Shown piece by piece: positions 1 to 64,000 of a stretch of DNA of 64,000 nt; positions within the stretch are counted from its first letter, which is position 1, and each line of letters begins with the position of its first letter. This stretch comes from Terriglobus roseus (lineage in GTDB: Bacteria; Acidobacteriota; Terriglobia; Terriglobales; Acidobacteriaceae), in NCBI RefSeq assembly GCF_900105625.1, contig NZ_FNSD01000001.1:2604001-2668000 (forward strand), read 5' to 3'. Under the pieces are notes generated by a model. That model was not told the origin of the DNA, did no database searches, and was given only the letters and a program-made list of their open reading frames with translations. The position numbers and the translations under genes are program-made.

Positions 1-421
1 CCACAGCTTTCAGGATGCGGAGATATTCGCGGCGGCGGCGCTGACGCTTGATTCCCGCAGCCTCAAACGCCTCAACATAGGGCAGGGATGAGCCGTCAAG
101 GATGGGGACTTCAAGGTTGTCGATCTCGACGATGACGTTGTCCACGCCATAACCGATCAGCGCGCTGAGCAGGTGTTCCGTCGTGGAGATGAGGACACCC
201 TGGCGCATCAGTGACGTGGCGTAGGAGACCTTTGCGACGTTGCGACCGTTGGCCGGAATCTCAAAGTTGTCGAGGTCGGTGCGACGGAAGACGATGCCGG
301 ACCCAGCGGGTGCGGGCACCAGACGCATGGTCACAGGCGCACCCGAATGCAGGCCGACGCCGGCAAAGCTCACAGCCTCTGCCAAAGTGCATTCTGTATG
401 TGCCTGCCGGCCCAAGTTCAC
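1..421 (-). CDS. lpxC: UDP-3-O-acyl-N-acetylglucosamine deacetylase (N-terminal part)
   Basis: LpxC is the cytosolic Zn-dependent deacetylase that commits UDP-3-O-acyl-GlcNAc to lipid A synthesis, so the cell is expected to make LPS. The first 140 codons are visible; the C-terminal half runs off the left edge. The translation shows the family start (TLAEAVSFAGVGLHSGAPV), the segment ISTTEHLLSAL holding the first zinc-ligand His (about H83), and the conserved VEIDNLEVPILDGSS. The start is GTG at 421, chosen because AGGAG lies five bases upstream. It diverges from the M20 peptidase gene. Family identity is near certain. Confidence 0.93.
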   Translation of the reverse strand, partial: MNLGRQAHTECTLAEAVSFAGVGLHSGAPVTMRLVPAPAGSGIVFRRTDLDNFEIPANGRNVAKVSYATSLMRQGVLISTTEHLLSALIGYGVDNVIVEIDNLEVPILDGSSLPYVEAFEAAGIKRQRRRREYLRILKAV

Positions 422-567
422 TCGTTCTCCTGACTTCAGAAGGGCCGCAACGTGGGGCGCGCTGCAACCTGACGAGCGTTAGAGTACACCCGACTTCCGT
501 CGCGAAAGTGTTGCGTATTTGCCACAGTCACGAGTTTACAAACGCCAACGGAAAATTTCCCGCGACG

Positions 568-573
568 TACAAT
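568..573 (+). promoter_or_regulatory. possible -10 box for the M20 peptidase gene
   Basis: The hexamer TACAAT lies 7 bp upstream of the ATG at 581. If it is a sigma-70-type -10 box, transcription would begin at or next to the ATG and give a leaderless message. This fits the lack of a Shine-Dalgarno sequence before that ATG. No convincing -35 box was seen. The call is inference from position only. Confidence 0.3.
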
Positions 574-580
574 CGAGCGC

Positions 581-1753
581 ATGTCGAGCCATGTGACAGA
601 CATCCGGAAGATGGTGGGAACCAATGCCCCACTTTGGCAGGATCGCCTGCGCGAACTGGTTTCCCTTGAATCTCCTACCGAAGACGCCGCAGCAGTGAAT
701 CGCGCAATGGACCTGGCTGCCGCGTGGGCCTCTGCCATGGGTGCCCGGATCGTGCGGCATCCCCAGACTGGCTATGGGGATGTGGTGGAGCTCTGGTTCG
801 ACGGGTCGCCCGCTAAACCGTTGATGTTGCTGGGCCATTTGGATACTGTCTGGTCAGTCGGAACACTGCCCGGCATGCCGTGGCGCCAAGCGCCGGACGC
901 CGAAGGCCGCGTGCGACTGTGGGGACCAGGTGTTCTGGACATGAAAGCCGGGGTTGTCATGGCACTGGCTGCCATCGAGACGGTGCAGGCGACCCGAGGC
1001 CTTCCGCGACCGGTCGTCCTGCTGCTGAATCCGGATGAAGAAACTGGTTCTGAAGTCTCTCGCGCACATACCGAGCGGATCGCACGGGATTGCGAATCGG
1101 TGTTCGTCATGGAGCCTGCGCAGGGCCTGCCAGGATCGTCCGACAACGCTGCATACAAGACGGCGCGCAAGGGCGTGGGAGCGTACCGGCTCGACGTGAC
1201 GGGCGTCGCCGCACACTCCGGCGTGGACTTCGAGCGAGGACACTCTGCCGTGCTGGAACTGGCGCGACTGCTGGCCAAGGTGTCTGCGTTCACCGATCTG
1301 CCAAGCGGGTTAACCGTCAATCCCGGTGTCATCGGGGGTGGAACGCGGTCCAACGTGGTGGCGGCCAATGCGTGGGCCGAAGTGGATGTCCGCATCGCGC
1401 GCGCCAGCGATGCCGAACGCGTGGAGCGGCTCTTCCAGTCGCTGACTGTCGACGATCCCGCCTGCTCGTTGCGTGTGACCGGCGGCATCAACCGGCCACC
1501 GATGGAGCGTGGCGAAGGAACGGTGCGACTGTTCCAACAGGCCCAAACGCTTGCAGCCGAGCTTGGGTTTTCTCTTGACGAGGCGTCGACGGGCGGCGGT
1601 TCCGACGGAAACTTCACAGCGGGACTCGGCATTCCGACGCTGGATGGAATGGGCGCCGTGGGTGAGGGCGCACACGCCGCGCATGAAAGCCTTCTGCTGG
1701 ACGAGTTGATCCCGCGGACGGTATTGCTTGCGGCGATGATCGCCAAGTCTTAG
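581..1753 (+). CDS. M20 family metallopeptidase (carboxypeptidase G2-like)
   Basis: This is a 390-residue di-zinc hydrolase of the M20/ArgE/CPG2 family, expected to cleave C-terminal amino acids or N-acyl amino acids. The zinc site is readable: GHLDTVW (H86, D88), the bridging Asp in GVLDMKAG (D120), and the catalytic and ligand Glu pair in NPDEETGS (E153, E154). A final GGGSDGNF...GIPTLDGMG segment supplies the dimerisation-side residues typical of CPG2-type enzymes. No signal peptide is seen, so it is probably cytosolic. The start is uncertain: ATG 581 has no Shine-Dalgarno and may be leaderless, and ATG 611 is an alternative. The substrate cannot be told from sequence. Confidence 0.9.
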   Translation: MSSHVTDIRKMVGTNAPLWQDRLRELVSLESPTEDAAAVNRAMDLAAAWASAMGARIVRHPQTGYGDVVELWFDGSPAKPLMLLGHLDTVWSVGTLPGMPWRQAPDAEGRVRLWGPGVLDMKAGVVMALAAIETVQATRGLPRPVVLLLNPDEETGSEVSRAHTERIARDCESVFVMEPAQGLPGSSDNAAYKTARKGVGAYRLDVTGVAAHSGVDFERGHSAVLELARLLAKVSAFTDLPSGLTVNPGVIGGGTRSNVVAANAWAEVDVRIARASDAERVERLFQSLTVDDPACSLRVTGGINRPPMERGEGTVRLFQQAQTLAAELGFSLDEASTGGGSDGNFTAGLGIPTLDGMGAVGEGAHAAHESLLLDELIPRTVLLAAMIAKS

Positions 1754-1762
1754 CGACTATGC

Positions 1763-1907
1763 CGGGTGCCCCATTCTTTCGCTGCTGTATCGCGAAAGGG
1801 TGGGTTGTTCGCGCGAAGTGCGAACGGTTGCCAGGACACTACTCGCCCAAAGAGGTCGCGCGTTGCGCGATACCCCACCCTTTGCTTCTCAAAGAATGGG
1901 GCACCCG
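1763..1907. repeat. intergenic palindromic repeat element (REP-like, type A)
   Basis: CGGGTGCCCCATTCTTT (1763-1779) is matched perfectly by its reverse complement at 1891-1907. An inner pair, GCGAAAGGGTGGG near 1791-1803 and CCCCACCCTTTGC near 1872-1884, nests inside. The element fills the gap between the convergent M20 peptidase and maf genes. Whether it acts as a bidirectional terminator or is a dispersed mobile repeat cannot be told. A related fragment lies near 35217-35250. Confidence 0.75.
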
Positions 1908-1928
1908 ATCGGGGCTCTCTTCGGGGTT

Positions 1929-2489
1929 CTATTTCAGGAGCTTCAACAGGGATGCGAGTTTCGCCAGGGGTAGCCCGACTACGTTGTTGTAGTCGCCCTC
2001 GATGCGTGGAATCCATTCCGCGGCGCGGCCCTGGATGCCGTAGGCTCCGGCCTTGTCCATCGGTTCGCCTGTCGCGACGTACGCGGCGATCTCGTCATCG
2101 GTCATGGCTGAGAAGAAGACGTTCGTCGTCTCTGCTGCGATGTGGGTCTGGTCGTTCGTGAGAACGGCGATGCCCGTTGTGACCTGGTGTGCGCGACCGC
2201 TGAGCAGGCGCAGCATGCGCGCGGCATCGGCGGCATCGCGTGGCTTACCAAGCAGATCGCCGTCGACTTCTACGGTGGTGTCTGCACCGATGACGATGCT
2301 GTCCGGGTGTTGCACGAGAATGGCCCGAGCCTTATCGTCCGCCAGCCGCAAAGTGTACGCGCGATGGTCTTCACCGGGCAGCGGAGTCTCGTCGATGTCG
2401 GCGGTGACGACGCGGAAGTCGACTCCAATCTGGGCCAACAACTCGCGCCGCCTCGGCGATTGCGAGGCGAGGATGACGGGCTTGCTCAC
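1929..2489 (-). CDS. maf: Maf family nucleotide pyrophosphatase
   Basis: The 186-residue protein belongs to the Maf/YhdE family, which hydrolyses non-canonical or modified nucleoside triphosphates in the cytosol and was first linked to septum formation. It opens with the family signature ILASQSPRRRELL, followed by IDETPLPGE and IGADTTVEVDGDLLGKP, the conserved substrate pocket. Length is normal. It is the last gene of a minus-strand operon behind the mutarotase and rpiA; its ATG overlaps the rpiA stop by four bases, which suggests translational coupling. Confidence 0.93.
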   Translation of the reverse strand: MSKPVILASQSPRRRELLAQIGVDFRVVTADIDETPLPGEDHRAYTLRLADDKARAILVQHPDSIVIGADTTVEVDGDLLGKPRDAADAARMLRLLSGRAHQVTTGIAVLTNDQTHIAAETTNVFFSAMTDDEIAAYVATGEPMDKAGAYGIQGRAAEWIPRIEGDYNNVVGLPLAKLASLLKLLK

Positions 2490-3178
2490 GACAGTTCCGA
2501 CGGCAGCACCTCCCGAACACCGTCTTCGCCCGCAATGATTGCGCGCTCTGCCATGCCGAGGAAGAGTCCGTGCTCCACGACGCCGACGATCGCGCGAATT
2601 TCTGCTGCGGTCTCTTCCGGGTCGACAATACCGCTGGACGCACAGTCGAGCAGCACATTGCCTTCGTCGGTGATGTAGTTGCCGCTGCCGTCCTTTGCCT
2701 GACGGATCTTTGGCGTGAAGCCGAGGTCCCGCAGACGTGCATCCACCAGCGGAACCGCCATCGAAATCACTTCAATCGGTAGCGGAAAGGTGCCGAGCTG
2801 CGCGACCAGCTTGGTGTCGTCCGCAACGATGATGAAACGCTTGCAGGCGCTTGCGACGATCTTCTCGCGCAGCAGCTTGCCGCCGCCGCCCTTGATCAGC
2901 GCCATGCCCGGACCGATCTCATCCGCACCATCGATGGCGACATCGATCACCTGGTGCTTCGTGAAGTCCGTGATGGGAATGCCCAGGCTGCGCGCGAGAT
3001 TTTCGCTGTCCTGCGACGATGCGATGCCCTGAATCTTGAGGCCCTGCTTCACGCGCTCGCCCAGGAGTTGGATGAAGAGCGACGCAGTCGATCCGGAGCC
3101 CAGGCCGACGACGGTTCCCGGTTCCACGTAACGCAGCGCGTGTTGCGCAGCGGCGAGTTTGGCGGCTTGCTGTGACAT
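2486..3178 (-). CDS. rpiA: ribose-5-phosphate isomerase A
   Basis: RpiA interconverts ribose 5-phosphate and ribulose 5-phosphate in the non-oxidative pentose phosphate pathway. The 230-residue sequence has the phosphate-binding loop GLGSGSTASLFI near residue 25, the catalytic block DGADEIGPG followed by LIKGGGGKLLREKIVA, and the C-terminal VVEHGLFLGMA. Length matches the family. It sits 9 bp behind the mutarotase gene and overlaps maf by 4 bp, so the three are probably cotranscribed. Confidence 0.96.
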   Translation of the reverse strand: MSQQAAKLAAAQHALRYVEPGTVVGLGSGSTASLFIQLLGERVKQGLKIQGIASSQDSENLARSLGIPITDFTKHQVIDVAIDGADEIGPGMALIKGGGGKLLREKIVASACKRFIIVADDTKLVAQLGTFPLPIEVISMAVPLVDARLRDLGFTPKIRQAKDGSGNYITDEGNVLLDCASSGIVDPEETAAEIRAIVGVVEHGLFLGMAERAIIAGEDGVREVLPSELS

Positions 3179-3187
3179 GACTTCAGG

Positions 3188-4114
3188 CTACTCGTTCTGG
3201 AGCATGACCGTCATGCTCATGCCATGGGTCGCACCCGGGGCGAGCGTGATGCGATCGTCCAGCGCGTTCACGGCCTCGACGCAGACGAAGTGCTCCCAGC
3301 TATCCTCCGCCAGGTCCGGCAGCCCCGGCGTCAGGACGGTCCAGGGATTCCAGATGACCGTCGTCTGCGAGCCCTCTTTTGCGATGTGAATCTTCCGGTC
3401 ACCGTCATGCAGCGTAAGCGGTTCGGCCGTGTGGACATGCACCTGATCCACATCGCGCGTGAAGCGGAACTGAGATTCGCGTTGTACCTTGCGGATCATG
3501 TCGTCGCGTTTGTCGAGGTAGGTGCTGCCACGCAGGCCGTCGAGCAACACCTGTTCGACATCATTTACAGCGAAGTAGGTGTGGAAGCCTTCTTCAAATT
3601 GCATGGGCTCCGCGCCCCGATTGGTGACGGTGAGGGCCATGCGCAGCTCGGCACCGATGTGGAAGTCCATCGTCGCTGTGAAGTTGTCGTAGCCGAGCGA
3701 ACGCGAGGTCTCATCCGGCGCGAGCGAAAGGGTGATGTGGACGTCGCCGGTCGGATCCAGGTGCGTACGCTCCAGCGTCCAGACCGAGATGCGCGCGAAG
3801 CCGTGCATCGGAGAAGTCACGGCAAAGTCGGCTGCGTTCCAGCGTGGTCCGAACCATGGGAACAGCACCGGCACACCACCGCGGATGGGCTTGCCCGGTG
3901 CCAACGCGGACTTTGGCGAAAGGTAGAGCATCGGGCTTCGGCCCGCAGGCGTCCACTGCGTCAGGTGCGCACCCTGCAGATAGAGGGTCGCCTCAGAGGC
4001 CGGCGTGGCAATGCGGAGCTTCAGCATCCCCGGCTCGTCTTCGTGGAAGGTGACGTGGTCGCGGATGGCGAAGCGCTCATTAAGTTCAGCGATGGTTTGC
4101 GTCATGGCACCCAT
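3188..4114 (-). CDS. D-hexose-6-phosphate mutarotase (aldose 1-epimerase family)
   Basis: The protein (308 residues) belongs to the galactose-mutarotase-like fold, YeaD-type group, which converts the anomers of hexose 6-phosphates. Visible family features are LQGAHLTQWTP, the GGVPVLFPWFGPR loop, a catalytic-type His in FEEGFHTYFAV, and a terminal FVCVEAV segment carrying the usual Glu. No export signal is present. It is the first gene of an operon with rpiA and maf, consistent with cytosolic sugar-phosphate metabolism. The start could be the ATG at 4114 or the one at 4105; neither has a strong Shine-Dalgarno. Confidence 0.88.
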   Translation of the reverse strand: MGAMTQTIAELNERFAIRDHVTFHEDEPGMLKLRIATPASEATLYLQGAHLTQWTPAGRSPMLYLSPKSALAPGKPIRGGVPVLFPWFGPRWNAADFAVTSPMHGFARISVWTLERTHLDPTGDVHITLSLAPDETSRSLGYDNFTATMDFHIGAELRMALTVTNRGAEPMQFEEGFHTYFAVNDVEQVLLDGLRGSTYLDKRDDMIRKVQRESQFRFTRDVDQVHVHTAEPLTLHDGDRKIHIAKEGSQTTVIWNPWTVLTPGLPDLAEDSWEHFVCVEAVNALDDRITLAPGATHGMSMTVMLQNE

Positions 4115-4234
4115 GATTTCACGGACACGCCGGATACAGCACAGGCCGGTGCCTCACGTCTCATTTTTTAGAGGCGGACTGTCACCGATGTGGTGTCGCA
4201 CAGATCCCATGTCTCAGCATGACGACATGTTTTA

Positions 4235-5821
4235 CTAGGCTGGCGTGCTGGTGGTTGGCACTGCATTGAAGGGTAGAAACAGCGTCGCGACGGTGCCTCG
4301 GTGGCCTTCGCGCTGGCTGCTGCGCAGGCGCAGTTCGCCTCCGTGCCGGGCAACAATGTCGCGGCTGATCCACAGGCCAAGGCCACTGCCGCTGATGCCC
4401 TTTGTCGTAAAGAATGCCTCGAAGACCCGGTCCTGAACCTCCGGCGGTATGCCCGTCCCGGTATCCGCGATGGTCAGCACCAGGCCTTTGTCCCCAGTGC
4501 TCCAACGCGTGGTTTCCCGGCTGCGGACGATCAGACGCCCGCCGTGCGGCATGGAGTCGATGGCGTTCCCAATCAAGTTATTCAAAACCTGGCGGATGTC
4601 GCCCTCGAAGATGCGGATCGCCTTAGCGGCGCGCTTGCGCTTTTCCACCTGGATGCCGGAGTTGCGAAGCTTGCCCTCGAACATGGTCAGCACGGTAGAG
4701 AACAACGCCAGGCATGTGACCTCCTGCGGACTGGAAGCCTGACGGTGGAAACGCAGTGTCTGATTGGTGATCACGGCTACGCGGCGCAACTCCGCATCTG
4801 CAAGATCGAGCAGACTCGCAACTTCTTCCGGATCGGACGTCTTCCGTGCGATGTAGAGAAGGTTGGTTACGGACTCCAGCGGATTGTTGATCTCGTGCGC
4901 AATAGACGATGCCAGCCTGCCGACGGCTGCCAGTTTCTCGTTCTGCATCAGGACGGCCAGGGCGCGACGCTTTTCGCTGGTGTCTCGCGAGAAGGTGACA
5001 AACCCCTCCGCCGTTGGATACACCTCAACTTCAAGCCACAGATTCCACGGTGCCGCATGGTGCGTCTCAAAGTACCCTGGCTCGCCCCGGTCCATGGCGC
5101 GCGTGTAGTGCTCAACGTATGGGGAACCCTCGTACGATGCCTCCGGAAAAGACTCCCATAACTTTTTGCCCACCAGGGAACGGCCACCTCCGTACATCCG
5201 CTGCGCGGTGTCATTCAGGTAGCTGATGCACCAGTTGCGGTCGACGCCCACAACTGCGTCCTTGGTCACGCTGAGGAATTGATTCATCCTCATGGCGAAA
5301 GTGTCTCGCTGGCGAAATGCGAGAACTGCGGCCGTGGTGTTGCGATGCGGGATAAGTACGCCGGCGATCCTTCCACCGTCATGGACGGGCACGCGCGAGT
5401 AAGTCCAGTAGTGATCTTCGATGGTGCCGGCCCGGTTCACGGGTGTTAGCACGTTCTCGTGCACGACTGGCTTGCCTCGTAGATAGCAGTCTTCCATCTC
5501 GGGACCGACGAAATCCCACGCCTCGGCGAAGACCTCCCGGTAGGGCGCGCCCAGGGCCCACGGATGCTTCGCGCCGATGGAGTGGATCGCAGCCTCGTTG
5601 TAAAAGGTGATGTATTCCGGCCCCCACGTCAGCGTGACCGGCAGAGGCGCGCTCAACGTGTGATTGACGATCGTGATCTGCGCTTCCGACCAGTTTTCCA
5701 GCGGGCCCAGCGGTGTTGCGGCCCAGTCATGCCGACGCACGAGGTCATGCATGGGACCCGTACCGACGATGCGGTCGGCGCCTGCGGGATCGCTCACGGA
5801 CTTTGGGGGAGCCTTGGGCAT
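4235..5821 (-). CDS. soluble PAS-domain sensor histidine kinase
   Basis: The 528-residue kinase has no membrane segment, so it should sense a cytosolic cue. Residues about 30-165 form a PAS-like domain (DWAATPLGPLENW start, ending at IPHRNTT). Residues about 180-285 form a second PAS domain. The dimerisation/phosphoacceptor helix follows with SIAHEINNPLES (H309). The ATPase domain shows the N box (LNNLIGNAIDSM), G1 (ADTGTGIPPE), F box (FEAFFTTK) and G2 (GSGLGLWIS). No response regulator gene is adjacent, so it is an orphan kinase with unknown partner and signal. Confidence 0.93.
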   Translation of the reverse strand: MPKAPPKSVSDPAGADRIVGTGPMHDLVRRHDWAATPLGPLENWSEAQITIVNHTLSAPLPVTLTWGPEYITFYNEAAIHSIGAKHPWALGAPYREVFAEAWDFVGPEMEDCYLRGKPVVHENVLTPVNRAGTIEDHYWTYSRVPVHDGGRIAGVLIPHRNTTAAVLAFRQRDTFAMRMNQFLSVTKDAVVGVDRNWCISYLNDTAQRMYGGGRSLVGKKLWESFPEASYEGSPYVEHYTRAMDRGEPGYFETHHAAPWNLWLEVEVYPTAEGFVTFSRDTSEKRRALAVLMQNEKLAAVGRLASSIAHEINNPLESVTNLLYIARKTSDPEEVASLLDLADAELRRVAVITNQTLRFHRQASSPQEVTCLALFSTVLTMFEGKLRNSGIQVEKRKRAAKAIRIFEGDIRQVLNNLIGNAIDSMPHGGRLIVRSRETTRWSTGDKGLVLTIADTGTGIPPEVQDRVFEAFFTTKGISGSGLGLWISRDIVARHGGELRLRSSQREGHRGTVATLFLPFNAVPTTSTPA

Positions 5822-5878
5822 GCGTGAGCTTTGGAGGAAGCCTATCGCTTCCGGGCGATAGACCGGTCTCTGATCATG

Positions 5879-6973
5879 CTATCGCGTCAGCTTAAGCGAT
5901 TCTGCGCGCAGTTTTCCAATGCGCCCCTTTGGACCGACCACGAAGGGAAGCGAAATCGCATTCCAATCCCTGTCGGCATCCGACGCATCGCCCTTCGTGT
6001 TGTCCGGCTGCAATGGTGTCCAGTGGATGCCGTTATCCCGTGAGATGTCGGTGCCATTGGGGCCGGCGGTAATCCACGTCTTCGTGCTGACGTCATAGGC
6101 AACGGTGCTGCGATAGCCGTGTGGCTGCGTTACGGCGGCATGCCACGTCAGGCCGTCGTCCAGGCTTACCGCCGCGGTCATGGCCGGGTTGGCTGGCTGC
6201 GTATAGTCTCCGCCGACGGCAACGACCGCCTCCGTCGTTGCAACGACCGCGAAGATACCTGCCGCTGCACCCTCCGCCTGCAGCGGCAGGTGGAGGCGGT
6301 CAAAGGGTATGCGATCCAGGCAGAGCTCAGGCTGGTTGTAGCTCTGCGACTGCGAACAGCCCGGCCATGATCCACGGTAGAGATAGCCCGCCCCACCGCC
6401 GAAGATGGGCCCAGTGAGCGAGACAGTGAAGGACTGGTTGCTGGCCGCAAAGGCGCCGATGTTACGCGTAGGTTCATTCAGATCGGGAGACTTGCTGCGC
6501 GTCCACGTGGCGCCGCCGTCGCTGGTATTGCCGACGTAGAAATTGCCCTTCACCGGATCGCCCAGCAGCCAGCCCTCGTCGCGCCGCATGAAATACATCG
6601 CATCGAAGAAGCCGTCGGGCGCGTCAGGATTGGTGAAAAGAAGCTGCCACGTGACGCAGCCATCGCTGGTCTTGTAGACCCTGCTGAGGTCGCCCTTGCC
6701 GCTGGACATGACGAGTGCCGTCTTGTCATCGAAGGCCTGGATACCGCGGAAGTCGAGCTTCTCTGCGCCGGCTGGCGTGGCGCATGCCACCCAGTGCGTG
6801 CCGCCATCCAGCGTCTTCAGTACGGTTCCCGCAGTGCCGCTGGCCCATGCGACCTGGCCGTCTACATTCGCAATGCCACGCAGACTAGCCGTGGTGTGAC
6901 TGGCCTGCACGGTGAACTGCGCGTGTGCCAGCGCCGGGACGATCAGAACAGCTACGAAAAGGCGGCAGATCAT
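5879..6973 (-). CDS. secreted BNR/Ycf48-like beta-propeller protein
   Basis: The 364-residue protein starts with a cleavable signal peptide (MICRLFVAVLIVPALAHA). The body is made of BNR/Asp-box-like repeats such as TSDGGATWTRS, SLDDGLTWHAA and SRDNGIHWTPL, a layout shared by sialidase-like propellers and by Ycf48/photosystem II assembly-factor homologues. In non-phototrophs such proteins are usually annotated as oxidoreductase-like or propeller proteins of unknown role. It follows the histidine kinase divergently placed promoters are not obvious. The specific function is unknown. Confidence 0.8.
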   Translation of the reverse strand: MICRLFVAVLIVPALAHAQFTVQASHTTASLRGIANVDGQVAWASGTAGTVLKTLDGGTHWVACATPAGAEKLDFRGIQAFDDKTALVMSSGKGDLSRVYKTSDGCVTWQLLFTNPDAPDGFFDAMYFMRRDEGWLLGDPVKGNFYVGNTSDGGATWTRSKSPDLNEPTRNIGAFAASNQSFTVSLTGPIFGGGAGYLYRGSWPGCSQSQSYNQPELCLDRIPFDRLHLPLQAEGAAAGIFAVVATTEAVVAVGGDYTQPANPAMTAAVSLDDGLTWHAAVTQPHGYRSTVAYDVSTKTWITAGPNGTDISRDNGIHWTPLQPDNTKGDASDADRDWNAISLPFVVGPKGRIGKLRAESLKLTR

Positions 6974-7064
6974 GCGGTGAGTGTATCGCCCACACCGTTC
7001 TCACGGAGAAAGAGGTCACGCGGTCGGACCGGGAGGCCGTATCGGAAACGGCAGGTGCGTGCAG

Positions 7065-7262
7065 CTATTCGCGAACGATTCGGAGGATGAAGCGGGCGTT
7101 ACCGGTACGGAGCTCGCGCGAGAAATCGCTCACACCGGTATCGTGCAGGTTCTCTGCAAGTTGCATGCACAGTTCGTCACGTCGCTGCTCGTCGGGATCG
7201 TTTGTTGGGAACAGGTGCCGGAAAGAAGATTGCTTCAATTGATACAGGTTCAACTTTGACAT
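7065..7262 (-). CDS. small hypothetical protein (65 aa)
   Basis: A 65-codon open frame encodes a charged, probably helical peptide (MSKLNLYQLKQSSF... RELRTGNARFILRIVRE). No family is recognised. The start ATG has no obvious Shine-Dalgarno, although the upstream stretch (7263-7320) is AT-rich as a promoter would be. It is included because the amino-acid composition looks like a folded protein and because no other gene explains the stretch. It could be spurious. Confidence 0.4.
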   Translation of the reverse strand: MSKLNLYQLKQSSFRHLFPTNDPDEQRRDELCMQLAENLHDTGVSDFSRELRTGNARFILRIVRE

Positions 7263-7515
7263 ACACGTTAAGAACGCATTTGTCGGCAGCCTGGATTACT
7301 CAAACGAAAAATAATTTTGAACTCGAACCTTTGCTCACTCCGCACTCCGGCCCAGCAGCGCACTGTACCGATTCGTGTGTGAAGATCTCGGGAATCCGAA
7401 GACGCAACACTCCCAACGCGAAAATATGTTGCAAAAATGGTGCAACGCAACTATCGTGCGCGCGCTCCCATCTGGGCAGAACGTGCACGCAGATCAGGCG
7501 ACGGAGGATGCAACC

Positions 7516-7719
7516 ATGACGGGATCGATCCGGACGATGCGGTACGACGAAGTGGGTCAGGTGTTGACGGTGGACTTTCGAGACTGGGCAGGTACCACGC
7601 GATACTTTGAGGTGGCACCGGCGGAGTGGGCGAAGCTGAACGCCGTCTTCCAGAAGGCCGCGTACCTGCAACAGGTGCTGCAGCCGCGCCATCGATCCGA
7701 GCAGATGCAGGCCGCCTAG
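7516..7719 (+). CDS. KTSC-domain small protein
   Basis: This 67-residue protein resembles the short KTSC domain: it reads SIRTMRYDEVGQVLTVDF followed by RYFEVAPAEWAKL, the alternating strands and helix of that domain, which occurs alone or fused to lysyl-tRNA synthetase-like proteins. The role of the domain is not established. The start at 7516 is chosen because GGAGG lies eight bases upstream; a longer in-frame extension to 7375 lacks such a site and looks non-coding. Confidence 0.72.
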   Translation: MTGSIRTMRYDEVGQVLTVDFRDWAGTTRYFEVAPAEWAKLNAVFQKAAYLQQVLQPRHRSEQMQAA

Positions 7720-7836
7720 GTCCGTTTCGCATCGGTGCGAGATCGTCTACGCAGTGGCTCTGCAGTCGTCCCTCATCGCAGAAGCGCGCCGTGGGCACGC
7801 GCCTCGTAGGGCGGCTCTGGTACGCTCATCGGCACC

Positions 7837-8223
7837 ATGAACTTCCACCGATCTGCGCTTCTGTTTTCGCTCGCTGCACTGACGCTGTCCGCTGCGGCGC
7901 GCGCAGAGGTCATGCGCTTCCATGGCACCATCGGCCAGAGGGGCGTCACAATGACGCTCGACGTCAAGGATGAGTTGGTCACGGACGCGAAGTACAAGTA
8001 CGACAATGAAGCGTCGGAATTGGCGGTATCGGAGAGTCACCTGTTCGGTGCGACCGTTGTGCTGGCAGACGACGACGGCAACAACTTCCATCTGCACCTG
8101 CAGGACGCTGACGGCACCAGCGTAACGACCTTTGCGAAGACGCGGAAGCTGACCGGAACCATGCAACGGGAAGAGCTGGATCTGCCGGTGAAACTGGACC
8201 TAATGGCAGATTCGAAGCGCTAG
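7837..8223 (+). CDS. small secreted protein of unknown function
   Basis: The 128-residue product begins with a signal peptide (hydrophobic SALLFSLAALTLSAAARA, cleavage about residue 23). The mature part is acidic and strand-rich (MRFHGTIGQRGVTMTL, GATVVLADDDGNNFHLHL), suggesting a small beta-barrel or beta-sandwich in the periplasm. I do not recognise a family. It is convergent with the phosphatidyltransferase gene, three bases apart, which leaves no room for a terminator. Confidence 0.68.
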   Translation: MNFHRSALLFSLAALTLSAAARAEVMRFHGTIGQRGVTMTLDVKDELVTDAKYKYDNEASELAVSESHLFGATVVLADDDGNNFHLHLQDADGTSVTTFAKTRKLTGTMQREELDLPVKLDLMADSKR

Positions 8224-8226
8224 GTT

Positions 8227-8874
8227 CTAGCGTGCAGCAGGGACCAGCTTGCGACGTTCAGTTTCGGTGTAGGTGTAGCGGATGCGGTGAATTACAGTCA
8301 TGGTTCCCAGGAAAGCCAACACCCAGAGTGCCGGTGCCATCACGCCCCAACGATCACAGAGTGCGCCCAGGATGACGAGCACGATGCGCTCCGGCCGCTC
8401 CATAAAGCCGACCTTGCAGGATCCGATGAGTGCCTCGGCGCGTGCGCGGGTATAGCTGATCATCAGCGACGCCGTCATCACGAAGGCGCAGAGCACCACG
8501 TAGACGAAGCGATTGCCGCGCGCGTAGTAGACCAGCAGGCCGAAGAAGATGGCTACGTCGGAGTAGCGGTCCATCACCGAATCAAAGAAGGCGCCGAAGA
8601 CGCTGACCTGGTTGGTCTGGCGTGCGACGCGGCCGTCCACCATGTCAAACAGACCGGCGCCGATCAGGATCAAACCCGCGTACAGGAACATGCGGTGCGC
8701 GTTCTCACCGCGCGCGTAGCCGAAGAAGAAGGCCGCGATGATGTTGATGATGAGGCCGATGAAGGTGAGCGTATTCGGCGAAATCTTCGACAGCGCAAGG
8801 CCGTTGACGATCTTCTGCAGCAGCCAGCCGCTGCCTTTTCCAAATGCGCTTGTCCAGGTGAATCGGGAACTCAT
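8227..8874 (-). CDS. CDP-alcohol phosphatidyltransferase family protein
   Basis: The enzyme transfers a phosphatidyl or related group from a CDP-linked donor to an alcohol at the inner membrane. The family signature is complete: DMVDGRVAR, eight residues, then GAFFDSVMD, with all the metal- and substrate-binding Asp residues. Several hydrophobic helices surround it in a 215-residue protein. Candidate products are phosphatidylglycerol phosphate or phosphatidylinositol-type lipids; sequence alone does not choose. The start at 8874 (MSSRFTW) is preferred over a 32-residue upstream extension that looks non-coding. Confidence 0.88.
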   Translation of the reverse strand: MSSRFTWTSAFGKGSGWLLQKIVNGLALSKISPNTLTFIGLIINIIAAFFFGYARGENAHRMFLYAGLILIGAGLFDMVDGRVARQTNQVSVFGAFFDSVMDRYSDVAIFFGLLVYYARGNRFVYVVLCAFVMTASLMISYTRARAEALIGSCKVGFMERPERIVLVILGALCDRWGVMAPALWVLAFLGTMTVIHRIRYTYTETERRKLVPAAR

Positions 8875-9007
8875 GATTTGATTGCCGTGCCTAGGACCAG
8901 TGTATCGTCTTGCGGCCTCTGGCGGGGTCGACCGAGTCATTCTGGCGGTACGTTTGCGGCCCGAATCCAACAGCCCTGCCTTGAGGTGCTCGCAGATTTC
9001 GGCTGCG

Positions 9008-9487
9008 TTACTCGACTGCGGGCGCGACGTCGTGGATGGTGTACAGCTTCAGGATCTCCAGGATGCGCTTGCCGTTGGGCGTGACCACCGTGACTTCATC
9101 GCCAAGCTGCTTGCCGACCATGGCGCGCCCAATGGGCGACGTGGTGCTGATCAAACCCTTAGTAACGTCGCTCTCTTCGCTGGTGACCAGCTTGTAGGTG
9201 ATCTCTTCTTCCTTGGTCTGGTCGAAGACGATGATGGTCGAGCCGAAGCCGATGCGATCGTTCGGGATGTTGCGCAGGTCGACGAGCGACAACTCTGCCA
9301 TGCGCTTCTTCAACTGGCCGAGGTGCGCGTTGACAAACTCCTGACGCTGTTTTGCAGAGTGATATTCGGCGTTCTCGCTCAGGTCGCCCAGAGCGACGGC
9401 GCGCTTGATCTCTGCCGGCAGCTCCGTCGTGAGCTCGTGCTCCAACGCGCGAATCTGTTCTTCAAGCTTCTTGGTGACGTCGAGCAT
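9008..9487 (-). CDS. greA: transcription elongation factor GreA
   Basis: GreA rescues backtracked RNA polymerase by stimulating transcript cleavage through its secondary channel. The 159-residue length is standard. The N-terminal coiled coil carries the acidic tip GDLSENAEYHSAK with the Asp and Glu that act at the polymerase active site. The C-terminal FKBP-like domain has STTSPIGRAMVGKQLGDEVTV. The start at 9487 is chosen by family length; the frame stays open upstream to 9574. It follows ruvX on the same strand after 170 bp, so it may have its own promoter. Confidence 0.95.
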   Translation of the reverse strand: MLDVTKKLEEQIRALEHELTTELPAEIKRAVALGDLSENAEYHSAKQRQEFVNAHLGQLKKRMAELSLVDLRNIPNDRIGFGSTIIVFDQTKEEEITYKLVTSEESDVTKGLISTTSPIGRAMVGKQLGDEVTVVTPNGKRILEILKLYTIHDVAPAVE

Positions 9488-9657
9488 GGGCCGTGTTTCC
9501 GATCGCAAAGAGGGTGAGAGCGGCGCTGCCACGCTTGCCGCGTCAGCAGGGACTCTCCCTGGGTAATGTTCCATTATAACGGCGGGCGCCCTGCCGCATG
9601 GAACCGGGCACCGGCCCGCCGCAAACTCGCCCGGCGGCGGCGTGGATCAGCACCGGA

Positions 9658-10110
9658 CTACCCCGCGTTTTCTGCGCGCATGCGTAAGGACTCCTGCCCA
9701 TCGAGCCAGTCCTGCAGAATCACGACGGCGGCGTACTGATCCAACACGGCCTTACGCTCGGGTCCGCGCGGAAAGCCTCTACGATCCAGCAGTTCTTCCG
9801 CAGCGGCACTGGTGAGTGTCTCCCGCTGCAGGTGGACGGGTATCTGCAGTTCGTCGGCAATGGTCTGTGCGAACTCCTGTGCCTTTTTTGCCTGCGGGCT
9901 GAGGTCTCCGGATGCGAAGACGGGGTCGCCCGCGACGATGGCCGTGACACCATGCTTCCGGACCATGCGTGCCAGGTCCTTCAACTCTTTGCGCAGGTGC
10001 GTGCGGCCCAGGGTCAACAGCGGTTGTGCGGTCCCCAGGGCATCGGTCAGAGCAATGCCAATGCGGCGATCACCGATATCGAGACCGAGGATGCGTGGGA
10101 ATTCCTTCAT
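9658..10110 (-). CDS. ruvX: Holliday junction resolvase-like / pre-16S rRNA nuclease RuvX
   Basis: The 150-residue RNase H-fold protein belongs to the YqgF/RuvX family, which trims the 5' end of pre-16S rRNA and has been proposed as a Holliday-junction resolvase. It begins with the acidic active-site strand ILGLDIGDRRIGIALTD and ends with the last catalytic Asp region VLDQYAAVVILQDWLD. The gene lies 5 bp downstream of the membrane-anchored unknown gene and probably shares its transcript. Confidence 0.92.
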   Translation of the reverse strand: MKEFPRILGLDIGDRRIGIALTDALGTAQPLLTLGRTHLRKELKDLARMVRKHGVTAIVAGDPVFASGDLSPQAKKAQEFAQTIADELQIPVHLQRETLTSAAAEELLDRRGFPRGPERKAVLDQYAAVVILQDWLDGQESLRMRAENAG

Positions 10111-10115
10111 AAGAC

Positions 10116-10835
10116 CTACTGCCGCCGATCCGTGTTGACGGGCAATTCGCCATGACGTTCTGACTCCTGGATGTGATCCAGGCTGCGTTCGCCGTGCAGT
10201 ACTGCTTCTTCCGCGCCCTGCAACTCGGCCACGTCGGACTGCAGTGCAAGCACCGTGCTTGCCTCATCACTCAACAGATCGAAATAGCGCTGCATGGCGT
10301 CCGACGGCATGGGTGTCGTCGACTGGCCGGCTGCAACGTTGAACTGCGTTTCAAACGCATGGCGCTTGCGAATCGCTGTCATCTGGTCGGCGTAGCTGGT
10401 GTTGACGCCCGTCAGTGTCAGATCGACTTCAGACCACGCGCGGAGATCATCCTGTGGCAAACGCTCCAACAAACCGCTGGCACGTGCGGCACGCCATGCC
10501 GGCATGTCGGGCAGATCAAAGTCGGCGAAATCCGCAGCCGCAGCGACCGGCAGAGGATTGTGCGATGCGATCGCAGTGCGTACCTGCGTCATGCGTGCCT
10601 TGAGCCACACCATGCGCGCGCGCTGGTTTATCAGCATGCGCTGCGTGTCGGCGATGGTGCGCTCTCCATCCTGGTGCAGTGCCTCGCGCAGCTCCGTGCG
10701 CTGGTGGCGATGGTGCAACGCCTCAACCGACTGTTCCAGCGCAATGGCGATGAGCAGACCAATGGTGACGATGCCGATGTGCGTGAAGAACTCCCGCCAG
10801 GTGTGGATCGGGTGCTCTGGTACGTGAACTTCCAT
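10116..10835 (-). CDS. membrane-anchored protein of unknown function
   Basis: The product (239 residues from the ATG at 10835) has one strong N-terminal transmembrane helix (IGIVTIGLLIAIALEQ, residues about 15-33), preceded by HTWREFFTH. A long charged, probably helical region follows (HHRHQRTELREALHQDGERTIADTQRML). I infer a single-pass inner-membrane protein with a soluble helical domain. I do not recognise a named family. The start is uncertain because no Shine-Dalgarno stands near 10835 and the frame extends to 10934. It sits between the TIGR03435 gene and ruvX. Confidence 0.72.
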   Translation of the reverse strand: MEVHVPEHPIHTWREFFTHIGIVTIGLLIAIALEQSVEALHHRHQRTELREALHQDGERTIADTQRMLINQRARMVWLKARMTQVRTAIASHNPLPVAAAADFADFDLPDMPAWRAARASGLLERLPQDDLRAWSEVDLTLTGVNTSYADQMTAIRKRHAFETQFNVAAGQSTTPMPSDAMQRYFDLLSDEASTVLALQSDVAELQGAEEAVLHGERSLDHIQESERHGELPVNTDRRQ

Positions 10836-10944
10836 GTCGGTCTGGCGAGCCTCAGCAGGAGATACACGCAGGGTACATTGCGGAACGCGGAACAGAGTAT
10901 GCCCCACAGGCGGTATCGCCAACAGCGTCCGCATCTCGACGCTG

Positions 10945-11766
10945 CTAGTTATCCGTAGGTGGCTCGATGTGGTCCACTACGATCGCGGGCACGGGTCCCT
11001 TCGAAGGAGTGAGACGCAGACCAAGTTGTTCGCGTACGGCGGTCGCCAGCGGCGGCGAGGGCTCTGCGGCAATGCCTGCATCGCCCGGTGCATTGGTGCT
11101 GTCCTGCGGCGTCCACCTGAGTTCCACATCGTAGTCACCGGTCAAGCCGGTCTTATCGACGACGTAGCGCTCCAGTTCATTGGCGAGGCTGTCGGCAAGC
11201 CCGCGGATGCTGACGCCTTTGCCGACGATGTGGCCGTCCGTCTTGCTCATGCTGGCGCTGCGGCGTGGCGCCGGCTGTCCTGGTTCTGGCGCGGGCAAGG
11301 GAGCACTCGGCTTCAGTTTGTCTCCTTCTGGCATGACGCTGAGTTCATACACCGGCAGGGTGCGTGTCTCAGAGTGGACGTCCAGGTGGAAGCGCTCCTT
11401 CAGCAGATTCTGGATCATCAGGCGTCGCTCCTCGTCGGAGAGCGCGCGGAGCGCGGTCAGATCCGGCTCGCTGACCTTGGCATCCACGTCGAAGTGGCCC
11501 GACTTACCCCACGGCGGCAAACCCGTCACTAGCCATGGGCGAACGTTCCATGCAAGGGCGATCAAGTTTTGGGCGGTCATGTTGCTGATCTTCAAATTCG
11601 CCGGGCGGACGTTCACGGAAACATTGCCGTCATTTGCTTCATGCGGCTTGACGGTCGAGATGTCATAGCTGGGCACTGCCTGCGCGATGGCGAGTCCGGG
11701 CATCAACACGGCGACCGCGAGCGTGGCGCGGAACGGAATCAGGGCTAGGCGAAAAAGCTTCATCAT
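10945..11766 (-). CDS. TIGR03435 (DUF3738) family secreted protein
   Basis: This 273-residue protein has a signal peptide (about residues 1-28, ending AIAQA) and the TIGR03435 layout known mainly from soil Acidobacteria: a start resembling PSYDISTVKPHE, the middle block RRLMIQNLLKERFHLDVHSETR with LPVYELSV, the GYDVELRW-type strand GDYDVELRWTP, and the terminal LREQLGL-like segment AVREQLGLRLTPSKGPVPAIVVD. Its biochemical role is unknown; some relatives are fused to BlaR1/M56 sensors, but no such domain is present here. A broken copy of the same C-terminal block occurs at 28613-28786. Confidence 0.88.
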   Translation of the reverse strand: MMKLFRLALIPFRATLAVAVLMPGLAIAQAVPSYDISTVKPHEANDGNVSVNVRPANLKISNMTAQNLIALAWNVRPWLVTGLPPWGKSGHFDVDAKVSEPDLTALRALSDEERRLMIQNLLKERFHLDVHSETRTLPVYELSVMPEGDKLKPSAPLPAPEPGQPAPRRSASMSKTDGHIVGKGVSIRGLADSLANELERYVVDKTGLTGDYDVELRWTPQDSTNAPGDAGIAAEPSPPLATAVREQLGLRLTPSKGPVPAIVVDHIEPPTDN

Positions 11767-11849
11767 GGCTGTTACGCAGAACAGATCATTTCAGACGAAG
11801 AAAATATGGCTCTGATGGTAGAGCGATCCCAAATGAACCATTCGGGAGG

Positions 11850-13166
11850 CTAAGGCGAGGCTTGCTGCCGCTGTCGGTCAGTCGCCGCCAGGGCCACAAG
11901 GCACAGCAGGGCACAGGAGAGCGGCCAGAGGCTGGCAAACAGGATCCTGAATGGCTGTGGCAGAGAGACAGCTGCCGCCAGGTCAAAGACGAGCGACCCC
12001 ACCGTTACGGTTGCCAAGGCAAGCAGCCACACCTTGACGCCCTGTATGCGGCTTCTGAGCGCGTCGGCCCACAGCAGCGCAAAGGGGAGCAGCGCGACCG
12101 TGTAGCCGTGACGCCATGAGACCGGGGCGATGACGAGTGTGACCAGCGCGAAGATCGCGACGATGGTCGCGCGATCGATGAGGCTGGAGCTTTGCCTGAG
12201 ACGCCAGACCAACAGGAGACACGCGCCGTAAAAGGCTGCGTCCAGCAGCTTGATGAACAGCAACAAGCCGTGAGGCGCCGCGCTCAGAACCGCATGCACA
12301 CTGACCAGATTGAAGAGGTGGCCGTAGTAGAGCCAGGCTGCCACGGAGCCCAGGCACTTATTCTGCAAGGAAGGCAGAATGCCTGCCATCGCGGGAATCA
12401 CGCGGGTGAAGGCGAGCATGTTTGCCGAGCCGTTCCACGCGAACATCAGCCCAACCGCCGCAAACAGTGAAGCGCCATAAGCGATGATCCAGCGCCACTC
12501 TCGCCAGAGGAGGAAGAGCGGCACCAGTAACAGCGGCGTCACCTTGAAAGAGGTCGCCAGCGCAAAAGCGACCGCCGACAGCACCGGCATTTCTTCCGCG
12601 TACGCCCATAGGCCGACCGCCCACAGTCCAAGTAACAGGGGCGTGATCTGGCCGAGCGAAATACCCTCATGCACCGGCCAGAAGCTGATCGCCAGGAAGA
12701 CCAGCAGGGCGAACGACGAAGACAGGACTGGTAGCCGAAGCAGGCGGCCCAGCAGCAACATGCTGCCAAGGACCATCAGCAGATTGAACGCTCGCCACAG
12801 TTGCGCCGCCCGGATCAACGGCAGCCGCGTCAGGGGTGTCAGCAGATCGGCGAAGAGCGGCGGGTACAGATACAGCTCGGTATCGGCGATGCCGGATCGC
12901 TGCGCCATCTGTGCGATGCCCGATGTGGCTGGCGCACTGCGCAGTTGCGGATTGCCTTCCGTCGCACCCTCATACAGGTCCGCGTGACGGTCGGCATGCA
13001 CCACCTGCGCCGCGAAGTAATAGTCGTAGAAGTCCAGATCCGGACTATCCATGACATGGCCCAGGTAACGCTGCGACAGCGAGCTGAGACATATGGCGGC
13101 GACAACAACCGCAAAGAGAATCGCAGCGATATTGCGCCTGGAGCTGCTGCCGGCAACCTGATTCAT
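11850..13166 (-). CDS. GT87-type multi-pass membrane glycosyltransferase (DUF2029)
   Basis: The protein has around ten hydrophobic helices and the GT87/DUF2029 pattern: a first helix, then an extracytoplasmic loop with DFYDYYFAAQVVH, and LYLYPPLFADLLTPL. Members such as mycobacterial PimE use polyprenyl-phosphate sugars to glycosylate lipids or cell-wall polymers. Whether this enzyme acts on LPS, glycolipid or protein is unknown. The start at 13166 (MNQVAGSSSRRN) gives 438 residues and places the first helix near the N terminus; the frame is open to 13328. Confidence 0.82.
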   Translation of the reverse strand: MNQVAGSSSRRNIAAILFAVVVAAICLSSLSQRYLGHVMDSPDLDFYDYYFAAQVVHADRHADLYEGATEGNPQLRSAPATSGIAQMAQRSGIADTELYLYPPLFADLLTPLTRLPLIRAAQLWRAFNLLMVLGSMLLLGRLLRLPVLSSSFALLVFLAISFWPVHEGISLGQITPLLLGLWAVGLWAYAEEMPVLSAVAFALATSFKVTPLLLVPLFLLWREWRWIIAYGASLFAAVGLMFAWNGSANMLAFTRVIPAMAGILPSLQNKCLGSVAAWLYYGHLFNLVSVHAVLSAAPHGLLLFIKLLDAAFYGACLLLVWRLRQSSSLIDRATIVAIFALVTLVIAPVSWRHGYTVALLPFALLWADALRSRIQGVKVWLLALATVTVGSLVFDLAAAVSLPQPFRILFASLWPLSCALLCLVALAATDRQRQQASP

Positions 13167-13368
13167 GCCGCCGCCTGGTCGATCTGCAGAGCCTGGAGCT
13201 GATGGCAGGTCTTCACGAAATTCGATGGATCCACTACCAAGCACATTCCCCTGATCGACAACATAGCCCTCGTTGAGTGATGGCCCAGTGTAAGGGTTCC
13301 AGCCACCAAAAGAACGAACCAGCTCCATGACGAAGCTGGTTCGTTCCCTGCGATCTTTTGCGGACGGC

Positions 13369-14700
13369 TTACTGGACCTTTACGGTCTTCGTAACGGAGC
13401 CGAACTGGTTGTTGGCGACCAGGGTGTATGTGGCGCCTGCGACATAGGGGGTAACCGTCATGGTCTGTGAATTCACGGCGGCCGCTTCCTTCACATAGCT
13501 GTAGGTTGATCCCGTCACGCTCCAGGTCAGGACCGTATTCCCGGCAACGGTAACAGCGGTGAAGCTGCCGATGACTGGCACGGCTCCTGTTGGAGGTGCC
13601 TGCCCATTGATCAGGGGTGTCGTCTGGACCACGTCGAAGTTCGACTCGGTGAGTGCTGCTCCCATGACACCGACATCGTCGGTATTCCAGCGCGGGTCGT
13701 TGTTGGCGCTGAAGTACATGTTGCCGCCGTTATCTGCGACAAAGGCGCCGTACTTCTTCAGAGCCGTCAAGATCACCTGGTTCGACTTCGAGAATTTGGA
13801 GATATCGAAGCTGGCCTTCAGGCGGATACGCATGCCGGGGATGGCGCTGTCCGAGCCGTTACCGCTGCCATGCGTTGCCGGCAGGATGTAGCTGCCGTTG
13901 GTGTTGTTGAAGGTGACGCGGAGTGCGTGGTTGATCGCGCCATTCGCCACTTCGTCATAACGCAAGAGCAGCGGCAGAATCGGCAGGCCGGCAACATCCG
14001 AAGAGGTGTAGCCGTACGGTCTGCGCTGTGGCTGATCGGTATTCCAAACCGTCTCGCTGTAAGCGGAATAAGCGCCATTCGCCAGCTTGGTCTGGTACAG
14101 CTCGTACAGGCGGCCGTTGGTCTTGTCGACTTCCAGTGTGTGGTGATCGCTGTTGGCGTTCTTCGCACCGGCGGTGCCAATGATGCCGTTCTCCGTGGTG
14201 GTCAAAGGAGACAACGGCACGGGCGTCAGGTCGCTCTCATCCGCCACGGTAACCTTCGACAGTTTCACGTAGGTCGGCGAGCTGGTAACAAACACCGGCA
14301 TCGTGTTGTCGAGGTGGAAGTAGTCTCCTGTCGGAGTGGTGTATTCCTTCAGCCAATTAGCCGTCTTGGTGGAGTCAACAGGGTAGCTGCTGATATCGAT
14401 CAGCGCTTCCGGAACAGTCTGGAACAGGTATCCATCAAAGTTCGGATTCGTTCCCTCACCGATGTTGGCGAGCGTCGTGGGCGAAGCCGGTGTGGTGCTG
14501 GCCGGTGGCGTGACGACAGGAGTCGTCGCAACGGGAGGCGTAACGACTGCTGCGGTGGTCACAACAACACTGACGGGAAACTGGATCGTAACGCTGGATC
14601 CTGAGGTGGTCGTCGTAGCGGAGCCCGCTGAGACGGTAACGGTTTGCGCCGGAATAGAGAGGACGCACAATGCCGGAAGGGCGAAAAGGAAAGGCTTCAT
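13369..14700 (-). CDS. secreted protein with Thr/Pro/Val linker and C-terminal Ig-like tail
   Basis: The 443-residue product starts with a signal peptide (MKPFLFALPALCVLSIPAQ). A low-complexity linker of repeated VTPPVATTP-like units follows (residues about 40-75). The main domain (about 80-350) has LPILPLLLRYDEV, NHALRVTFNNT, GMRIRLKASFDIS and a conserved VADNGGNMYF...DPRWN ending. I recall this combination from uncharacterised exported proteins of several bacterial phyla, sometimes annotated as putative glycoside hydrolase-like. The last 80 residues look like an Ig-like domain. The exact activity is unknown. Confidence 0.75.
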   Translation of the reverse strand: MKPFLFALPALCVLSIPAQTVTVSAGSATTTTSGSSVTIQFPVSVVVTTAAVVTPPVATTPVVTPPASTTPASPTTLANIGEGTNPNFDGYLFQTVPEALIDISSYPVDSTKTANWLKEYTTPTGDYFHLDNTMPVFVTSSPTYVKLSKVTVADESDLTPVPLSPLTTTENGIIGTAGAKNANSDHHTLEVDKTNGRLYELYQTKLANGAYSAYSETVWNTDQPQRRPYGYTSSDVAGLPILPLLLRYDEVANGAINHALRVTFNNTNGSYILPATHGSGNGSDSAIPGMRIRLKASFDISKFSKSNQVILTALKKYGAFVADNGGNMYFSANNDPRWNTDDVGVMGAALTESNFDVVQTTPLINGQAPPTGAVPVIGSFTAVTVAGNTVLTWSVTGSTYSYVKEAAAVNSQTMTVTPYVAGATYTLVANNQFGSVTKTVKVQ

Positions 14701-15082
14701 TTGTAGTTCCTCGGCACGGGAGTTGAGCTGTGTAGTGCTCTTTTGTTCAAGATCGTCTTACCCAGGTCGTAGGTCCGGTTCGGGTCTGAGTAATTGTGGC
14801 AGAGCTAAGTTACGTTCCAGTTGCGACTTGCGCATCACGCCGCATCCCTAATCCGGTCAAGGCATATGCGCCATTCGGGTGAGAGAGCGGTACAACTGCG
14901 CACGGTTTTAACTGCCGGATTTCATCGGCAGGTTCTCCTTCGCGTCGAGTGGGAACCGAGCAGAAAAGGACTTCATCGCATGCCTCTTGCTGAAACGCGA
15001 GAAGTATGCAGGTGCTGCTAAATCAATGCGTATAGAGAATGTCTATGCAAGCGGACTGCCATTGCCCTTGTAAGCTGATCGC
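14701..15082. other. 382-bp divergent intergenic region
   Basis: This gap separates the minus-strand secreted protein from the plus-strand DUF5060 glycosidase, so it should hold both promoters. I looked for a gene, a tRNA-like fold and a known riboswitch core and saw none. No strong -35/-10 pair could be chosen. Confidence 0.5.
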
Positions 15083-16687
15083 GTGAAGAATTTGTCCCGC
15101 CGCGATGCCTTGAAATTAAGTGGTGCTGCTGCGGCAGCGCTTCTACCAGCCGCTCTCCCGGCACAGCCGACAGGCGCCACGCAGCATGCCAGTGTGCCGG
15201 TCTGGGAGATCTTTGAACTCACAGTGAATGGCCCCGGTGAAAGTGCCGGCAGCAACCCTTGGAACCTCCGTTGGTCGGTGATCTTCGCGCAGGAGAACCG
15301 GCGAGTAACCGTGGACGGTTTCTACGACGGTGATGGCGTATTCAAGGCGCGCTTCATGCCGGACGCGAAGGGATTGTGGACGTACACAACAGAGAGCGAG
15401 ACAGCACAACTGCGGGGGCACGCAGGCCGCTTCCACGCGATCGATGCAAAGACCGGTGCGCATGGGCCGGTGGCTGTACACAATACGCAGCACTTCAGCT
15501 ATGCGGACGGATCGCCGTACTTCCCCTTTGGAACAACGAGCTATGCGTGGATCCACGAGCCGGAAGCATTGCAGCAGCAGACGCTGGCCACGCTAAAAGC
15601 CGCGCCATTCAACAAGATTCGCATGTGCGTTTTTCCCAAGCACTACGAGTACAACCATAACGAGCCGGAGTTTTATCCCTTCCCGCGCAGCGGCTCGATC
15701 AACGATTACACCCGCTTCGATCCACGCTTCTTCGCTCATCTTGAGCGGCGCATTCTGGACCTGCAGGCCATGGGGATTGAGGCCGATCTGATCCTCTTCC
15801 ATCCGTATGATCGCTGGGGCTACCAGTCCATGAGTGCAGAGACCGACGCGTTCTACCTGCGCTACCTGGTCGCGCGGCTGGGAGCCTACCGCAACGTATG
15901 GTGGTCGCTGGCGAATGAGTGGGACCTGATGAAGTCGAAGTCTCTCGCGGACTTTGATCGCTTGTTTCACGTGCTTGAAAGCGCGGACGCGCATGGGCAC
16001 CTGTGCTCGATTCACTACTCAGTCACCATGTACGACTACGCACGGCCGTGGGTTACGCACGCCAGTCTGCAAACGGACGAATTCGAAAAGGCGCCGGGCT
16101 GGCTTGCCGCATGGAAGAAGCCCGTGGTCTTTGACGAGTGCAAGTACGAAGGCAATCTGAACAAGCGGTGGGGCAACATCAGCGCGGCGGAGATGCTGCG
16201 TCGCTTCTGGCTGGGCGTGATCAACGGCTGCTACGTCACACACGGCGAGACCTACCTGCCGGAGACGGACGCAGCCTTTAACGAAGACACCACACCCACG
16301 CTGTGGTGGGCGCACGGCGGCGCGCTGCATGGCGAGAGTTCGGCAGGCATCGCGCAGTTGCGCAAAGTCGCGGAAGAGAGCGCGCCGAAGCCCTCGTCAC
16401 GCATGGGCTTCGACGCGCCCGTGAATCCGTACTACCTGAACGCGGTTGCTTACGCGCCGGATGGCAAGACCGCCGAGACCATCCTCTACTACATGGATTC
16501 GCACCAGCCGGTCTGGTACGAGTTCCCCCTGCCGGAGGCTCCCTACACCGCCGAACTGATCGATCCGTCCACGGGCACCATCACGAAAGTGGCCGGAACT
16601 TACCACGGAAAATTGGCAAAGCTGCGGTTGAAAGTGAAGCCGTTTCAAGCAGTTCGCTTCCGACTGGCCCACGCCGGCATGGCGTAA
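15083..16687 (+). CDS. Tat-exported DUF5060/DUF5605-type glycoside hydrolase
   Basis: The N terminus has a twin-arginine signal (SRRDALKLSG, then an Ala-rich hydrophobic stretch to about residue 28). Residues about 30-125 match DUF5060, a small beta domain (VPVWEIFELTVNG ... NRRVTVDGFYDGDGVFKARF). Residues about 130-440 form a TIM-barrel of the DUF4038 kind, with FGTTSYAWIH, VWWSLANEWD carrying a probable catalytic Glu, and VVFDECKYEGN carrying a second. The C-terminal part resembles DUF5605. The enzyme probably attacks a plant or microbial polysaccharide outside the cytoplasm. The substrate is unknown. Confidence 0.86.
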   Translation: MKNLSRRDALKLSGAAAAALLPAALPAQPTGATQHASVPVWEIFELTVNGPGESAGSNPWNLRWSVIFAQENRRVTVDGFYDGDGVFKARFMPDAKGLWTYTTESETAQLRGHAGRFHAIDAKTGAHGPVAVHNTQHFSYADGSPYFPFGTTSYAWIHEPEALQQQTLATLKAAPFNKIRMCVFPKHYEYNHNEPEFYPFPRSGSINDYTRFDPRFFAHLERRILDLQAMGIEADLILFHPYDRWGYQSMSAETDAFYLRYLVARLGAYRNVWWSLANEWDLMKSKSLADFDRLFHVLESADAHGHLCSIHYSVTMYDYARPWVTHASLQTDEFEKAPGWLAAWKKPVVFDECKYEGNLNKRWGNISAAEMLRRFWLGVINGCYVTHGETYLPETDAAFNEDTTPTLWWAHGGALHGESSAGIAQLRKVAEESAPKPSSRMGFDAPVNPYYLNAVAYAPDGKTAETILYYMDSHQPVWYEFPLPEAPYTAELIDPSTGTITKVAGTYHGKLAKLRLKVKPFQAVRFRLAHAGMA

Positions 16688-16870
16688 ATTTTACCGGGGA
16701 CAGACTTTTCTTCGCAGTGAAAGGGCTAGTTTTGGGACAGGGTGCGGACGCCCAACTCATCAGGGATCCATCCTCATACGTGGGTTTGGAGGATGCTAAG
16801 GGTTGCGCATTGTGCGACATCCGCGCCCCTGATTCCCAGAGAGGGGCACCCACGAGATCTCCACGCAAAA

Positions 16871-16892
16871 GAGGGCCGCGTCCGCGGCCCTC
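16871..16892 (-). terminator. intrinsic terminator of rlpA
   Basis: GAGGGCCGCG and CGCGGCCCTC form a GC-rich hairpin with a very short loop. Read on the minus strand, it is followed by TTTT, about 20 bp beyond the rlpA stop. It may also stop readthrough from the glycosidase gene on the plus strand. Confidence 0.75.
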
Positions 16893-16912
16893 TCTATCTT
16901 TCAAACAATGAA

Positions 16913-17566
16913 CTACGCGTGGCCCAGGACCTCTAGCTTTACATTCGCCAGGCCCTTTTCCACCATGCCCAGTTCGTGGGCCGCTGCGGAGGACAGGTCG
17001 ATGACGCGATTCGGTGCGAGTGTGCCGCGGTCATTGATCTTCACAATGACGGAGCGCATGGACTCAAGGTTCGTCACGCGCACCAGCGTGCCCAGTGGCA
17101 GCGTCTTGTGTGCGGCGGTCAGCTTGGTCTCGTCAAAGGTCTCACCGCTGGCGGTCTTGCGGCCGTTCCAAACGGCGCCGTACCAGGAGGCAAGTCCCCG
17201 CAGCGGATTGGTATGCAGGCCCAGAAAGTGGTGATGGTGCGGCTGCGCTGCAACGGCAGGCGGCGCGGGCGGTGCAGAGTGTGGTGCTAGCTGTTCCGGT
17301 GCGAGCGCGGTGGAACTCATCTCCATGCGATGCGTAATCGAGGAGGTAGCTGCTCCAGCGGTGGCAAGGGCCGATCCTGCGGCGACGAGAAGACCAAACG
17401 CCAGCTGGGGGCGGCGGCGAGCGACACGGACAAGGGCGCGCGCATGCAGCAGAGTGCGTGAGAGGGTGTTGGAACCGGCGTTGCGGGCGGCAAAGAAAGC
17501 GCGGCCGACGCGAGCCGAGGAGGCAGTGAGGAGTTCCGAACCGTTATCGGTGTAGTGGACGTTCAA
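16913..17566 (-). CDS. rlpA: RlpA-like septal-ring / double-psi beta-barrel protein
   Basis: RlpA proteins bind or cleave denuded glycan strands at the septum. The C-terminal 95 residues form the double-psi beta-barrel: GLASWYGAVWNGRKTASGE, TAAHKTLPLGTLVRVTN, VKINDRGTLAPNRVIDLS and AAAHELGMVEKGLANV, including the conserved HKTLPLGT and the Asp of NDRG. The N-terminal half has a hydrophobic stretch (FGLLVAAGSALATAG, about residues 60-75) that could anchor or export the protein; no lipobox is seen. An internal start closer to that segment is possible. There is no SPOR domain. Confidence 0.85.
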   Translation of the reverse strand: MNVHYTDNGSELLTASSARVGRAFFAARNAGSNTLSRTLLHARALVRVARRRPQLAFGLLVAAGSALATAGAATSSITHRMEMSSTALAPEQLAPHSAPPAPPAVAAQPHHHHFLGLHTNPLRGLASWYGAVWNGRKTASGETFDETKLTAAHKTLPLGTLVRVTNLESMRSVIVKINDRGTLAPNRVIDLSSAAAHELGMVEKGLANVKLEVLGHA

Positions 17567-18067
17567 GCAGTAACCTGCAAGACGAAGCGGCGTGGCGGAG
17601 TGGGGTTGCGTCCCGGGTTTGGTTTGGACGCGCGTGTTTCATGATGCTGGTCACAGGGTTGGCATGCGGTGTGCAATCTACCTCTAAGCAGGTGGAGTGC
17701 ACGACGATGTCCCTGAGCTCCGCTGTCTTCTTCGTCTTCTTTCGTGTTGGATTTGGGCGCTCTTGGCGGCGCCTTGCCGATCTGACCATCTGGCGACGCT
17801 TTGCGCCTGCCCAATGGATTCCAGTGAATCGTGGTTCACAGCCCTCCCCATGGAGGGGAAGAACTGGCTGGTTGGCTGCGCATCTCCATCGTTCCTCGGT
17901 CTATACCGGGATGAGGACGCCGCCTTGATGCTCCTTAGTGTACCAATCCAGAGCGGGAATGTCCCACTTTCGTGGTAGGCGAAAGGCTGACGCCTTTTCG
18001 TTTGAACGAGTTAACGGCAAAGAAAATTGATCCGCCCGGGCTGATTTACGATGGCGGTGAGGGCTTT
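17567..18067. other. 501-bp region without a recognised gene
   Basis: Short open frames exist here (for example 17814-17978, which would encode 54 residues) but none has a Shine-Dalgarno or a recognisable domain. A small stem, AAAGGC paired with GCCTTT near 17984-18000, precedes the short gene at 18068. The stretch probably holds the promoter for that gene and for rlpA. Confidence 0.4.
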
Positions 18068-18277
18068 ATGGATACTTCGATTGCCGCACGACGTACGGAA
18101 GACATTGCGCTGGACCTGCTGAAATTCATCGCCTCCACCACCAACGTGGTCAAAAGCAGCGGTGGCGGGACGCCCGGCTTTGGCGGCGGATCTTCCCCAA
18201 AGGGCGAGGACCAGGTAACGCAACTGCTCGACCTGTACAGCAAGTGCCGGCAGGCGGTCGAAACACCGGCTAAGTAA
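18068..18277 (+). CDS. small hypothetical protein (69 aa)
   Basis: The protein starts MDTSIAARRTEDIALDLL and has a Gly/Ser linker (KSSGGGTPGFGGG, about residues 28-40) followed by a helical tail (QVTQLLDLYSKCRQAVE). The linker between two amphipathic helices suggests a small two-helix protein. The start is chosen because GGTGAGGG lies just upstream; the frame is open further back to 17972. It ends 11 bp before the Gfo/Idh/MocA gene and may be cotranscribed with it. No family is recognised. Confidence 0.6.
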   Translation: MDTSIAARRTEDIALDLLKFIASTTNVVKSSGGGTPGFGGGSSPKGEDQVTQLLDLYSKCRQAVETPAK

Positions 18278-18288
18278 GCCATTCGCGG

Positions 18289-19449
18289 ATGAGTTCCTCT
18301 CCAATACAGGTTGCGGTGGTGGGTGCAGGCGCCTTCGGGCGCAACCATCTTCGCGTCTACCGCGCGCTTGAGGCATCGGGCATTCATCTTGCTGCCTGTG
18401 TCGACCCAAGTGAAGCGGCACGCTCTGCGATCGGCGCGGAATACGGCATCCCCGTCTTCGCTTCCATCGAAGAGCTGCTTGCCGCAGGGCTGCCCATCAC
18501 GGCGGCCAGTGTCTGTACACCGACGGTGTTCCACGCCGACGCAGCAATCCGATTGATGGCCGCCGGGATCGATGTACTCATTGAGAAGCCGATTGCCGGT
18601 ACGCTCGCCGAAGCCGACGCGATCCTCTCGACCGCGAAGCAGTATGGGCGCGTCGTCCAGATAGGCCATCTCGAACGCTTCAACCCGGCCGTGACGGCTG
18701 CCGTGCCTCTGCTGAACCGGCCCATGTTCTTTGAGAGCCACCGGTTAAGCATCTTCACGCCGCGCTCTCTGGACGTGGATGTGGTGCTGGACCTGATGAT
18801 CCACGACCTGGATGTGGTGCTGACCATGGCTGCATCGCCCGTGCGGGAAGTACGCGCCGTGGGCCTGCCGGTGCTCTCCCAAAAGACCGACATCGCGAAC
18901 GTCCGCGTTGAATTCGAGAGTGGCGCCGTGGCGAACTTCACCGCCAGCCGCATCAGCACGGAACGCGTGCGCAAGCTGCGTTTCTTCCAGCCGCATCAAT
19001 ACCTTTCGCTCGACTTCGCGCGGCAGGACCTGCTGATGATCGACGTGACCGCCGCAGCATCGCTGACACCCGCTCAGATGCAGGCGCTCTTCGCAGGCGG
19101 CGCCGGCATCACCGCCAGCGAAACGCACTCAAACGAAGAGGTGGAAGCGCACCTCGCACAATTACGCGCAGCCAAGGGAAGTGCAGCCTCCGACTCGCCC
19201 ATCGCAGCCGACCTGGCCGCTCGAAGTGGTCTGGCCGCCGCAGCCGCTCACCCCTCAGCAGGTCTCTCGCTCCGCAAGGTACCCACCGAGCCGGGCGAGC
19301 CGCTGCGACTGGAGATCGAATCCTTCCTCGAAGCCGTCCGCACACGCTCCACACCACGCGTCAGCGCCGAAAACGGCCGCGCCGCATTGGCGCTGGCGCT
19401 GGAGATCAACGCCGCGATCGCAGCGCACGCAGAACACGCCGGGCTATAA
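18289..19449 (+). CDS. Gfo/Idh/MocA family oxidoreductase
   Basis: The 386-residue enzyme has the N-terminal Rossmann fold with VAVVGAGAFGRNHLRVY (NAD(P)-binding GxGxxG), the family EKP motif in IEKPIAGTL (about residue 97), and the C-terminal alpha/beta domain with DLMIHDLDVVL carrying the His-Asp pair. Members oxidise or reduce sugars and sugar nucleotides. In some lipid A pathways such enzymes act on UDP-GlcNAc, but no partner aminotransferase is next to it here, so the substrate is open. No signal peptide is present. Confidence 0.9.
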   Translation: MSSSPIQVAVVGAGAFGRNHLRVYRALEASGIHLAACVDPSEAARSAIGAEYGIPVFASIEELLAAGLPITAASVCTPTVFHADAAIRLMAAGIDVLIEKPIAGTLAEADAILSTAKQYGRVVQIGHLERFNPAVTAAVPLLNRPMFFESHRLSIFTPRSLDVDVVLDLMIHDLDVVLTMAASPVREVRAVGLPVLSQKTDIANVRVEFESGAVANFTASRISTERVRKLRFFQPHQYLSLDFARQDLLMIDVTAAASLTPAQMQALFAGGAGITASETHSNEEVEAHLAQLRAAKGSAASDSPIAADLAARSGLAAAAAHPSAGLSLRKVPTEPGEPLRLEIESFLEAVRTRSTPRVSAENGRAALALALEINAAIAAHAEHAGL

Positions 19450-19458
19450 AAGCCACGA

Positions 19459-19541
19459 CCCGTCCCAGTATCGTCATCCTGAGCGAAGCGCAGCGTAGGA
19501 CCCGCATTCCGCTCGCAGTGGCGAAAATACTCGGGGACGGG
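19459..19541. repeat. intergenic palindromic repeat (type B, TCATCCTGAGCG)
   Basis: CCCGTCCC at 19459-19466 pairs with GGGACGGG at 19534-19541. The arms enclose GTCATCCTGAGCG (19473-19485) and GGACCCGCATTC. The same core words recur near 40419, so this is a dispersed repeat in the gap between the oxidoreductase and ruvA. Confidence 0.65.
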
Positions 19542-19597
19542 CCCCGTTCCGACTTCGCCCAGGAGGACAAAGCCATGGCAAGTGAATAAGAAGCCGA

Positions 19598-20212
19598 CTA
19601 CCGGATGGCGGCCATGCTGTAGCGGAACAACTGATCGAAATCCGTCCGGATGGTGAGCTCGGTCGTCTCGTGCTTTGCGATGGCCGTTTCGATCGCTTTC
19701 TGCGCGGACTCGCGCTTGTAACCGAGATTCGTCAATGCGGAGAGAACGTCGTCAATGACCGGACCACCGTGGAAGCCGGTTGCGCTTTGGATCGGCACGG
19801 CGCTTGAGAGGTCGTCGAGCTTGTCCTTCAACTCCAGCACGACGCGCTCCGCTGTCTTCTTGCCAATGCCGGGTATCTTCGTCAGCGTCGCGTGATCGCC
19901 GCCGCGAATCGCTGCGACCAGCGATGCCGCGGAGAGGCCGCTGAGCACCGTGATGCCGAGCTTCGGGCCGATACCGCTCACCGTAATCAACCGCTCGAAC
20001 AAACGCTTCTCATCGCGATCGAGGAAGCCGAAGAGCGCAATCGCATCCTCGCGCACCTGCGTGTTGATATGCAGCGAAATCTCCGCGCCCTCCGCCGGCA
20101 GCGACGAGTAGGTAGGGATCGTAATGGCAACGTCATAACCCACACCGCCGCAGTCGACGATGGCCTGGTTGGGGGATTTGCTGAGAAGACGTCCGCGAAG
20201 ATGAGCGATCAT
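19598..20212 (-). CDS. ruvA: Holliday junction DNA helicase subunit RuvA
   Basis: RuvA binds four-way junctions and loads the RuvB motor for branch migration. The 204-residue protein has the OB fold at the start (MIAHLRGRLLSKSPNQAIVDCGGVGYDV), two helix-hairpin-helix motifs (SGIGPKLGITVLSGL and IPGIGKKTAERVVLELKDKL), and the C-terminal RuvB-binding three-helix domain (SALTNLGYKRESAQKAIETAI). Neither ruvB nor ruvC is in the window. Confidence 0.97.
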   Translation of the reverse strand: MIAHLRGRLLSKSPNQAIVDCGGVGYDVAITIPTYSSLPAEGAEISLHINTQVREDAIALFGFLDRDEKRLFERLITVSGIGPKLGITVLSGLSAASLVAAIRGGDHATLTKIPGIGKKTAERVVLELKDKLDDLSSAVPIQSATGFHGGPVIDDVLSALTNLGYKRESAQKAIETAIAKHETTELTIRTDFDQLFRYSMAAIR

Positions 20213-20251
20213 GCTGTGGCTGATTGTAGAGCGTCAGGGTCATGCTGATGC

Positions 20252-20464
20252 CATGAGCGAGATTGTCTTCAACGTGCATCAGGAAGAGGACCGGGGGATA
20301 CTGGACCCGCGCCGAGAACCTTGCGCTTCATACCTAGTGAGACACGTGGGAAGAACTCTGCGACAACGTATTAGAAGTCGTGCAGCTACACCATCGGCGA
20401 GCCCAAACCCTCTAAGGTGCGACTGCACCTGGTACACGATCAGGAACTGCAGCTTGTCGCCTAG
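20252..20464 (+). pseudogene. decayed HicB-like antitoxin gene
   Basis: Reading from ATG 20252 gives MSEIVFNVHQEED. A one-base shift then restores GGYWTRAENLALHT, two consecutive stops (TAG TGA), then DTWEELCDNVLEVVQLHHRRAQTL and another stop. A further frame change gives PSKVRLHLVHDQELQLVA. Joined, these match the HicB/DUF1902 pattern of a partial RNase-H fold followed by DTWEEL...NV.E.V. No HicA toxin is seen next to it. The gene is therefore dead, with two frameshifts and internal stops. Its end overlaps the 3' end of the gene at 20461. Confidence 0.72.
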
Positions 20465-21297
20465 CGGCGGCGGTAGAGGATCTGGAACTTGTACCCATCG
20501 TTCGCTGGGAACAGGCGATTGACTGTCTTCAGGCGCTCGGCCAAAGCGGGCGCGGCCAGCAGCGGGTATTCGCGTTCGCGCAGGTCGGCGTAGTCAAAGT
20601 CGAGGTACAAACTGAGCAGGTAGATTGCCAACGCATCGGAGAATGCCGCCGCGTGGAAGTCTGTCCGTGCCTTTTCATCGATCTTGCCGGTTGCCTGCTG
20701 CGATTGGGTCTGGGTGCCGGCCCCGGCGGGGCGCTGCCCCATTGCTGCCGCACGATCTTCCCAGGCATCCATGCTGGTCTCCCCGCGAATATTGGCGACG
20801 GCCTGTTGCCAGGCCAGCTCCGCAAAGGCTGCGGGCGTTCCCACAGTGTCCACGAAGTTGTGCGCGACATTGATAAAGAACTCAAACGCCAGGGCGAAGC
20901 GGTCGCTATGCAGGCGGCTGCTCAGAAAGACGTACTCCTCGCCCGCGATGCGTGCATTACGGTGGCAGATGGCCTTGTCGGCCAGCGCCGCGCTGTAGGC
21001 CGGTGCGATCAGCGTCACATCGGAGACAGGGAACGGCGCAACGGGCGCGGAATCCTCCCCGGCCAGCCTGGCACCCGAGAGTGCCAGCGGAACGAAGAAG
21101 TACACGTGCTTTGACAGACCCTGCGCGATCGAAACCGGGACCGCATTTACCAGGCGTGTGATCTCGGCGGGCGACGTCGTGGGCGAATCCAGCCGGCCCA
21201 GCGTTGCGTAACGAACACCATTGGCTGCAGTGGCCGCGGTCGCCTGCTCGGCAGCCTCTTCCGGCGTCAGTAGATCGGTCGTAAGGGCTTCTGGCAT
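20461..21297 (-). CDS. hypothetical protein (278 aa)
   Basis: This long frame encodes a soluble protein without signal peptide or membrane helices. It has Ala-rich helices (TPEEAAEQATAATAA), a segment FALAFEFFINVAHNFVDTVG, a Gln/Gly-rich stretch near residue 195 (GAGTQTQSQQATGK) and a terminal NRLFPANDGYKFQIL. No family is recognised. Codon use and length support a real gene. It is divergent from the small membrane protein at 21406. Confidence 0.72.
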   Translation of the reverse strand: MPEALTTDLLTPEEAAEQATAATAANGVRYATLGRLDSPTTSPAEITRLVNAVPVSIAQGLSKHVYFFVPLALSGARLAGEDSAPVAPFPVSDVTLIAPAYSAALADKAICHRNARIAGEEYVFLSSRLHSDRFALAFEFFINVAHNFVDTVGTPAAFAELAWQQAVANIRGETSMDAWEDRAAAMGQRPAGAGTQTQSQQATGKIDEKARTDFHAAAFSDALAIYLLSLYLDFDYADLREREYPLLAAPALAERLKTVNRLFPANDGYKFQILYRRR

Positions 21298-21405
21298 CAG
21301 CAGGTATTCTAACGGTGTGGCGCGCCCACACGCGAGGTTCGCGCAACATGGCGGGAATCACGCAACGACTTCCGTACGACGCGCGACAGAAGAAAGCTGA
21401 GAGCC

Positions 21406-21720
21406 ATGGCCAACACCGCAAAGAATCGCCCAACATACGCTCCCGACTACACCGGGGCCCGATTTTTCGGCGCACCCGTGGGTGACTTCTCCATCTTTCA
21501 AACGCTGCTGCTGACCCTCGCCTGTGGCGTCGCATCGTTCTTCCTGGCGACCTTCCTCGCCATTATGGGCATGCTGGTGATGACGATGGCGGGGCACAAG
21601 CCGGACTTTTCGCTGGCGTACCGCTGGTTCGGCTTGCCGGTCGGCATCGTCGTGCTGGTTGCGGCCGCATGCTACTTGGGATCTTTACTGGTCCGCAGGA
21701 TTCGCCGCCAGGGCGCGTAG
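21406..21720 (+). CDS. small membrane protein (104 aa, two TM helices)
   Basis: Two hydrophobic helices are clear: FQTLLLTLACGVASFFLATFL (about residues 32-57, running on through a Met/Gly-rich end) and GLPVGIVVLVAAACYLGSLL (about 76-96). A short loop and a basic C-terminus (VRRIRRQGA) follow, so both termini are probably cytosolic. It lies 21 bp upstream of the MFS transporter gene on the same strand. No family is recognised. Confidence 0.72.
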   Translation: MANTAKNRPTYAPDYTGARFFGAPVGDFSIFQTLLLTLACGVASFFLATFLAIMGMLVMTMAGHKPDFSLAYRWFGLPVGIVVLVAAACYLGSLLVRRIRRQGA

Positions 21721-21741
21721 TCCTCCTCTACACTGGCCTTC

Positions 21742-23049
21742 ATGGCTGACCGACCCCTCTCACAGCAGCACGCGCCCTCCGACCCCTATCGCTGGACAAT
21801 CGGTCTGCTGCTGGGCATCGGTGTGTTGGTCAACTACTTTGACCGCGTCAACCTGTCCGTCTCGCATGACGCCCTGGTGGGTAGCTTCGGCATTACGCCG
21901 CAGGTCTTCGGGCAGCTCTCAGCCGCATACTCGTGGACCTATGCCGCCTGCCAGTTGCCGACCGGCGTGATCCTCGATGCCTTCGGCGTTCGCAAGGTCA
22001 CCATTACATCGGTCTTCATCTGGGGCATCGCTTCGATCGCTGCAGCCTTCGCCCCGGGAGTCGTGCTGTTCTTCCTGGCGCGACTGCTGCTCGGCATCGG
22101 CGAAGCGCCAACCTTCCCTGCCAATGCCAAGGCAGTTGGCGCGTGGTTTCCGTCGCACGAACGGTCGCTGGCCACGGCCATGTTCGACAGCTCTGCGAAA
22201 CTGGCTAACGCCATCGGCGTTCCCCTGCTGGGTCTGCTGCTGCTGCGCGTGGGCTGGCGATGGTCGTTCGGCTTCACGGCCATGCTGTCCTTCGCCTACA
22301 TGGGTCTGTTCGCTCTGCTGTACCGCGAGCCGGATCGTTTCTCCATGCGCAACGTCATTCGCTCTGCGGGTCCCGAAGCCGACGCGGACGCAGCGCAGAT
22401 CATTGCGCCACCAATCCCGCTGGCAAAGCTGCTGCGGCAGAAAAAGATCATCGGCGTCGCGATTGGTTCAGGCGCCTATAACTATGTCTTCTACCTGTTA
22501 CTGACGTGGCTACCCACCTACCTGTCACAGACGCTGCACATTACGCTACGGCAATCGTTTCTGTACACGGGCGCCCCGTGGCTGGTGGCCGCGCTGTGCG
22601 GCCTGCTGATTGGCGGTGTGCTGGTCGACACGCTGATCAAACGCGGCTTTGACGCCAGCAACGTCCGCCGCGCCGTGCTGATCTGCGGCACGGTCTGTGG
22701 ACTGGGCATCGTGGGTGCGGCCTTTGCGCACTCCGTGGCCTCCGCCCTCATCCCCATCACGATCGCCATCGGTGGCCTGTCCGCAGCATCGCCCGTCATC
22801 TGGAGCCTGCCTTCGCTGCTGGTTCCGAACACCAGCACCGGCAAGGTGGGCGGGATCATCAACTTTGCCAACCAGATCTCCGCCATCGTCGCGCCAATCC
22901 TGACCGGCTACACCGTGCAGAAGACTGGCAGCTATGTCTGGGCCTTTGCGATCCCCACCGTCTACATCCTGCTCGGCATACTTTCGTACATCGTCCTGGT
23001 GGGCCGAATTCAGGCGATCGACGTGCGCGAGGCACTGGTTGACGTATAG
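21742..23049 (+). CDS. MFS transporter (anion:cation symporter-type)
   Basis: The 435-residue protein has twelve predicted helices and the ACS-type start (VNYFDRVNLSVSHDALVGSFGI) followed by a first-half loop YSWTYAACQLPTGVILDAFGVRK, as in hexuronate, galactonate and glucarate carriers. The motif GIGEAPTFPANAKAVGAWFPSHERS between helices 4 and 5 is characteristic of that subfamily. The nearby SDR and zinc alcohol dehydrogenase would suit uptake and oxidation of a sugar acid, but that link is inference. Confidence 0.9.
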   Translation: MADRPLSQQHAPSDPYRWTIGLLLGIGVLVNYFDRVNLSVSHDALVGSFGITPQVFGQLSAAYSWTYAACQLPTGVILDAFGVRKVTITSVFIWGIASIAAAFAPGVVLFFLARLLLGIGEAPTFPANAKAVGAWFPSHERSLATAMFDSSAKLANAIGVPLLGLLLLRVGWRWSFGFTAMLSFAYMGLFALLYREPDRFSMRNVIRSAGPEADADAAQIIAPPIPLAKLLRQKKIIGVAIGSGAYNYVFYLLLTWLPTYLSQTLHITLRQSFLYTGAPWLVAALCGLLIGGVLVDTLIKRGFDASNVRRAVLICGTVCGLGIVGAAFAHSVASALIPITIAIGGLSAASPVIWSLPSLLVPNTSTGKVGGIINFANQISAIVAPILTGYTVQKTGSYVWAFAIPTVYILLGILSYIVLVGRIQAIDVREALVDV

Positions 23050-23189
23050 CCCACTAAAGCTCGGACTGCACGCCTGCTGGCGCGTACTTTTCCACCGAAT
23101 GATTTGTTCTTCTGTTGGCTAACGGGAGGAGGGCGGGCGACCTTGCTTCCGAAAATGGCTCCTGAAGCGTTCTGCTGCCGGAGCTTTGT

Positions 23190-23345
23190 ATGAGTTATTC
23201 GCCACGCATTACCGAGATAGAACTTCTTGACGACCGGGTTCTCGTGATCTTCGAACCGGAAATCGCCGCCGTGCTGACAAAGGAAGACCTGCACGAACTC
23301 GCAGTCCATAAGAACGCGTTCGTGCAGCCTGAAGATTTGGACTGA
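23190..23345 (+). CDS. small hypothetical protein (51 aa)
   Basis: This short frame encodes MSYSPRITEIELLDDRVL followed by an alternating strand and a helix (TKEDLHELAVHKNAFV). GGAG stands six bases before the ATG, which decides the start. The acidic, strand-helix pattern looks like a small folded protein. No family is recognised. It ends 22 bp before the convergent SDR gene. Confidence 0.6.
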   Translation: MSYSPRITEIELLDDRVLVIFEPEIAAVLTKEDLHELAVHKNAFVQPEDLD

Positions 23346-23367
23346 TCCAGAATCCGTTGTCGTGCAT

Positions 23368-24156
23368 TTACTTCTTCAGGATGGCCCGCGTCGATCCGAC
23401 CGTCACACCGCCGTCGATGAGCATGGTCTGGCCCGTCATGTACCGCGATGCCTCGCTGGCCAGGAAGACCACGGCGCCGTCCAGATCGTTTGGCGCGCCC
23501 GGCCGCTTCATGGGGATGCGCTCCACCAGGTAATCGACCCAGCCCGCGTCCTCGTACATCACGGCGTTCTGCGCGGTCTTGAACCAGCCTGGTGCAAGAA
23601 CGTTGACCGTGATGCCGTGCTGTCCCCAGTCATCGGCCAGCGACATCGTCAGTTGCTTGATGCCGCCGCGACTCGCGCCGTACGGCCCCAGGCCCGCAAA
23701 GCCGCGCACGCTGGTCACCGACCCCACGTTAATGATGCGGCCATACCCGCGCCCGATCATGTGCCGTGCAATGCCCTGGGCAACGAAGAAGGCACCACGC
23801 AGATTCGTGTCGAGGATGGCATTCCAGTCCTCCCACGTAACTTCCAACGCAGGCTTTCGGATGTTCATCCCCGCGTTGTTCACCAGGATGTCGACCTTGC
23901 CGAAGAGCGTCGGCGCTGCGTCTGCAAAGGCGTTGATGCTGGCCTGGTCACGTACATCGAGGGTCAGTGCCTTCGCTTCAATACTCATCGCGGCGAGCTC
24001 GGCGATGAAGGCATCGCAATCGCCGGCCTTGCGGCTGGTGACGATCAGCTTCGCACCGGCGCGGCCAAGCGCCTTTGAAAAGTACTGCCCAAGCCCGCGC
24101 GATGCGCCGGTAACAATGGCCACCTGGCCCGTCAGGTCGAAGAGATTTTCTGCCAT
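23368..24156 (-). CDS. SDR family oxidoreductase with Arg in the catalytic YxxxK
   Basis: The 262-residue classical short-chain dehydrogenase has TGASRGLGQ (cofactor loop, about residues 16-24), NNAG (about 93-96), N118 and S146. The catalytic tyrosine motif reads YGASR (Y159, R163), so the usual Lys is Arg; a Lys sits at 167. The C-terminal PGWFKTAQN and LIDGG are typical of gluconate 5-dehydrogenase-like enzymes. The start at 24156 is set by the GGGAG six bases upstream. Some relatives may share the Arg, so activity cannot be excluded. Confidence 0.9.
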   Translation of the reverse strand: MAENLFDLTGQVAIVTGASRGLGQYFSKALGRAGAKLIVTSRKAGDCDAFIAELAAMSIEAKALTLDVRDQASINAFADAAPTLFGKVDILVNNAGMNIRKPALEVTWEDWNAILDTNLRGAFFVAQGIARHMIGRGYGRIINVGSVTSVRGFAGLGPYGASRGGIKQLTMSLADDWGQHGITVNVLAPGWFKTAQNAVMYEDAGWVDYLVERIPMKRPGAPNDLDGAVVFLASEASRYMTGQTMLIDGGVTVGSTRAILKK

Positions 24157-24410
24157 GACACTCCCTGCATTCTTGAACATCCTCTCACTCTGCCGCATGG
24201 CGAAGTGGATGGCGTGTGAAACAACTTTCGATCGCTCAACGCTCCGGTGGGGGTAGGTCGAGAATTCGCCAAAACTGAATAAAAAAAGTTGAACTGCGGG
24301 CAAAGCCATGCGTATTAGAAGGTGCAGAAGCTCGCACTCAGCTTTGCGCCGGCCGTTCCGGCCTTCGACAGGACAGGAAAAAAATCATCGCGAATCGCGA
24401 AAGGGAACCC

Positions 24411-25412
24411 ATGTTTCCAAACCGTTCGTTGCTTCCTTTCTATCGTCACACGGTCACCGCTCAGTGTCTGCTGACCGTCGCCTTTCTTCTTCTTACCCGA
24501 TCGACATCCGCGCAAGTGACGCCGAACTACGGCGGCAACGCTCACCAGCCCTACCTGGATCTGCTCCACAGGACACAAACGGAAAATGCTGCGCCGGCCA
24601 GGCTTGGCTATGCCTGGGCCTTACTCGCCTCTTCGTACCAACGCAGCGGCGAAATCGAAGCCGCTCTGCGTGCTTACGGACAGGCGCTGCCGCTGCTCGC
24701 GAAGAGTGTCGACTCCCGGGTCAACTATGCAACGGCGCTCGACAACCTTGGTGAGGTCTATATCGAAACCGGGGACTTGAAAGATGCGGAGCGTGTGCGC
24801 CAGAAAGCATTCGCGATTCGATCCGAGATCGGAAACCCGGTCGACCTGGCTCGCAGTCACGAGCACCTCGCAGAGATCCTGCTTGCGGAGCATCGCTACA
24901 AAGCGGCCCAGGAAGATGCGGAAGCTGCCAAGGTGATCCTGACCAGCTCAAGGGAGCCTGCGTACAGCGGGGAACTTCAGGTGTCCCAGAAACCCGGCAA
25001 CACACTTGTAGCCGCTTACATCACCCTGACATTCGCTCAGTGCAAGCAGTCCGCATTTGCCGCATGCATGCGTTCGGCCGAGATGGCGGACCAGCTCGTG
25101 ACTCGCGACTTCGCGCCGGAGTCACTGGAGCGAGCGCACGCGGATGTTGCGCTTGGATTTGCAACGTGGAAGAACGGCGATACCGAAGCAGCAGACCGGA
25201 AGTTCCAGACCGGCCTGGACAGGATGAAAACTGCGCTGGGGGAAACGCATCCCGTCGTCATCACGTCCATGACCCTGTATCGCGATTTCTTGAAAGAAAC
25301 CCACCAAGGTGCGCGCGCAGATCTGATGAGCCGCTCGATTGAAAGCGCGCGCGCATTCCGCATGAAAGAGAATTGCGCGAGGTGCATCCTCACCATAGCC
25401 GCGCTGCCTTAA
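24411..25412 (+). CDS. exported TPR-repeat protein
   Basis: The 333-residue protein begins with a signal peptide (hydrophobic CLLTVAFLLLTRSTSAQ, cleavage about residue 35). It then has several TPR-like helical pairs: ALLASSYQRSGEIEAALRAY, TALDNLGEVYIETGDLKDAE and SHEHLAEILLAEHRYKAAQ. Such proteins scaffold complexes. The ATG at 24411 follows AAGGGAAC. No neighbouring operon partner is apparent, and the binding partner is unknown. Confidence 0.8.
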   Translation: MFPNRSLLPFYRHTVTAQCLLTVAFLLLTRSTSAQVTPNYGGNAHQPYLDLLHRTQTENAAPARLGYAWALLASSYQRSGEIEAALRAYGQALPLLAKSVDSRVNYATALDNLGEVYIETGDLKDAERVRQKAFAIRSEIGNPVDLARSHEHLAEILLAEHRYKAAQEDAEAAKVILTSSREPAYSGELQVSQKPGNTLVAAYITLTFAQCKQSAFAACMRSAEMADQLVTRDFAPESLERAHADVALGFATWKNGDTEAADRKFQTGLDRMKTALGETHPVVITSMTLYRDFLKETHQGARADLMSRSIESARAFRMKENCARCILTIAALP

Positions 25413-25479
25413 CGCCAGCCCGATGTAAGTGGCAGAGCTCCAAGACGACGCGTCTGCCACTGACTCACGTGCGTCGCGC

Positions 25480-26517
25480 TCAGGCGCCCGGTGTAACGAC
25501 CACCTTCAGCAGTCCATCTTCACGGCCATGCAACCGGCTGAAATATCCAGCAGCCTCGTCCAGTGTCGACACGGCCGAGATCAGCGGCTTCACCGTGATG
25601 GCGCCACTCGCCATCAGCCGAATTGCTTCGGGATACTCGCCTGCTGAACCACACGAACCCTGCAGTCGGATTTCGCGTGTGACCACGCGTTGCAGAGGCA
25701 GCGGGACCTCTGGCTGAATGTTCCCAATCAGCGTCACGGTACCGCCGCGCTTCACACACTCGATGGACGCAACAACAGTCTCCGCGCGACCGACCGCTTC
25801 CAGGACCACATCCACTCCGCGCCCATTCGTACGCTTCAGGATCTCTGCAACCAGTTCACTGCCACTGAGGTGCAGCGTGTCAGGGATGCCAACATCCTTC
25901 GCCATCTCCAGGCGTGCTGCATCGACGTCCGCAATCATCACGGAGCTGCATCCTGCCGCACGCGCGGCCTGCGCGGTCAGCAGACCGATCATGCCCGCAC
26001 CGATCACCAGCGCGGATTCGCCGCCCTTCATCTGCGTGACATTCACACCATGCAGAGCGATGGAAACCGCCTCAAGCATCGCGGCTTCGGTGAAATTGAA
26101 GTCATCCGGAAGACGGTAGAGGATGCGAGCCGGCACACTGACCAGCTCCGCAAAGGCGCCGTGACGGCGATAGTCACCCGGCGAAACGCCCACAACCTGC
26201 CGCGAGTCGCACAGGTTCACCAGTCCCTCGGCACAGAAGGCGCACGCACCACAGTAGACCGTCGAATCGAACGTGACGCGATCGCCAGGCTTCCAGTCCT
26301 TCACCTCAGCGCCAACCTTCGCGATCGTACCCGCAGCCTCATGACCCATGATGATCGGCGGAATGCGACGGCCACTGCTGCCGTCATAACCGTGCACATC
26401 ACTGCCACAGATGCCACACGCGGCCACGCGAATCAACACCTCGTCCGGCCCGCATGCAGGCTCCGGAACATCTACGACTTCCAGGTGCGAATACTCTTCG
26501 AGCATCAACGCTTTCAT
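25480..26517 (-). CDS. zinc-dependent medium-chain alcohol/polyol dehydrogenase
   Basis: The 345-residue MDR enzyme has the catalytic zinc site CGICGSDVHGYDG and GHEAAGTIAKVG, the structural zinc cluster CGACAFCAEGLVNLC (four Cys), and the NAD-binding GAGMIGLLTAQAA (about residue 172). The layout matches galactitol-1-phosphate 5-dehydrogenase, sorbitol dehydrogenase and threonine 3-dehydrogenase relatives. The true substrate is unclear. It is convergent with the TPR gene and about 145 bp divergent from the lactamase-like gene. Confidence 0.9.
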   Translation of the reverse strand: MKALMLEEYSHLEVVDVPEPACGPDEVLIRVAACGICGSDVHGYDGSSGRRIPPIIMGHEAAGTIAKVGAEVKDWKPGDRVTFDSTVYCGACAFCAEGLVNLCDSRQVVGVSPGDYRRHGAFAELVSVPARILYRLPDDFNFTEAAMLEAVSIALHGVNVTQMKGGESALVIGAGMIGLLTAQAARAAGCSSVMIADVDAARLEMAKDVGIPDTLHLSGSELVAEILKRTNGRGVDVVLEAVGRAETVVASIECVKRGGTVTLIGNIQPEVPLPLQRVVTREIRLQGSCGSAGEYPEAIRLMASGAITVKPLISAVSTLDEAAGYFSRLHGREDGLLKVVVTPGA

Positions 26518-26662
26518 CCGTCATTTCCTCACGCAACCAGCTTACGCGCGGAGGCCGTTGCGCATCTAGATTCATCCTCGCGTCGATTGCACTACGCTCG
26601 CGGCAGATTGGCCGCGGCTACCGCGTACTCTTGCTGTGCAAGCTCCACCAGAAGGAATTTCC

Positions 26663-27526
26663 ATGAGACTGAAGTTGATCGTCGCCACCCTGATCCTCGT
26701 CGCCACGCATGCCCTGCACGCCGCGATTCCCGCGGATTGGACGACGCCGATCGCGCCTTTCAAGATCTCCGGCAACCTGTACTACGTGGGCTCACGCGAC
26801 CTTGCTGCCTATCTGGTGACGACGCCGAAGGGCAACATCCTGATCAACGCGAATCTTGAGACATCGCCGGCTCAAATCCGGCACAGCGTCGAGCAGCTCG
26901 GCTTCCAATGGGCGGACACGAAGATCCTGCTCAGCAGCCAGGCGCATTATGATCACGCCGCCGGCGCCGCCGAAGTCATAAAAGAGACGCACGCAACCCA
27001 CATGGTGATGGATGGCGACGTGGACGTGATGCAGAGCGGCGGCGCCACCGACTATGACACCACGCTCGATCACTTTCCACCGTCGCACGTGGACCGCGTT
27101 CTGCGTGACGGTGAGAAGGTCGAACTGGGCGGCACCACCGTCGTCGCGCATAAGACCGCCGGCCACACCAAGGGCACCACCACGTGGACGATGCAGACGC
27201 ATGACGGAGGTGTCACCCGCAATGTTGTCATCGTGGGCGGATGGGCCTGGAATCCTGCGGTGCGGCTGGTTACAGCCAACGGCAAGACCGAGTCCTATCC
27301 CGGCATCGAACGCGACTTCGACCACACCTTCGCGGCGATGAGGACGTATCCGTGCGACATCTTCCTTGGCGCACATGGCGTGTACTTCAACATGCTGCCC
27401 AAGCTGGAACGCATGAAGACCGAGGGCGAAAAGGTCTGGATTGACCCGCAGGGTTACAAGTCTGCGCTGGCGGAAAAGGAAGCAAACTTCCGTAAGGAAG
27501 TGGCTGCAGAGAAGGCCGGGAAGTGA
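26663..27526 (+). CDS. subclass B3-like metallo-beta-lactamase with Gln zinc ligand
   Basis: The 287-residue exported protein starts with a signal peptide (MRLKLIVATLILVATHALHA). The metal site reads SSQAHYDHAAG: Q93, H95, D97 and H98 stand where most B3 enzymes have His-x-His-x-Asp-His. The remaining ligands are H168 (TAGHTKGTTTW) and H238 (FLGAHGVYF). The Gln at the position numbered 116 in the standard scheme is the hallmark of GOB-type (B3-Q) enzymes. It would hydrolyse beta-lactams in the periplasm, though non-lactamase hydrolases of this fold exist. The start is set by AGGAA before ATG 26663. Confidence 0.87.
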   Translation: MRLKLIVATLILVATHALHAAIPADWTTPIAPFKISGNLYYVGSRDLAAYLVTTPKGNILINANLETSPAQIRHSVEQLGFQWADTKILLSSQAHYDHAAGAAEVIKETHATHMVMDGDVDVMQSGGATDYDTTLDHFPPSHVDRVLRDGEKVELGGTTVVAHKTAGHTKGTTTWTMQTHDGGVTRNVVIVGGWAWNPAVRLVTANGKTESYPGIERDFDHTFAAMRTYPCDIFLGAHGVYFNMLPKLERMKTEGEKVWIDPQGYKSALAEKEANFRKEVAAEKAGK

Positions 27527-27533
27527 CTCTGCA

Positions 27534-28118
27534 TCACGCTGGCGTGAAAATCCCGACGAGGGTTTTTACGCGCTCCTTCTGACGGCTGAGCGGAAATCGC
27601 TTTGTTCTTGTGAGCTCCGCAATTCCATGCAGACTGGCCCAGAATAGCTCCGCGCGCACCTCGGATCGCGCAGCGCCCTCGAACAGCACCAGCAGCTGTG
27701 AGAATGCAAAGCGCATCGCCTGAGGTGTCGCCGCTTCGTCGAACGGCACCGTCAGACCAAGCGAGAACATGACTTCATACAGCGACTGGGATGACGTGGC
27801 GAACTCCAGGTAGGCAATCGCAACCGACTCAAGCGGATTGCCACGCTTCCCACGGTTTCTGGCCGTCTCCAGAGCTTGCCCCAACTCCTGAAAGCCCTCT
27901 ACGGCAACTGCGGCGAGGATCCCGTCGCGGCTCCCGAAGTGTGCGTACAGCACAGGCTGGCTGTACGCGATCTCGTCGGAGAGCCGCCGGACCGTGACAT
28001 TGGGCCAGCCTTCCGATTCCGCGATCCGCCGGGCAGCCGCGACGATCTGGGCCGCACGGGCCTGCCGGTCCCGTCGTTTTCTGTCTGCAATTCGCTTACC
28101 TGCTTCCGGTGTCGCCAT
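27534..28118 (-). CDS. TetR/AcrR family transcriptional regulator
   Basis: The 194-residue repressor-type protein has the N-terminal helix-turn-helix (AAQIVAAARRIAESEGW ... TVRRLSDEIAYSQPVLYAHFGSRDGIL) and a C-terminal ligand domain ending in WASLHGIAELT, the WHG-type variant. It is divergent from the DUF4267 gene. The shared 106-bp promoter region carries two copies of a palindromic site, one just upstream of this gene's start, so it probably represses itself and its neighbour. No Shine-Dalgarno is visible before ATG 28118. The 3' end is 7 bp from the convergent lactamase gene. Confidence 0.9.
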   Translation of the reverse strand: MATPEAGKRIADRKRRDRQARAAQIVAAARRIAESEGWPNVTVRRLSDEIAYSQPVLYAHFGSRDGILAAVAVEGFQELGQALETARNRGKRGNPLESVAIAYLEFATSSQSLYEVMFSLGLTVPFDEAATPQAMRFAFSQLLVLFEGAARSEVRAELFWASLHGIAELTRTKRFPLSRQKERVKTLVGIFTPA

Positions 28119-28127
28119 CGAGATAAT

Positions 28128-28141
28128 TATAGCGTTGCTAG
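28128..28141. promoter_or_regulatory. putative TetR operator, copy 1
   Basis: TATAGCGTTGCTAG contains the palindrome TAGC-GTT-GCTA. The same 14-mer occurs 61 bp away at 28189. This copy lies about 10 bp upstream of the tetR start codon, where a bound regulator would block tetR expression. The link to the adjacent TetR protein is inference. Confidence 0.7.
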
Positions 28142-28188
28142 TTTTTTGTGACGAAGGCTGAATCCCGGGAGGTCGGTCGCCGATCATA

Positions 28189-28202
28189 TATAGCGTTGCT
28201 AG
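28189..28202. promoter_or_regulatory. putative TetR operator, copy 2
   Basis: This is the second exact copy of TATAGCGTTGCTAG, in the same orientation as copy 1. It overlaps an AT-rich stretch (ATTTTATAT) that may be the -10 region of the DUF4267 gene and is 23 bp upstream of its ATG. It would let the regulator control both divergent genes. Confidence 0.7.
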
Positions 28203-28224
28203 ATTTTATATCGGAGATATAACG

Positions 28225-28605
28225 ATGCTCAGTACATATTCGTTCTGCACCGCCGCTCTCATCGCACTGGCGGTGTTCGTCATCGGTTCGTTCTATCTGG
28301 TTGCCCCGGAACGCATCGCGGGGTCTTTTGGGCTGCGGGCACCAGCGCCCGATGCGGACACGCGCGCATGGCTGCGTCTGAAAGGGATTCGGGATGTCGC
28401 GTCCGGCCTTGTTGTGCTGCTCCTGTTGACGGTCATGAACAAGCATGCGGTCGGTATGGTGCTTATCGTGTATGCCATCATCCCCTTCGGAGATATGGCG
28501 ATCATCCTGGCGTCCGGAGGTTCAAAATCCAAGGCGTTTTCAGTTCATGGTGCAACCTGCGCTGTGATGCTTGCTGTTGGATTGCTCTTGATGCATGCCG
28601 TGTAG
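28225..28605 (+). CDS. DUF4267 family small membrane protein
   Basis: The 126-residue protein has four hydrophobic helices: residues about 8-28, a middle helix following LKGIRDVASGLVVLLLL, then MVLIVYAIIPFGDMAIIL and a final VMLAVGLLLMHAV. The GIRD-x-ASGL motif is typical of DUF4267. The role of the family is unknown. GGAG lies eight bases before ATG 28225. It is divergent from, and probably controlled by, the TetR-family gene through the two operators. Confidence 0.82.
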   Translation: MLSTYSFCTAALIALAVFVIGSFYLVAPERIAGSFGLRAPAPDADTRAWLRLKGIRDVASGLVVLLLLTVMNKHAVGMVLIVYAIIPFGDMAIILASGGSKSKAFSVHGATCAVMLAVGLLLMHAV

Positions 28606-28612
28606 ATCCGGG

Positions 28613-28786
28613 CGATACGACTTCACACTGAAATGGATGCCGGACCAACTGGCGCCGACACAGGACGACGCGGTGCCCGGATTGTTCACCGCAATGCGGG
28701 AGCAACTGGGACTGGAGCTGAAGCCGGCAAAAGGTCCCGTCCAGGTGTTGGCTGTCGATGCAATGGCGAGACCGGGCGCAAACTAG
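28613..28786 (+). pseudogene. C-terminal remnant of a TIGR03435 (DUF3738) gene
   Basis: The frame reads GRYDFTLKWMPDQ, a short acidic stretch, then LFTAMREQLGLELKPAKGPV and a final VLAVD before a stop. It aligns by eye to the end of the intact family member at 10945-11766 (GDYDVELRWTP ... AVREQLGLRLTPSKGPV ... IVVD). The other 200 or so residues of the family are missing: the upstream DNA belongs to the DUF4267 gene. I read it as the tail of a gene whose front was lost by deletion. Confidence 0.75.
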
Positions 28787-28846
28787 CAGGGCTTCCCACG
28801 TGTGAAGTGCCAGCCATAGCGACAGCAGATTGTGTCGCAAGACAGA

Positions 28847-28871
28847 AAGGCCCGGCTTCGCGCCGGGCCTT
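28847..28871 (-). terminator. intrinsic terminator of dnaA
   Basis: AAGGCCCGGC and GCCGGGCCTT form a perfect 10-bp stem with a five-base loop (TTCGC). On the minus strand it lies about 30 bp beyond the dnaA stop and is followed by a T-rich stretch (TTCTGTCTT). Confidence 0.8.
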
Positions 28872-28899
28872 CAGCTCTCCTAAGAGCTTAGGAGTGTGT

Positions 28900-30357
28900 T
28901 TAGCTCAACGTCTCCATCAGTTTGCTGATGGTGCTGTTCAGAGCCTTGTCTGTGCGGCGCTGTTCGTCGATCTTCGAGATCGAGTGCATCACCGTGGTGT
29001 GGTGTTTGCCACCGAACTGGCGACCGATCTCCGGCAGCGAAGCTTCCGTCATCTGCTTTGCCAGGTACATCGCAATCTGGCGCGGCACAACGATCTGGCG
29101 GCTGTTGTTCTTCTGCTTCAGCTCGCTGATCTTCATACCGAACTGCTCAGCCGTAGCGCGCTGAATCGCTTCGATGGTGATCTTGCGCACCTGCGTATCG
29201 ATGAACTGCTTCAGGCACTGCTGTGCGGTGCTGAGCGTGATCTCCACGCCATGCAATGAGCACCACGCAACCAGGCGGATCAGTGCACCCTCAAGCTCAC
29301 GCACATTGGTCCGTACGTTGCTTGCAATGAACATCGCGACGTCGGTCGGCAGAACCGTCTGTTCGCTCTCCGCCTTCTTCTGCAGGATGGCGACCTTGGT
29401 CTCAAGATCCGGCGGTTGAATGTCGGCGATCAAGCCCCACTCGAAGCGCGAGCGCAGGCGGTCTTCAAAGTCCGCAAGCTCTTTCGGGGGCCGATCACTC
29501 GCGATGACAATCTGCTTCATGCTCTCGTGCAGGGCATTGAACGTATGGAAGAACTCTTCCTGCGTACGCTCCTTGCCGGCGAGGAACTGGATGTCATCGA
29601 TCAGGAGGACATCGACCGTGCGGAACTTGTCCCGGAAGCTGGTCTGCCGGTTGTTGCGCATGCTGTCGATCATTTCGTTGGTGAACTTTTCGCCGGAAAC
29701 GTACGAGATCGTGGCATGCGGGTTGCGACGCTTCACCTCATGGCCGATGGCATGCATCAGGTGCGTCTTGCCCATACCCACACCGCCGTACAGGAAGAGC
29801 GGGTTGTAGGCCTTGGACGGGCGTTCTGCAACGGCCTGCGAGGCGGCATGGGCGAACTGGTTACCGCTGCCGATCACGAAGTTCTCAAATAGGTAACGCT
29901 GGTTGAGCTGAGCGGCTGTGTTCCAGTCGAACTTGGCCTGCTCCGCGCTGGGCATCTGCGGCAGCGGTTGGCCGGCAATGCGATGGCTGCCCGACGGCGA
30001 ACCCGAACCCTGCGGTGCATTCGGCGAATGCGAGGGCAGCGGTGCGAAACCACCATCCTCACGCGACTTCGGCGCGGCAGGATCATCCTCGGCTGTCACA
30101 AATCGCACCTCATCCACTTCGAGCGACAGGTTGTCGATCGCCTCCTGGATCAGGTCGGCATATCGATCGCCAATGTGCTGGAACTGAGCCGAGGGGATGC
30201 GCACAAAGACGATGCGGCCGTTGGCGTGCGAGAAGCGTGTGGGCTTCAACCAGGTGTGAAACGACTGCCGGTTGACCTTCATCTCAAGCGCGCCGAGGAT
30301 CCGCATCCAGGCGTTCTGCGAGTTCAATACGGTCGATACCGTTGGGGCAAAAGACAT
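28900..30357 (-). CDS. dnaA: chromosomal replication initiator DnaA
   Basis: DnaA binds oriC and melts it to start replication. The 485-residue protein shows domain I (WMRILGALEMKVNRQSFHTWLKPTRF), a Pro/Ser/Gly-rich linker (about 110-150), the AAA+ core with Walker A GGVGMGKTHL and Walker B VLLIDDIQFL, and the C-terminal DNA-binding domain with IGRQFGGKHHTTVMHSI, the DnaA signature. It lies alone on the minus strand with its own terminator; dnaN is 12 kb away on the other strand instead of directly downstream. Confidence 0.98.
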   Translation of the reverse strand: MSFAPTVSTVLNSQNAWMRILGALEMKVNRQSFHTWLKPTRFSHANGRIVFVRIPSAQFQHIGDRYADLIQEAIDNLSLEVDEVRFVTAEDDPAAPKSREDGGFAPLPSHSPNAPQGSGSPSGSHRIAGQPLPQMPSAEQAKFDWNTAAQLNQRYLFENFVIGSGNQFAHAASQAVAERPSKAYNPLFLYGGVGMGKTHLMHAIGHEVKRRNPHATISYVSGEKFTNEMIDSMRNNRQTSFRDKFRTVDVLLIDDIQFLAGKERTQEEFFHTFNALHESMKQIVIASDRPPKELADFEDRLRSRFEWGLIADIQPPDLETKVAILQKKAESEQTVLPTDVAMFIASNVRTNVRELEGALIRLVAWCSLHGVEITLSTAQQCLKQFIDTQVRKITIEAIQRATAEQFGMKISELKQKNNSRQIVVPRQIAMYLAKQMTEASLPEIGRQFGGKHHTTVMHSISKIDEQRRTDKALNSTISKLMETLS

Positions 30358-30867
30358 CAGGGTTCTTTCCTTGCGCTACCGGCCTTGGCCAGAGCTGTCA
30401 CTGTTGACCATGAGCATTACGCTCGACAGCCGGAGCAAAATTTAAAGCAAAGAAACCCTCTTCCGCTCCAGACAGCAGGACCGGACAGCGAGTTCTTCGG
30501 AGTCGTTTGAAGACCGTCGGCGATGCCGTAGCAGGACCGATCGGTTAGGTGGAACAGAGGTCACGTAGAAGCGTCTTGACCACTAGCTTGGTAGAACGAA
30601 ACTGATGGTAGCACGATGACGAGGGCCGTCTGGAAGGGCCATATCGCAAATATTTTTGCAAGAAAATCACTTGCACGAGACGTGGTGCAGGTGCAAGAAG
30701 AAGAGCCATCCGCGATTCCCTGTTTGGGTGATTTCGCTTGCCACCGATGGCAGCAGAGTGTATTTGCGGTCCCACTTTGGAACATCTAATGCGCCGTATC
30801 GCTTGTGCTTCCCGTTGCGCAAAGGAATACTCTTCATGCCCGGCTAATCTGCTGGTGGAGTCACTTC
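30358..30867. other. 510-bp region upstream of dnaA
   Basis: This gap holds the divergent promoters of dnaA and the VCBS protein gene. No clean DnaA box (TTATCCACA) was seen on either strand. Two inverted repeats occur: GCAAA-TATT-TTTGC near 30648-30661 within an AT-rich stretch, and CTTGCAC (30670-30676) paired with GTGCAAG (30691-30697). They could be regulator sites or part of an unwinding region. Confidence 0.4.
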
Positions 30868-33285
30868 ATGCTCACTGCTCGTCTGTTCGCTCTTGGTCTT
30901 CTCTTCGCCTCTTCTGCACTTTCCGCGACTGCGCAAAGCACCAGCACCACGTTGACTGCTACGCCCGCCTCCGTCAAGGTGGGAGGGTCAGTCGCACTCT
31001 CAGCAGCAGTGGTTGGATCGCAGAACTCCGCAGACAGTCCTCACGGTACTCTCGCCGTATATGACGGAAGTCCCACCCAAGGCGGGACAAGCATTGGCAC
31101 CGCACCGCTGATCGGCGCGACCGTAGCTTCCCCAACGGCGGTTCCCTTGGCGACCATGCTGGGCGCCATCGATCCTGCAGCTGCTGGTGTCCTTCTATCA
31201 GCAGATTTTAACGGCGATGGTAAGGCCGATGTGATTTCCTACGGACCAATCCCTTACAGCTCGGCCTCCGCTTCGACTGCATTCCAGGTCTTCCTCAACA
31301 ACGGTTCCGGCTCGTTCACAACGAAGACAGCGCAGACCTATCGGCTGATATCACCTGTCATCATCGACTTCAATCATGATGGAAAGCTGGACATCGTATC
31401 GTTATCACCAGCGGCTTCGGGCGCACCCGACGGTGCGAACCTGCAGGTATTCCTTGGCGATGGAGTGGGCGGATTCGCGGCGCCGATAACGCCCCCAGGT
31501 TTTACTCCGGCAGCCGGACCGCTAGGGTCCGCTTACTTCTCGACCATGGCAACTGCTGACCTTGAAGGCAACGGGTTGCCTTACCTTCTGCTGGGCAACT
31601 GGACAGGTACGTACCCTGACATTCAGAACGCTATCCTCGCGTACCGCAATAATGCAGACGGAACTTTCAGTCTTGCGGGTGTCTCCCCGGTCTACCTTGC
31701 GAGCACCCTGGGGCAGCTTAGCATCAGCAAGATCGTGACAGCGGACCTGAACGGAGATGGCAAGCTCGATGCGATCATCGACTTGCCTGAGCGCGCTACA
31801 ACTCCTCATATTGGCGTACTCACGCTTGGCAATGGCGACGGAACGTTTGCCCCGGGCAGTGCAACCTTTGCACCGCAAAGCTGCAGCGCGGTTTGCAATG
31901 GAGGCTTCACAGTCGTCACGGCAGACTTCAATGGAGATGGAAAGAAGGATGTGGCCGTTAGCTCGGGAGCGGGGCCCAGTGCAGGTTCGGATGATTTGTA
32001 TGTATACCTGGGCCACGGCGACGGAACGTTTGCTGATCCCTTAGCCAGCGCCTCTGTGTTGATCGCTCCAACGAATCCAAGTAACTTCAACGGCATCTAT
32101 GTTTCCATCATCGCTACAGATATCGATGGCGACGGCAAACAGGATCTTGTCGATTCCGCAGGCTACGCTTACCTCGGCAAGGGAGACGGAACGTTCACGT
32201 CAACTTCGAACCTGGCCGGGGCAACATTCTGGACTCAGATCTACTCGACGACTCCCTCTTTCGGAATGCTGCAGGCAGACCTGAACGCAGACGGTTTGGC
32301 AGACTACTACTTCTCATTTACCAATGTGCTCAATATATCGAGGGCCAACCTGCAGCCAACAGTGGTCCTTGGACGTGCCGGATCCATTGCGCAGCTCAGT
32401 ACGTCATCTCTGACTGCAGGAATGCATAGCCTGTACGCGGTATACGGTGGCGGAGGTGTCTTCCAGGGAAGTACCTCTCCTTCGACACCGGTAAGCGTCA
32501 GTCAGCAGCAGCCGACCGTCACCGGTGCGTCTTCTCCAAATCCTGCACTGATCGCACAGCCTGTTACATTAGCCGTCAAGGTGTCTGCTCCGTCCGTTCG
32601 GCCAACTGGCGCTGTGACCTTCACTGCGGGCAGCACGACACTTGGCACCGCAACGCTGGACGTGAGTGGCAACGCGTCGATCACCTACACCTTCGCGACC
32701 GTCGGGACACAAACCGTCACAGCGAGCTACGCGGGCGACGCCAATACCGCCGCGGCTTCGGTTGTGATCACTGCGACTACAGTCAACGCCTTCACCCTGA
32801 GCCCTTCCAGCGCTAACACGACCTTGACAACATCGCGAGGCGGTTCAGCGACGTCGGCCATCGTGGTCGCATCGCAGAACGGATTTAGCGGCTCTGTTGC
32901 CTTCACTTGCAGCGGCCTGCCGACGGGTGCGTCGTGTTCTTTTTCGCCAGCCAGCGTTACGGTCAGCGGTGCAGCGTCAGGCAATACGACCATGACCGTA
33001 GCGGTCACTTCGACCGTCAGCCTATTGCGTAACCTGCGCCGCAACAGTGGCGACCTCATGCTCGCGGGTGTGTGCCTGATTGGCATCGCGGGCGCGTCAC
33101 GGCGTCGCCGTCTTGTCAGTAACACGTTGATAGCGCTTGCTGTTTCCGTCACACTAATCGGCGCGGCAGGCTGCAGCGGTGGCGGTTCCTCCTCGACAGC
33201 CACGGCGAAGACGTACACCTTCAACGTCACTGCAACCTCTGGCGCTGCGCAGACCACCACCGCCTACACCCTCAACGTGCAGTAG
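30868..33285 (+). CDS. exported FG-GAP/VCBS and Ig-like surface protein
   Basis: The 805-residue protein has a signal peptide (MLTARLFALGLLFASSALSATAQS). Residues about 100-490 carry FG-GAP/VCBS repeats with calcium-binding loops such as DFNGDGKADV, DLNGDGKLDA and DIDGDGKQDL. Ig-like domains (Big_3-type, PTGAVTFTAG...) follow at about 550-640. The last 90 residues form a hydrophobic segment, SRRRR, a second hydrophobic segment ending GAAGCS, and a short beta domain (TYTFNVTATSG). The same C-terminal module ends two other proteins here. It is probably cell-surface attached; ligand unknown. ATG 30868 follows GGTGGAG. Confidence 0.85.
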   Translation: MLTARLFALGLLFASSALSATAQSTSTTLTATPASVKVGGSVALSAAVVGSQNSADSPHGTLAVYDGSPTQGGTSIGTAPLIGATVASPTAVPLATMLGAIDPAAAGVLLSADFNGDGKADVISYGPIPYSSASASTAFQVFLNNGSGSFTTKTAQTYRLISPVIIDFNHDGKLDIVSLSPAASGAPDGANLQVFLGDGVGGFAAPITPPGFTPAAGPLGSAYFSTMATADLEGNGLPYLLLGNWTGTYPDIQNAILAYRNNADGTFSLAGVSPVYLASTLGQLSISKIVTADLNGDGKLDAIIDLPERATTPHIGVLTLGNGDGTFAPGSATFAPQSCSAVCNGGFTVVTADFNGDGKKDVAVSSGAGPSAGSDDLYVYLGHGDGTFADPLASASVLIAPTNPSNFNGIYVSIIATDIDGDGKQDLVDSAGYAYLGKGDGTFTSTSNLAGATFWTQIYSTTPSFGMLQADLNADGLADYYFSFTNVLNISRANLQPTVVLGRAGSIAQLSTSSLTAGMHSLYAVYGGGGVFQGSTSPSTPVSVSQQQPTVTGASSPNPALIAQPVTLAVKVSAPSVRPTGAVTFTAGSTTLGTATLDVSGNASITYTFATVGTQTVTASYAGDANTAAASVVITATTVNAFTLSPSSANTTLTTSRGGSATSAIVVASQNGFSGSVAFTCSGLPTGASCSFSPASVTVSGAASGNTTMTVAVTSTVSLLRNLRRNSGDLMLAGVCLIGIAGASRRRRLVSNTLIALAVSVTLIGAAGCSGGGSSSTATAKTYTFNVTATSGAAQTTTAYTLNVQ

Positions 33286-33296
33286 GCGTTGGAGGT

Positions 33297-35183
33297 CTAC
33301 TTCAGCGGCAGCGTCAACACTTCCACCGTCAGGGGAGCGACGGTGCGATGCGTTGCCGCTGCCGCCCGCAGCTTCGTTGTGACCGGCACGATGTGCTTTG
33401 GATCATCGATCGTATTGGTCTCCGACCGGCTGTTGCCGTGCAGTGTTGCCAGGGTGGCCTCACCCGTCACGGCGGCGCCGTCGATTTTCACATCCAGCAG
33501 TTGCGGCTCCGTCGATGCATTGACGATCTTCACGTAGAGCTTGGAAGCATCGCGAGTCACGCTGTAGAAGAAGCGCTTGTTCGCACCGGTGATGGAGGTA
33601 GTCGGAACATCCGTCCCGAGCGCCTCGGCAAACATGCTCTGCGCATAGAAGCTCGGCGAGCCGTAACTGCTGGCCGCGTCATAACCGATCAGGTTGCTCT
33701 CCCACTGCATGCCACCGGGGTTCACATTGACGAACAGCGGTGCGTACGCGGCCATCACAATCAGATCGCTGTTGCGTTCCATCCCCGTCATCCAAGCGGC
33801 ATCGCCCAACGCGGCACCCATGTTCGTTGTGGGAGCACCTTCACGCGTCGCCCACTCACCCACAAAGATCTTCGGTCCCTTGCGGTCCGCATTGTCGTAG
33901 TGGTCGACCATGCTGAAGAACTCTTCCGCACGCTTGTAGTAGTGGTCGTCCACCACATCCGGCTGCGGCCCATGCTTCACGGGCGCGGTCGCAATCAGCT
34001 TCAGGTTTGGATACTTCGCACGAATCGCCTTTGCAAACTGCGGCCAGCGAGCCTCGTAGCTGCCCGACCGATCCAGGTTGTCCTCGTTGCCGATCTCCAC
34101 GTAGGTCAGCGGGAATGGCGCCGGGTGTCCAAGTTTCGCGCGCACCGCGCCCCACTTGGTCGAGGCATCGCCGGTCACAAACTCGATCTCCTCCAGCGCC
34201 TCGTCCACATAGGGACGCATGGATGCCCCCGGACCGATGTGCGTGCCCTTCAACGAATAACCGGCGTATACCGCCAGCACCGGATCGATCTTCAGATCTT
34301 CCGTCCACTCCAGAAACTCCAGTAACCCCATGCCGTCCGTCGACTGGTAGTTCCACGGGCTGCGATGAGTGGGGCGGTCGACCAGTGGACCAAGCGTCGC
34401 CTTCCAGTCGAATCGTTCGTCGACAGTGTCGCCCTCGAGGTAGTTGCCGCCGGGCATGCGCAGGAACTTCGGATGCATCTCTGCCATCATCGCCATGATG
34501 TCCGGACGGTTGCCATTCGCGCGTCCCTTGTAGGTCGGCGGAAATAGCGATACAAGCTGCAGCGAGATCGACCCCGGCTTCGCGAAGCTCAGCAGCAGAT
34601 GGTTGGCCGACCCGGCCTCGACCCTGTCGCCGGTCTTCAGCATGAACGTGTGCTGCTTCCAATCGCCGGTAACGCCATCGACAGTTGCCGTGGCCACCGT
34701 CTTGCCACTGTTGTTATTCACGAGCGACACCGTCACCGTACCCACATCGCCACGCGCATAGAAGGACCCCGCATACGTGGTGCCGGGCTTCAGCGCCATG
34801 CCCCACCAACCGTCGTTCCGAAGAGCCGCGGGCGCAGTTGATGTTGCGGCCGTAACATCAACGCGCAGGCTGCCCAGCAGGGCATCGGACGGACCATCAT
34901 CGGTCACCAGCTTCATCGTCGCCTGCGCGTCGCCCAGGTTGTCCAGATACCAGTTCTTTACGCCCGACCAGTCGCGGCCAAAGGCGCGGTTACGCACCAT
35001 CTCCGCATACAGGCCGCCGTCGTAGGAGTAGTTGATCTCCTCCGTCATCAGGCCGTAGAGCGTTGGGCTGACGGCGTGCAACGACTTGTCCGCCTGCACC
35101 ATGAGGGTCGCGGCTTGCTGTGCCGGCAGTGCCACAGCGCAGGTGAGGGCAGACAGTACGGCGACGCGAGAGAACAGATGCAT
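33297..35183 (-). CDS. alpha-L-arabinofuranosidase, GH51
   Basis: The 628-residue exported enzyme releases arabinose from arabinan or arabinoxylan. It has a signal peptide (MHLFSRVAVLSALTCAVALPAQ), a carbohydrate-binding-like insert (about 110-230), then the GH51 barrel. The acid/base Glu is in YVEIGNEDNL (about E366) and the nucleophile in KIFVGEWATR (about E443). The C-terminal beta domain is complete. ATG 35183 follows GAGGA; the frame is open further to 35258. Convergent with the VCBS gene, 11 bp apart. Confidence 0.92.
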   Translation of the reverse strand: MHLFSRVAVLSALTCAVALPAQQAATLMVQADKSLHAVSPTLYGLMTEEINYSYDGGLYAEMVRNRAFGRDWSGVKNWYLDNLGDAQATMKLVTDDGPSDALLGSLRVDVTAATSTAPAALRNDGWWGMALKPGTTYAGSFYARGDVGTVTVSLVNNNSGKTVATATVDGVTGDWKQHTFMLKTGDRVEAGSANHLLLSFAKPGSISLQLVSLFPPTYKGRANGNRPDIMAMMAEMHPKFLRMPGGNYLEGDTVDERFDWKATLGPLVDRPTHRSPWNYQSTDGMGLLEFLEWTEDLKIDPVLAVYAGYSLKGTHIGPGASMRPYVDEALEEIEFVTGDASTKWGAVRAKLGHPAPFPLTYVEIGNEDNLDRSGSYEARWPQFAKAIRAKYPNLKLIATAPVKHGPQPDVVDDHYYKRAEEFFSMVDHYDNADRKGPKIFVGEWATREGAPTTNMGAALGDAAWMTGMERNSDLIVMAAYAPLFVNVNPGGMQWESNLIGYDAASSYGSPSFYAQSMFAEALGTDVPTTSITGANKRFFYSVTRDASKLYVKIVNASTEPQLLDVKIDGAAVTGEATLATLHGNSRSETNTIDDPKHIVPVTTKLRAAAATHRTVAPLTVEVLTLPLK

Positions 35184-35301
35184 GGGTAGTTTCCTCAAGG
35201 GCAACATCGTATCGTGACCCGTCCGTTTCTTTGCCTCCCAAAGAACGGAGCCCCGCATCCAGTCCTGTGCTACAAGTTTGGTGAGAAGGCCGGGAGGACG
35301 T

Positions 35302-35514
35302 ATGGCGAAGCAGCGTGGCTATCCCGACCGTCGCGGCATGGGAGCGCAAAGCGACTTTCTCTCGGAGACGTTTGTTCCCAGCGAATCGCACCGGGCGAAG
35401 CAGCTTGCGATGGCCCGAGACCTCGTGCGGACTGGCTCGAAGCCGGAAGACGTCGCCCACATGCTTTCGTTGCCCATCGATCTGGTAAACCGCGCGCTCG
35501 CCGAAGACCTTTGA
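35302..35514 (+). CDS. small hypothetical protein (70 aa)
   Basis: The 70-residue product is charged (MAKQRGYPDRRGMGAQSDFL) with a C-terminal helical part (MARDLVRTGSKPEDVAHMLSLPIDLVNRAL) that has the look of a helix-turn-helix fragment. GGAGG four bases upstream fixes the start at 35302. No named family is recognised. It lies just ahead of the rpmH promoter. Confidence 0.68.
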   Translation: MAKQRGYPDRRGMGAQSDFLSETFVPSESHRAKQLAMARDLVRTGSKPEDVAHMLSLPIDLVNRALAEDL

Positions 35515-35542
35515 CCCACCGCTTCTTCGCCGCGCTTTAAAG

Positions 35543-35571
35543 TTGGAGATCTGAGGAAAATCGGGTACGAT
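35543..35571 (+). promoter_or_regulatory. probable sigma-70-type promoter of rpmH
   Basis: TTGGAG (35543-35548) and TACGAT (35566-35571) are 17 bp apart, a good spacing for a housekeeping promoter. They lie about 150 bp upstream of the rpmH start, leaving a leader of about 145 nt. The leader contains GC-rich stems, but no known ribosomal-protein leader is identified. Confidence 0.5.
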
Positions 35572-35721
35572 GGTTGAGTTGTCCGCGATGCGCCGCTTCT
35601 GCGATGCGCGTGGCCTGGCAGGGTGCTGTAACCGCCCGCCGGACGGGACATCCACTTTACAGCTCAGCGCTGCTGCCCCACCTGACATGGGGTCTCTGCA
35701 CGCGAGCGCAGGAGATCTACG

Positions 35722-35877
35722 ATGCCGAAGCGCACTTTCCAGCCGAACCGCCGCCGCCGCGCCAAGACCCACGGCTTTCTGACCCGCATGAAGACCAAGG
35801 CCGGCCAGAACGTGCTGAACCGCCGCCGCGCCAAGGGTCGTCATAAGATCGCCGTCTCCGCTGGCTTCCGCGATTAG
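35722..35877 (+). CDS. rpmH: 50S ribosomal protein L34
   Basis: The 51-residue Arg-rich protein reads [20 protein letters not shown] and ends [13 protein letters not shown], the L34 signature; it is part of the large ribosomal subunit. GGAG eight bases upstream supports the ATG. It is followed by a terminator hairpin and then rnpA, the standard order. Confidence 0.97.
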
Positions 35878-35901
35878 TTCGCGCCTCACCATCGATATCC
35901 G

Positions 35902-35928
35902 AAAGGGCGCGCCACAAGCGCGCCCTTT
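35902..35928 (+). terminator. intrinsic terminator/attenuator after rpmH
   Basis: AAAGGGCGCGC and GCGCGCCCTTT form an 11-bp stem with a five-base loop (CACAA), followed by CCTTTTG. It lies about 25 bp after rpmH and would reduce transcription into rnpA. Confidence 0.8.
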
Positions 35929-35984
35929 CCTTTTGTCTCCGCTGCGTCCACCGAGCGAAGCGAAGACGGAATAAGTTCGCGCCA

Positions 35985-36467
35985 ATGACCTCCTTCCTCA
36001 ATCCGGCCAGCAAAATAGCCTTCGCTGACCTGCGTCTGCGGAAGCATGCGGACTATCAGCGTGCCTATAACGCCTCGCGCAAGCAGCATGCGAAGGAGCT
36101 GACCTGGTTCTGCGCCCGTCGCGATGCCATGCCCGTGCGATCGCTACACCCGAATGAGCTGCTTCACGGAACTCCCTACGCTGGCCCGCGCATCGGCCTG
36201 ACCGTCGGCAAGGTGATGGGCAAGGCGCACGATCGGAACCGCATCAAGCGACGCATGCGCGCGGCCGTCGCCCAGCATGCCGGTCTACTGGCTGGTCTGG
36301 AGATTGATGTGATTCTGCACCCGCGCCGCAGCGTGCTGCTGCTGGACTGGGACAAGCTGCAGCGCGAGGTCGCGAATGTCTTCCGTGCCGTGCGGAAGCA
36401 GTGCAGTGCACCGAAAGCGGCCGTCACGCCGGCGCAGTTCTCTCCTGTGGAGATAGAGAGGCGATGA
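35985..36467 (+). CDS. rnpA: ribonuclease P protein component
   Basis: RnpA binds the RNase P RNA and helps remove 5' leaders from pre-tRNAs. The 160-residue protein has ADLRLRKHADYQRAYNASRK, GLTVGKVMGKAHDRNRIKRRMR (the RNR motif) and VILHPRRSVLLLDWDKLQREV. It is slightly longer than usual because of extra residues at both ends. The rnpA stop overlaps the yidD start (ATGA), so the two are coupled. Confidence 0.96.
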   Translation: MTSFLNPASKIAFADLRLRKHADYQRAYNASRKQHAKELTWFCARRDAMPVRSLHPNELLHGTPYAGPRIGLTVGKVMGKAHDRNRIKRRMRAAVAQHAGLLAGLEIDVILHPRRSVLLLDWDKLQREVANVFRAVRKQCSAPKAAVTPAQFSPVEIERR

Positions 36468-36733
36468 CAGACGGCGCGTCCGGCAACGAGGAGCAGCTGT
36501 CGATGCCAACCGCGTCTGCCCGCGCCGCTCTGCTGGTCTATCGCCGGGTACTCTCGCCGATGCTGCACAGCATGGGCTTCACCAACTGCCGCTACACGCC
36601 GACATGCTCTGAGTATGCAGAGGTCGCCGTCGCCCGTTTCGGCGTGGCGCGCGGATCATGGCTCGCCCTCAGGCGCATCGCACGCTGTCACCCCTTCAGT
36701 AAGGGAGGCCTGGATAACGTTCCGGAGCGCTGA
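36464..36733 (+). CDS. yidD: membrane protein insertion efficiency factor YidD
   Basis: YidD is a small membrane-peripheral helper of YidC-dependent insertion. The 89-residue product has ALLVYRRVLSPMLHSMGF, CRYTPTCSEYAEVAVARFG and RIARCHPFSKGGLDNVP, with the three conserved Cys. The start is placed at 36464, overlapping the rnpA stop. yidC, which usually follows, is absent; a RiPP-like peptide gene is next instead. Confidence 0.96.
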   Translation: MTDGASGNEEQLSMPTASARAALLVYRRVLSPMLHSMGFTNCRYTPTCSEYAEVAVARFGVARGSWLALRRIARCHPFSKGGLDNVPER

Positions 36734-36859
36734 AATGACCTGAATTCGTGGCATTTTTAGGGGTCACGAGAATAAATGCACAAAGTGATATCAAAACGTG
36801 CTAAAGCGGTTTTGCCAGAATGACGCCTTCTCCGACTATGGACGAAAGGAGTCACACCT

Positions 36860-37030
36860 ATGGAAAATCCCCCCTCCTCAAGCACTCGTTCACTCACCGC
36901 AACCAAGCAGTGGAACGCACCTGTCATGCACGTCGTTCGCGCTGCGGACGCACAGATCAGCCTTCGCAACAGCACGATCGATGGTGGCGTTGGCATCGGT
37001 GGTATTGGCGTCACCACCTTCGGTTCCTAA
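36860..37030 (+). CDS. orphan RiPP-precursor-like peptide (56 aa)
   Basis: The short gene has a strong Shine-Dalgarno (AAGGAG, eight bases before ATG). The peptide has a polar N-terminus, a leader-like stretch TKQWNAPVMHVVRAADAQ, and a Gly-rich C-terminus DGGVGIGGIGVTTFGS. W-x-x-P-x-M recalls the YxxPxL leader motif recognised by RRE domains in lasso-peptide systems. No maturase, protease or transporter gene of a RiPP pathway lies within the window. I therefore call it precursor-like only; it could be an unrelated short protein. Confidence 0.5.
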   Translation: MENPPSSSTRSLTATKQWNAPVMHVVRAADAQISLRNSTIDGGVGIGGIGVTTFGS

Positions 37031-37240
37031 CCGTTCAGTGGTCCATCCCTCTGTACCACGCTGGCTACGAGGCCCCGGCTGAAGCGGCTCAACATGAAGG
37101 TGAGGCGCTTCGGCCCGTGTCTTTTTTCTGCTCGTACTGAAGTCAGCACAAACTATCGCGTCCCGTGCGCAAAGACAACGGGCAGGGACTGATGTCCCCA
37201 CCCGCAATGGTTCGTTAATTAAGTTAACCGTTCCAAGAGA

Positions 37241-39025
37241 TTACTGCTGAGGAGCGCCAGGCTTGCCTGCGTCTGGAGCCGGTACTGCCGTCGGGAACAG
37301 GTTCTTCAACGGCGCATCGTGCTCCTTGTTCAGTTCCGGGTGCGGGTACGGCTTGCGTGGCATCATCGCCTCACGCTCGCTGGTGTTGTAGAGGAAGATC
37401 GCCTCCACCACAGCAGCCTGCTGCAGATCGGCCGCATGGATGCGCTCCATCGTGTCCATGTTGCTGTGGTGTGTGCGCGTCTCATAATCCATTGGATCCT
37501 GGATGTACTGGAAGCCCGGCAGTCCGAGCGCGTCGTACGACAGGTGATCCGTGCCACCCGTGTTGCGATGGGTGATGGTCGTTACGCCGAGGTCCTTCAG
37601 CGGCGCGATCCACTGCGCGAAGATGGGTCCAATGGCGAAGTTGCCCTGCGTGTACACACCGCGGACGCGGCCCGTGCCGTTGTCCAGGTTGTAGTACGCA
37701 TCCAGCGTCTCCCACTCCTTGGTAGTCTTCAGCGGGCCGTTGGCAACCGGCTGACCGGTCGGTCCCATGGGTGCGCCGGGCAGGACCGTCACCTCACCGA
37801 AGTGTTGCTTCACATACCCGCGGCTGCCGAACAGTCCCTGCTCCTCACCGCTCCATAGCGCAATGCGAATGGTCCGCTTCGGCTTCACGCCGATTGCCTT
37901 CAGGATGCGCACAGCCTCCATGGCAACGACCGAGCCTGCTCCATTGTCCGTGGCGCCGGTACCGCTGATCCAACTATCCAGGTGGCCACCGACCATCACG
38001 ACCTGCTCCTTCAGCTTCGGGTCCGTGCCAGGGATCTCTGCGACGGTGTTGAAGCCATGCTCGTGGTCGCCGGAGAAAGCGACGTCGATGTTTACTTCCA
38101 TCTTCACGGGAACGCTTGCCTTCAGCAGGCGATAGAGACGGCCGTACATCTCGACGGTGGTGACGGCGTTGGGCACCATCACGGCATTCGCGCGGGTCTG
38201 TGCGCCGCGGATCAGGTTGGCTCCGTTGTCGTCAAAGATGATGCCGGTACCGCCGCCCTTGCCACCATCGCGGCTGGGCGACAGGATGGCAGCAACACCC
38301 TCCTCCGTCATCATCTTCAGCGCAGCGGTACGCAGTGCCGTCGCGCGATTCCGCTCTGCAAGCAGAGTTGCGATGTTTACGCCACCGGCACGCGGAGTCT
38401 CCGGGCCTTCCATCTCCTTCAACTCTTCTTCGGTGTAGCGATGGAAGAGCGGATCGGTGAGATCGACGATGGTGTGCGGCGCGCCCAGCAACACGATCTT
38501 GCCGGCGAGCTTGCCCTTGTACTTCGCCAGGTCGGCCTCAGAGTTCAATTCGATGAGAACGGCATCGGCAGACACGGTGCCCTTTGTCGCGGGCGACCAC
38601 GGTGCAGCCTGGATCCAGATCGGCTCGGTATCCGGTGTGATCATGCGCGCCCAGCTATTCACCTGGCTCCAGCCCATGCCGAACTCGCCCCAGTCTTCCA
38701 GATGAGCATTGACGAGGCCCGCATCCGTCAGGCGATCGCGTGTCCACTCGTTCGCCTTCTTCATGTTGGGCGACCCAGTCAGGCGCGGTCCAATGCCGTC
38801 ACTAAGGCCGCTGATGTACTCCATGACGTGCGAGTGCGACAGGCCTTCCGTGCGGATCTGCGCGTAGATGCCCAGGTCGATGTCTTCCGTTGCGGGCTGC
38901 GGGCCGTAGTAGCTTGGCACCTTCTTGGCAGCCTGCGCCAGAGCAACCGGCACGGCAGTGACAGCAATCGTTGACAACAGTGTGACCGCGCAAACGCCGC
39001 GGCGAAGTGCTCCCATGAAATGCAT
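37241..39025 (-). CDS. exported M28 family metallopeptidase
   Basis: The 594-residue enzyme has a signal peptide (about residues 1-31, ending VALAQ) and a layout like carboxypeptidase Q: an N-terminal cap, a PA domain insert (about 120-290), then the M28 core with VGGHLDSW (His, Asp), GATDNGAG (bridging Asp), LWSGEEQGLFG (Glu-Glu) and GGTDHLSYD (final His). It would remove amino acids from peptides outside the cytoplasm using two zinc ions. GGAGG lies ten bases before ATG 39025. Confidence 0.92.
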   Translation of the reverse strand: MHFMGALRRGVCAVTLLSTIAVTAVPVALAQAAKKVPSYYGPQPATEDIDLGIYAQIRTEGLSHSHVMEYISGLSDGIGPRLTGSPNMKKANEWTRDRLTDAGLVNAHLEDWGEFGMGWSQVNSWARMITPDTEPIWIQAAPWSPATKGTVSADAVLIELNSEADLAKYKGKLAGKIVLLGAPHTIVDLTDPLFHRYTEEELKEMEGPETPRAGGVNIATLLAERNRATALRTAALKMMTEEGVAAILSPSRDGGKGGGTGIIFDDNGANLIRGAQTRANAVMVPNAVTTVEMYGRLYRLLKASVPVKMEVNIDVAFSGDHEHGFNTVAEIPGTDPKLKEQVVMVGGHLDSWISGTGATDNGAGSVVAMEAVRILKAIGVKPKRTIRIALWSGEEQGLFGSRGYVKQHFGEVTVLPGAPMGPTGQPVANGPLKTTKEWETLDAYYNLDNGTGRVRGVYTQGNFAIGPIFAQWIAPLKDLGVTTITHRNTGGTDHLSYDALGLPGFQYIQDPMDYETRTHHSNMDTMERIHAADLQQAAVVEAIFLYNTSEREAMMPRKPYPHPELNKEHDAPLKNLFPTAVPAPDAGKPGAPQQ

Positions 39026-39228
39026 CGGGGTAAAGCCTCCAAAAGGTGGTTAAGAACAACGTGGTGGTATCTGGTGAACAGGATCAGCTTACCGAATCGT
39101 CCTGTGTACTCCTTGCCTTTTCACGACATACGTCATTTGTCCGTGATACCCGCCGCTTGGCGTGGGTAGGATGCTCTGCGATACCAACGCCGACGAATCC
39201 GCGCGGCGAAACCGATCCTGAGGTCATC

Positions 39229-40359
39229 ATGCTTCGAAACATCCGCGCCATCCTCCCGGGACTCGCCCTCCTGGTGGCCCCCTTCGCTCCGGTACACGCT
39301 CAGACCGCGGCAGGTACGCCCATCCGCGTTGCCATCGTCGGGCTGACGCATGGCCATGTGAAAGGCTTCCTCCATTCGTTGCCCAGCAGCACCAGCGCAA
39401 AGCTGGTCGCCATCGTCGAACCGGACCAGGCGCTTGCGAAGCAGTACGCCACCCAGTACAAGCTCGACCCCGCGCTCTTCTACACCGACGAAGAGACCAT
39501 GCTGAACAAACTGCACCCCGACGCGGTGTTGGGCTACGGCACCATCGCAGAGCACCGTAAGGTCATCGAGATTGCAGCGAACCACGGCGTGAACAGCATG
39601 GTCGAGAAGCCGCTGACTACCACCGTCGAAGATGCTCTCGCCATCCGCAAAGCCGCGCAGGACCACCACGTGCAGGTGCTCGTGAACTACGAGACCACCT
39701 GGTACAACAGCAACGCCGAAGCCCTGAAAGAGATCAAGGATGGCAAGCTGGGCACTGTGCGTAAGATTCTGGTGCGCGACGGTCACGAAGGTCCGAAGGA
39801 GATTGGTGTAGGGCCGGAGTGGCTGCCCTGGCTCACAGACCCGAAACAGAACGGTGCGGGCGCACTCTTTGACTTCGGCTGCTACGGCGCCGACCTTGCC
39901 ACCGTCATCAACGGCGGGAAAACGCCGCTGAGCGTCACGGCCATCGGCCAGACCCACAAGCCGGACATCTACTCACGCACCGAGGATGATGCGACCGTCA
40001 TCGTCGCCTATCCCGGCATGCAGGCCATCCTGATGCCATCCTGGGATTGGAGCTTTGCCGTGAAGAATATGGAGGTGTACGGCAACCTGGGCGAACTGTT
40101 CACGGTAGCCGGTAACGACATCGTCACCCGCTATAAGGGAGAAAAGACGGAGACGCCCGCGCATCCCGCCCCCGCGCTGCCTCAGAACCAGAGCAACTCG
40201 CTGGACTACCTCGCCGCAGTACTGCACCACGAGATCAATCCCAGCGGCGACCTCTCCTCGCTGGAGACGAACGTGATCGTCGTACAAATTCTGGACGCCG
40301 CCCGCGAAAGCATCCGCTCCGGCAAGACCGTCACGCTGAAGCCATTACCCGCCAGGTAG
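39229..40359 (+). CDS. exported Gfo/Idh/MocA-like oxidoreductase
   Basis: The 376-residue protein belongs to the Gfo/Idh/MocA fold: VAIVGLTHGHVKGFL near residue 38, VEKPLTTTVEDAL, and DFGCYGADLATVI. It starts with a Sec-like signal peptide (ILPGLALLVAPFAPVHAQ) without a twin-arginine pair, odd for a protein expected to bind a nucleotide cofactor. The nucleotide loop is G-LTHGH rather than GxGxxG, and the usual catalytic His of DxGxH is Tyr. ATG 39229 follows GAGG. The substrate is unknown. Confidence 0.88.
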   Translation: MLRNIRAILPGLALLVAPFAPVHAQTAAGTPIRVAIVGLTHGHVKGFLHSLPSSTSAKLVAIVEPDQALAKQYATQYKLDPALFYTDEETMLNKLHPDAVLGYGTIAEHRKVIEIAANHGVNSMVEKPLTTTVEDALAIRKAAQDHHVQVLVNYETTWYNSNAEALKEIKDGKLGTVRKILVRDGHEGPKEIGVGPEWLPWLTDPKQNGAGALFDFGCYGADLATVINGGKTPLSVTAIGQTHKPDIYSRTEDDATVIVAYPGMQAILMPSWDWSFAVKNMEVYGNLGELFTVAGNDIVTRYKGEKTETPAHPAPALPQNQSNSLDYLAAVLHHEINPSGDLSSLETNVIVVQILDAARESIRSGKTVTLKPLPAR

Positions 40360-40405
40360 CGCGCTCAAAGAGTTTTCATTCTGAACGAAACAGCTTCTTT
40401 TCACG

Positions 40406-40601
40406 ACCCCACTAAATTGTCATCCTGAGCGGAGCGTAGCGAAGTCGAAGGACCTGCATTCTTCCGGAGCGCCAAAAATATGCGGGGAGCTTGTTTCGCC
40501 CCGTCGTGAGCATCTGTGCCAGGACGAGCAGAATGCAGACCCTTCGACTGCAATGGGAAGACGCTCCGTTCTGCGCACGATGGCAAGAATTTTAGTGGCC
40601 C
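40406..40601. repeat. inverted pair of type B repeats
   Basis: The left half reads CCCCACTAAATT, GTCATCCTGAGCG (40419-40431), then GTCGAAGGACCTGCATTC. The right half carries the reverse complement of similar words: GAATGCAGACCCTTCGAC near 40531-40548 and AATTTTAGTGG near 40588-40598. Together they form an imperfect palindrome of about 195 bp in the gap between the oxidoreductase and the gene at 40631. Confidence 0.65.
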
Positions 40602-40630
40602 ATCTCTCTCGGCCCTCAGAGTAGCGCCAA

Positions 40631-41236
40631 CTACTTGCTCAGCTTCGCTGGCAACGGATTGTCCGGCCGCTCCGTATCCCAGAAGATCTGCAGGATGTAA
40701 TACCGCGTTCCATCAAACAGCAGCTCAAAGCTGTTTACGCCGCGGACGTACGGTTCAGCATCCGTCGCCTTATGCCGAATGCCATACGACTCATAGACAT
40801 GAGTCGTGCGCCCAAAGCTCTGCACGTCATAGGCTATGGGTCTCTCGTAGAACGTCCGCCCGCCCGCCCGCTTCTCATAGTCGTCCAGCGAGAGCACCGT
40901 CACGTCGGAAGGACCGGTCTTCGGCACCCGTGTGACTACCATCCGTCCAGCCACCGGCACAAAGAGTGAGCGCACCCGCTGCCAGTCGCGCGGAGTTCCG
41001 GCTTCTCCGGAGATGGCGTCCGAGACGGCTGCGATGATCGCCTGCGGGCTCTTCACATCATCAGGATTTGCCTTGGGCCACTCCGGATGTGAGGCGATCG
41101 CGCCGGGCGCAGGCGTCGGAGCAGCCCCTGAAGAAGGCGGACCCGCTGGGGCAGTCTGCGCAGCAGCGCAAGCCCCGGCAAAGGAAAGCGTGGAGATCAG
41201 GAACGCTCTGCGAAGGGATGAGGTCGTGGATTGCAT
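40631..41236 (-). CDS. exported NTF2-like protein of unknown function
   Basis: The 201-residue product has a signal peptide (SSLRRAFLISTLSFAGACAAAQ), a Pro/Ala linker, and a C-terminal domain of about 150 residues reading AIIAAVSDAISGEAG, DWQRVRSLFVP, RPIAYDVQSFGRTTHVYESYG and SFELLFDGTRYYILQIFWD. The cone-like strand order resembles the SnoaL/NTF2-like fold, but this is by eye. The start at 41236 fits the signal peptide; the frame extends upstream without evidence of coding. Confidence 0.7.
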   Translation of the reverse strand: MQSTTSSLRRAFLISTLSFAGACAAAQTAPAGPPSSGAAPTPAPGAIASHPEWPKANPDDVKSPQAIIAAVSDAISGEAGTPRDWQRVRSLFVPVAGRMVVTRVPKTGPSDVTVLSLDDYEKRAGGRTFYERPIAYDVQSFGRTTHVYESYGIRHKATDAEPYVRGVNSFELLFDGTRYYILQIFWDTERPDNPLPAKLSK

Positions 41237-42218
41237 GCGCAGCCAAGGTACCAGAAGCCTCTTCGATAGTCCCCCAGTTCCTCCGATGGACCTTTCTTTC
41301 GAGATACGAACACTCTCCCGCGCAGCGCGACGGTTTTTTTTGCGATGACGACGCCCTTCAGGCAGTAGCCAAACGGAGGATCTGGGTGCTCCGCGCCTCG
41401 GCACAGGAGCGGGTTCCAAGTATGCCGCAGCCTGCCGCAGCGGACGCCTTTGCCACAGGCTGGGAGCCCACCGAGGAAAAATCGTAAAAACCACGCTTTC
41501 CTCAGGCCAGGAGGGTCCCCTGTGGATCGCGGGGACGCCTTATAGCCCAGCATTGACGCGGTTGTTCGCCGTCTTTCCACTTAAGCGCAGCGGCGATGTC
41601 TGCCCGGACCGGTGGATCGCTGTGAATCGCCAGGGCGGTTGAGGATACGCACACCTCGACCGTGCCTGTTGTTCTGCTTATTCGTTTTTTGCGGACGGGT
41701 TTTCTGAATCCGGTACACACCCTAAGACCCTTGTTTACTGATGCTTAGGCGAAGTATCCACATTTCCAGCGACAACGGTTACTACTACGGGCAATAAGTC
41801 TTCTTAAAGCTATGTTTCTTAGAAGCCAGTACTCGCACGCACTTCGTGCGCTCCCGACGCGCTTTCGCGCATTTCCTTGCCGTCACAAAATTCCGCTGCA
41901 GCCCGGCTTCGGACCGGGCTCTGGCATCCGTTGTCCCAGATCCGGCAAGAGACAGGTTTCCCACCGGAAATCCCGGCGTTCCACACCTCGCTCTCGCGCT
42001 ACGATTGGCCATTAGCAACACCGCGCTTCGGCCCGCACCTGCGGCGCTTCGGCAACACAAACGCGCTAGGAAAGGCTTTCGCGCGGTGGTAGGCTGAGTA
42101 CCACTCAGGCAGCGCTGGCCGCAGGATGCGATGGGCCGCTCGAAGGCCCGGTAGACCGCTGCCGCTGTTCTGGATCTGACTTTTCGTATCGCCCGCATTT
42201 GTTCCGGAGGTTTCTCCC
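41237..42218. other. 982-bp gene-free region upstream of dnaN, candidate oriC
   Basis: No gene is supported here. Near 41754-41762 is GTATCCACA, one mismatch from the DnaA box TTATCCACA; at 41521-41529 is TGTGGATCG (two mismatches, opposite strand), with looser GGTGGATCG and TGTGAATCG at 41611-41630. A relatively AT-rich stretch lies at 41700-41820. The part from 41840 to 42130 is full of small TTCG-type hairpins. Being next to dnaN and between dnaA and parABS, it is a reasonable oriC candidate, but unproven. Confidence 0.35.
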
Positions 42219-43409
42219 GTGTCCACGACCGCTTCGCCGCTTTCGCTTGAAACCAATGGAGCCGCACCCACCGGCAACCTCGACATCTCTGTCTCGCGTG
42301 CGGAGCTGCTGCGGGAGCTGACGGCTGCGCAGTCCGTCGTCGAGCGGAAGACGACCATCCCGATCCTGTCGAACTTTCTCTTTGAGGCAGCAGGTGATCG
42401 CCTGACCATTACGGCGACCGATCTGGACCAGAGCCTGCGCACCAGCTGCCCCGCGAGGGTAAAGAAGCCCGGCGCCTGCACGGTACCCGCGCGTAAGCTG
42501 TACGACTACATCCGGCTGCTTCCCGAGGGCGAAATCTCCATCAAGCTGATGGACAACCATTGGGTGCAGATCCGTGCCGGCCGCTCCAACACCAAGATGG
42601 TGGGCATGGCCCGCGCCAACTTCCCGCAGGTGCCGGAGTTCCCGGCCGCCAGCGCCATCAAGATTGCTGCGCCCGCCCTTCGCTCCATGGTGTCGAAGAC
42701 CATCTTCGCCATCTCCAGCGAAGAGAGCCGCTACACCCTGAATGGCGCGCTGCTCGTTCTGAAGGCTGAGAGTATGGCCATGGTGGCCACCGACGGGCAC
42801 CGCCTGGCGCACATCGAGCGCCTGGGCGAGACCCTCGAAGGCATCACCGGTGAGAAGAAGACACTCATCCCGCGCAAGGCGCTCGGCGAGCTACAGTCGC
42901 TGCTCGCCTCCGGCTCCGGCGAGGACGATGACTTCGTCGAGTTTGCCGATGACGAAACCACCCTCTTCTTCCGTATGGGTGGCCGCGTCCTCACCAGCCG
43001 CAAGCTGACCGGCCAGTTCCCCAACTACGAAGCGGTCCTGCCGCGTGACAACAACAAGTTCGTCATCGTCCGCAGCGAAGACCTGATGGGAGCCCTGCAG
43101 CGCGTGGCGCAGTTCGCCGACGAGCGCTCCGGTGCCATCAAGATCCGCCTCGAGCAGAACGAGCTTCGCATCTCGTCCTCGTCCACTGATTCCGGCGAGT
43201 CGGAAGACATCATCGAGACGCCCTACAACTACGACCCGCTCGTCGTCGGCTTCAACTCGCAGTACCTGATCGACTTCCTCAAGGCCATCGGCAACACCGG
43301 CGAAGTCCGCCTGGAGTTCAAGGACGCCCAGTCCGCCGGCCAGATGCGCCCCGAGGACGCCAACGAGGACCAGAAGTACCGCTACATCCTGATGCCCATG
43401 CGCATCTGA
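42219..43409 (+). CDS. dnaN: DNA polymerase III beta sliding clamp
   Basis: DnaN is the ring clamp that tethers the replicative polymerase. The 396-residue protein has three similar clamp domains: LRELTAAQSVVERKTTIPILSN at the start, MVATDGHRLAHIE in the middle, and a terminal YRYILMPMRI. The start is GTG at 42219, preceded by GGAGG eight bases upstream. It is about 20 residues longer at the N-terminus than most clamps. dnaA is not adjacent. Confidence 0.98.
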   Translation: MSTTASPLSLETNGAAPTGNLDISVSRAELLRELTAAQSVVERKTTIPILSNFLFEAAGDRLTITATDLDQSLRTSCPARVKKPGACTVPARKLYDYIRLLPEGEISIKLMDNHWVQIRAGRSNTKMVGMARANFPQVPEFPAASAIKIAAPALRSMVSKTIFAISSEESRYTLNGALLVLKAESMAMVATDGHRLAHIERLGETLEGITGEKKTLIPRKALGELQSLLASGSGEDDDFVEFADDETTLFFRMGGRVLTSRKLTGQFPNYEAVLPRDNNKFVIVRSEDLMGALQRVAQFADERSGAIKIRLEQNELRISSSSTDSGESEDIIETPYNYDPLVVGFNSQYLIDFLKAIGNTGEVRLEFKDAQSAGQMRPEDANEDQKYRYILMPMRI

Positions 43410-43503
43410 CGGTCTGCCATCGAGGCCTTGACGCTTCGCGTGTCAGTGCTGGTAAGCGCAATCGTGATAGTCCGGCTTCGAGCCTGGCCTGTCGAAGATC
43501 AAG

Positions 43504-43542
43504 AGAGAGAAGAGCCCGGCTATGCGCCGGGCTCTTCTCTCT
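43504..43542. terminator. bidirectional terminator between dnaN and the VCBS gene
   Basis: AGAGAGAAGAGCCCGGC (43504-43520) and its perfect reverse complement (43526-43542) form a 17-bp stem with loop TATGC. A/T-rich flanks occur on both sides, so it can serve both dnaN and the convergent VCBS-repeat gene. Confidence 0.88.
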
Positions 43543-43560
43543 TTGCGGTGTGTATGAAGC

Positions 43561-46500
43561 CTATGTCCGGGGTGGGAATTGGTTGACGGTGAGCGTAACG
43601 TCCACACTGTGCGTCACAGCAGTCTGTGCGCCTGTTGCCGTGACATGCAGATGGTAGACGCCGGGCGCCAGGCCGATGTCCGTTGGTGGCACGCTGCATC
43701 CCGTCACGGCACCGCAAAGGACCATTGCGATTGCCAACAGAAGCCATGTCCCGGCTCGTCGTTTCCGCGCTGCAAGCAACAATCCGAATGGTAGACCGGC
43801 GAAGGCAGCTAGCTTCCCAGCGGAACCCAGAGGGGAGCGGTTCAGCGCCAGCGGCGAGAGACCCGTGTGAATCTTGATGAGAGCAGTGCCCGAAGTAGCC
43901 GCGCCAAGGGAGATATTCGTAGGCGAGGCGGTCGCGGACAGCCTTGCCTGCTGTCCGGTGACAGTCAGATTCAGACTGTCAGTGAAAGAGCCGATCTGAG
44001 CGGCCCTTACCGTCAATGTGACGTCGTCCACGGTGTAGGCGGTCAGGGTCGTGGTCGACGCGGTGAGGGTGAAGTCACTCTGGCCAGCCGTGGTCGGCAA
44101 AGTGACGATATGGCTGCCCATAAGCTTCACTCCGGGATGCGTGGCATCGCCAGGCCAGGCAGCGGTGATGGTATGGGTACCGGCGGCGACCGCGCCGGTA
44201 TGGGTCACGCGTGCGGTGTTGTTCGCAAGGAGAGCTGTCCCGACGGTCGCACCGTCCAGGGCAAAGGTCACCGTTCCTGATAGAGCTGTGTTGTCCACGG
44301 GAATCAGCGCAGCGACGATGTCAAAGGTCTGGTTTGGGAGTGAAGGCTCTGGATCACCACGGACGGTCCCCCCGACGCTCTCCGGATTTCCTAGATTCAA
44401 GAGTGCAGTTACGGTATCCGGTGGCTGGTTGGTTTCTCCGTTGGCGACAAGGATGTCCGGAAGGCCATCTCCATTGAGGTCCCTCACGAAAAGGGAGGAC
44501 AGACCCTGCCCTGCAACGTAATGACTTTCGCTGCTCACCGAGCGATCCGCTTGACCATTGATCACCCCAATAGAAGACAGGAAGTTGACATTGCTCTTCA
44601 GCACCAGGTCATCGTTGCCGTCACGGTCCAGGTCAGCGGCCACCATGTCGTAATACTGCCGGGTGAGGATGTGTGTGACTGGACTGTTGAACGTGCCATC
44701 GCCTTTGCCGTACCAGATGCTTAACCCTGGAACGTTCCCCTGCGGCTGCTTCAGGGTAGAAACGATCGCAATATCGCGGTGACCGTCCCCATCGAAGTCA
44801 CCCGCGGTAACGGAAGGAGTGGGCGCGGTCGTCAGATCGCCAGCAGACGGGATGGGAAGACTGACAACGCCCATCGTGTCAAAGCTTCCATCTGCGTTCC
44901 CGTGCATCACGTACGCATGGGCCGACGTTGCGAACACCGCGTCCAGGTCCCCGTCCCCATCGACGTCGGTCAGAACCGGGTAAGTGATGTGCGCATAGAA
45001 AGTACCGGCCATCTCGTAGGGCATGGATGTCGACACAGTGCGGAAGGTGCCATTCCCAGTGCTAAGAGAAATCTGCAGTACCGGCGGCTTTGTGGTGTCG
45101 TTTGGGAAGATCAGCAGGTCATCGCGACCATCGTGATTGATATCTGCAACCGGGCGGTTTGCCCCGGAATAGAAGTCGTCAAACACAGTCGGCAACAGGA
45201 TGCCGGAGGTCATCATGGGCGCGGCAAATCTGCCGTCACCCGTTCCCGTCATGAGGTAAACCTCCCGGCTTCCGCTGAAACTAGCCGGCTTTGCCACCAG
45301 GATGTCCTGCCTGCCGTCGCCGTTGAAGTCGCCGGAAAGCAGCGGTGTCGGACGCGTGTAGCTCGACTTCAAGTCGAGCCCGGCCGTCGCGATCGTGATG
45401 GGCGCTGAGAAAGTGCCATCACCTTTGCCTGTAACCAGAGTGAGGTCACTGTCGCTGGTGGCTGCCACGTCCGCCACCCCATCCCCATTGAAATCGGCCA
45501 GTGCCGCGTAGCTGAGGGCATCGCCCGGGGCCGTGGCAACGGATGGTACGGGCGGCGCCAGTCCAGCGGATGCACCGGACAAACTAAGCAGAATGCAGCT
45601 GGGTCCAAGTGCAACGATGTCCGGCAGTCCGTCGCCGTTCAGGTCTGCAATCTGATAGGCAGGGAACTCCGTTTGGATCGTGGCTTTCTGCGGTGGATAC
45701 CCGGCGATAACCTGGCGCGGTGTTCCGTAACGAAGGTTTCCCTGGGCAGGAATCGTGGTGAAGCCGTCATTGGATGTGCCGAAGACATCCAACTTCCCGT
45801 CTCCGTCCCAATCAAGAATCTGCCGCACCGTCGCAAGGGATGCCATCCCGGCCCCACCGCCAGGACCGCCAGGGTAAGTCGCCGCGACGATGGGTGATCT
45901 GCCGTTGAAGGTGCCGTCCCCATTGCCACGCAGAATGTAGAGACCGTTCGCGGTGGCAGAGAATGAATAGGAACATGCAGCATCGGCCTTCCCGTCACCA
46001 TCCAGATCCCGGTACGCGCAGCCGGTATAGATCGGTGAAGTCCCCAGGTTGTTGCCAAAGTTGCCGTCTCCCTTGCTGAGATTTACGAATGGTCCGTTCG
46101 AGGAAATCAGGTCGGGAACGCCGTCACCATCGATATCAGACAAGGTGGGGATGTCGTTGCTACCACTGGCGAACCCACCCGCGACAAACGTGCCGCCGCC
46201 GCGATTGACCATCATGTAGCTCACGCCAGCCTGCGGATCGACCATCAGTACGTCGGGCATGCCGTCTCGCGTGACATCCGCGATGGTGGAAACGACCGGA
46301 TATGTAAGGGGAATCTGAAACGGCGCGGTCTGCGTGACGAGTGACGTGACAGCCGCAGCGAAGCTGCCATCGCCCGAACCCTTGTAGAACAGCAGGGAGC
46401 TCTGGTAACTGTTCGTGGTGGCGCCCAAAGAGACTGCGGGACACAGCAGATCCAGGTGGCCGTCGCCGTCCACGTCTGCAGTTCCACAGTTGACTTTGCC

Positions 46501-46764
46501 GCTCGCGGGAAGAGATACCGTCGGCCCAGGCTGATAATCGCCGCTGCGCCAGAGAAGCGTGTGGATCGTCCGTGTGGAGAGGACACCGTACAAAACATCC
46601 AGATGTCCGTCCCCATCCAGGTCAGCAACCAGGACGCTGTTGGGATCGGTTTCAGTGGCAATCCTTCGGGGATTACGGAAGGACTCGCCATGTGCGGATG
46701 TACCCGCGGCCAGGAGAGCACCAAAAAGGCAGAGCGAGGCAAGGCAGTGACGCAGGACAGGCAT
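43561..46764 (-). CDS. large exported FG-GAP/VCBS repeat protein
   Basis: The 1067-residue protein has a signal peptide (LRHCLASLCLFGALLAAGTSAHG). About a dozen VCBS/FG-GAP units fill residues 35-790, each with an Asp-rich loop such as DLDGDGHLDV, DVDGDGHLDL, DINHDGRDDL or DLNGDGLPDI and often KGDGTF. An Ig-like domain (VTFALDGATVGTALL) follows. The last 105 residues hold a hydrophobic segment, ARKRRAG, a second hydrophobic segment ending VTGCS, and a short beta domain (GVYHLHVTATG). It probably folds as beta-propellers on the cell surface. The start is ATG 46764. Confidence 0.85.
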   Translation of the reverse strand: MPVLRHCLASLCLFGALLAAGTSAHGESFRNPRRIATETDPNSVLVADLDGDGHLDVLYGVLSTRTIHTLLWRSGDYQPGPTVSLPASGKVNCGTADVDGDGHLDLLCPAVSLGATTNSYQSSLLFYKGSGDGSFAAAVTSLVTQTAPFQIPLTYPVVSTIADVTRDGMPDVLMVDPQAGVSYMMVNRGGGTFVAGGFASGSNDIPTLSDIDGDGVPDLISSNGPFVNLSKGDGNFGNNLGTSPIYTGCAYRDLDGDGKADAACSYSFSATANGLYILRGNGDGTFNGRSPIVAATYPGGPGGGAGMASLATVRQILDWDGDGKLDVFGTSNDGFTTIPAQGNLRYGTPRQVIAGYPPQKATIQTEFPAYQIADLNGDGLPDIVALGPSCILLSLSGASAGLAPPVPSVATAPGDALSYAALADFNGDGVADVAATSDSDLTLVTGKGDGTFSAPITIATAGLDLKSSYTRPTPLLSGDFNGDGRQDILVAKPASFSGSREVYLMTGTGDGRFAAPMMTSGILLPTVFDDFYSGANRPVADINHDGRDDLLIFPNDTTKPPVLQISLSTGNGTFRTVSTSMPYEMAGTFYAHITYPVLTDVDGDGDLDAVFATSAHAYVMHGNADGSFDTMGVVSLPIPSAGDLTTAPTPSVTAGDFDGDGHRDIAIVSTLKQPQGNVPGLSIWYGKGDGTFNSPVTHILTRQYYDMVAADLDRDGNDDLVLKSNVNFLSSIGVINGQADRSVSSESHYVAGQGLSSLFVRDLNGDGLPDILVANGETNQPPDTVTALLNLGNPESVGGTVRGDPEPSLPNQTFDIVAALIPVDNTALSGTVTFALDGATVGTALLANNTARVTHTGAVAAGTHTITAAWPGDATHPGVKLMGSHIVTLPTTAGQSDFTLTASTTTLTAYTVDDVTLTVRAAQIGSFTDSLNLTVTGQQARLSATASPTNISLGAATSGTALIKIHTGLSPLALNRSPLGSAGKLAAFAGLPFGLLLAARKRRAGTWLLLAIAMVLCGAVTGCSVPPTDIGLAPGVYHLHVTATGAQTAVTHSVDVTLTVNQFPPRT

Positions 46765-46855
46765 GAGGGATTCCGGTACAGGAAGTGGCACCAGCTTACT
46801 GCACCGCTGCGACCTTCCGTACCCGACATCGGGTGAAGGGGTAAACTTATCAGCG

Positions 46856-47695
46856 ATGAGTTGGTTCAAGCGGCTGGATAACGAGATTGTTTCGGACTCT
46901 GAGCGGACGGTCCGCACGGAGGGCCTTTGGGTCAAGTGCCCGGATTGTGGCAAGGCCATCTTTCGCGCGGAGCTGGACGCGAACATGCGTGTGTGCCCCC
47001 ACTGCGGCCACCACTTCAAGATGGACGCCCGCACCCGCATCGACAACCTGCTGGAGCCTGGCTACCAGCTTGTCGATATGGAACTAGTATCGACCGACCC
47101 GCTGAACTTCACCGACCTGAAACCTTATAAAAAGCGGCTGGCCGAAGCGCAGGCCAAGACTGGCCTGAATGACGCCATCGTCAATGCCATTGGCAAGCTC
47201 GGCGAGCGCGACATTGTGATCAGCGCCATGGAATACAGCTTCATTGGCGGCAGCATGGGTGCAGTGGTGGGTGAGACGATCGCCCGCGCCGTTGACCGCT
47301 CGCTCGAAACGCGTGCTCCTTTGCTCATCATCAGCGCCAGCGGTGGTGCGCGCATGATGGAGGGCATTGCCAGCCTGATGCAGCTTGCGAAGATCTCCGC
47401 CGCGCTGGGCCGCCTCGCAGACGCGAAGGTGCCCTACATCAGCCTGATGACGGACCCCACCACGGGTGGCGTGACCGCCAGCTTCGCCATGCTGGGCGAC
47501 CTGAACATCGCAGAGCCCGGCGCACTGATCGGCTTCGCTGGTCCCCGCGTCATCGAGCAAACCATCCGCCAGAAGCTGCCCGAAGGCTTCCAGCGCAGTG
47601 AGTTCCTGCTACAGCACGGCTTCCTGGACGCGGTTGTCCCGCGCAAGGAACTGAAGGCTTACCTCGAGCGCGCGTTCGGCTGGATGTCTGCCTAG
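46856..47695 (+). CDS. accD: acetyl-CoA carboxylase carboxyltransferase subunit beta
   Basis: AccD transfers the carboxyl group to acetyl-CoA in the first step of fatty acid synthesis, together with AccA. The 279-residue protein opens MSWFKRLDNEI and has the four-Cys zinc ribbon CPDCGKAIF...VCPHCGHHF, then the crotonase-like core with SGGARMMEGIASLMQ, LMTDPTTGGVTASFAMLGD and GFAGPRVIEQTIRQKLPEGFQ. accA is not in the window. The start at 46856 is by family length; the Shine-Dalgarno is poor. It is divergent from the VCBS gene. Confidence 0.97.
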   Translation: MSWFKRLDNEIVSDSERTVRTEGLWVKCPDCGKAIFRAELDANMRVCPHCGHHFKMDARTRIDNLLEPGYQLVDMELVSTDPLNFTDLKPYKKRLAEAQAKTGLNDAIVNAIGKLGERDIVISAMEYSFIGGSMGAVVGETIARAVDRSLETRAPLLIISASGGARMMEGIASLMQLAKISAALGRLADAKVPYISLMTDPTTGGVTASFAMLGDLNIAEPGALIGFAGPRVIEQTIRQKLPEGFQRSEFLLQHGFLDAVVPRKELKAYLERAFGWMSA

Positions 47696-48064
47696 ACCCA
47701 TCGGGTCTGAGAAAAAGGGGTGGGGAACAGAGGGTTGTCGCGCACAGCGCAATGATCGCGTCTTCCGATGACGCATACGCCTTTTGTCCCTGATGCCTTG
47801 TCCACCAATGAGGCTTTCCCGCCACTATCTCAGGTCCGTGTGAGGGCTGAAGCCACCTGCTTCATCTCACGCCCCGCGCGCGCAGAACGATATCATTCGT
47901 GGGCTCTACAACCTGCTGGGGAACGACAAACTGCTCGGGCCGGTGTTTACTCGGGAGAAAGTATCTCGTCACACACATAAATGCCAGCGCGCGGAGTCCT
48001 CTCCGCAGACAAGACCGTACGCCGCATAACGGCACGGTTGGCTTCAAAGGGTTGAAAACACTCC
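47696..48064. other. 369-bp intergenic region
   Basis: A small hairpin (AGACCC-ATC-GGGTCT, 47694-47708) overlaps the accD stop but has no T-run. From about 47870 to 48018 one frame reads like protein (QNDIIRGLYNLLGNDKLLG) but has no start codon or ribosome site, so I do not call a gene. The rest shows nothing. Confidence 0.4.
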
Positions 48065-50965
48065 ATGACACCTGTTCCCCCCGTGATGTCTTCCAAGGCG
48101 CGATTGATGCTCCGTACCGCTCGCACTGCCTTTGTCTCCGGCCTGATGCTGTCCGGATTGCTGCACGCGACGGCGCAGACGCCTGCTCCGCGGCTGGCAG
48201 CGGTTCCCGCGGCCACCGCTGCCCGATTCGCTCTGCCCGCCAGCCCGAAGGAACGTCTGGAGAACTCGCAGGTCATCGGACACCTCTCCGGCGAGACTGC
48301 GGTGACCGGCATGAAGCTGTACCTGAAGCCTACGGCCGCGCAGCAGGCTGACCTGGATCAGTTGGTCGTGGACCAGCAGACCCCCGGGTCCGCTGCCTAT
48401 CACCAGTGGCTGACGCCCGCGCAGTATGGAGCGCGATTCGGCCTGGCGGACGCGGATCTCTCTACGCTCACTGCTTGGTTGCAGGCCCGTGGCTTCACCG
48501 TCGACGCCGTTGCACCCAGCCGCAACTTCATCACCTTTTCCGGTACTGCCTCAACGGTTGAAAGCGCCTTCGCGGTTTCCATGCAGCGTTACCGCCGCGA
48601 TGGCCGCGAGTTTTTTGAGAACAGCACGGCTCCCTCGATTCCTGCGGCACTGGCCGATGTGGTCGGCGGTATCACCGGCATCAGCAGCTTCCGCGCGGTC
48701 CCACACGCACGCCACATCGCTGCCCCTCAGGCGAAGCTGACCGGCGACTACACCACCAGCACCGCGGCGCACTATCTGGTGCCATGGGACGTTCGACAGA
48801 TCTTTGGGGTCAACACTCTGATCAGCTCGGGCTTTGACGGAACAGGCGTCAAGATCGGCGTCATCGGCCAGTCGGCCGTAGATACCGCCCAGTTGACCTA
48901 CTTCCAGCAGAAGACGGGTCAGACCGTGAAGCTGCCCACGATGATCCTTGTGCCGAACACCGGTGTCAGCAACAAGGTGGATGGTGATGAGGGCGAGAGC
49001 GAACTCGACCTGGAGTACTCCGGCGGCGTAGCCCCGGGCGCTTCGATCCAGTTCATCTATACGGGCTGCACCAGCACTACCAGCACCGGTGTTCTCAGCG
49101 GTACCACCAACTGCGGCAGCAACGGCGTCTTCGATGCGCTGAGCTACGCGGTGACCAATGCGGTGGCACCGATCCTGACCCTGAGCTACGGCGGCTGCGA
49201 ATCGTCGTACACAACCTTCGCCACGGCAGGAACTACACCGTTTGAGTCCGTGCTGAAGCAGGCCAACGTGCAGGGACAGACCATCATGGTGTCGTCCGGC
49301 GATACGGGCGCGACAAGCTGCGAAGGATCTACCGCATCGCTGGTGGCCACGGGCGGACTCTCCGTCTCCTATCCTGCATCTTCGATGTATGTGACCGCTG
49401 TGGGCGGAACTGCGCTGAATACCGATAGCGCCACCTTCTGGAGCTCCACCAACAACAGTTTCGAAGGATCGGTGAATGCCACGGTCCCGGGAACCACCGG
49501 ACCCATGCCAGCGGTGGCCTGGAACGACACCGTGGCCTACGGCTCGCTTTCGGCAAGCGGCGGCGGCGCGAGTGCCATCTTCAACAAGCCAAGCTGGCAG
49601 ACCGGCACCGGAGTGCCCGCCGATAGCCATCGTGACGTGCCGGACGTCGCCTTCCCGGCAGCCGTGGAGCAGCACGCGTACATCGTCTGCAGTCAGGGTT
49701 CTACCTGCTCGAATTCCAACCTTGGTTTCGGCACATCGAATGGCGGCGGAGGCCTGGTGGGTGGCACCTCAGCCGCAGCGCCGGTGTTCGCAGCAATGTT
49801 GGCTGTCGTCGAGCAGGCCAATGGCGGTGCTTCGCTGGGCAACATCAATCCGAGCCTGTATACGCTGGCTGCCGGGTCATCCGCCAGCAGCATCTTCCAG
49901 GACATCACCAGCGGCAACAACATCGTTACCTGCAAGGGTGGCACTACCGGCTGCTCGTCGACCAGTGCCACCACAAATGGCACAATGGGCTTCTCCGCCG
50001 GAACGGGTTATGACCAGGTCACGGGCCTTGGTTCTATCCTTGCCACCGGCCTGCAGGCCGCCTTCTCCACGATCGCTAACCCCAGTACACTTCTGACGCC
50101 GAGCGTCGTAGTAGCCGCTGCAACATCCACGCCGACGGGCGGCACCACGGATCTACTGTCGATCACCGTTGCCGGTTCGGGCGCAACCCCGACGGGAACC
50201 GTGACGGTCATCGTTGACGGAACGGCGTTGTCGACCGCCACCGCGCTCTCCAGCGGTACGGCGAACTACACCTACGCCGTCCCAGCGTGTACGGCGACGT
50301 CTGCCTGCTCGCACACCGTGCTCGTCTACTACGCTGGCAACGCGGTGTACAAGCCAGGCTCTGGCACGCTGACGCTGACGGTTCCCACAACGTCTACGGG
50401 TGTCACACCCTCGTTCACGCTGAAAGCCGCTTCCTCGACGGTGACGACTTCCGCAGGAGGCTCAACGACTAATGTCATCGCGGTAACTCCGGCCGGTGGC
50501 TTTACGGGTGCCGTGACCTTTTCGGCAGCGTTGACCAGCTCGACCGGAACGTTTGCCGGTTGTTACCTTCTGCCGACGGCCACCGTGGCCAGTGCCGCAG
50601 TCAGCTCCACCATGACCATCTACACCGCGACAACTGGCTGCGCGTCGAGCTCGGCCCTGAAGAGTTCGACCTTGGCAAAGCTCGACACGAAGCCAACGCA
50701 GCCTGGCTTGCCCGGTCCGCGCGCTGGCTTAGTGGTGTTCTCTGCCGGTCTGCTGGCCTGCTTCACGCTTCGTAAGCGCGTGCGTGCCGGTGTGCTGATC
50801 GCAGTCGCCCTTTCGGCGCTTACGGTCGGCATGACTGGTTGCAGCAGCAGCGGATCAGCCGCTACAGCGGCCACGACGACCTCAGCAGGCACGTATGTGA
50901 TCACTGTGACCGGCACTTCCGGCACGCTGAGCACGACCACGAGCTTCACCCTGACCGTCCAGTAA
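48065..50965 (+). CDS. exported S53 (sedolisin/kumamolisin) protease with Ig-like C-terminus
   Basis: The 966-residue protein is a serine-carboxyl peptidase, usually active at acid pH outside the cell. It has a signal peptide (about residues 18-38), a pro-kumamolisin prodomain (about 55-210; YHQWLTPAQYGARFGL), and the catalytic domain with ESELDLEYSGGVAPGA (Glu and Asp) and GGTSAAAPVFAAMLA (nucleophile Ser). An Ig-like domain follows, then the C-terminal module: a hydrophobic segment, LRKRVRAG, a second hydrophobic segment ending MTGCS, and GTYVITVTGTSG. ATG 48065 or a downstream ATG could be the start. Confidence 0.9.
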   Translation: MTPVPPVMSSKARLMLRTARTAFVSGLMLSGLLHATAQTPAPRLAAVPAATAARFALPASPKERLENSQVIGHLSGETAVTGMKLYLKPTAAQQADLDQLVVDQQTPGSAAYHQWLTPAQYGARFGLADADLSTLTAWLQARGFTVDAVAPSRNFITFSGTASTVESAFAVSMQRYRRDGREFFENSTAPSIPAALADVVGGITGISSFRAVPHARHIAAPQAKLTGDYTTSTAAHYLVPWDVRQIFGVNTLISSGFDGTGVKIGVIGQSAVDTAQLTYFQQKTGQTVKLPTMILVPNTGVSNKVDGDEGESELDLEYSGGVAPGASIQFIYTGCTSTTSTGVLSGTTNCGSNGVFDALSYAVTNAVAPILTLSYGGCESSYTTFATAGTTPFESVLKQANVQGQTIMVSSGDTGATSCEGSTASLVATGGLSVSYPASSMYVTAVGGTALNTDSATFWSSTNNSFEGSVNATVPGTTGPMPAVAWNDTVAYGSLSASGGGASAIFNKPSWQTGTGVPADSHRDVPDVAFPAAVEQHAYIVCSQGSTCSNSNLGFGTSNGGGGLVGGTSAAAPVFAAMLAVVEQANGGASLGNINPSLYTLAAGSSASSIFQDITSGNNIVTCKGGTTGCSSTSATTNGTMGFSAGTGYDQVTGLGSILATGLQAAFSTIANPSTLLTPSVVVAAATSTPTGGTTDLLSITVAGSGATPTGTVTVIVDGTALSTATALSSGTANYTYAVPACTATSACSHTVLVYYAGNAVYKPGSGTLTLTVPTTSTGVTPSFTLKAASSTVTTSAGGSTTNVIAVTPAGGFTGAVTFSAALTSSTGTFAGCYLLPTATVASAAVSSTMTIYTATTGCASSSALKSSTLAKLDTKPTQPGLPGPRAGLVVFSAGLLACFTLRKRVRAGVLIAVALSALTVGMTGCSSSGSAATAATTTSAGTYVITVTGTSGTLSTTTSFTLTVQ

Positions 50966-50985
50966 CGCGTCGCAACGCTCAATAG

Positions 50986-51014
50986 AAAGCCGCCCATTGT
51001 GGGCGGCTTTTTGC
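50986..51014 (+). terminator. intrinsic terminator of the S53 protease gene
   Basis: AAAGCCGCCC and GGGCGGCTTT form a 10-bp stem with loop ATTGT, followed by TTTTT-type residues. It sits about 20 bp after the protease stop. Confidence 0.88.
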
Positions 51015-51044
51015 GTTCCCGGACGCACTCATTACAGTGAAGAG

Positions 51045-51911
51045 ATGCAAGAGGGCAAACCATCGGGCACGGCCTATCGCGTGGCATTACGACGGGCGGC
51101 GCACCAGGTCTTCGACTCGCCGATTGTCTTTCGTGATCCGTTGGCGCTGCGCATCCTTGGCATGACGCCGGAGAAGCTGGGCGGTACGGATTTGCGTGCA
51201 CCCTCGCGTCCGCATTCGGTTGGTCTGCGCGCGTTTCTTGTTGGACGCTCACGCTTTGCTGAGGACACCCTGGCGGATGCGGTCGCAACGCAGGGCGTGA
51301 CGCAATACGTGCTGCTCGGCGCAGGTCTGGATACCTTCGCCTATCGCAATCAGCATCCGGGCCTGCGGGTCTTTGAGGTAGACCATCCGGACACGCAGGC
51401 GTGGAAGCTCTCGCTGTTATCCCGCACGAAGATCGATGTGCCTTCGACCGTTACACACGTGGCCGTTGACTTCCACGTCGATACACTTGCACAACAGTTG
51501 GCCGAGGCGGGCTTCGATATGTCGCAACCCGCAGTCTTCGCGTGGCTCGGCGTGGTGCCTTACCTCACCGACGAGGGCTTCACCGCGACGATGGAGTTCC
51601 TCTCAGCATGCGCGCCCGGCAGCGAACTCATCTTTGACTACGGCCTGCCACCCGAAGCATTGCCGCAGTTCGAGCGGATGGCCTTTGAGTCCATGGCATC
51701 ACGCGTCGCCGCGGCAGGCGAACCCTTCCAGCTCTTCTTCATGCCGGATGCGATCCACGAACGTCTGTGCCGCATGGGCTGGGAGTTGATCGAAGACCTG
51801 GATACCAGCGCGCTGAACGCGCGCTATTTTGCCGTGGGCAAGCTACGAGCTCTCGGCAGCGGCGCACACATGCTTTCCGCGCGCCTGCTGCCGCAGAAAG
51901 CAGACGGCTAG
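51045..51911 (+). CDS. class I SAM-dependent methyltransferase (TIGR00027/LCMT-like)
   Basis: The 288-residue protein resembles the PF04072/TIGR00027 group: AHQVFDSPIVFRDPLALRIL at the start, SRFAEDTLADAV, YVLLGAGLDTFAYRN for the SAM-binding loop, VFEVDHPDTQAWK for the acidic ribose-binding end, and VFAWLGVVPYLT. It is soluble. Targets in this family include carboxyl or hydroxyl groups of small molecules and proteins; none is known here. It ends with a 4-bp tail-to-tail overlap with the aldolase-like gene. Confidence 0.88.
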   Translation: MQEGKPSGTAYRVALRRAAHQVFDSPIVFRDPLALRILGMTPEKLGGTDLRAPSRPHSVGLRAFLVGRSRFAEDTLADAVATQGVTQYVLLGAGLDTFAYRNQHPGLRVFEVDHPDTQAWKLSLLSRTKIDVPSTVTHVAVDFHVDTLAQQLAEAGFDMSQPAVFAWLGVVPYLTDEGFTATMEFLSACAPGSELIFDYGLPPEALPQFERMAFESMASRVAAAGEPFQLFFMPDAIHERLCRMGWELIEDLDTSALNARYFAVGKLRALGSGAHMLSARLLPQKADG

Positions 51912-53074
51912 GAGACGAATGGTTTCACAATCTCCGCAACCGGCCGTCGCAGAATCGTCTCATTGAAGTACATGACGATCGCTCCATTGTGCGGTGCGGC
52001 AATGCGGATGTCCGCGGCCAGCAGGCGTTCCTGCAATCCCTTCATGCGTGCGTCCGATGGCTTCAGCAGGAAGATGTTGCTCTCATTCGGCACACGCTCC
52101 ACGGCATAGCCGCCGGATGACTGCAGCTTCGTCATGACTTCTTCTGCGCTCGAGCGAACCTTGCTCCAGCGTTCCGGCAGGCCGTCGAGTGCGTTGAGCG
52201 CAGGCAGTGCCGCGACCCAACCGTGATAGATCAGGCCTCCGAACACATGGCGCAGATCGCGCGCCTGCGCCATCTTCTCTTTCGTGCCCATCAGCATGCC
52301 GCCGAAGGGTGCGTGCAGTGCCTTGTACAGCGATGCGAAGACAGTATCGAAGGGCGCGGCGTAGCGGGCAAGATCGTAGCCGTGCGTCCCCAGCAGCATG
52401 AAGGCGCGCGCGCCATCCCAGTGCGTCGCGATGCCCTTGCTTCTTGCCATCGCGCAGACTTTCTCCACGGTTGCGAAGGGAATCGACTCCCCGTTGTGCC
52501 GCCGCACGGGGCTTTCCATGGAGATGGCGCCGACTTTCAACGGATACGCGCGATGTTCCGCGTCCAGCACCGCTGCCTCCCACTCCTCGTAGCTGGGCGC
52601 GCCCTTGCCCGGCGCGACAGGCTGCATGGTGATGCCGCTCAGAATCGACGGGCCGTCGCTCTCATCCGCGTAAAGATGGCTGTCCGCCTGCGTGATCAGG
52701 TGTTTGTGATCGCCGCACAGGATGCGAGCCGCAAGGTTGTTGGCGAGTGTTCCCGTCGGCAGGAAGACGCAGTCTTCCTTACCGAACATGGCGGCGAACT
52801 TCTGCTCCAGCTCCGTCACCGCGCCGCCTTTGAGGTATGTGTCTTCCTTGCCGGGATGCTTGGCAAGCGCCGCGGTGAACATGCGGATATGCTCTTCCGG
52901 CGAGATGTTCGGATAGTCACTGGCAAAGTAGACAGTACGGTCGTCGACAGGCGGCAGAGGCGCTGGTGTCACCATCGTCTGGGCCAACAGCGCATGCTGC
53001 GTGAGCGCTGCTGCCGTGATTGCCGCGGGCGCTGCGCCCAGCAGGAACGATCTCCGGTCGAATGCATCTGCCAT
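51908..53074 (-). CDS. Tat-exported threonine-aldolase-like PLP enzyme
   Basis: The 388-residue protein belongs to the beta-eliminating lyase/threonine aldolase branch of fold type I PLP enzymes. Visible residues include SDYPNISPEEHIRMF, FLPTGTLANNLAA, the cofactor Asp in THWDGARAF, and the probable PLP Lys in SLYKALHAPFGG. Its N-terminus is a twin-arginine signal (DRRSFLLGAAPAAITAAAL), unusual because aldolases are normally cytosolic. ATG 53074 follows GGAG by eight bases. The export and the reaction are inference. Confidence 0.86.
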   Translation of the reverse strand: MADAFDRRSFLLGAAPAAITAAALTQHALLAQTMVTPAPLPPVDDRTVYFASDYPNISPEEHIRMFTAALAKHPGKEDTYLKGGAVTELEQKFAAMFGKEDCVFLPTGTLANNLAARILCGDHKHLITQADSHLYADESDGPSILSGITMQPVAPGKGAPSYEEWEAAVLDAEHRAYPLKVGAISMESPVRRHNGESIPFATVEKVCAMARSKGIATHWDGARAFMLLGTHGYDLARYAAPFDTVFASLYKALHAPFGGMLMGTKEKMAQARDLRHVFGGLIYHGWVAALPALNALDGLPERWSKVRSSAEEVMTKLQSSGGYAVERVPNESNIFLLKPSDARMKGLQERLLAADIRIAAPHNGAIVMYFNETILRRPVAEIVKPFVS

Positions 53075-53265
53075 GGTCGTCTCCGTCATATTGCAGGTCA
53101 TAAAGGGCAATGCCACTGCGTGAGAGCAGCAGCCTGCCCGGATCGGGTGCGCCGCACGAAAGCGTGGCGAATAAGTGTGTGCAGAGTGGGGCGTGTGGAC
53201 TCATCATACTCACGTACTGCGTAACCGCACCGCGCAACATCAGACGTAGTCAGGGAAGACACATC

Positions 53266-53787
53266 ATGGCGAAGTGGACACAGGACGGCGGCTTCTTCAC
53301 CCTCCACGACACAGGCGAAGTGAAGGCGCCTATTGATCGCTGCTTCCAGCTGACCTGCAGCATTGCGCTGGTGCGTGAGGAGCTTGGCATGAAGCCGGTC
53401 ACCGGTCGCACTGAGGGCCTGGTACAGCACGGCGACACGGTGCGCTGGGAGGGCTGGCAACTTGGGTTGAAGCACTTTCACGTGACAGGGATCTCCGGCT
53501 ATGACCGTCCGGTCTTCATGCAGGACAGCATGCTCGACGGACGCTTCCGCACCTTTCAGCATGACCACCATCTGCGGGAACTGCCGGACCGCGGCGGGAC
53601 CCAGTTGGAGGATGAAGTACGATTCTCTCTGCCGTTCGGCTGGGCAGGCAGGCTTGTCGCAAGGTACATCGTGGTGCCGCATGTGCTGCGGCTCATGCGG
53701 AGCCGGTTCGCCCGCATCAAGCGCATCGCCGAGGGTGACGCATGGCGGCAGTATCTGCCGAACGAGCAGACCGCATCCCATGCGTAG
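53266..53787 (+). CDS. SRPBCC (START-like) domain protein
   Basis: The 173-residue protein has the START/SRPBCC ligand-binding pattern: GEVKAPIDRCFQLTCSIALV, VRWEGWQLGLKHFHV, FMQDSMLDGRFRTFQHDH and a terminal helix RLMRSRFARIKRIAEGD. Relatives are annotated as cell-division inhibitor-like or ligand-binding proteins with no fixed ligand. A GGGA element lies ten bases before ATG 53266; the frame extends upstream without evidence. It is followed after 39 bp by the oxidoreductase gene, probably in one transcript. Confidence 0.8.
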   Translation: MAKWTQDGGFFTLHDTGEVKAPIDRCFQLTCSIALVREELGMKPVTGRTEGLVQHGDTVRWEGWQLGLKHFHVTGISGYDRPVFMQDSMLDGRFRTFQHDHHLRELPDRGGTQLEDEVRFSLPFGWAGRLVARYIVVPHVLRLMRSRFARIKRIAEGDAWRQYLPNEQTASHA

Positions 53788-53826
53788 CGAAACACGCAAG
53801 ACTTTTCGCCAGTTCAGGAGCACGCA

Positions 53827-54744
53827 ATGAAGGCAGTCCGGCTGTATGAGTATGGTCCCGCGAAGAACCTGAAGTATGAGACCGATGTCCCCGATCCCGA
53901 GGTGGGTGAAGATGATGTGCTGGTCGCCGCAGCCGCCACCAGCATCAACCCGGTAGATTGGAAGATGCGTTCGGGCGAAGCGAAGGAGCGCTTTCCCGTC
54001 AGCTTTCCCGGCATCCTTGGTCGCGACGTCAGTGGTGTGGTTCGAGCCGTTGGCAGCAACGTACGCGGCGTGAAAGAAGGCGAACGCGTCATGGCGCTCA
54101 CCACCGGCACCTATGCGGAACTGGTGATCGTGAAGGGCTACGAGATCACGCATATCCCCGACGGCGTCGACATCATTCAGGCTGCAGCGCTGCCGCTGAT
54201 TGCACTCACAGGCGATCAGCTTGTGCGTGAGGCGTGTTCCCTGCAGAAGGGCCAGTCCATCCTGGTGACGGGAGCCATGGGAAGTGTGGGCCGCGCGGCG
54301 GTTCACAGCGCGAAGAAGATCGGCGCGCATGTCATCGCGGGGGTGCGCAAGCATCAGCTCGACGATGCGAAGGAGCTTGGTGCGAATGCACTGGTCGCCC
54401 TGGACGACGAAGAAGCGGTACGGAACATGGGCAAGGTAGACGCCATCGCCGACACCGTCGGCGGCAAGGTGACAACACCCTTGCTGATCCACATCAAGGA
54501 AGGCGGCATCTGCGGCACCGTCGTTACGCCGCCACCCGATGCAGCGCTGCACCCGGACATCAAGCTCGTGCGCTTCCGTGCACATCCTGACCCAAGCAAG
54601 GTGCGCGAGTTTGCCGATGATTATCGTGACGGCAAGTTCAAGCTGCCCATCGTACGTAACTTCGCACTGAGCGAAGCGGCCGAAGCGCAGGAGTTCGCAG
54701 AAAAAGGCGGCAGCGGTGGCAAGGTTCTGTTGCTGATGGTTTAG
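53827..54744 (+). CDS. zinc-free MDR NADP-dependent oxidoreductase (quinone-oxidoreductase type)
   Basis: The 305-residue enzyme has the MDR GroES-like start (MKAVRLYEYGPAKNLKYE), SINPVDWKMRSG, FPGILGRDVSGVVRAVG, and the coenzyme loop SILVTGAMGSVGRAAVHSA. No structural or catalytic zinc Cys are present, as in zeta-crystallin-like reductases. It probably reduces an unsaturated carbonyl or quinone with NADPH. It follows the SRPBCC gene, and a long-stem terminator closes the unit. Confidence 0.88.
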   Translation: MKAVRLYEYGPAKNLKYETDVPDPEVGEDDVLVAAAATSINPVDWKMRSGEAKERFPVSFPGILGRDVSGVVRAVGSNVRGVKEGERVMALTTGTYAELVIVKGYEITHIPDGVDIIQAAALPLIALTGDQLVREACSLQKGQSILVTGAMGSVGRAAVHSAKKIGAHVIAGVRKHQLDDAKELGANALVALDDEEAVRNMGKVDAIADTVGGKVTTPLLIHIKEGGICGTVVTPPPDAALHPDIKLVRFRAHPDPSKVREFADDYRDGKFKLPIVRNFALSEAAEAQEFAEKGGSGGKVLLLMV

Positions 54745-54761
54745 GAAGAGCGCAGGCTCGA

Positions 54762-54805
54762 ACAAAGAACCCCACATCGCGGTTTTGAGATGTGGGGTTC
54801 TTTGT
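54762..54805. terminator. long-stem terminator / type C repeat copy 1
   Basis: ACAAAGAACCCCACATC (54762-54778) and its perfect reverse complement (54789-54805) form a 17-bp stem with a ten-base loop, 17 bp after the oxidoreductase stop. Its core (54770-54797) resembles two other hairpins at 55200 and 56216, so it is also a member of a repeat family. Confidence 0.75.
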
Positions 54806-54858
54806 CGGACCGTCCGTCGTTGGCCATCTGATCTGTGAAAGCGAAGCGACGAAGGCGG

Positions 54859-54941
54859 GCTGAAGGCACGCGACTTCCCAGCCCAGGGCGAAGCCCTGGG
54901 GTAACGGATTAAGAAGGAACCGCGCGCTGAAGGCACGCGAC
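54859..54941. repeat. 16-bp direct repeat pair
   Basis: GCTGAAGGCACGCGAC occurs twice, 67 bp apart. Between the copies lies the palindrome CCCAGGG-CGAAG-CCCTGGG. The unit looks like a dispersed intergenic repeat; its role is unknown. Confidence 0.65.
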
Positions 54942-55199
54942 ACAATGCAGGAAGCATGATGGTTTGGCTACCCCGAAAAAGTCTGTCGCGACTTTCAGTC
55001 CACAACCGGCCGATCATCTGGAGATTTTGGGCCGGAAGTCGCGGACCTACCCGCCGCTGGATGCGTACACGAACCGCTGTGCGAAGTACTAAGTGAGCGA
55101 GGCGGCGACGCCGGGAGCCGAACTACACGTCGTCATTCTGACGGTTTTGCATTTGTGCTGGTGGACTCAGATATACAGCAGACTTGTGTAACTCTCGAA

Positions 55200-55226
55200 C
55201 CCACGTCTCAAAATCGAGGCACGGGG
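55200..55226. repeat. type C hairpin repeat, copy 2
   Basis: The imperfect hairpin starts CCCACGTCTCAAAATCGAGG and ends CACGGGG. It matches the core words (CCC, CTCAAAA, CGAG, GGGG) of the hairpins at 54770 (opposite orientation) and 56216. Confidence 0.65.
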
Positions 55227-55244
55227 CACTCACTTGGTTGTGAC

Positions 55245-56084
55245 TTACTTCCTGGTCGCTTCGTCATAGAGTAAGTCGCCTACCGCCTTGTGTGCCGCGG
55301 TGGAGGGATGACCGTCGTGATAGAAGAAGTAAGTCGCAGGGGTTGCGCAGGGAGTTGTGTCTTCGTCGCGCAGCGCACGGCCCGCACATTTATCCGTGAC
55401 ATTGGTAAAGCCATACTTATCCGGATGAGTGATTACTTCATCGAAGAAGCCGCCCCAGTGACTGTTCGAGATCTGAATGTCCTTGTGCCTGGCTTGCTCA
55501 TCGCCAGGGATGGCGGCCAGTTGCGGGTTGAAGCGCTCGCCGGCAGAGGCAAACGCCGGAATCTTTGTCGGGAGCAGCGCGACTTCAAATCGCCGTGCGC
55601 CGAGTGAGTACAGTGTCTCAATCTCACCCTCGAGATTCGCAACAGTCTCACCATCTTTCAGGCTGCGGTCATTCAAGCCGCCCAGCAGAAAGAACATCGT
55701 GGTCTTGGGATCGAATGTCACGTTGCCATCCTTCACCATGGCGGCAAAGTCATTCACCTGGTTTCGCATGCCGCGTCCCAGCAGCTCATTATGGGAATAC
55801 CGTCGGCCTTCGCTCTCGCCCGTGCGCGCACCGCTGACCGAAAAGTTAAGACCTTCGCGAATGGGATGTTCACTCTTCGTCTTTGAATCCCCGAAGTAAG
55901 TGAAAGGAATATTAAGCCGCTGCGCCAGGTACACGACCGCCGTCGGTCCATTGCCATCGACATAGCCCGCACCGCTGTCCGAGTAACTGTCGCCGAAGAC
56001 ATACAGTTGCGTGTACGGCTTGCCTTGCCCGAAGACAAGAATTGGCGATAAGACAACGAGAAAAAGTACGAAGCACCGACGCAT
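55245..56084 (-). CDS. exported SGNH/GDSL hydrolase
   Basis: The 279-residue protein has a signal peptide (MRRCFVLFLVVLSPILVFG) and GDSL-family blocks: LYVFGDSYSDSGAGY (block I nucleophile Ser), FSVSGARTGE (block II Gly), FFLLGGLNDRS (block III Asn) and YHDGHPST (block V Asp and His). It should hydrolyse an ester, for example an acetylated polysaccharide or a lipid, outside the cytoplasm. Substrate unknown. Confidence 0.9.
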   Translation of the reverse strand: MRRCFVLFLVVLSPILVFGQGKPYTQLYVFGDSYSDSGAGYVDGNGPTAVVYLAQRLNIPFTYFGDSKTKSEHPIREGLNFSVSGARTGESEGRRYSHNELLGRGMRNQVNDFAAMVKDGNVTFDPKTTMFFLLGGLNDRSLKDGETVANLEGEIETLYSLGARRFEVALLPTKIPAFASAGERFNPQLAAIPGDEQARHKDIQISNSHWGGFFDEVITHPDKYGFTNVTDKCAGRALRDEDTTPCATPATYFFYHDGHPSTAAHKAVGDLLYDEATRK

Positions 56085-56215
56085 AGAGTCCCCTCAGCGT
56101 GGCAAGTATACCGGGACAATCAGCCTTAGAAGGCAGATGCCCCGCATCCTGAAGGGATGTGCGTTCGTTCACACGCTGGGTGTTCGCGGCGAGGCTGCGC
56201 AAGCTGGACATCCAA

Positions 56216-56241
56216 CCCGCGTCTCAAAAGCGAGATGCGGG
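56216..56241. repeat. type C hairpin repeat, copy 3
   Basis: The hairpin starts CCCGCGTCTCAAAAGCGAG and ends ATGCGGG: a 10-bp-class stem around CTCAAAAGCGAG. It lies between the SGNH hydrolase and the SPFH gene and could double as a terminator for the SPFH gene. Confidence 0.7.
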
Positions 56242-56279
56242 CAGCCGGGTCCGGTGGTTGTTCTTCCGGAAGGTGTGCT

Positions 56280-57215
56280 CTAGCTCTGTGGTTTTGGCGC
56301 CGGTGCGGCACTCATGGAATGCGCAGGCTGACTGCGCAGACCGGCAAGTATCTGCTGCAGAAAGTCATTCGCGGCACCCGGGTTATTCGGTAGGAAAAGT
56401 GTGTTGGTGCCACCACGCATGCCAATGTCTTTCAGCGTGTCGAAGTACTGTGTCAGCAGCACCAGCGCCATCACATCTTCCGCAGTTGTACCCGGAACAG
56501 ATTCGCGGAAGTGTTCAATGCTCGCGCGAAGACCATCGATGATCGCCTGCCGCTCGGCCGCAATGCCTTTGCCCTGCAACGCCTTGCTCTCAGCTTCGGC
56601 TTCCGCCTGCTTGACCTTCAGAATCTTGTCAGCCTCGCCCTTCGCCTGCGCGGCCACCTGCGAACGCTGTGCCGCATTGATGTCGTTCATCGCGGCTTTT
56701 ACTTTTGCATCGGGAATGATGTCGGTGACGAGCGCCGTCAGGATGTTGAAGCCGAACTCGCGCATGGTCGCATCCAACTCAACCTTCACGGCGATCGAGA
56801 TGCCGCTCATTTGCTCGAAGGTTTCATCCAGTGTGAGCTTCGGCACATGCCCAAGGATGGAGTTAAAGACAAAGCTCTCAATCTGTTTCTGCGGTCGCGA
56901 CAGCCGATAGAAGGCGTCGAAGATCTTGTCATCCAGCACACCATACTGCACGCTGACGGGGATCTGCACGAAGACGTTGTCGCGTGTCTTGGTCTCCACG
57001 GAGAACTGCGCCTGCTGCACCTGCAGGTCCACGAAGGCGACGCGCTCTGCGTAGGGGATCAGCAGGTGCAGGCCGGGCCGCACGATGCGGTTGAACTTGC
57101 CGAAGCGTTCCACTACGCCAGCCTGCGACGTGCGAACGGTGTACAGGGTCTTCAGCAGAGTAATGAGCAGAGCCAAAACAAGAACGAGCAGAACCACACC
57201 AAGGACCGGATCCAT
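56280..57215 (-). CDS. SPFH/Band 7 (stomatin-like) membrane protein
   Basis: The 311-residue protein has one N-terminal membrane helix (LGVVLLVLVLALLITLLKTL), the SPFH domain (TSQAGVVERFGKFNRIVRPGLH, RDNVFVQIPVSVQYGV, ILTALVTDIIPDAKVKAAM), a long coiled coil rich in Ala, Glu and Lys (about 190-260), and a Pro/Ser tail. Such proteins oligomerise as membrane scaffolds (QmcA-like). No NfeD gene is adjacent. ATG 57215 follows GGAG by eight bases. It is divergent from the DUF2461 gene. Confidence 0.92.
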   Translation of the reverse strand: MDPVLGVVLLVLVLALLITLLKTLYTVRTSQAGVVERFGKFNRIVRPGLHLLIPYAERVAFVDLQVQQAQFSVETKTRDNVFVQIPVSVQYGVLDDKIFDAFYRLSRPQKQIESFVFNSILGHVPKLTLDETFEQMSGISIAVKVELDATMREFGFNILTALVTDIIPDAKVKAAMNDINAAQRSQVAAQAKGEADKILKVKQAEAEAESKALQGKGIAAERQAIIDGLRASIEHFRESVPGTTAEDVMALVLLTQYFDTLKDIGMRGGTNTLFLPNNPGAANDFLQQILAGLRSQPAHSMSAAPAPKPQS

Positions 57216-57302
57216 CAGGGAACTCCACGTACTTCGAGTCCTAACGATACGCCTGTGCTGTCGAGCTGACGCGCGGGAGCTGCGGCATAGAATCGACGAT
57301 GC

Positions 57303-58001
57303 ATGGCTACACACTTCGCACCAGCCGGTATCAAGTTCCTGAAGGGCCTCAAGCGCCACAACGATCGCACATGGTTCGCAGACCGTAAGAGCGTCTACGA
57401 GGCAGAGGTGCAGCTCCCCTGGCTGACGTTGATCGATGAAGTCAACGAAGCAATGCTCGACTTCGCGCCGGAGTGTGTGAAGCCTGCGAAGAAGGCCATG
57501 TTCCGCATCTATCGCGACACGCGTTTCAGTAACAACAAACTGCCGTACAAGACCCACGTGGGCGCATGGTGGTCTCCCGCGTCGCTTGCGAAGACGAGTG
57601 GCGGCGGCTTCTACGCGCATGTTGCCGGCGACGAAGTCGTTGTTGCAGCAGGTGTCTACATGCCGCAGCCGGAACAACTCCTCGCGATTCGCAGGCACAT
57701 GCAGCATGAGCACGCGACGATGCGAGGGATGCTCGCCGACAGGAAGCTGCGAAAGCTGATGCCGGATCTCGACAGCAATCCGCTCAAACGCATGCCAAAG
57801 GGCTTTGCTGCGGAGGATCCTGCAGCGGACCTGCTGCTCTGCCGCCAGTGGGCTTTGTCAGCGACCCTACCGGGCGATCTTGCACTTACGCCGCAGTTGG
57901 TACCGGAGATCGTCAAGCGATTTCGCGCCATGGCGCCGGTGGTTGCACTACTCAATGCGCCGCTTCTGCGAGCCTCCGCACCGCGCCGAAGTATGTTTTA
58001 G
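57303..58001 (+). CDS. DUF2461 (TIGR02453) family protein
   Basis: The 232-residue protein has the TIGR02453 pattern: GIKFLKGLKRHNDRTWFADR near the start, ARRIYRD-like FRIYRDTRFSNNKLPYKTHVG in the middle (the most conserved part), and GFYAHVAGDEVVVAAGVYMP. The family is widespread and soluble with no assigned function. No clear ribosome site precedes ATG 57303. Confidence 0.88.
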   Translation: MATHFAPAGIKFLKGLKRHNDRTWFADRKSVYEAEVQLPWLTLIDEVNEAMLDFAPECVKPAKKAMFRIYRDTRFSNNKLPYKTHVGAWWSPASLAKTSGGGFYAHVAGDEVVVAAGVYMPQPEQLLAIRRHMQHEHATMRGMLADRKLRKLMPDLDSNPLKRMPKGFAAEDPAADLLLCRQWALSATLPGDLALTPQLVPEIVKRFRAMAPVVALLNAPLLRASAPRRSMF

Positions 58002-58289
58002 ACCCCGCAAATACGGTGAATTCGCCCGATTCGGAACCATTTCGGACACCTTTCCACAAGAATCCCGCTAAAAGCCGAAGAAAACCGCGAAAACCAGAAG
58101 TTTGTCCGTTGACAACGTGCCCACAAAAGTCCATCGTGATATGCGGAACGGTTGCGGGAACCCGCATGAACACTGGAGATTTTCACCGGTGCCGGCGAAT
58201 TCGCGATGGGTAACGAAAGCGATCGCCGTACGTCATACGCGCCCCACCCGCGCCGCATCACAGTTCTGCACGTAAAAGGAGCAACACAA

Positions 58290-58601
58290 ATGGCAAAGGG
58301 ACTCACAAAGACAGCACTTATCCGCCAGATGGCCGACGCAACCGAGCTGCCCACCAAGCAGGTTGCAGGCTTCCTGGATCTGCTGGCACAGACCGCAGTC
58401 AAAGAGACCAAGAAGAATGGCGAGTTCACCATTCCCGGACTGGGCAAGCTGGTAAAGGCTGAGCGCAAGGCTCGCACCGGCCGCAACCCGCAGACGGGCG
58501 AGGCCATCAAGATCAAGGCCAAGACCGTGGTCAAGTTCCGCGTAGCCAAGGCTGCCAAGGACGCGATCGCACCCGTTAAGGCTGCTGCAGCCAAGAAGTA
58601 G
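58290..58601 (+). CDS. HU family DNA-binding protein
   Basis: HU dimers bend DNA and organise the nucleoid. The 103-residue protein has KTALIRQMADATELPTKQVA, the conserved FTIPGLGKLVKAERKARTGRNPQTGE arm with the DNA-contact region, KIKAKTVVKFRVAKAAKD, and an Ala/Lys-rich tail. GGAG lies before ATG 58290. The tail is longer than the usual 90 residues. It is followed by a terminator. Confidence 0.93.
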   Translation: MAKGLTKTALIRQMADATELPTKQVAGFLDLLAQTAVKETKKNGEFTIPGLGKLVKAERKARTGRNPQTGEAIKIKAKTVVKFRVAKAAKDAIAPVKAAAAKK

Positions 58602-58651
58602 TCGCTTCGTGCCGCTCTCACTTTGAGAAGGTACGCGCTGCATGGAACAAC

Positions 58652-58692
58652 AGAGACGCCGTAGTGCCTTGTGCACTGCGGCGTCTCTCTTT
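58652..58692 (+). terminator. intrinsic terminator after HU gene
   Basis: AGAGACGCCGTAGTGC (58652-58667) and GCACTGCGGCGTCTCT (58673-58688) pair with a single mismatch around loop CTTGT, followed by CTTTT. It lies about 50 bp after the HU stop. Confidence 0.85.
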
Positions 58693-58719
58693 TGCCGGAG
58701 GCTTGACCACAGGTGCAGA

Positions 58720-59814
58720 ATGGTGCGCATGCGTATCTCCCTCACGCGCCGCGGCTTTGTCGGTATGACGTCAATGGCAGTTGCCTCGAATGCCTTTCCG
58801 GCAGCCGCATCACCGCGCTCGCTGGAGACGCCCTTCAAGCTGAACCGCCTGGTGCTTGGACCTTCGAACACGCAGGGGGCCTTCGATGAGAAGTCGGTTG
58901 ACTGCCCGTTTGTCTATCGCCACAACGGCCTTTGGTACATGACCTTCGTGGCCTTCGATGGCACGGGCTACCAGACGGGCCTGGCTTCGTCGCAGGACCT
59001 GATCCACTGGAAGAATCTCGGCGCCATTCTGAAGCGCGATCCCTCTAACCCGGTGTTGAAGTTCAACGTGGCCATGAACTGGATCCTGCGTGAGAACGAC
59101 CTCCACTCCGAGGGAAACATTCAGCGGGTATCGGCACCCGGCATTACCCGTCAGTTCGTCGGTGCCTACCATGCGTATCCCAGCGAGGGGTATGAGAGTG
59201 GCGCAGCCGTAATCGGCCTGGCTTTCAGTGACGACGGCCTGCATTGGACGGCGGGCCCAACCATCCTTCGGCCGGAAGAAGGCGCAGACTGGGAGCGTGG
59301 CGGCCTTTACAAGCCATGCCTGCTACGCGACGGTGGCAGGTTCTATCTGTTCTACAACGCGAAGGACCACACAACGGGCGGCTGGCACGAGCAGACAGGC
59401 GTCGCCGTTTCGACCGATCTGAAGACGTGGCAGCGGCACAGCGGTAATCCTATTTTGAAGAATGGCCCGGAGGGCTCAGCGGACGCGCACTTTGCCAGCG
59501 ATCCGTGTGTGTTGAAGAATGGCGGGGAGTGGGCTTACTTCTACTTCGGCCTGGACAACAAAGGCGTTGCGCGCGAACTGGTGGCGACCGGGCCGGACCT
59601 ATTCCACGCAACCCAGACCCGCGTGCCGCTGATCGACGTGGGTGAGCCCGGCTCAGTCGACGGCATCTACGCGCACAAGCCGTCCGTCGTCAGTCATGCG
59701 GGCGATCTGTATCACTTCTATTGCGCAGTTGGCGGCGACCGGAAACACAGTGTGCGCGGCATCTCTGTCGCACGATCGCGCGCATGGACTGAAAGGGAAC
59801 TCAGCGGGCTTTAG
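58720..59814 (+). CDS. Tat-exported five-bladed beta-propeller glycosidase (GH43/GH32-like)
   Basis: The 364-residue protein has a twin-arginine signal (LTRRGFVGMTSMAVASNAFPA). The body has propeller repeats: FDEKSVDCPFVYRHNGLWYMTFVAFDG, GLASSQDLIHWKN, GLAFSDDGLHWTAG, DWERGGLYKPCLLRDGGRFYLFYN, and a later DPCVLKNGGEWAYFYFG. The acidic residues Asp near the start and Asp/Glu later fit the GH43/GH32/GH130 clan. Start at 58720 or 58729 (both just before the Tat signal). Its substrate is unknown. Ends with a 4-bp tail-to-tail overlap with the next gene. Confidence 0.83.
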   Translation: MVRMRISLTRRGFVGMTSMAVASNAFPAAASPRSLETPFKLNRLVLGPSNTQGAFDEKSVDCPFVYRHNGLWYMTFVAFDGTGYQTGLASSQDLIHWKNLGAILKRDPSNPVLKFNVAMNWILRENDLHSEGNIQRVSAPGITRQFVGAYHAYPSEGYESGAAVIGLAFSDDGLHWTAGPTILRPEEGADWERGGLYKPCLLRDGGRFYLFYNAKDHTTGGWHEQTGVAVSTDLKTWQRHSGNPILKNGPEGSADAHFASDPCVLKNGGEWAYFYFGLDNKGVARELVATGPDLFHATQTRVPLIDVGEPGSVDGIYAHKPSVVSHAGDLYHFYCAVGGDRKHSVRGISVARSRAWTERELSGL

Positions 59815-60599
59815 AACGTGGCCTTCGGAATGAACGCGCGCGCCGCGACCGAGATGCCCAGCGAGATGACGATGCCCTGCATCACGCGCAGTACCGAAGC
59901 CTCCCAGCCAAAGCCGTTCGACCAACCCACGGCGGCCAGCGTGACGGCGGTGCCGACCACGTAGATCTCGCTGAGGAAGCCCTGCTTCCAATCCGGCTTG
60001 CTCTGCGCGGGTGCGGTCATCGCGCGCAACGACGGCGCCAGGCGCGGCACTTCCATCAGGTAGGCGCTGTAGGCCTCTCCCAGGCGTTCGCGCAGGTAAG
60101 GCTCCTCGCGACCGATCAGGCGGAGCTGCACCAACATGATCAGGTTCACGCAGATCACCGCAGCGTCCGGTCGCATCAGCATCGCCAGTGCGAAGGTGTG
60201 CAGGATGGTGCCAAGGTAAAGCGGGTTGCGGACGTAGCGGTATGGGCCATCCGCAACGATGCGGTCGCCAACCATGCCACCGCGCTGCACGGTGGTCGCA
60301 CCCAGGTACGCCGCTCCCCACACACGCAGAGCCGCGCCGGCTAACGCAAAGAGGATCATGAACACCAGCACGGTGTTCCACGCGGAGGCGAAGTGCTCAT
60401 AGAGCGGGCGTGTCAAAGCATCCGAGATGCGGAACCAGGTGCTGCCATTCCGCACAAAGCCCCAGATCGAGATGTGTCTCAGGCCTGCAACACCGTTGTG
60501 GTAATCCGGCCAGGGGGAAGCGAAACACAGGGTGTAGATCAGCCCGTGGACCAGGTAACGATGTTTGTATTCAAAGGCAGTGGCACGCATCAATCGCAT
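59811..60599 (-). CDS. isoprenylcysteine carboxyl methyltransferase-like membrane protein
   Basis: The 262-residue protein has about five membrane helices and the ICMT/PEMT-type motif VADGPYRYVRNPLYLGTIL, with IGREEPYLRERLGEAYSAYL after it, the SAM-binding and catalytic region of this integral-membrane methyltransferase family. In bacteria the acceptors are unknown lipids or small thiols. The start may be ATG 60599 or 60590; no strong ribosome site is seen. Confidence 0.85.
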   Translation of the reverse strand: MRLMRATAFEYKHRYLVHGLIYTLCFASPWPDYHNGVAGLRHISIWGFVRNGSTWFRISDALTRPLYEHFASAWNTVLVFMILFALAGAALRVWGAAYLGATTVQRGGMVGDRIVADGPYRYVRNPLYLGTILHTFALAMLMRPDAAVICVNLIMLVQLRLIGREEPYLRERLGEAYSAYLMEVPRLAPSLRAMTAPAQSKPDWKQGFLSEIYVVGTAVTLAAVGWSNGFGWEASVLRVMQGIVISLGISVAARAFIPKATF

Positions 60600-60662
60600 T
60601 TTCTGAGACGTCTCAATCTTTTTCTTTTGCGGTACAAAATGTTTGTAATCAACGACTTAAGG

Positions 60663-61577
60663 CTAATGGGAGAGGGTCGCCAGAAGTGTGTCGAAATCTT
60701 CAAGGTTGCTGTATTCAATGACGACTCGACCTTTACCTCGCGTATCCTCGATCCGAACCTTCAGGCCCAGCGATCTCTGTAACTGATCCTGTGCAGCCTT
60801 CACATTGGCGTCGATGTCCGGTGCGGTCGCCTCGATGCGCCCGATCTTTCGCTCCGGATCCAGCAGGTTCTTGACGTAGCTCTCGGTCTGCCGAACCGAC
60901 ATGGAGAGAGCGCCGATCTTCTGCGCGGCCGCCATCATCTGCGCCTCAGACTCCAGCGCAAGCAGCGCTCGCGCGTGTCCAAAGGACAGGTCTCCCGCCT
61001 CCACCTTCCCCTGCACAGCCTCCGGAAGGCGCAATAACCGCAGGAAGTTCGAGACAGAGGCTCGATCCTTGCCGGTGCGTTTCGCCATCTGGTCCTGCGT
61101 CATCTTGAAGTCGCGGCTCAGCCGGTCATAAGCACGCGCCTGTTCCATTGGGTTCAGGTCAGCTCGCTGCAGGTTCTCGACGATGGTCATCTCCATCGCC
61201 TGCTCATCCGAGACCTCGCGAACCACCGCTGGGATCGTTGGCTTGCCGGCACGCTGCGAAGCCAGCCAGCGGCGCTCGCCTGCGATCAACTGGTAGCGGC
61301 CCTTGCCAAGAGCCCGAACGATGATGGGCTGAACGACGCCCGTCGCCGCGATGGACTGCGACAATTCCTCCAAAGCGGCCTCGTCGAAGCGCGTGCGGGT
61401 CTGGTAGGGATTGCGATCAATCGCAGTGACGTCAACCTCAAGCGGCTTGCCCGAGTTCTCAACCACCGGCGGAGCGGGTGCGGGCGGCGGCGGGGTGGCT
61501 TGGCGGCTGGGCAGCAGGGCCTCAAGGCCTCGGCCCAGGGCGCGGCGCTTCGTATCGGGTGCTTTGGTGCTGGACAT
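60663..61577 (-). CDS. parB: chromosome partitioning protein ParB
   Basis: ParB is a CTP-dependent clamp that loads at parS and spreads along DNA. The 304-residue protein has the N-terminal CTP-binding region with GERRWLASQRAG and MEMTIVENLQRADLNPMEQA, the helix-turn-helix TQDQMAKRTGKDRASVSNFLRLL, and a C-terminal dimerisation segment (VIEYSNLEDFDTLLATL). It is downstream of parA by 30 bp, and the parS sites lie just upstream of parA. Confidence 0.97.
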   Translation of the reverse strand: MSSTKAPDTKRRALGRGLEALLPSRQATPPPPAPAPPVVENSGKPLEVDVTAIDRNPYQTRTRFDEAALEELSQSIAATGVVQPIIVRALGKGRYQLIAGERRWLASQRAGKPTIPAVVREVSDEQAMEMTIVENLQRADLNPMEQARAYDRLSRDFKMTQDQMAKRTGKDRASVSNFLRLLRLPEAVQGKVEAGDLSFGHARALLALESEAQMMAAAQKIGALSMSVRQTESYVKNLLDPERKIGRIEATAPDIDANVKAAQDQLQRSLGLKVRIEDTRGKGRVVIEYSNLEDFDTLLATLSH

Positions 61578-61607
61578 CGTTCAAACTCCTGGATGCTGGA
61601 CTGCAGA

Positions 61608-62432
61608 TTACTCGTCGGGATCGGATTCGTGGATAACCGTACCGGCTGGATTCCCCGCGATGGTGAAGACGCCGTTGCGTGCCAGCAGCTCGCGGCACAA
61701 GTCGCGATAGGCCTCGGCACCTCGTGACTTCGGGTCATACATGACGACCGGCAGGCCGTGGCTCGGCGCCTCGGCAACACGGATATTGCGAGGAATCGTC
61801 GTCGTGAAAAGCTTGTCCCCAAAGAAGCCCTTGATATTCTCCGATACCTGCTGCGAAAGCGAAGTGCGTGGGTCATACATGGTGAGGACTACGCCCTCAA
61901 GCGAAAGCTCCGGTTGGAAAGCTGCAGCGACGCGATCCAGCGTGCCGGTCAGTTCCGAGATGCCTTCCAGAGCGAAGTATTCCGCCTGCATGGGGACCAG
62001 CAGGGTGTCGGCAGCGACCAGCGCGTTCAGCGTCAGCAGGTCGAGTGCGGGTGGGCAGTCGAGCAGTATAAAGGGGTAGCGCTCCCGGATGGAATCGAGC
62101 GCTTCCTTCAGGCGGAACTCGCGCCGCTCCTGCTGTGCAAGGTCGAAGTTCGCACCGATCAGGTCTTTGCTGCTGGGGATGACAGAGAGGTGTTCGACCT
62201 GCGTGGCGACGACAGCTTCCTCCGCGGTGCAGTCGCCCAGCAGCACGTCGTACGTGGACATGCGTTCCATGTCGCGGGAGATGCCGAGGCCGCCGCTGGC
62301 GTTGGTCTGCGGATCGCAGTCCACCAGCAGTGTGTCCAGGCCGGTGAGTGCGATAGCTGCGGCCAGGTTGATGGCTGTCGTGGTCTTACCGACGCCGCCC
62401 TTCTGGTTAACAATTGCGATGACTTTTCCCAT
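61608..62432 (-). CDS. parA: chromosome partitioning ATPase ParA
   Basis: ParA is the ATPase that moves ParB-parS complexes over the nucleoid. The 274-residue protein has the deviant Walker [35 protein letters not shown] (Walker A'), [20 protein letters not shown] (Walker B) and [16 protein letters not shown]. The start is set at 62432 by family length. It forms an operon with parB. Confidence 0.97.
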
Positions 62433-62502
62433 GTCTCTTCGCCAAGAGTAGCAGGGGCGAGTGGCTGGCCGGGAGTGCCAGCCGCGGAACACCGGGGACG
62501 AG

Positions 62503-62518
62503 TGTTCCACGTGGAACG
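62503..62518. promoter_or_regulatory. parS site 1
   Basis: TGTTCCACGTGGAACG matches the palindrome TGTTCCACGTGGAACA in 15 of 16 positions. That palindrome is a variant of the classic parS TGTTTCACGTGAAACA. It lies upstream of parA. Confidence 0.9.
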
Positions 62519-62540
62519 TGGCCGAGGGATAGAAGAAAGA

Positions 62541-62556
62541 TGTTCCACGTGGAACA
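62541..62556. promoter_or_regulatory. parS site 2
   Basis: TGTTCCACGTGGAACA is a perfect 16-bp palindrome and the best of the three parS sites. It is 38 bp start-to-start from site 1. Confidence 0.94.
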
Positions 62557-62577
62557 TTGAGGTCAGGCCAGCTCAGA

Positions 62578-62593
62578 CGTTCCACGTGGAACA
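62578..62593. promoter_or_regulatory. parS site 3
   Basis: CGTTCCACGTGGAACA matches the palindrome in 15 of 16 positions. It is 37 bp from site 2 and ends 3 bp before the rsmG stop codon. Confidence 0.9.
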
Positions 62594-62596
62594 TCG

Positions 62597-63211
62597 CTAC
62601 ACGCGTTTCCAGCAGGCTATCCGGCCCTGCGAGGACGGGACGACCGCTTCCTCGATCAGGCTCCATCCCGCAAGCAGGCTTTCCTCACTCGCCGGCAGAT
62701 ACCTAAGAAGTTTGCCTTCCGGCGCCACGCGCTCCTGGGCGATGGGCAACATTGCGGCAGCCTGATCGACCGCACGCATCGCCACCACCCCGAATACCCG
62801 GTCCGCTGGCATGGACTCCACGCGTGACGACCAGACTTCCGCGTTCAATCCAAGGGACCGCAAGGCCTCGCGTAGGAAACTGGCCTTCTTGCCCTGCGAC
62901 TCCGCAAGAGTCACCCGCAGAGTCGGCAGCGCGATCTGGAGCGGAATGCCCGGAAATCCGCCGCCGGAGCCGAAATCCATCAACGTGCCAGGAATATCCA
63001 CGAAGCGGGCTGCAAAGAGGCTCTCACCAATCTGCCGTTGGACCAGTTGTTCGGGATCGCGGATCGCCGTGAGATTGGTGCGGGCGTTCCAGAGCATCAG
63101 AAGGTCCAGATACTTGCTGACGCGAGGTACAAGGTCGGTTGCAAGGGCTGGACCCTCCGCGAGGTAGGGTTCCAGGAGTTCAGCGATGCGAATCTCGGAC
63201 AGAGCGGGCAT
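62597..63211 (-). CDS. rsmG: 16S rRNA (guanine-N7)-methyltransferase RsmG
   Basis: RsmG (GidB) methylates N7 of G527 in 16S rRNA, with SAM as donor; loss causes low-level streptomycin resistance in other bacteria. The 204-residue protein has [46 protein letters not shown] (SAM site) and [23 protein letters not shown]. It is directly downstream of the glutamine amidotransferase gene (no gap) and upstream of parA, the usual neighbourhood. Confidence 0.97.
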
Positions 63212-63964
63212 CTACCGGGCCGACGTCGTTTCCGCAACCTGCAGGAAGGCTGCAAAAAGCGCACGTGAGGCGGCGCTTGTCTCGGTTGTCCGTTCCGGAT
63301 GCCACTGCACGCCAATCAGCCAGTGGTTGGGATCAGCACCCTCCACCGCCTCGATAACGGCGTCCGCTGGGCAGCGCCCGACCACACGAAGCTCGGCGCC
63401 CGCAATGGCAATCGCCTGATGGTGGCTCGAGTTCACGGAGAGACGCGAAAATTTATCATCTTCCGGGGTGCTTTCTGCAGATTCAGCAAGAATGCGCCCC
63501 AGTCGGCTATCGACCGGGAACAGGATCGAATGTGCGGTAATCACAGCACGCCCAGCGCGATGGTTGACGGGCACAGGGTCAATGTCCTGATGCAGCGTGC
63601 CGCCGTAGAAGACATTCATCGACTGCGTTCCGAAGCAGATCCCCAGCAGGGGCTTGCGTGTACGCTCTGCCGCGGCGAAGAGGGCCTTGTCCGTCTCCTC
63701 CCGCAGGTCATCCGCCTCGGCGCATTCCGGGATTCGGTCGTGGCCATAGTGAGACGGGTCGACGTCCGCGCCGCTGCCGGGAAGCAGGATGCCCTGCGCT
63801 GCATCGACCAGCGTGTCGATCTCGGAAGCGGAGTGAGTCAGTTCCAGTCGAACCGGGTCGCCACCGGCAGCGGTGACCGCAGCAGCATAGTTCATCCAGT
63901 TTGCGGTGTTGTACGGCTCGTCGAAGCTGGTCGGGACAGGAATAAGGATGCGTGGCTTGCTCAT
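63212..63964 (-). CDS. class I glutamine amidotransferase (gamma-glutamyl-GABA hydrolase family)
   Basis: The 250-residue protein has the PuuD-type layout: RILIPVPTSFDEPYNT, GILLPGSGADVDPSHYG, the nucleophile Cys in GICFGTQSMNVFYGGTLHQDI, SSHHQAIAI and IGVQWHPERT (catalytic His and Glu). It hydrolyses gamma-glutamyl amides, possibly in polyamine degradation. ATG 63964 is preferred over GTG 63967; no ribosome site is visible. It probably heads the operon with rsmG. Confidence 0.9.
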   Translation of the reverse strand: MSKPRILIPVPTSFDEPYNTANWMNYAAAVTAAGGDPVRLELTHSASEIDTLVDAAQGILLPGSGADVDPSHYGHDRIPECAEADDLREETDKALFAAAERTRKPLLGICFGTQSMNVFYGGTLHQDIDPVPVNHRAGRAVITAHSILFPVDSRLGRILAESAESTPEDDKFSRLSVNSSHHQAIAIAGAELRVVGRCPADAVIEAVEGADPNHWLIGVQWHPERTTETSAASRALFAAFLQVAETTSAR

Positions 63965-64000
63965 CACTGGTGATTCTACGACTGCTAGCTCTAAGAGACG

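Follow-up and report, generated by a model that had tools for sequence, protein, structure and literature searches.

A C-terminal tail on exported proteins of Terriglobus roseus: a split Ig-like domain with an internal lipoprotein-type signal and a possible inverted lipoprotein anchor

Three exported proteins in the window end with the same tail

The window analyzed here is a 64,000-nucleotide stretch of the Terriglobus roseus genome (assembly GCF_900105625.1, contig NZ_FNSD01000001.1, positions 2,604,001 to 2,668,000 of the forward strand). Three of its genes encode exported proteins, designated P0002, P0003, and P0001, that carry one and the same tail at the C terminus. The genes and the parts of the tail are listed below in window coordinates, with the strand.

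30805..33285, +, P0002, FG-GAP/Ig-like (Big_3_5) exported protein with tail
32785..33012, +, P0002 N-terminal piece of the split Ig-like domain (model strands E2-7 to E65-74)
33055..33099, +, P0002 TM1, first hydrophobic helix
33100..33111, +, P0002 Arg cluster RRRR, predicted cytoplasmic turn of the hairpin
33112..33171, +, P0002 TM2, h-region of an internal lipoprotein-type signal, ends AAG (Arg-TM2-Cys profile)
33172..33207, +, P0002 lipobox Cys and Gly/Ser/Thr linker, CSGGGSSSTATA
33208..33282, +, P0002 last two strands of the split Ig-like domain, C-terminal (model strands 142-152 and 155-165)
43561..46764, -, P0003, large FG-GAP/VCBS exported protein with tail (ATG at 46764 preferred to TTG at 47046)
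43861..44079, -, P0003 N-terminal piece of the split Ig-like domain (alignment of 36 diverse tails)
43768..43812, -, P0003 TM1
43756..43767, -, P0003 Arg/Lys cluster RKRR
43699..43755, -, P0003 TM2, lipoprotein-type h-region, ends VTG (second best genome match of the Arg-TM2-Cys profile)
43663..43698, -, P0003 lipobox Cys and linker
43564..43662, -, P0003 last two Ig strands and a few trailing residues
48065..50962, +, P0001, S53-type (pro-kumamolisin) exported protease with tail (PF09286, 1e-31)
50408..50638, +, P0001 N-terminal piece of the split Ig-like domain (second AlphaFold2 model)
50723..50770, +, P0001 TM1
50771..50785, +, P0001 Arg/Lys cluster RKRVR
50786..50839, +, P0001 TM2, lipoprotein-type h-region, ends MTG (best genome match of the Arg-TM2-Cys profile)
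50840..50887, +, P0001 lipobox Cys and Ser/Gly/Ala/Thr linker
50888..50962, +, P0001 last two Ig strands (strands 161-171 and 174-184 of the second model)

The likely start of P0002 is the ATG 21 codons downstream of the frame start, and its signal peptide ends in SATA, before QS. The TTG-started frame of P0003 (window 43561-47046) is probably about 94 codons too long; the ATG at 46764 is followed by an evident signal peptide and lies divergently to an accD-like gene at 46763. The pro-kumamolisin domain makes up the N-terminal part of P0001. A sequence-only reading of the window had treated the three proteins as unrelated to each other, which applies to P0001 outside the Ig domains and the tail but not to P0002 and P0003, both FG-GAP/VCBS proteins and relatives of each other (BLASTP 122 bits, E 2e-32). 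The order of elements proposed in that reading is found at all three C termini, i.e., a hydrophobic helix, an Arg/Lys cluster, a second hydrophobic helix, GCS, strands with Y-x-x-x-V-T-x-T, and LNV or LTV at the end; in P0002, it runs ...LMLAGVCLIGIAGAS-RRRR-LVSNTLIALAVSVTLIGAAG-C-SGGGSSSTATA-KTYTFNVTATSGAAQTTTAYTLNVQ.

The final Ig-like domain is split by a membrane hairpin

The module had been placed from about position 33020 onward; its true start lies near 32785, and the remaining Ig strands precede the first helix. TM1, the Arg cluster, TM2, the lipobox Cys, and a Gly/Ser linker are inserted, in this order, into the final Ig-like domain, ahead of its last two strands. Intact Ig copies elsewhere read ...TLTVNTSSSTPAGTYTLTITGTSGSLTHSTTVSLTVN, and in the tails, the hairpin sits directly before the PAGTY segment. 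The terminal residues, about 35, that were described earlier as Ig-like strand make up the final two strands of this domain.

Briefly, residues 661-826 of P0002 were modeled together with 35 relatives in AlphaFold2. The pLDDT was 90-98 for most of model residues 1-76, about 96 for residues 142-166, and 51-67 over most of the hairpin, which is of low confidence in both the P0002 and the P0001 models. The closest solved fold is the Ig-like domain of Micromonospora viridifaciens sialidase (1EUT, 2BER, residues 404-502), a similarity of fold only: 97 residues spanning 1-166 of the P0002 model superpose on this contiguous domain with Z 12.9 and 1.8 Å. The P0001 protease tail gave the same fold result (Z 12.6, 98 residues, 2.1 Å). 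In contrast to the sialidase domain, the Ig domain of the tail is interrupted by the membrane hairpin; its two pieces, about 65 residues apart in sequence, lie in one sandwich in the AlphaFold model, and we therefore predict that they form a single Ig-type sandwich.

The hairpin contains a lipoprotein-type signal

The Cys is the sole invariant column in the alignment of 36 diverse tails. It is present in 82/82 distinct tails, always preceded by G, A, or S (59 G, 18 A, and 6 S in a set of 83 tails that still includes one duplicate), and it is kept in 40/40 additional tails; in three of the latter, a neighboring Cys was picked by the script and the lipobox was confirmed by eye. Among the 82 tails, the uncharged run before the Cys is 13-24 residues long (median 18), 33-58 residues lie between the Cys and the C terminus, a strict PROSITE-like lipobox fits 30, and a relaxed pattern fits 65. 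The linker is rich in Gly (33%) and Ser (20%). Please note that the 42 hairpin-bearing domains considered below were found by patterns placed only in the strands after the Cys, so that the search itself did not select for Cys; the hairpin filter did demand it, and the remaining matches, inspected by eye, had no hairpin.

TM1 is present in 81/82 tails and the turn has a net charge of +2 or more in all 82. The mean number of Lys plus Arg per tail is 4.55 in the turn, 1.84 before TM1, and 0.41 in the 20 residues after the Cys, which by the positive-inside rule places the turn in the cytoplasm.

A profile of 28 columns covering the Arg cluster, TM2, and the Cys was built from the tails alone and run over the whole genome. 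It found 23 places at E ≤ 1, i.e., 11 tails and 12 others, and 11 of these 12 lie close to the N terminus of an open frame that has a start codon upstream (p about 9e-9 for an expected share of 15% at N termini). Tat-type and LptE-like lipoprotein signals are among these 11; the twelfth is a 55-residue frame with no clear meaning. No internal transmembrane helix of a membrane protein was matched anywhere in the genome until E > 1. By sequence, then, the Arg cluster, TM2, [GAS]-Cys, and Gly/Ser linker amount to a lipoprotein signal peptide in an internal position. The tails have the basic residues, the h-region, and the small residue before an invariant Cys that define such signals, but not the location at the N terminus; as their Cys lies 33-58 residues from the C terminus, tail proteins are not filed as ordinary lipoproteins.

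We consider that the tail probably fastens its proteins to the membrane by a lipid near the C terminus. The topology data are equally compatible with an uncut two-helix anchor in the inner membrane, in which the protein is held by TM1 and TM2, the Cys carries a lipid or has some other use, LspA does not cut, and the Ig domain stays covalently whole. The retention of TM1 in 81/82 tails is what a needed anchor would lead one to expect, and the predicted Ig fold requires no cleavage. A bare anchor, however, has no need of an invariant Cys preceded by a small residue, or of a lipoprotein-like linker, and a single transmembrane helix would suffice; we regard this alternative as rather unlikely.

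An Asp directly after the lipoprotein Cys is the inner-membrane retention signal of Escherichia coli. It occurs at this place in 1/83 tails, and by analogy, its near-absence would permit sorting to the outer membrane.

The tail is a curated but unstudied family

The tails match NCBIfam NF058595 'invert_tail', 'lipo-invert putative C-terminal anchoring domain' (release 20.0; 36/36 aligned tails), so the tail, which the sequence-only reading did not know to be described, was already in a catalog. The curated cut-off of 37 bits is passed by whole P0001 (50.7 bits) and P0002 (38.2 bits); P0003 scores slightly under it in the genome search (36.1) and matches at E ≤ 0.01 as a tail. NF058595 describes the same module as our analysis, near full length to the C terminus: copies in the window's genome (E < 1e-4) reach position 112-113 of the 113 positions, except for one (L009, position 107). 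The model begins inside the strand that directly precedes TM1 and hence takes in little of the Ig domain, and its name says only 'putative anchoring'. A literature search, with most subscription journals outside it, found no paper on the family or on the mechanism of the tail, so the family to which the tails belong is curated but, by this search, unstudied.

Some matches to the model are of other kinds. Five weak ones in the window's genome are N-terminal lipoprotein signals. In a genome of Verrucomicrobiota (G356), matches are almost all confined to the strand half (positions 72-113), inside long proteins; at one locus there (L076), the model scores above cut-off through its last 41 positions on intact internal Ig domains, and it can therefore mislabel proteins that have no hairpin. 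NF058595 had no match in 95 further genomes of the same phylum. Tails outside Acidobacteriota were accordingly rejected, since the non-acidobacterial loci contained intact Ig domains.

The tail ends many different secreted proteins

Fourteen clear NF058595 copies (E < 1e-4) are found in the window's genome, all with Gly-Cys and all stopping 0-10 residues before the stop codon, and the sharing of the tail is not due to chance. The tail is present in 31/31 sampled genomes of the same family (Acidobacteriaceae), each with at least two copies. One locus from a genome of the same genus (L030) is identical over the query to a locus of Terriglobus albidus (L063). Among 71 genomes of the class searched at E 1e-12, it occurs in 10/10 genomes of family f1; f83 and f84 have it in most or all genomes, and f2, f81, f82, f85, f86, f87, and f88 in none. 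Elsewhere in the phylum, weak NF058595 matches are sparse and some may be lipoprotein signals. Two strong single tail matches in family f42 of the phylum (G216:C4:191052-191405, E 1e-22, and G272:C7:318655-318990, E 1e-20, in loci L033 and L037) suggest distant occurrence or transfer.

Another 40 tails from many genomes end 0-21 residues before the stop. When loci were collected via patterns in the last (post-Cys) strands only, hairpin-bearing domains were 0-14 residues from the protein end and uninterrupted ones almost all internal, with terminal-to-internal counts of 41:0 and 2:21, respectively (Fisher p 6e-15). One protein (L118) has an intact internal Ig-like copy followed by a hairpin-split terminal copy, a natural before/after pair.

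Across the genome, the carriers are S53-type proteases, FG-GAP and NHL propellers, endonuclease/phosphatase-like proteins, and ASH- and Big_3_5-rich proteins; by its sequence, the same tail ends many otherwise different secreted proteins of soil Acidobacteriota. Each half of the tail resembles a known part, as it would if secreted Ig proteins had recurrently been fused to lipoprotein genes with no function gained. Such fusions would hardly share the insertion point, the order of elements, and the invariant Cys; all three recur in no fewer than 122 tails, which come from several families of the class and end many kinds of protein, and this explanation is barely credible.

Export and candidate enzymes

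By eye, 13/14 members in the genome have a Sec signal peptide, typically with A-x-A before Gln; in the fourteenth (L012), the open frame is cut by an upstream frameshift. On the question raised at the outset, whether the tail sits at the C termini of exported proteins, this count and the C-terminal placement of the hairpin-bearing copies both speak in favor. The mature N termini have no initial Cys, which again sets these proteins apart from ordinary lipoproteins. An apparent frameshift, from a pseudogene or a sequencing error, is seen at L060:3036-4850 (tail gene at G000:C1:2932735), a protein with choice-of-anchor/ASH repeats; its upstream repeats run on in another frame and end exactly where the tail-bearing frame opens.

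Both Lgt and LspA genes are present in the window's genome, as the lipid-anchor reading expects: one LspA and two Lgt-like genes. A dedicated LspA was rejected, for LspA is single in 15/15 Acidobacteriaceae. The second, divergent Lgt-like gene (G000:C1:1844057-1844761, 84 bits versus PF01790) is found in most sampled Acidobacteriaceae; it was rejected as a partner because outside this family it is present in 3/18 tail genomes versus 10/43 others. Extra Lgt copies overall are found in 12/28 versus 10/43. Exosortase was rejected too (15/28 tail genomes versus 15/43 others, p 0.14; p 0.78 outside Acidobacteriaceae).

No dedicated partner was thus found among the enzymes tested (LspA, second Lgt, exosortase). 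As LspA is single and neither extra Lgt nor exosortase tracks the tail, the most economical view is that it is served by the general lipoprotein enzymes. The anchoring or sorting signal suggested from the sequence therefore stands in part, in that all of the data agree with a C-terminal module that anchors exported proteins; the specific protease or translocase that was to accompany it is not among the candidates tested.

The same data bear on a sorting tag of the CTERM type, in which TM1 and the Arg cluster would be cut by a sortase-like intramembrane protease (exosortase/myxosortase type) and the lipopeptide half would be accessory. The helix followed by an Arg cluster resembles PEP-CTERM and MYXO-CTERM, and the window's genome has one exosortase and three CPBP proteases. 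However, the 36-tail alignment has no conserved motif before TM1, exosortase is missing from 13/28 tail-bearing genomes and uncorrelated with the tail, and the tails match no PEP-CTERM or MYXO-CTERM model; we hold such a tag to be quite improbable.

Three statements made here are, as far as our search went, new: that the Ig fold is split, that the signal in the tail is equivalent to lipoprotein signals genome-wide, and that the tested enzymes include no dedicated partner.

Proposed mechanism and its meaning

Our proposal is an anchor of the 'inverted lipoprotein' type that the tail forms within its split Ig-like domain, with lipidation by Lgt and perhaps cleavage by LspA; we give this reading as a whole about an even chance. 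Sec would export the protein, TM1 would stop transfer while the Arg turn remains cytoplasmic, and TM2 would re-insert, presenting the Cys at the periplasmic face, where the housekeeping Lgt would attach diacylglycerol; we infer these steps, from export through hairpin insertion to lipidation, to be likely. LspA may then cut before the Cys, so that the Cys and the 33-58 residues after it become a lipopeptide whose two strands would stay locked in the Ig sandwich, and the passenger would thereby be held via the lipid at its C-terminal end. For cleavage with retention of the lipopeptide in the Ig fold, the chance falls a little short of even. More tentative still, and on balance doubtful, is the proposal in its fullest form, i.e., a fold-locked, noncovalent lipid anchor made by the housekeeping Lgt and LspA alone, the lipopeptide being kept by strand complementation, which would be a previously unstudied route. 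Unless another protease cuts, TM1 and TM2 would keep even a passenger cleaved by LspA in the inner membrane, and the tails have no conserved site for such a cut; delivery to the outer membrane or the surface would call for the removal of TM1.

Soils are rich in Terriglobia, whose genomes can hold 14 or more copies of this tail, on large secreted proteases, β-propellers, and adhesin-like proteins. If the proposal is true, the lipoprotein enzymes act at the end of a protein, which they reach via a hairpin, and the Ig fold holds the cut pieces together; the definition of a lipoprotein would be extended, and signal-peptide predictors that consider the N terminus only would miss the tail proteins.

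Comparison with known anchoring systems

The bacterial lipoprotein signal handled by Lgt and LspA shares with the tail the basic n-region, the h-region, the small residue and Cys, and the Gly/Ser linker, and the two are cross-detected by the profile. In contrast to the ordinary signal, that of the tail is internal, about 40 residues from the C terminus and behind another transmembrane helix, and the large domain lies upstream of the Cys, whereas it lies downstream in ordinary lipoproteins.

PEP-CTERM, the exosortase substrate tag, likewise has a transmembrane helix and then an Arg cluster near the C terminus. The tail differs in that it has no Pro-Glu-Pro motif or other conserved motif before TM1, continues beyond the Arg cluster, and does not require exosortase, with which its occurrence is not correlated. 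MYXO-CTERM is a C-terminal tag on Sec-exported proteins, associated with myxosortase; it has an invariant Cys, for which lipidation is proposed, a transmembrane helix, and an Arg cluster (PMC11980579). It shares these three elements with the tail, but in the reverse order: MYXO-CTERM runs Cys-TM-Arg-end, whereas the tail runs TM-Arg-TM-Cys-two strands.

Cut pieces held together by strand pairing are familiar from the GAIN domains of adhesion GPCRs and from the donor strands of pili; both are comparisons for the proposed fold-locked tail and not relatives of it.
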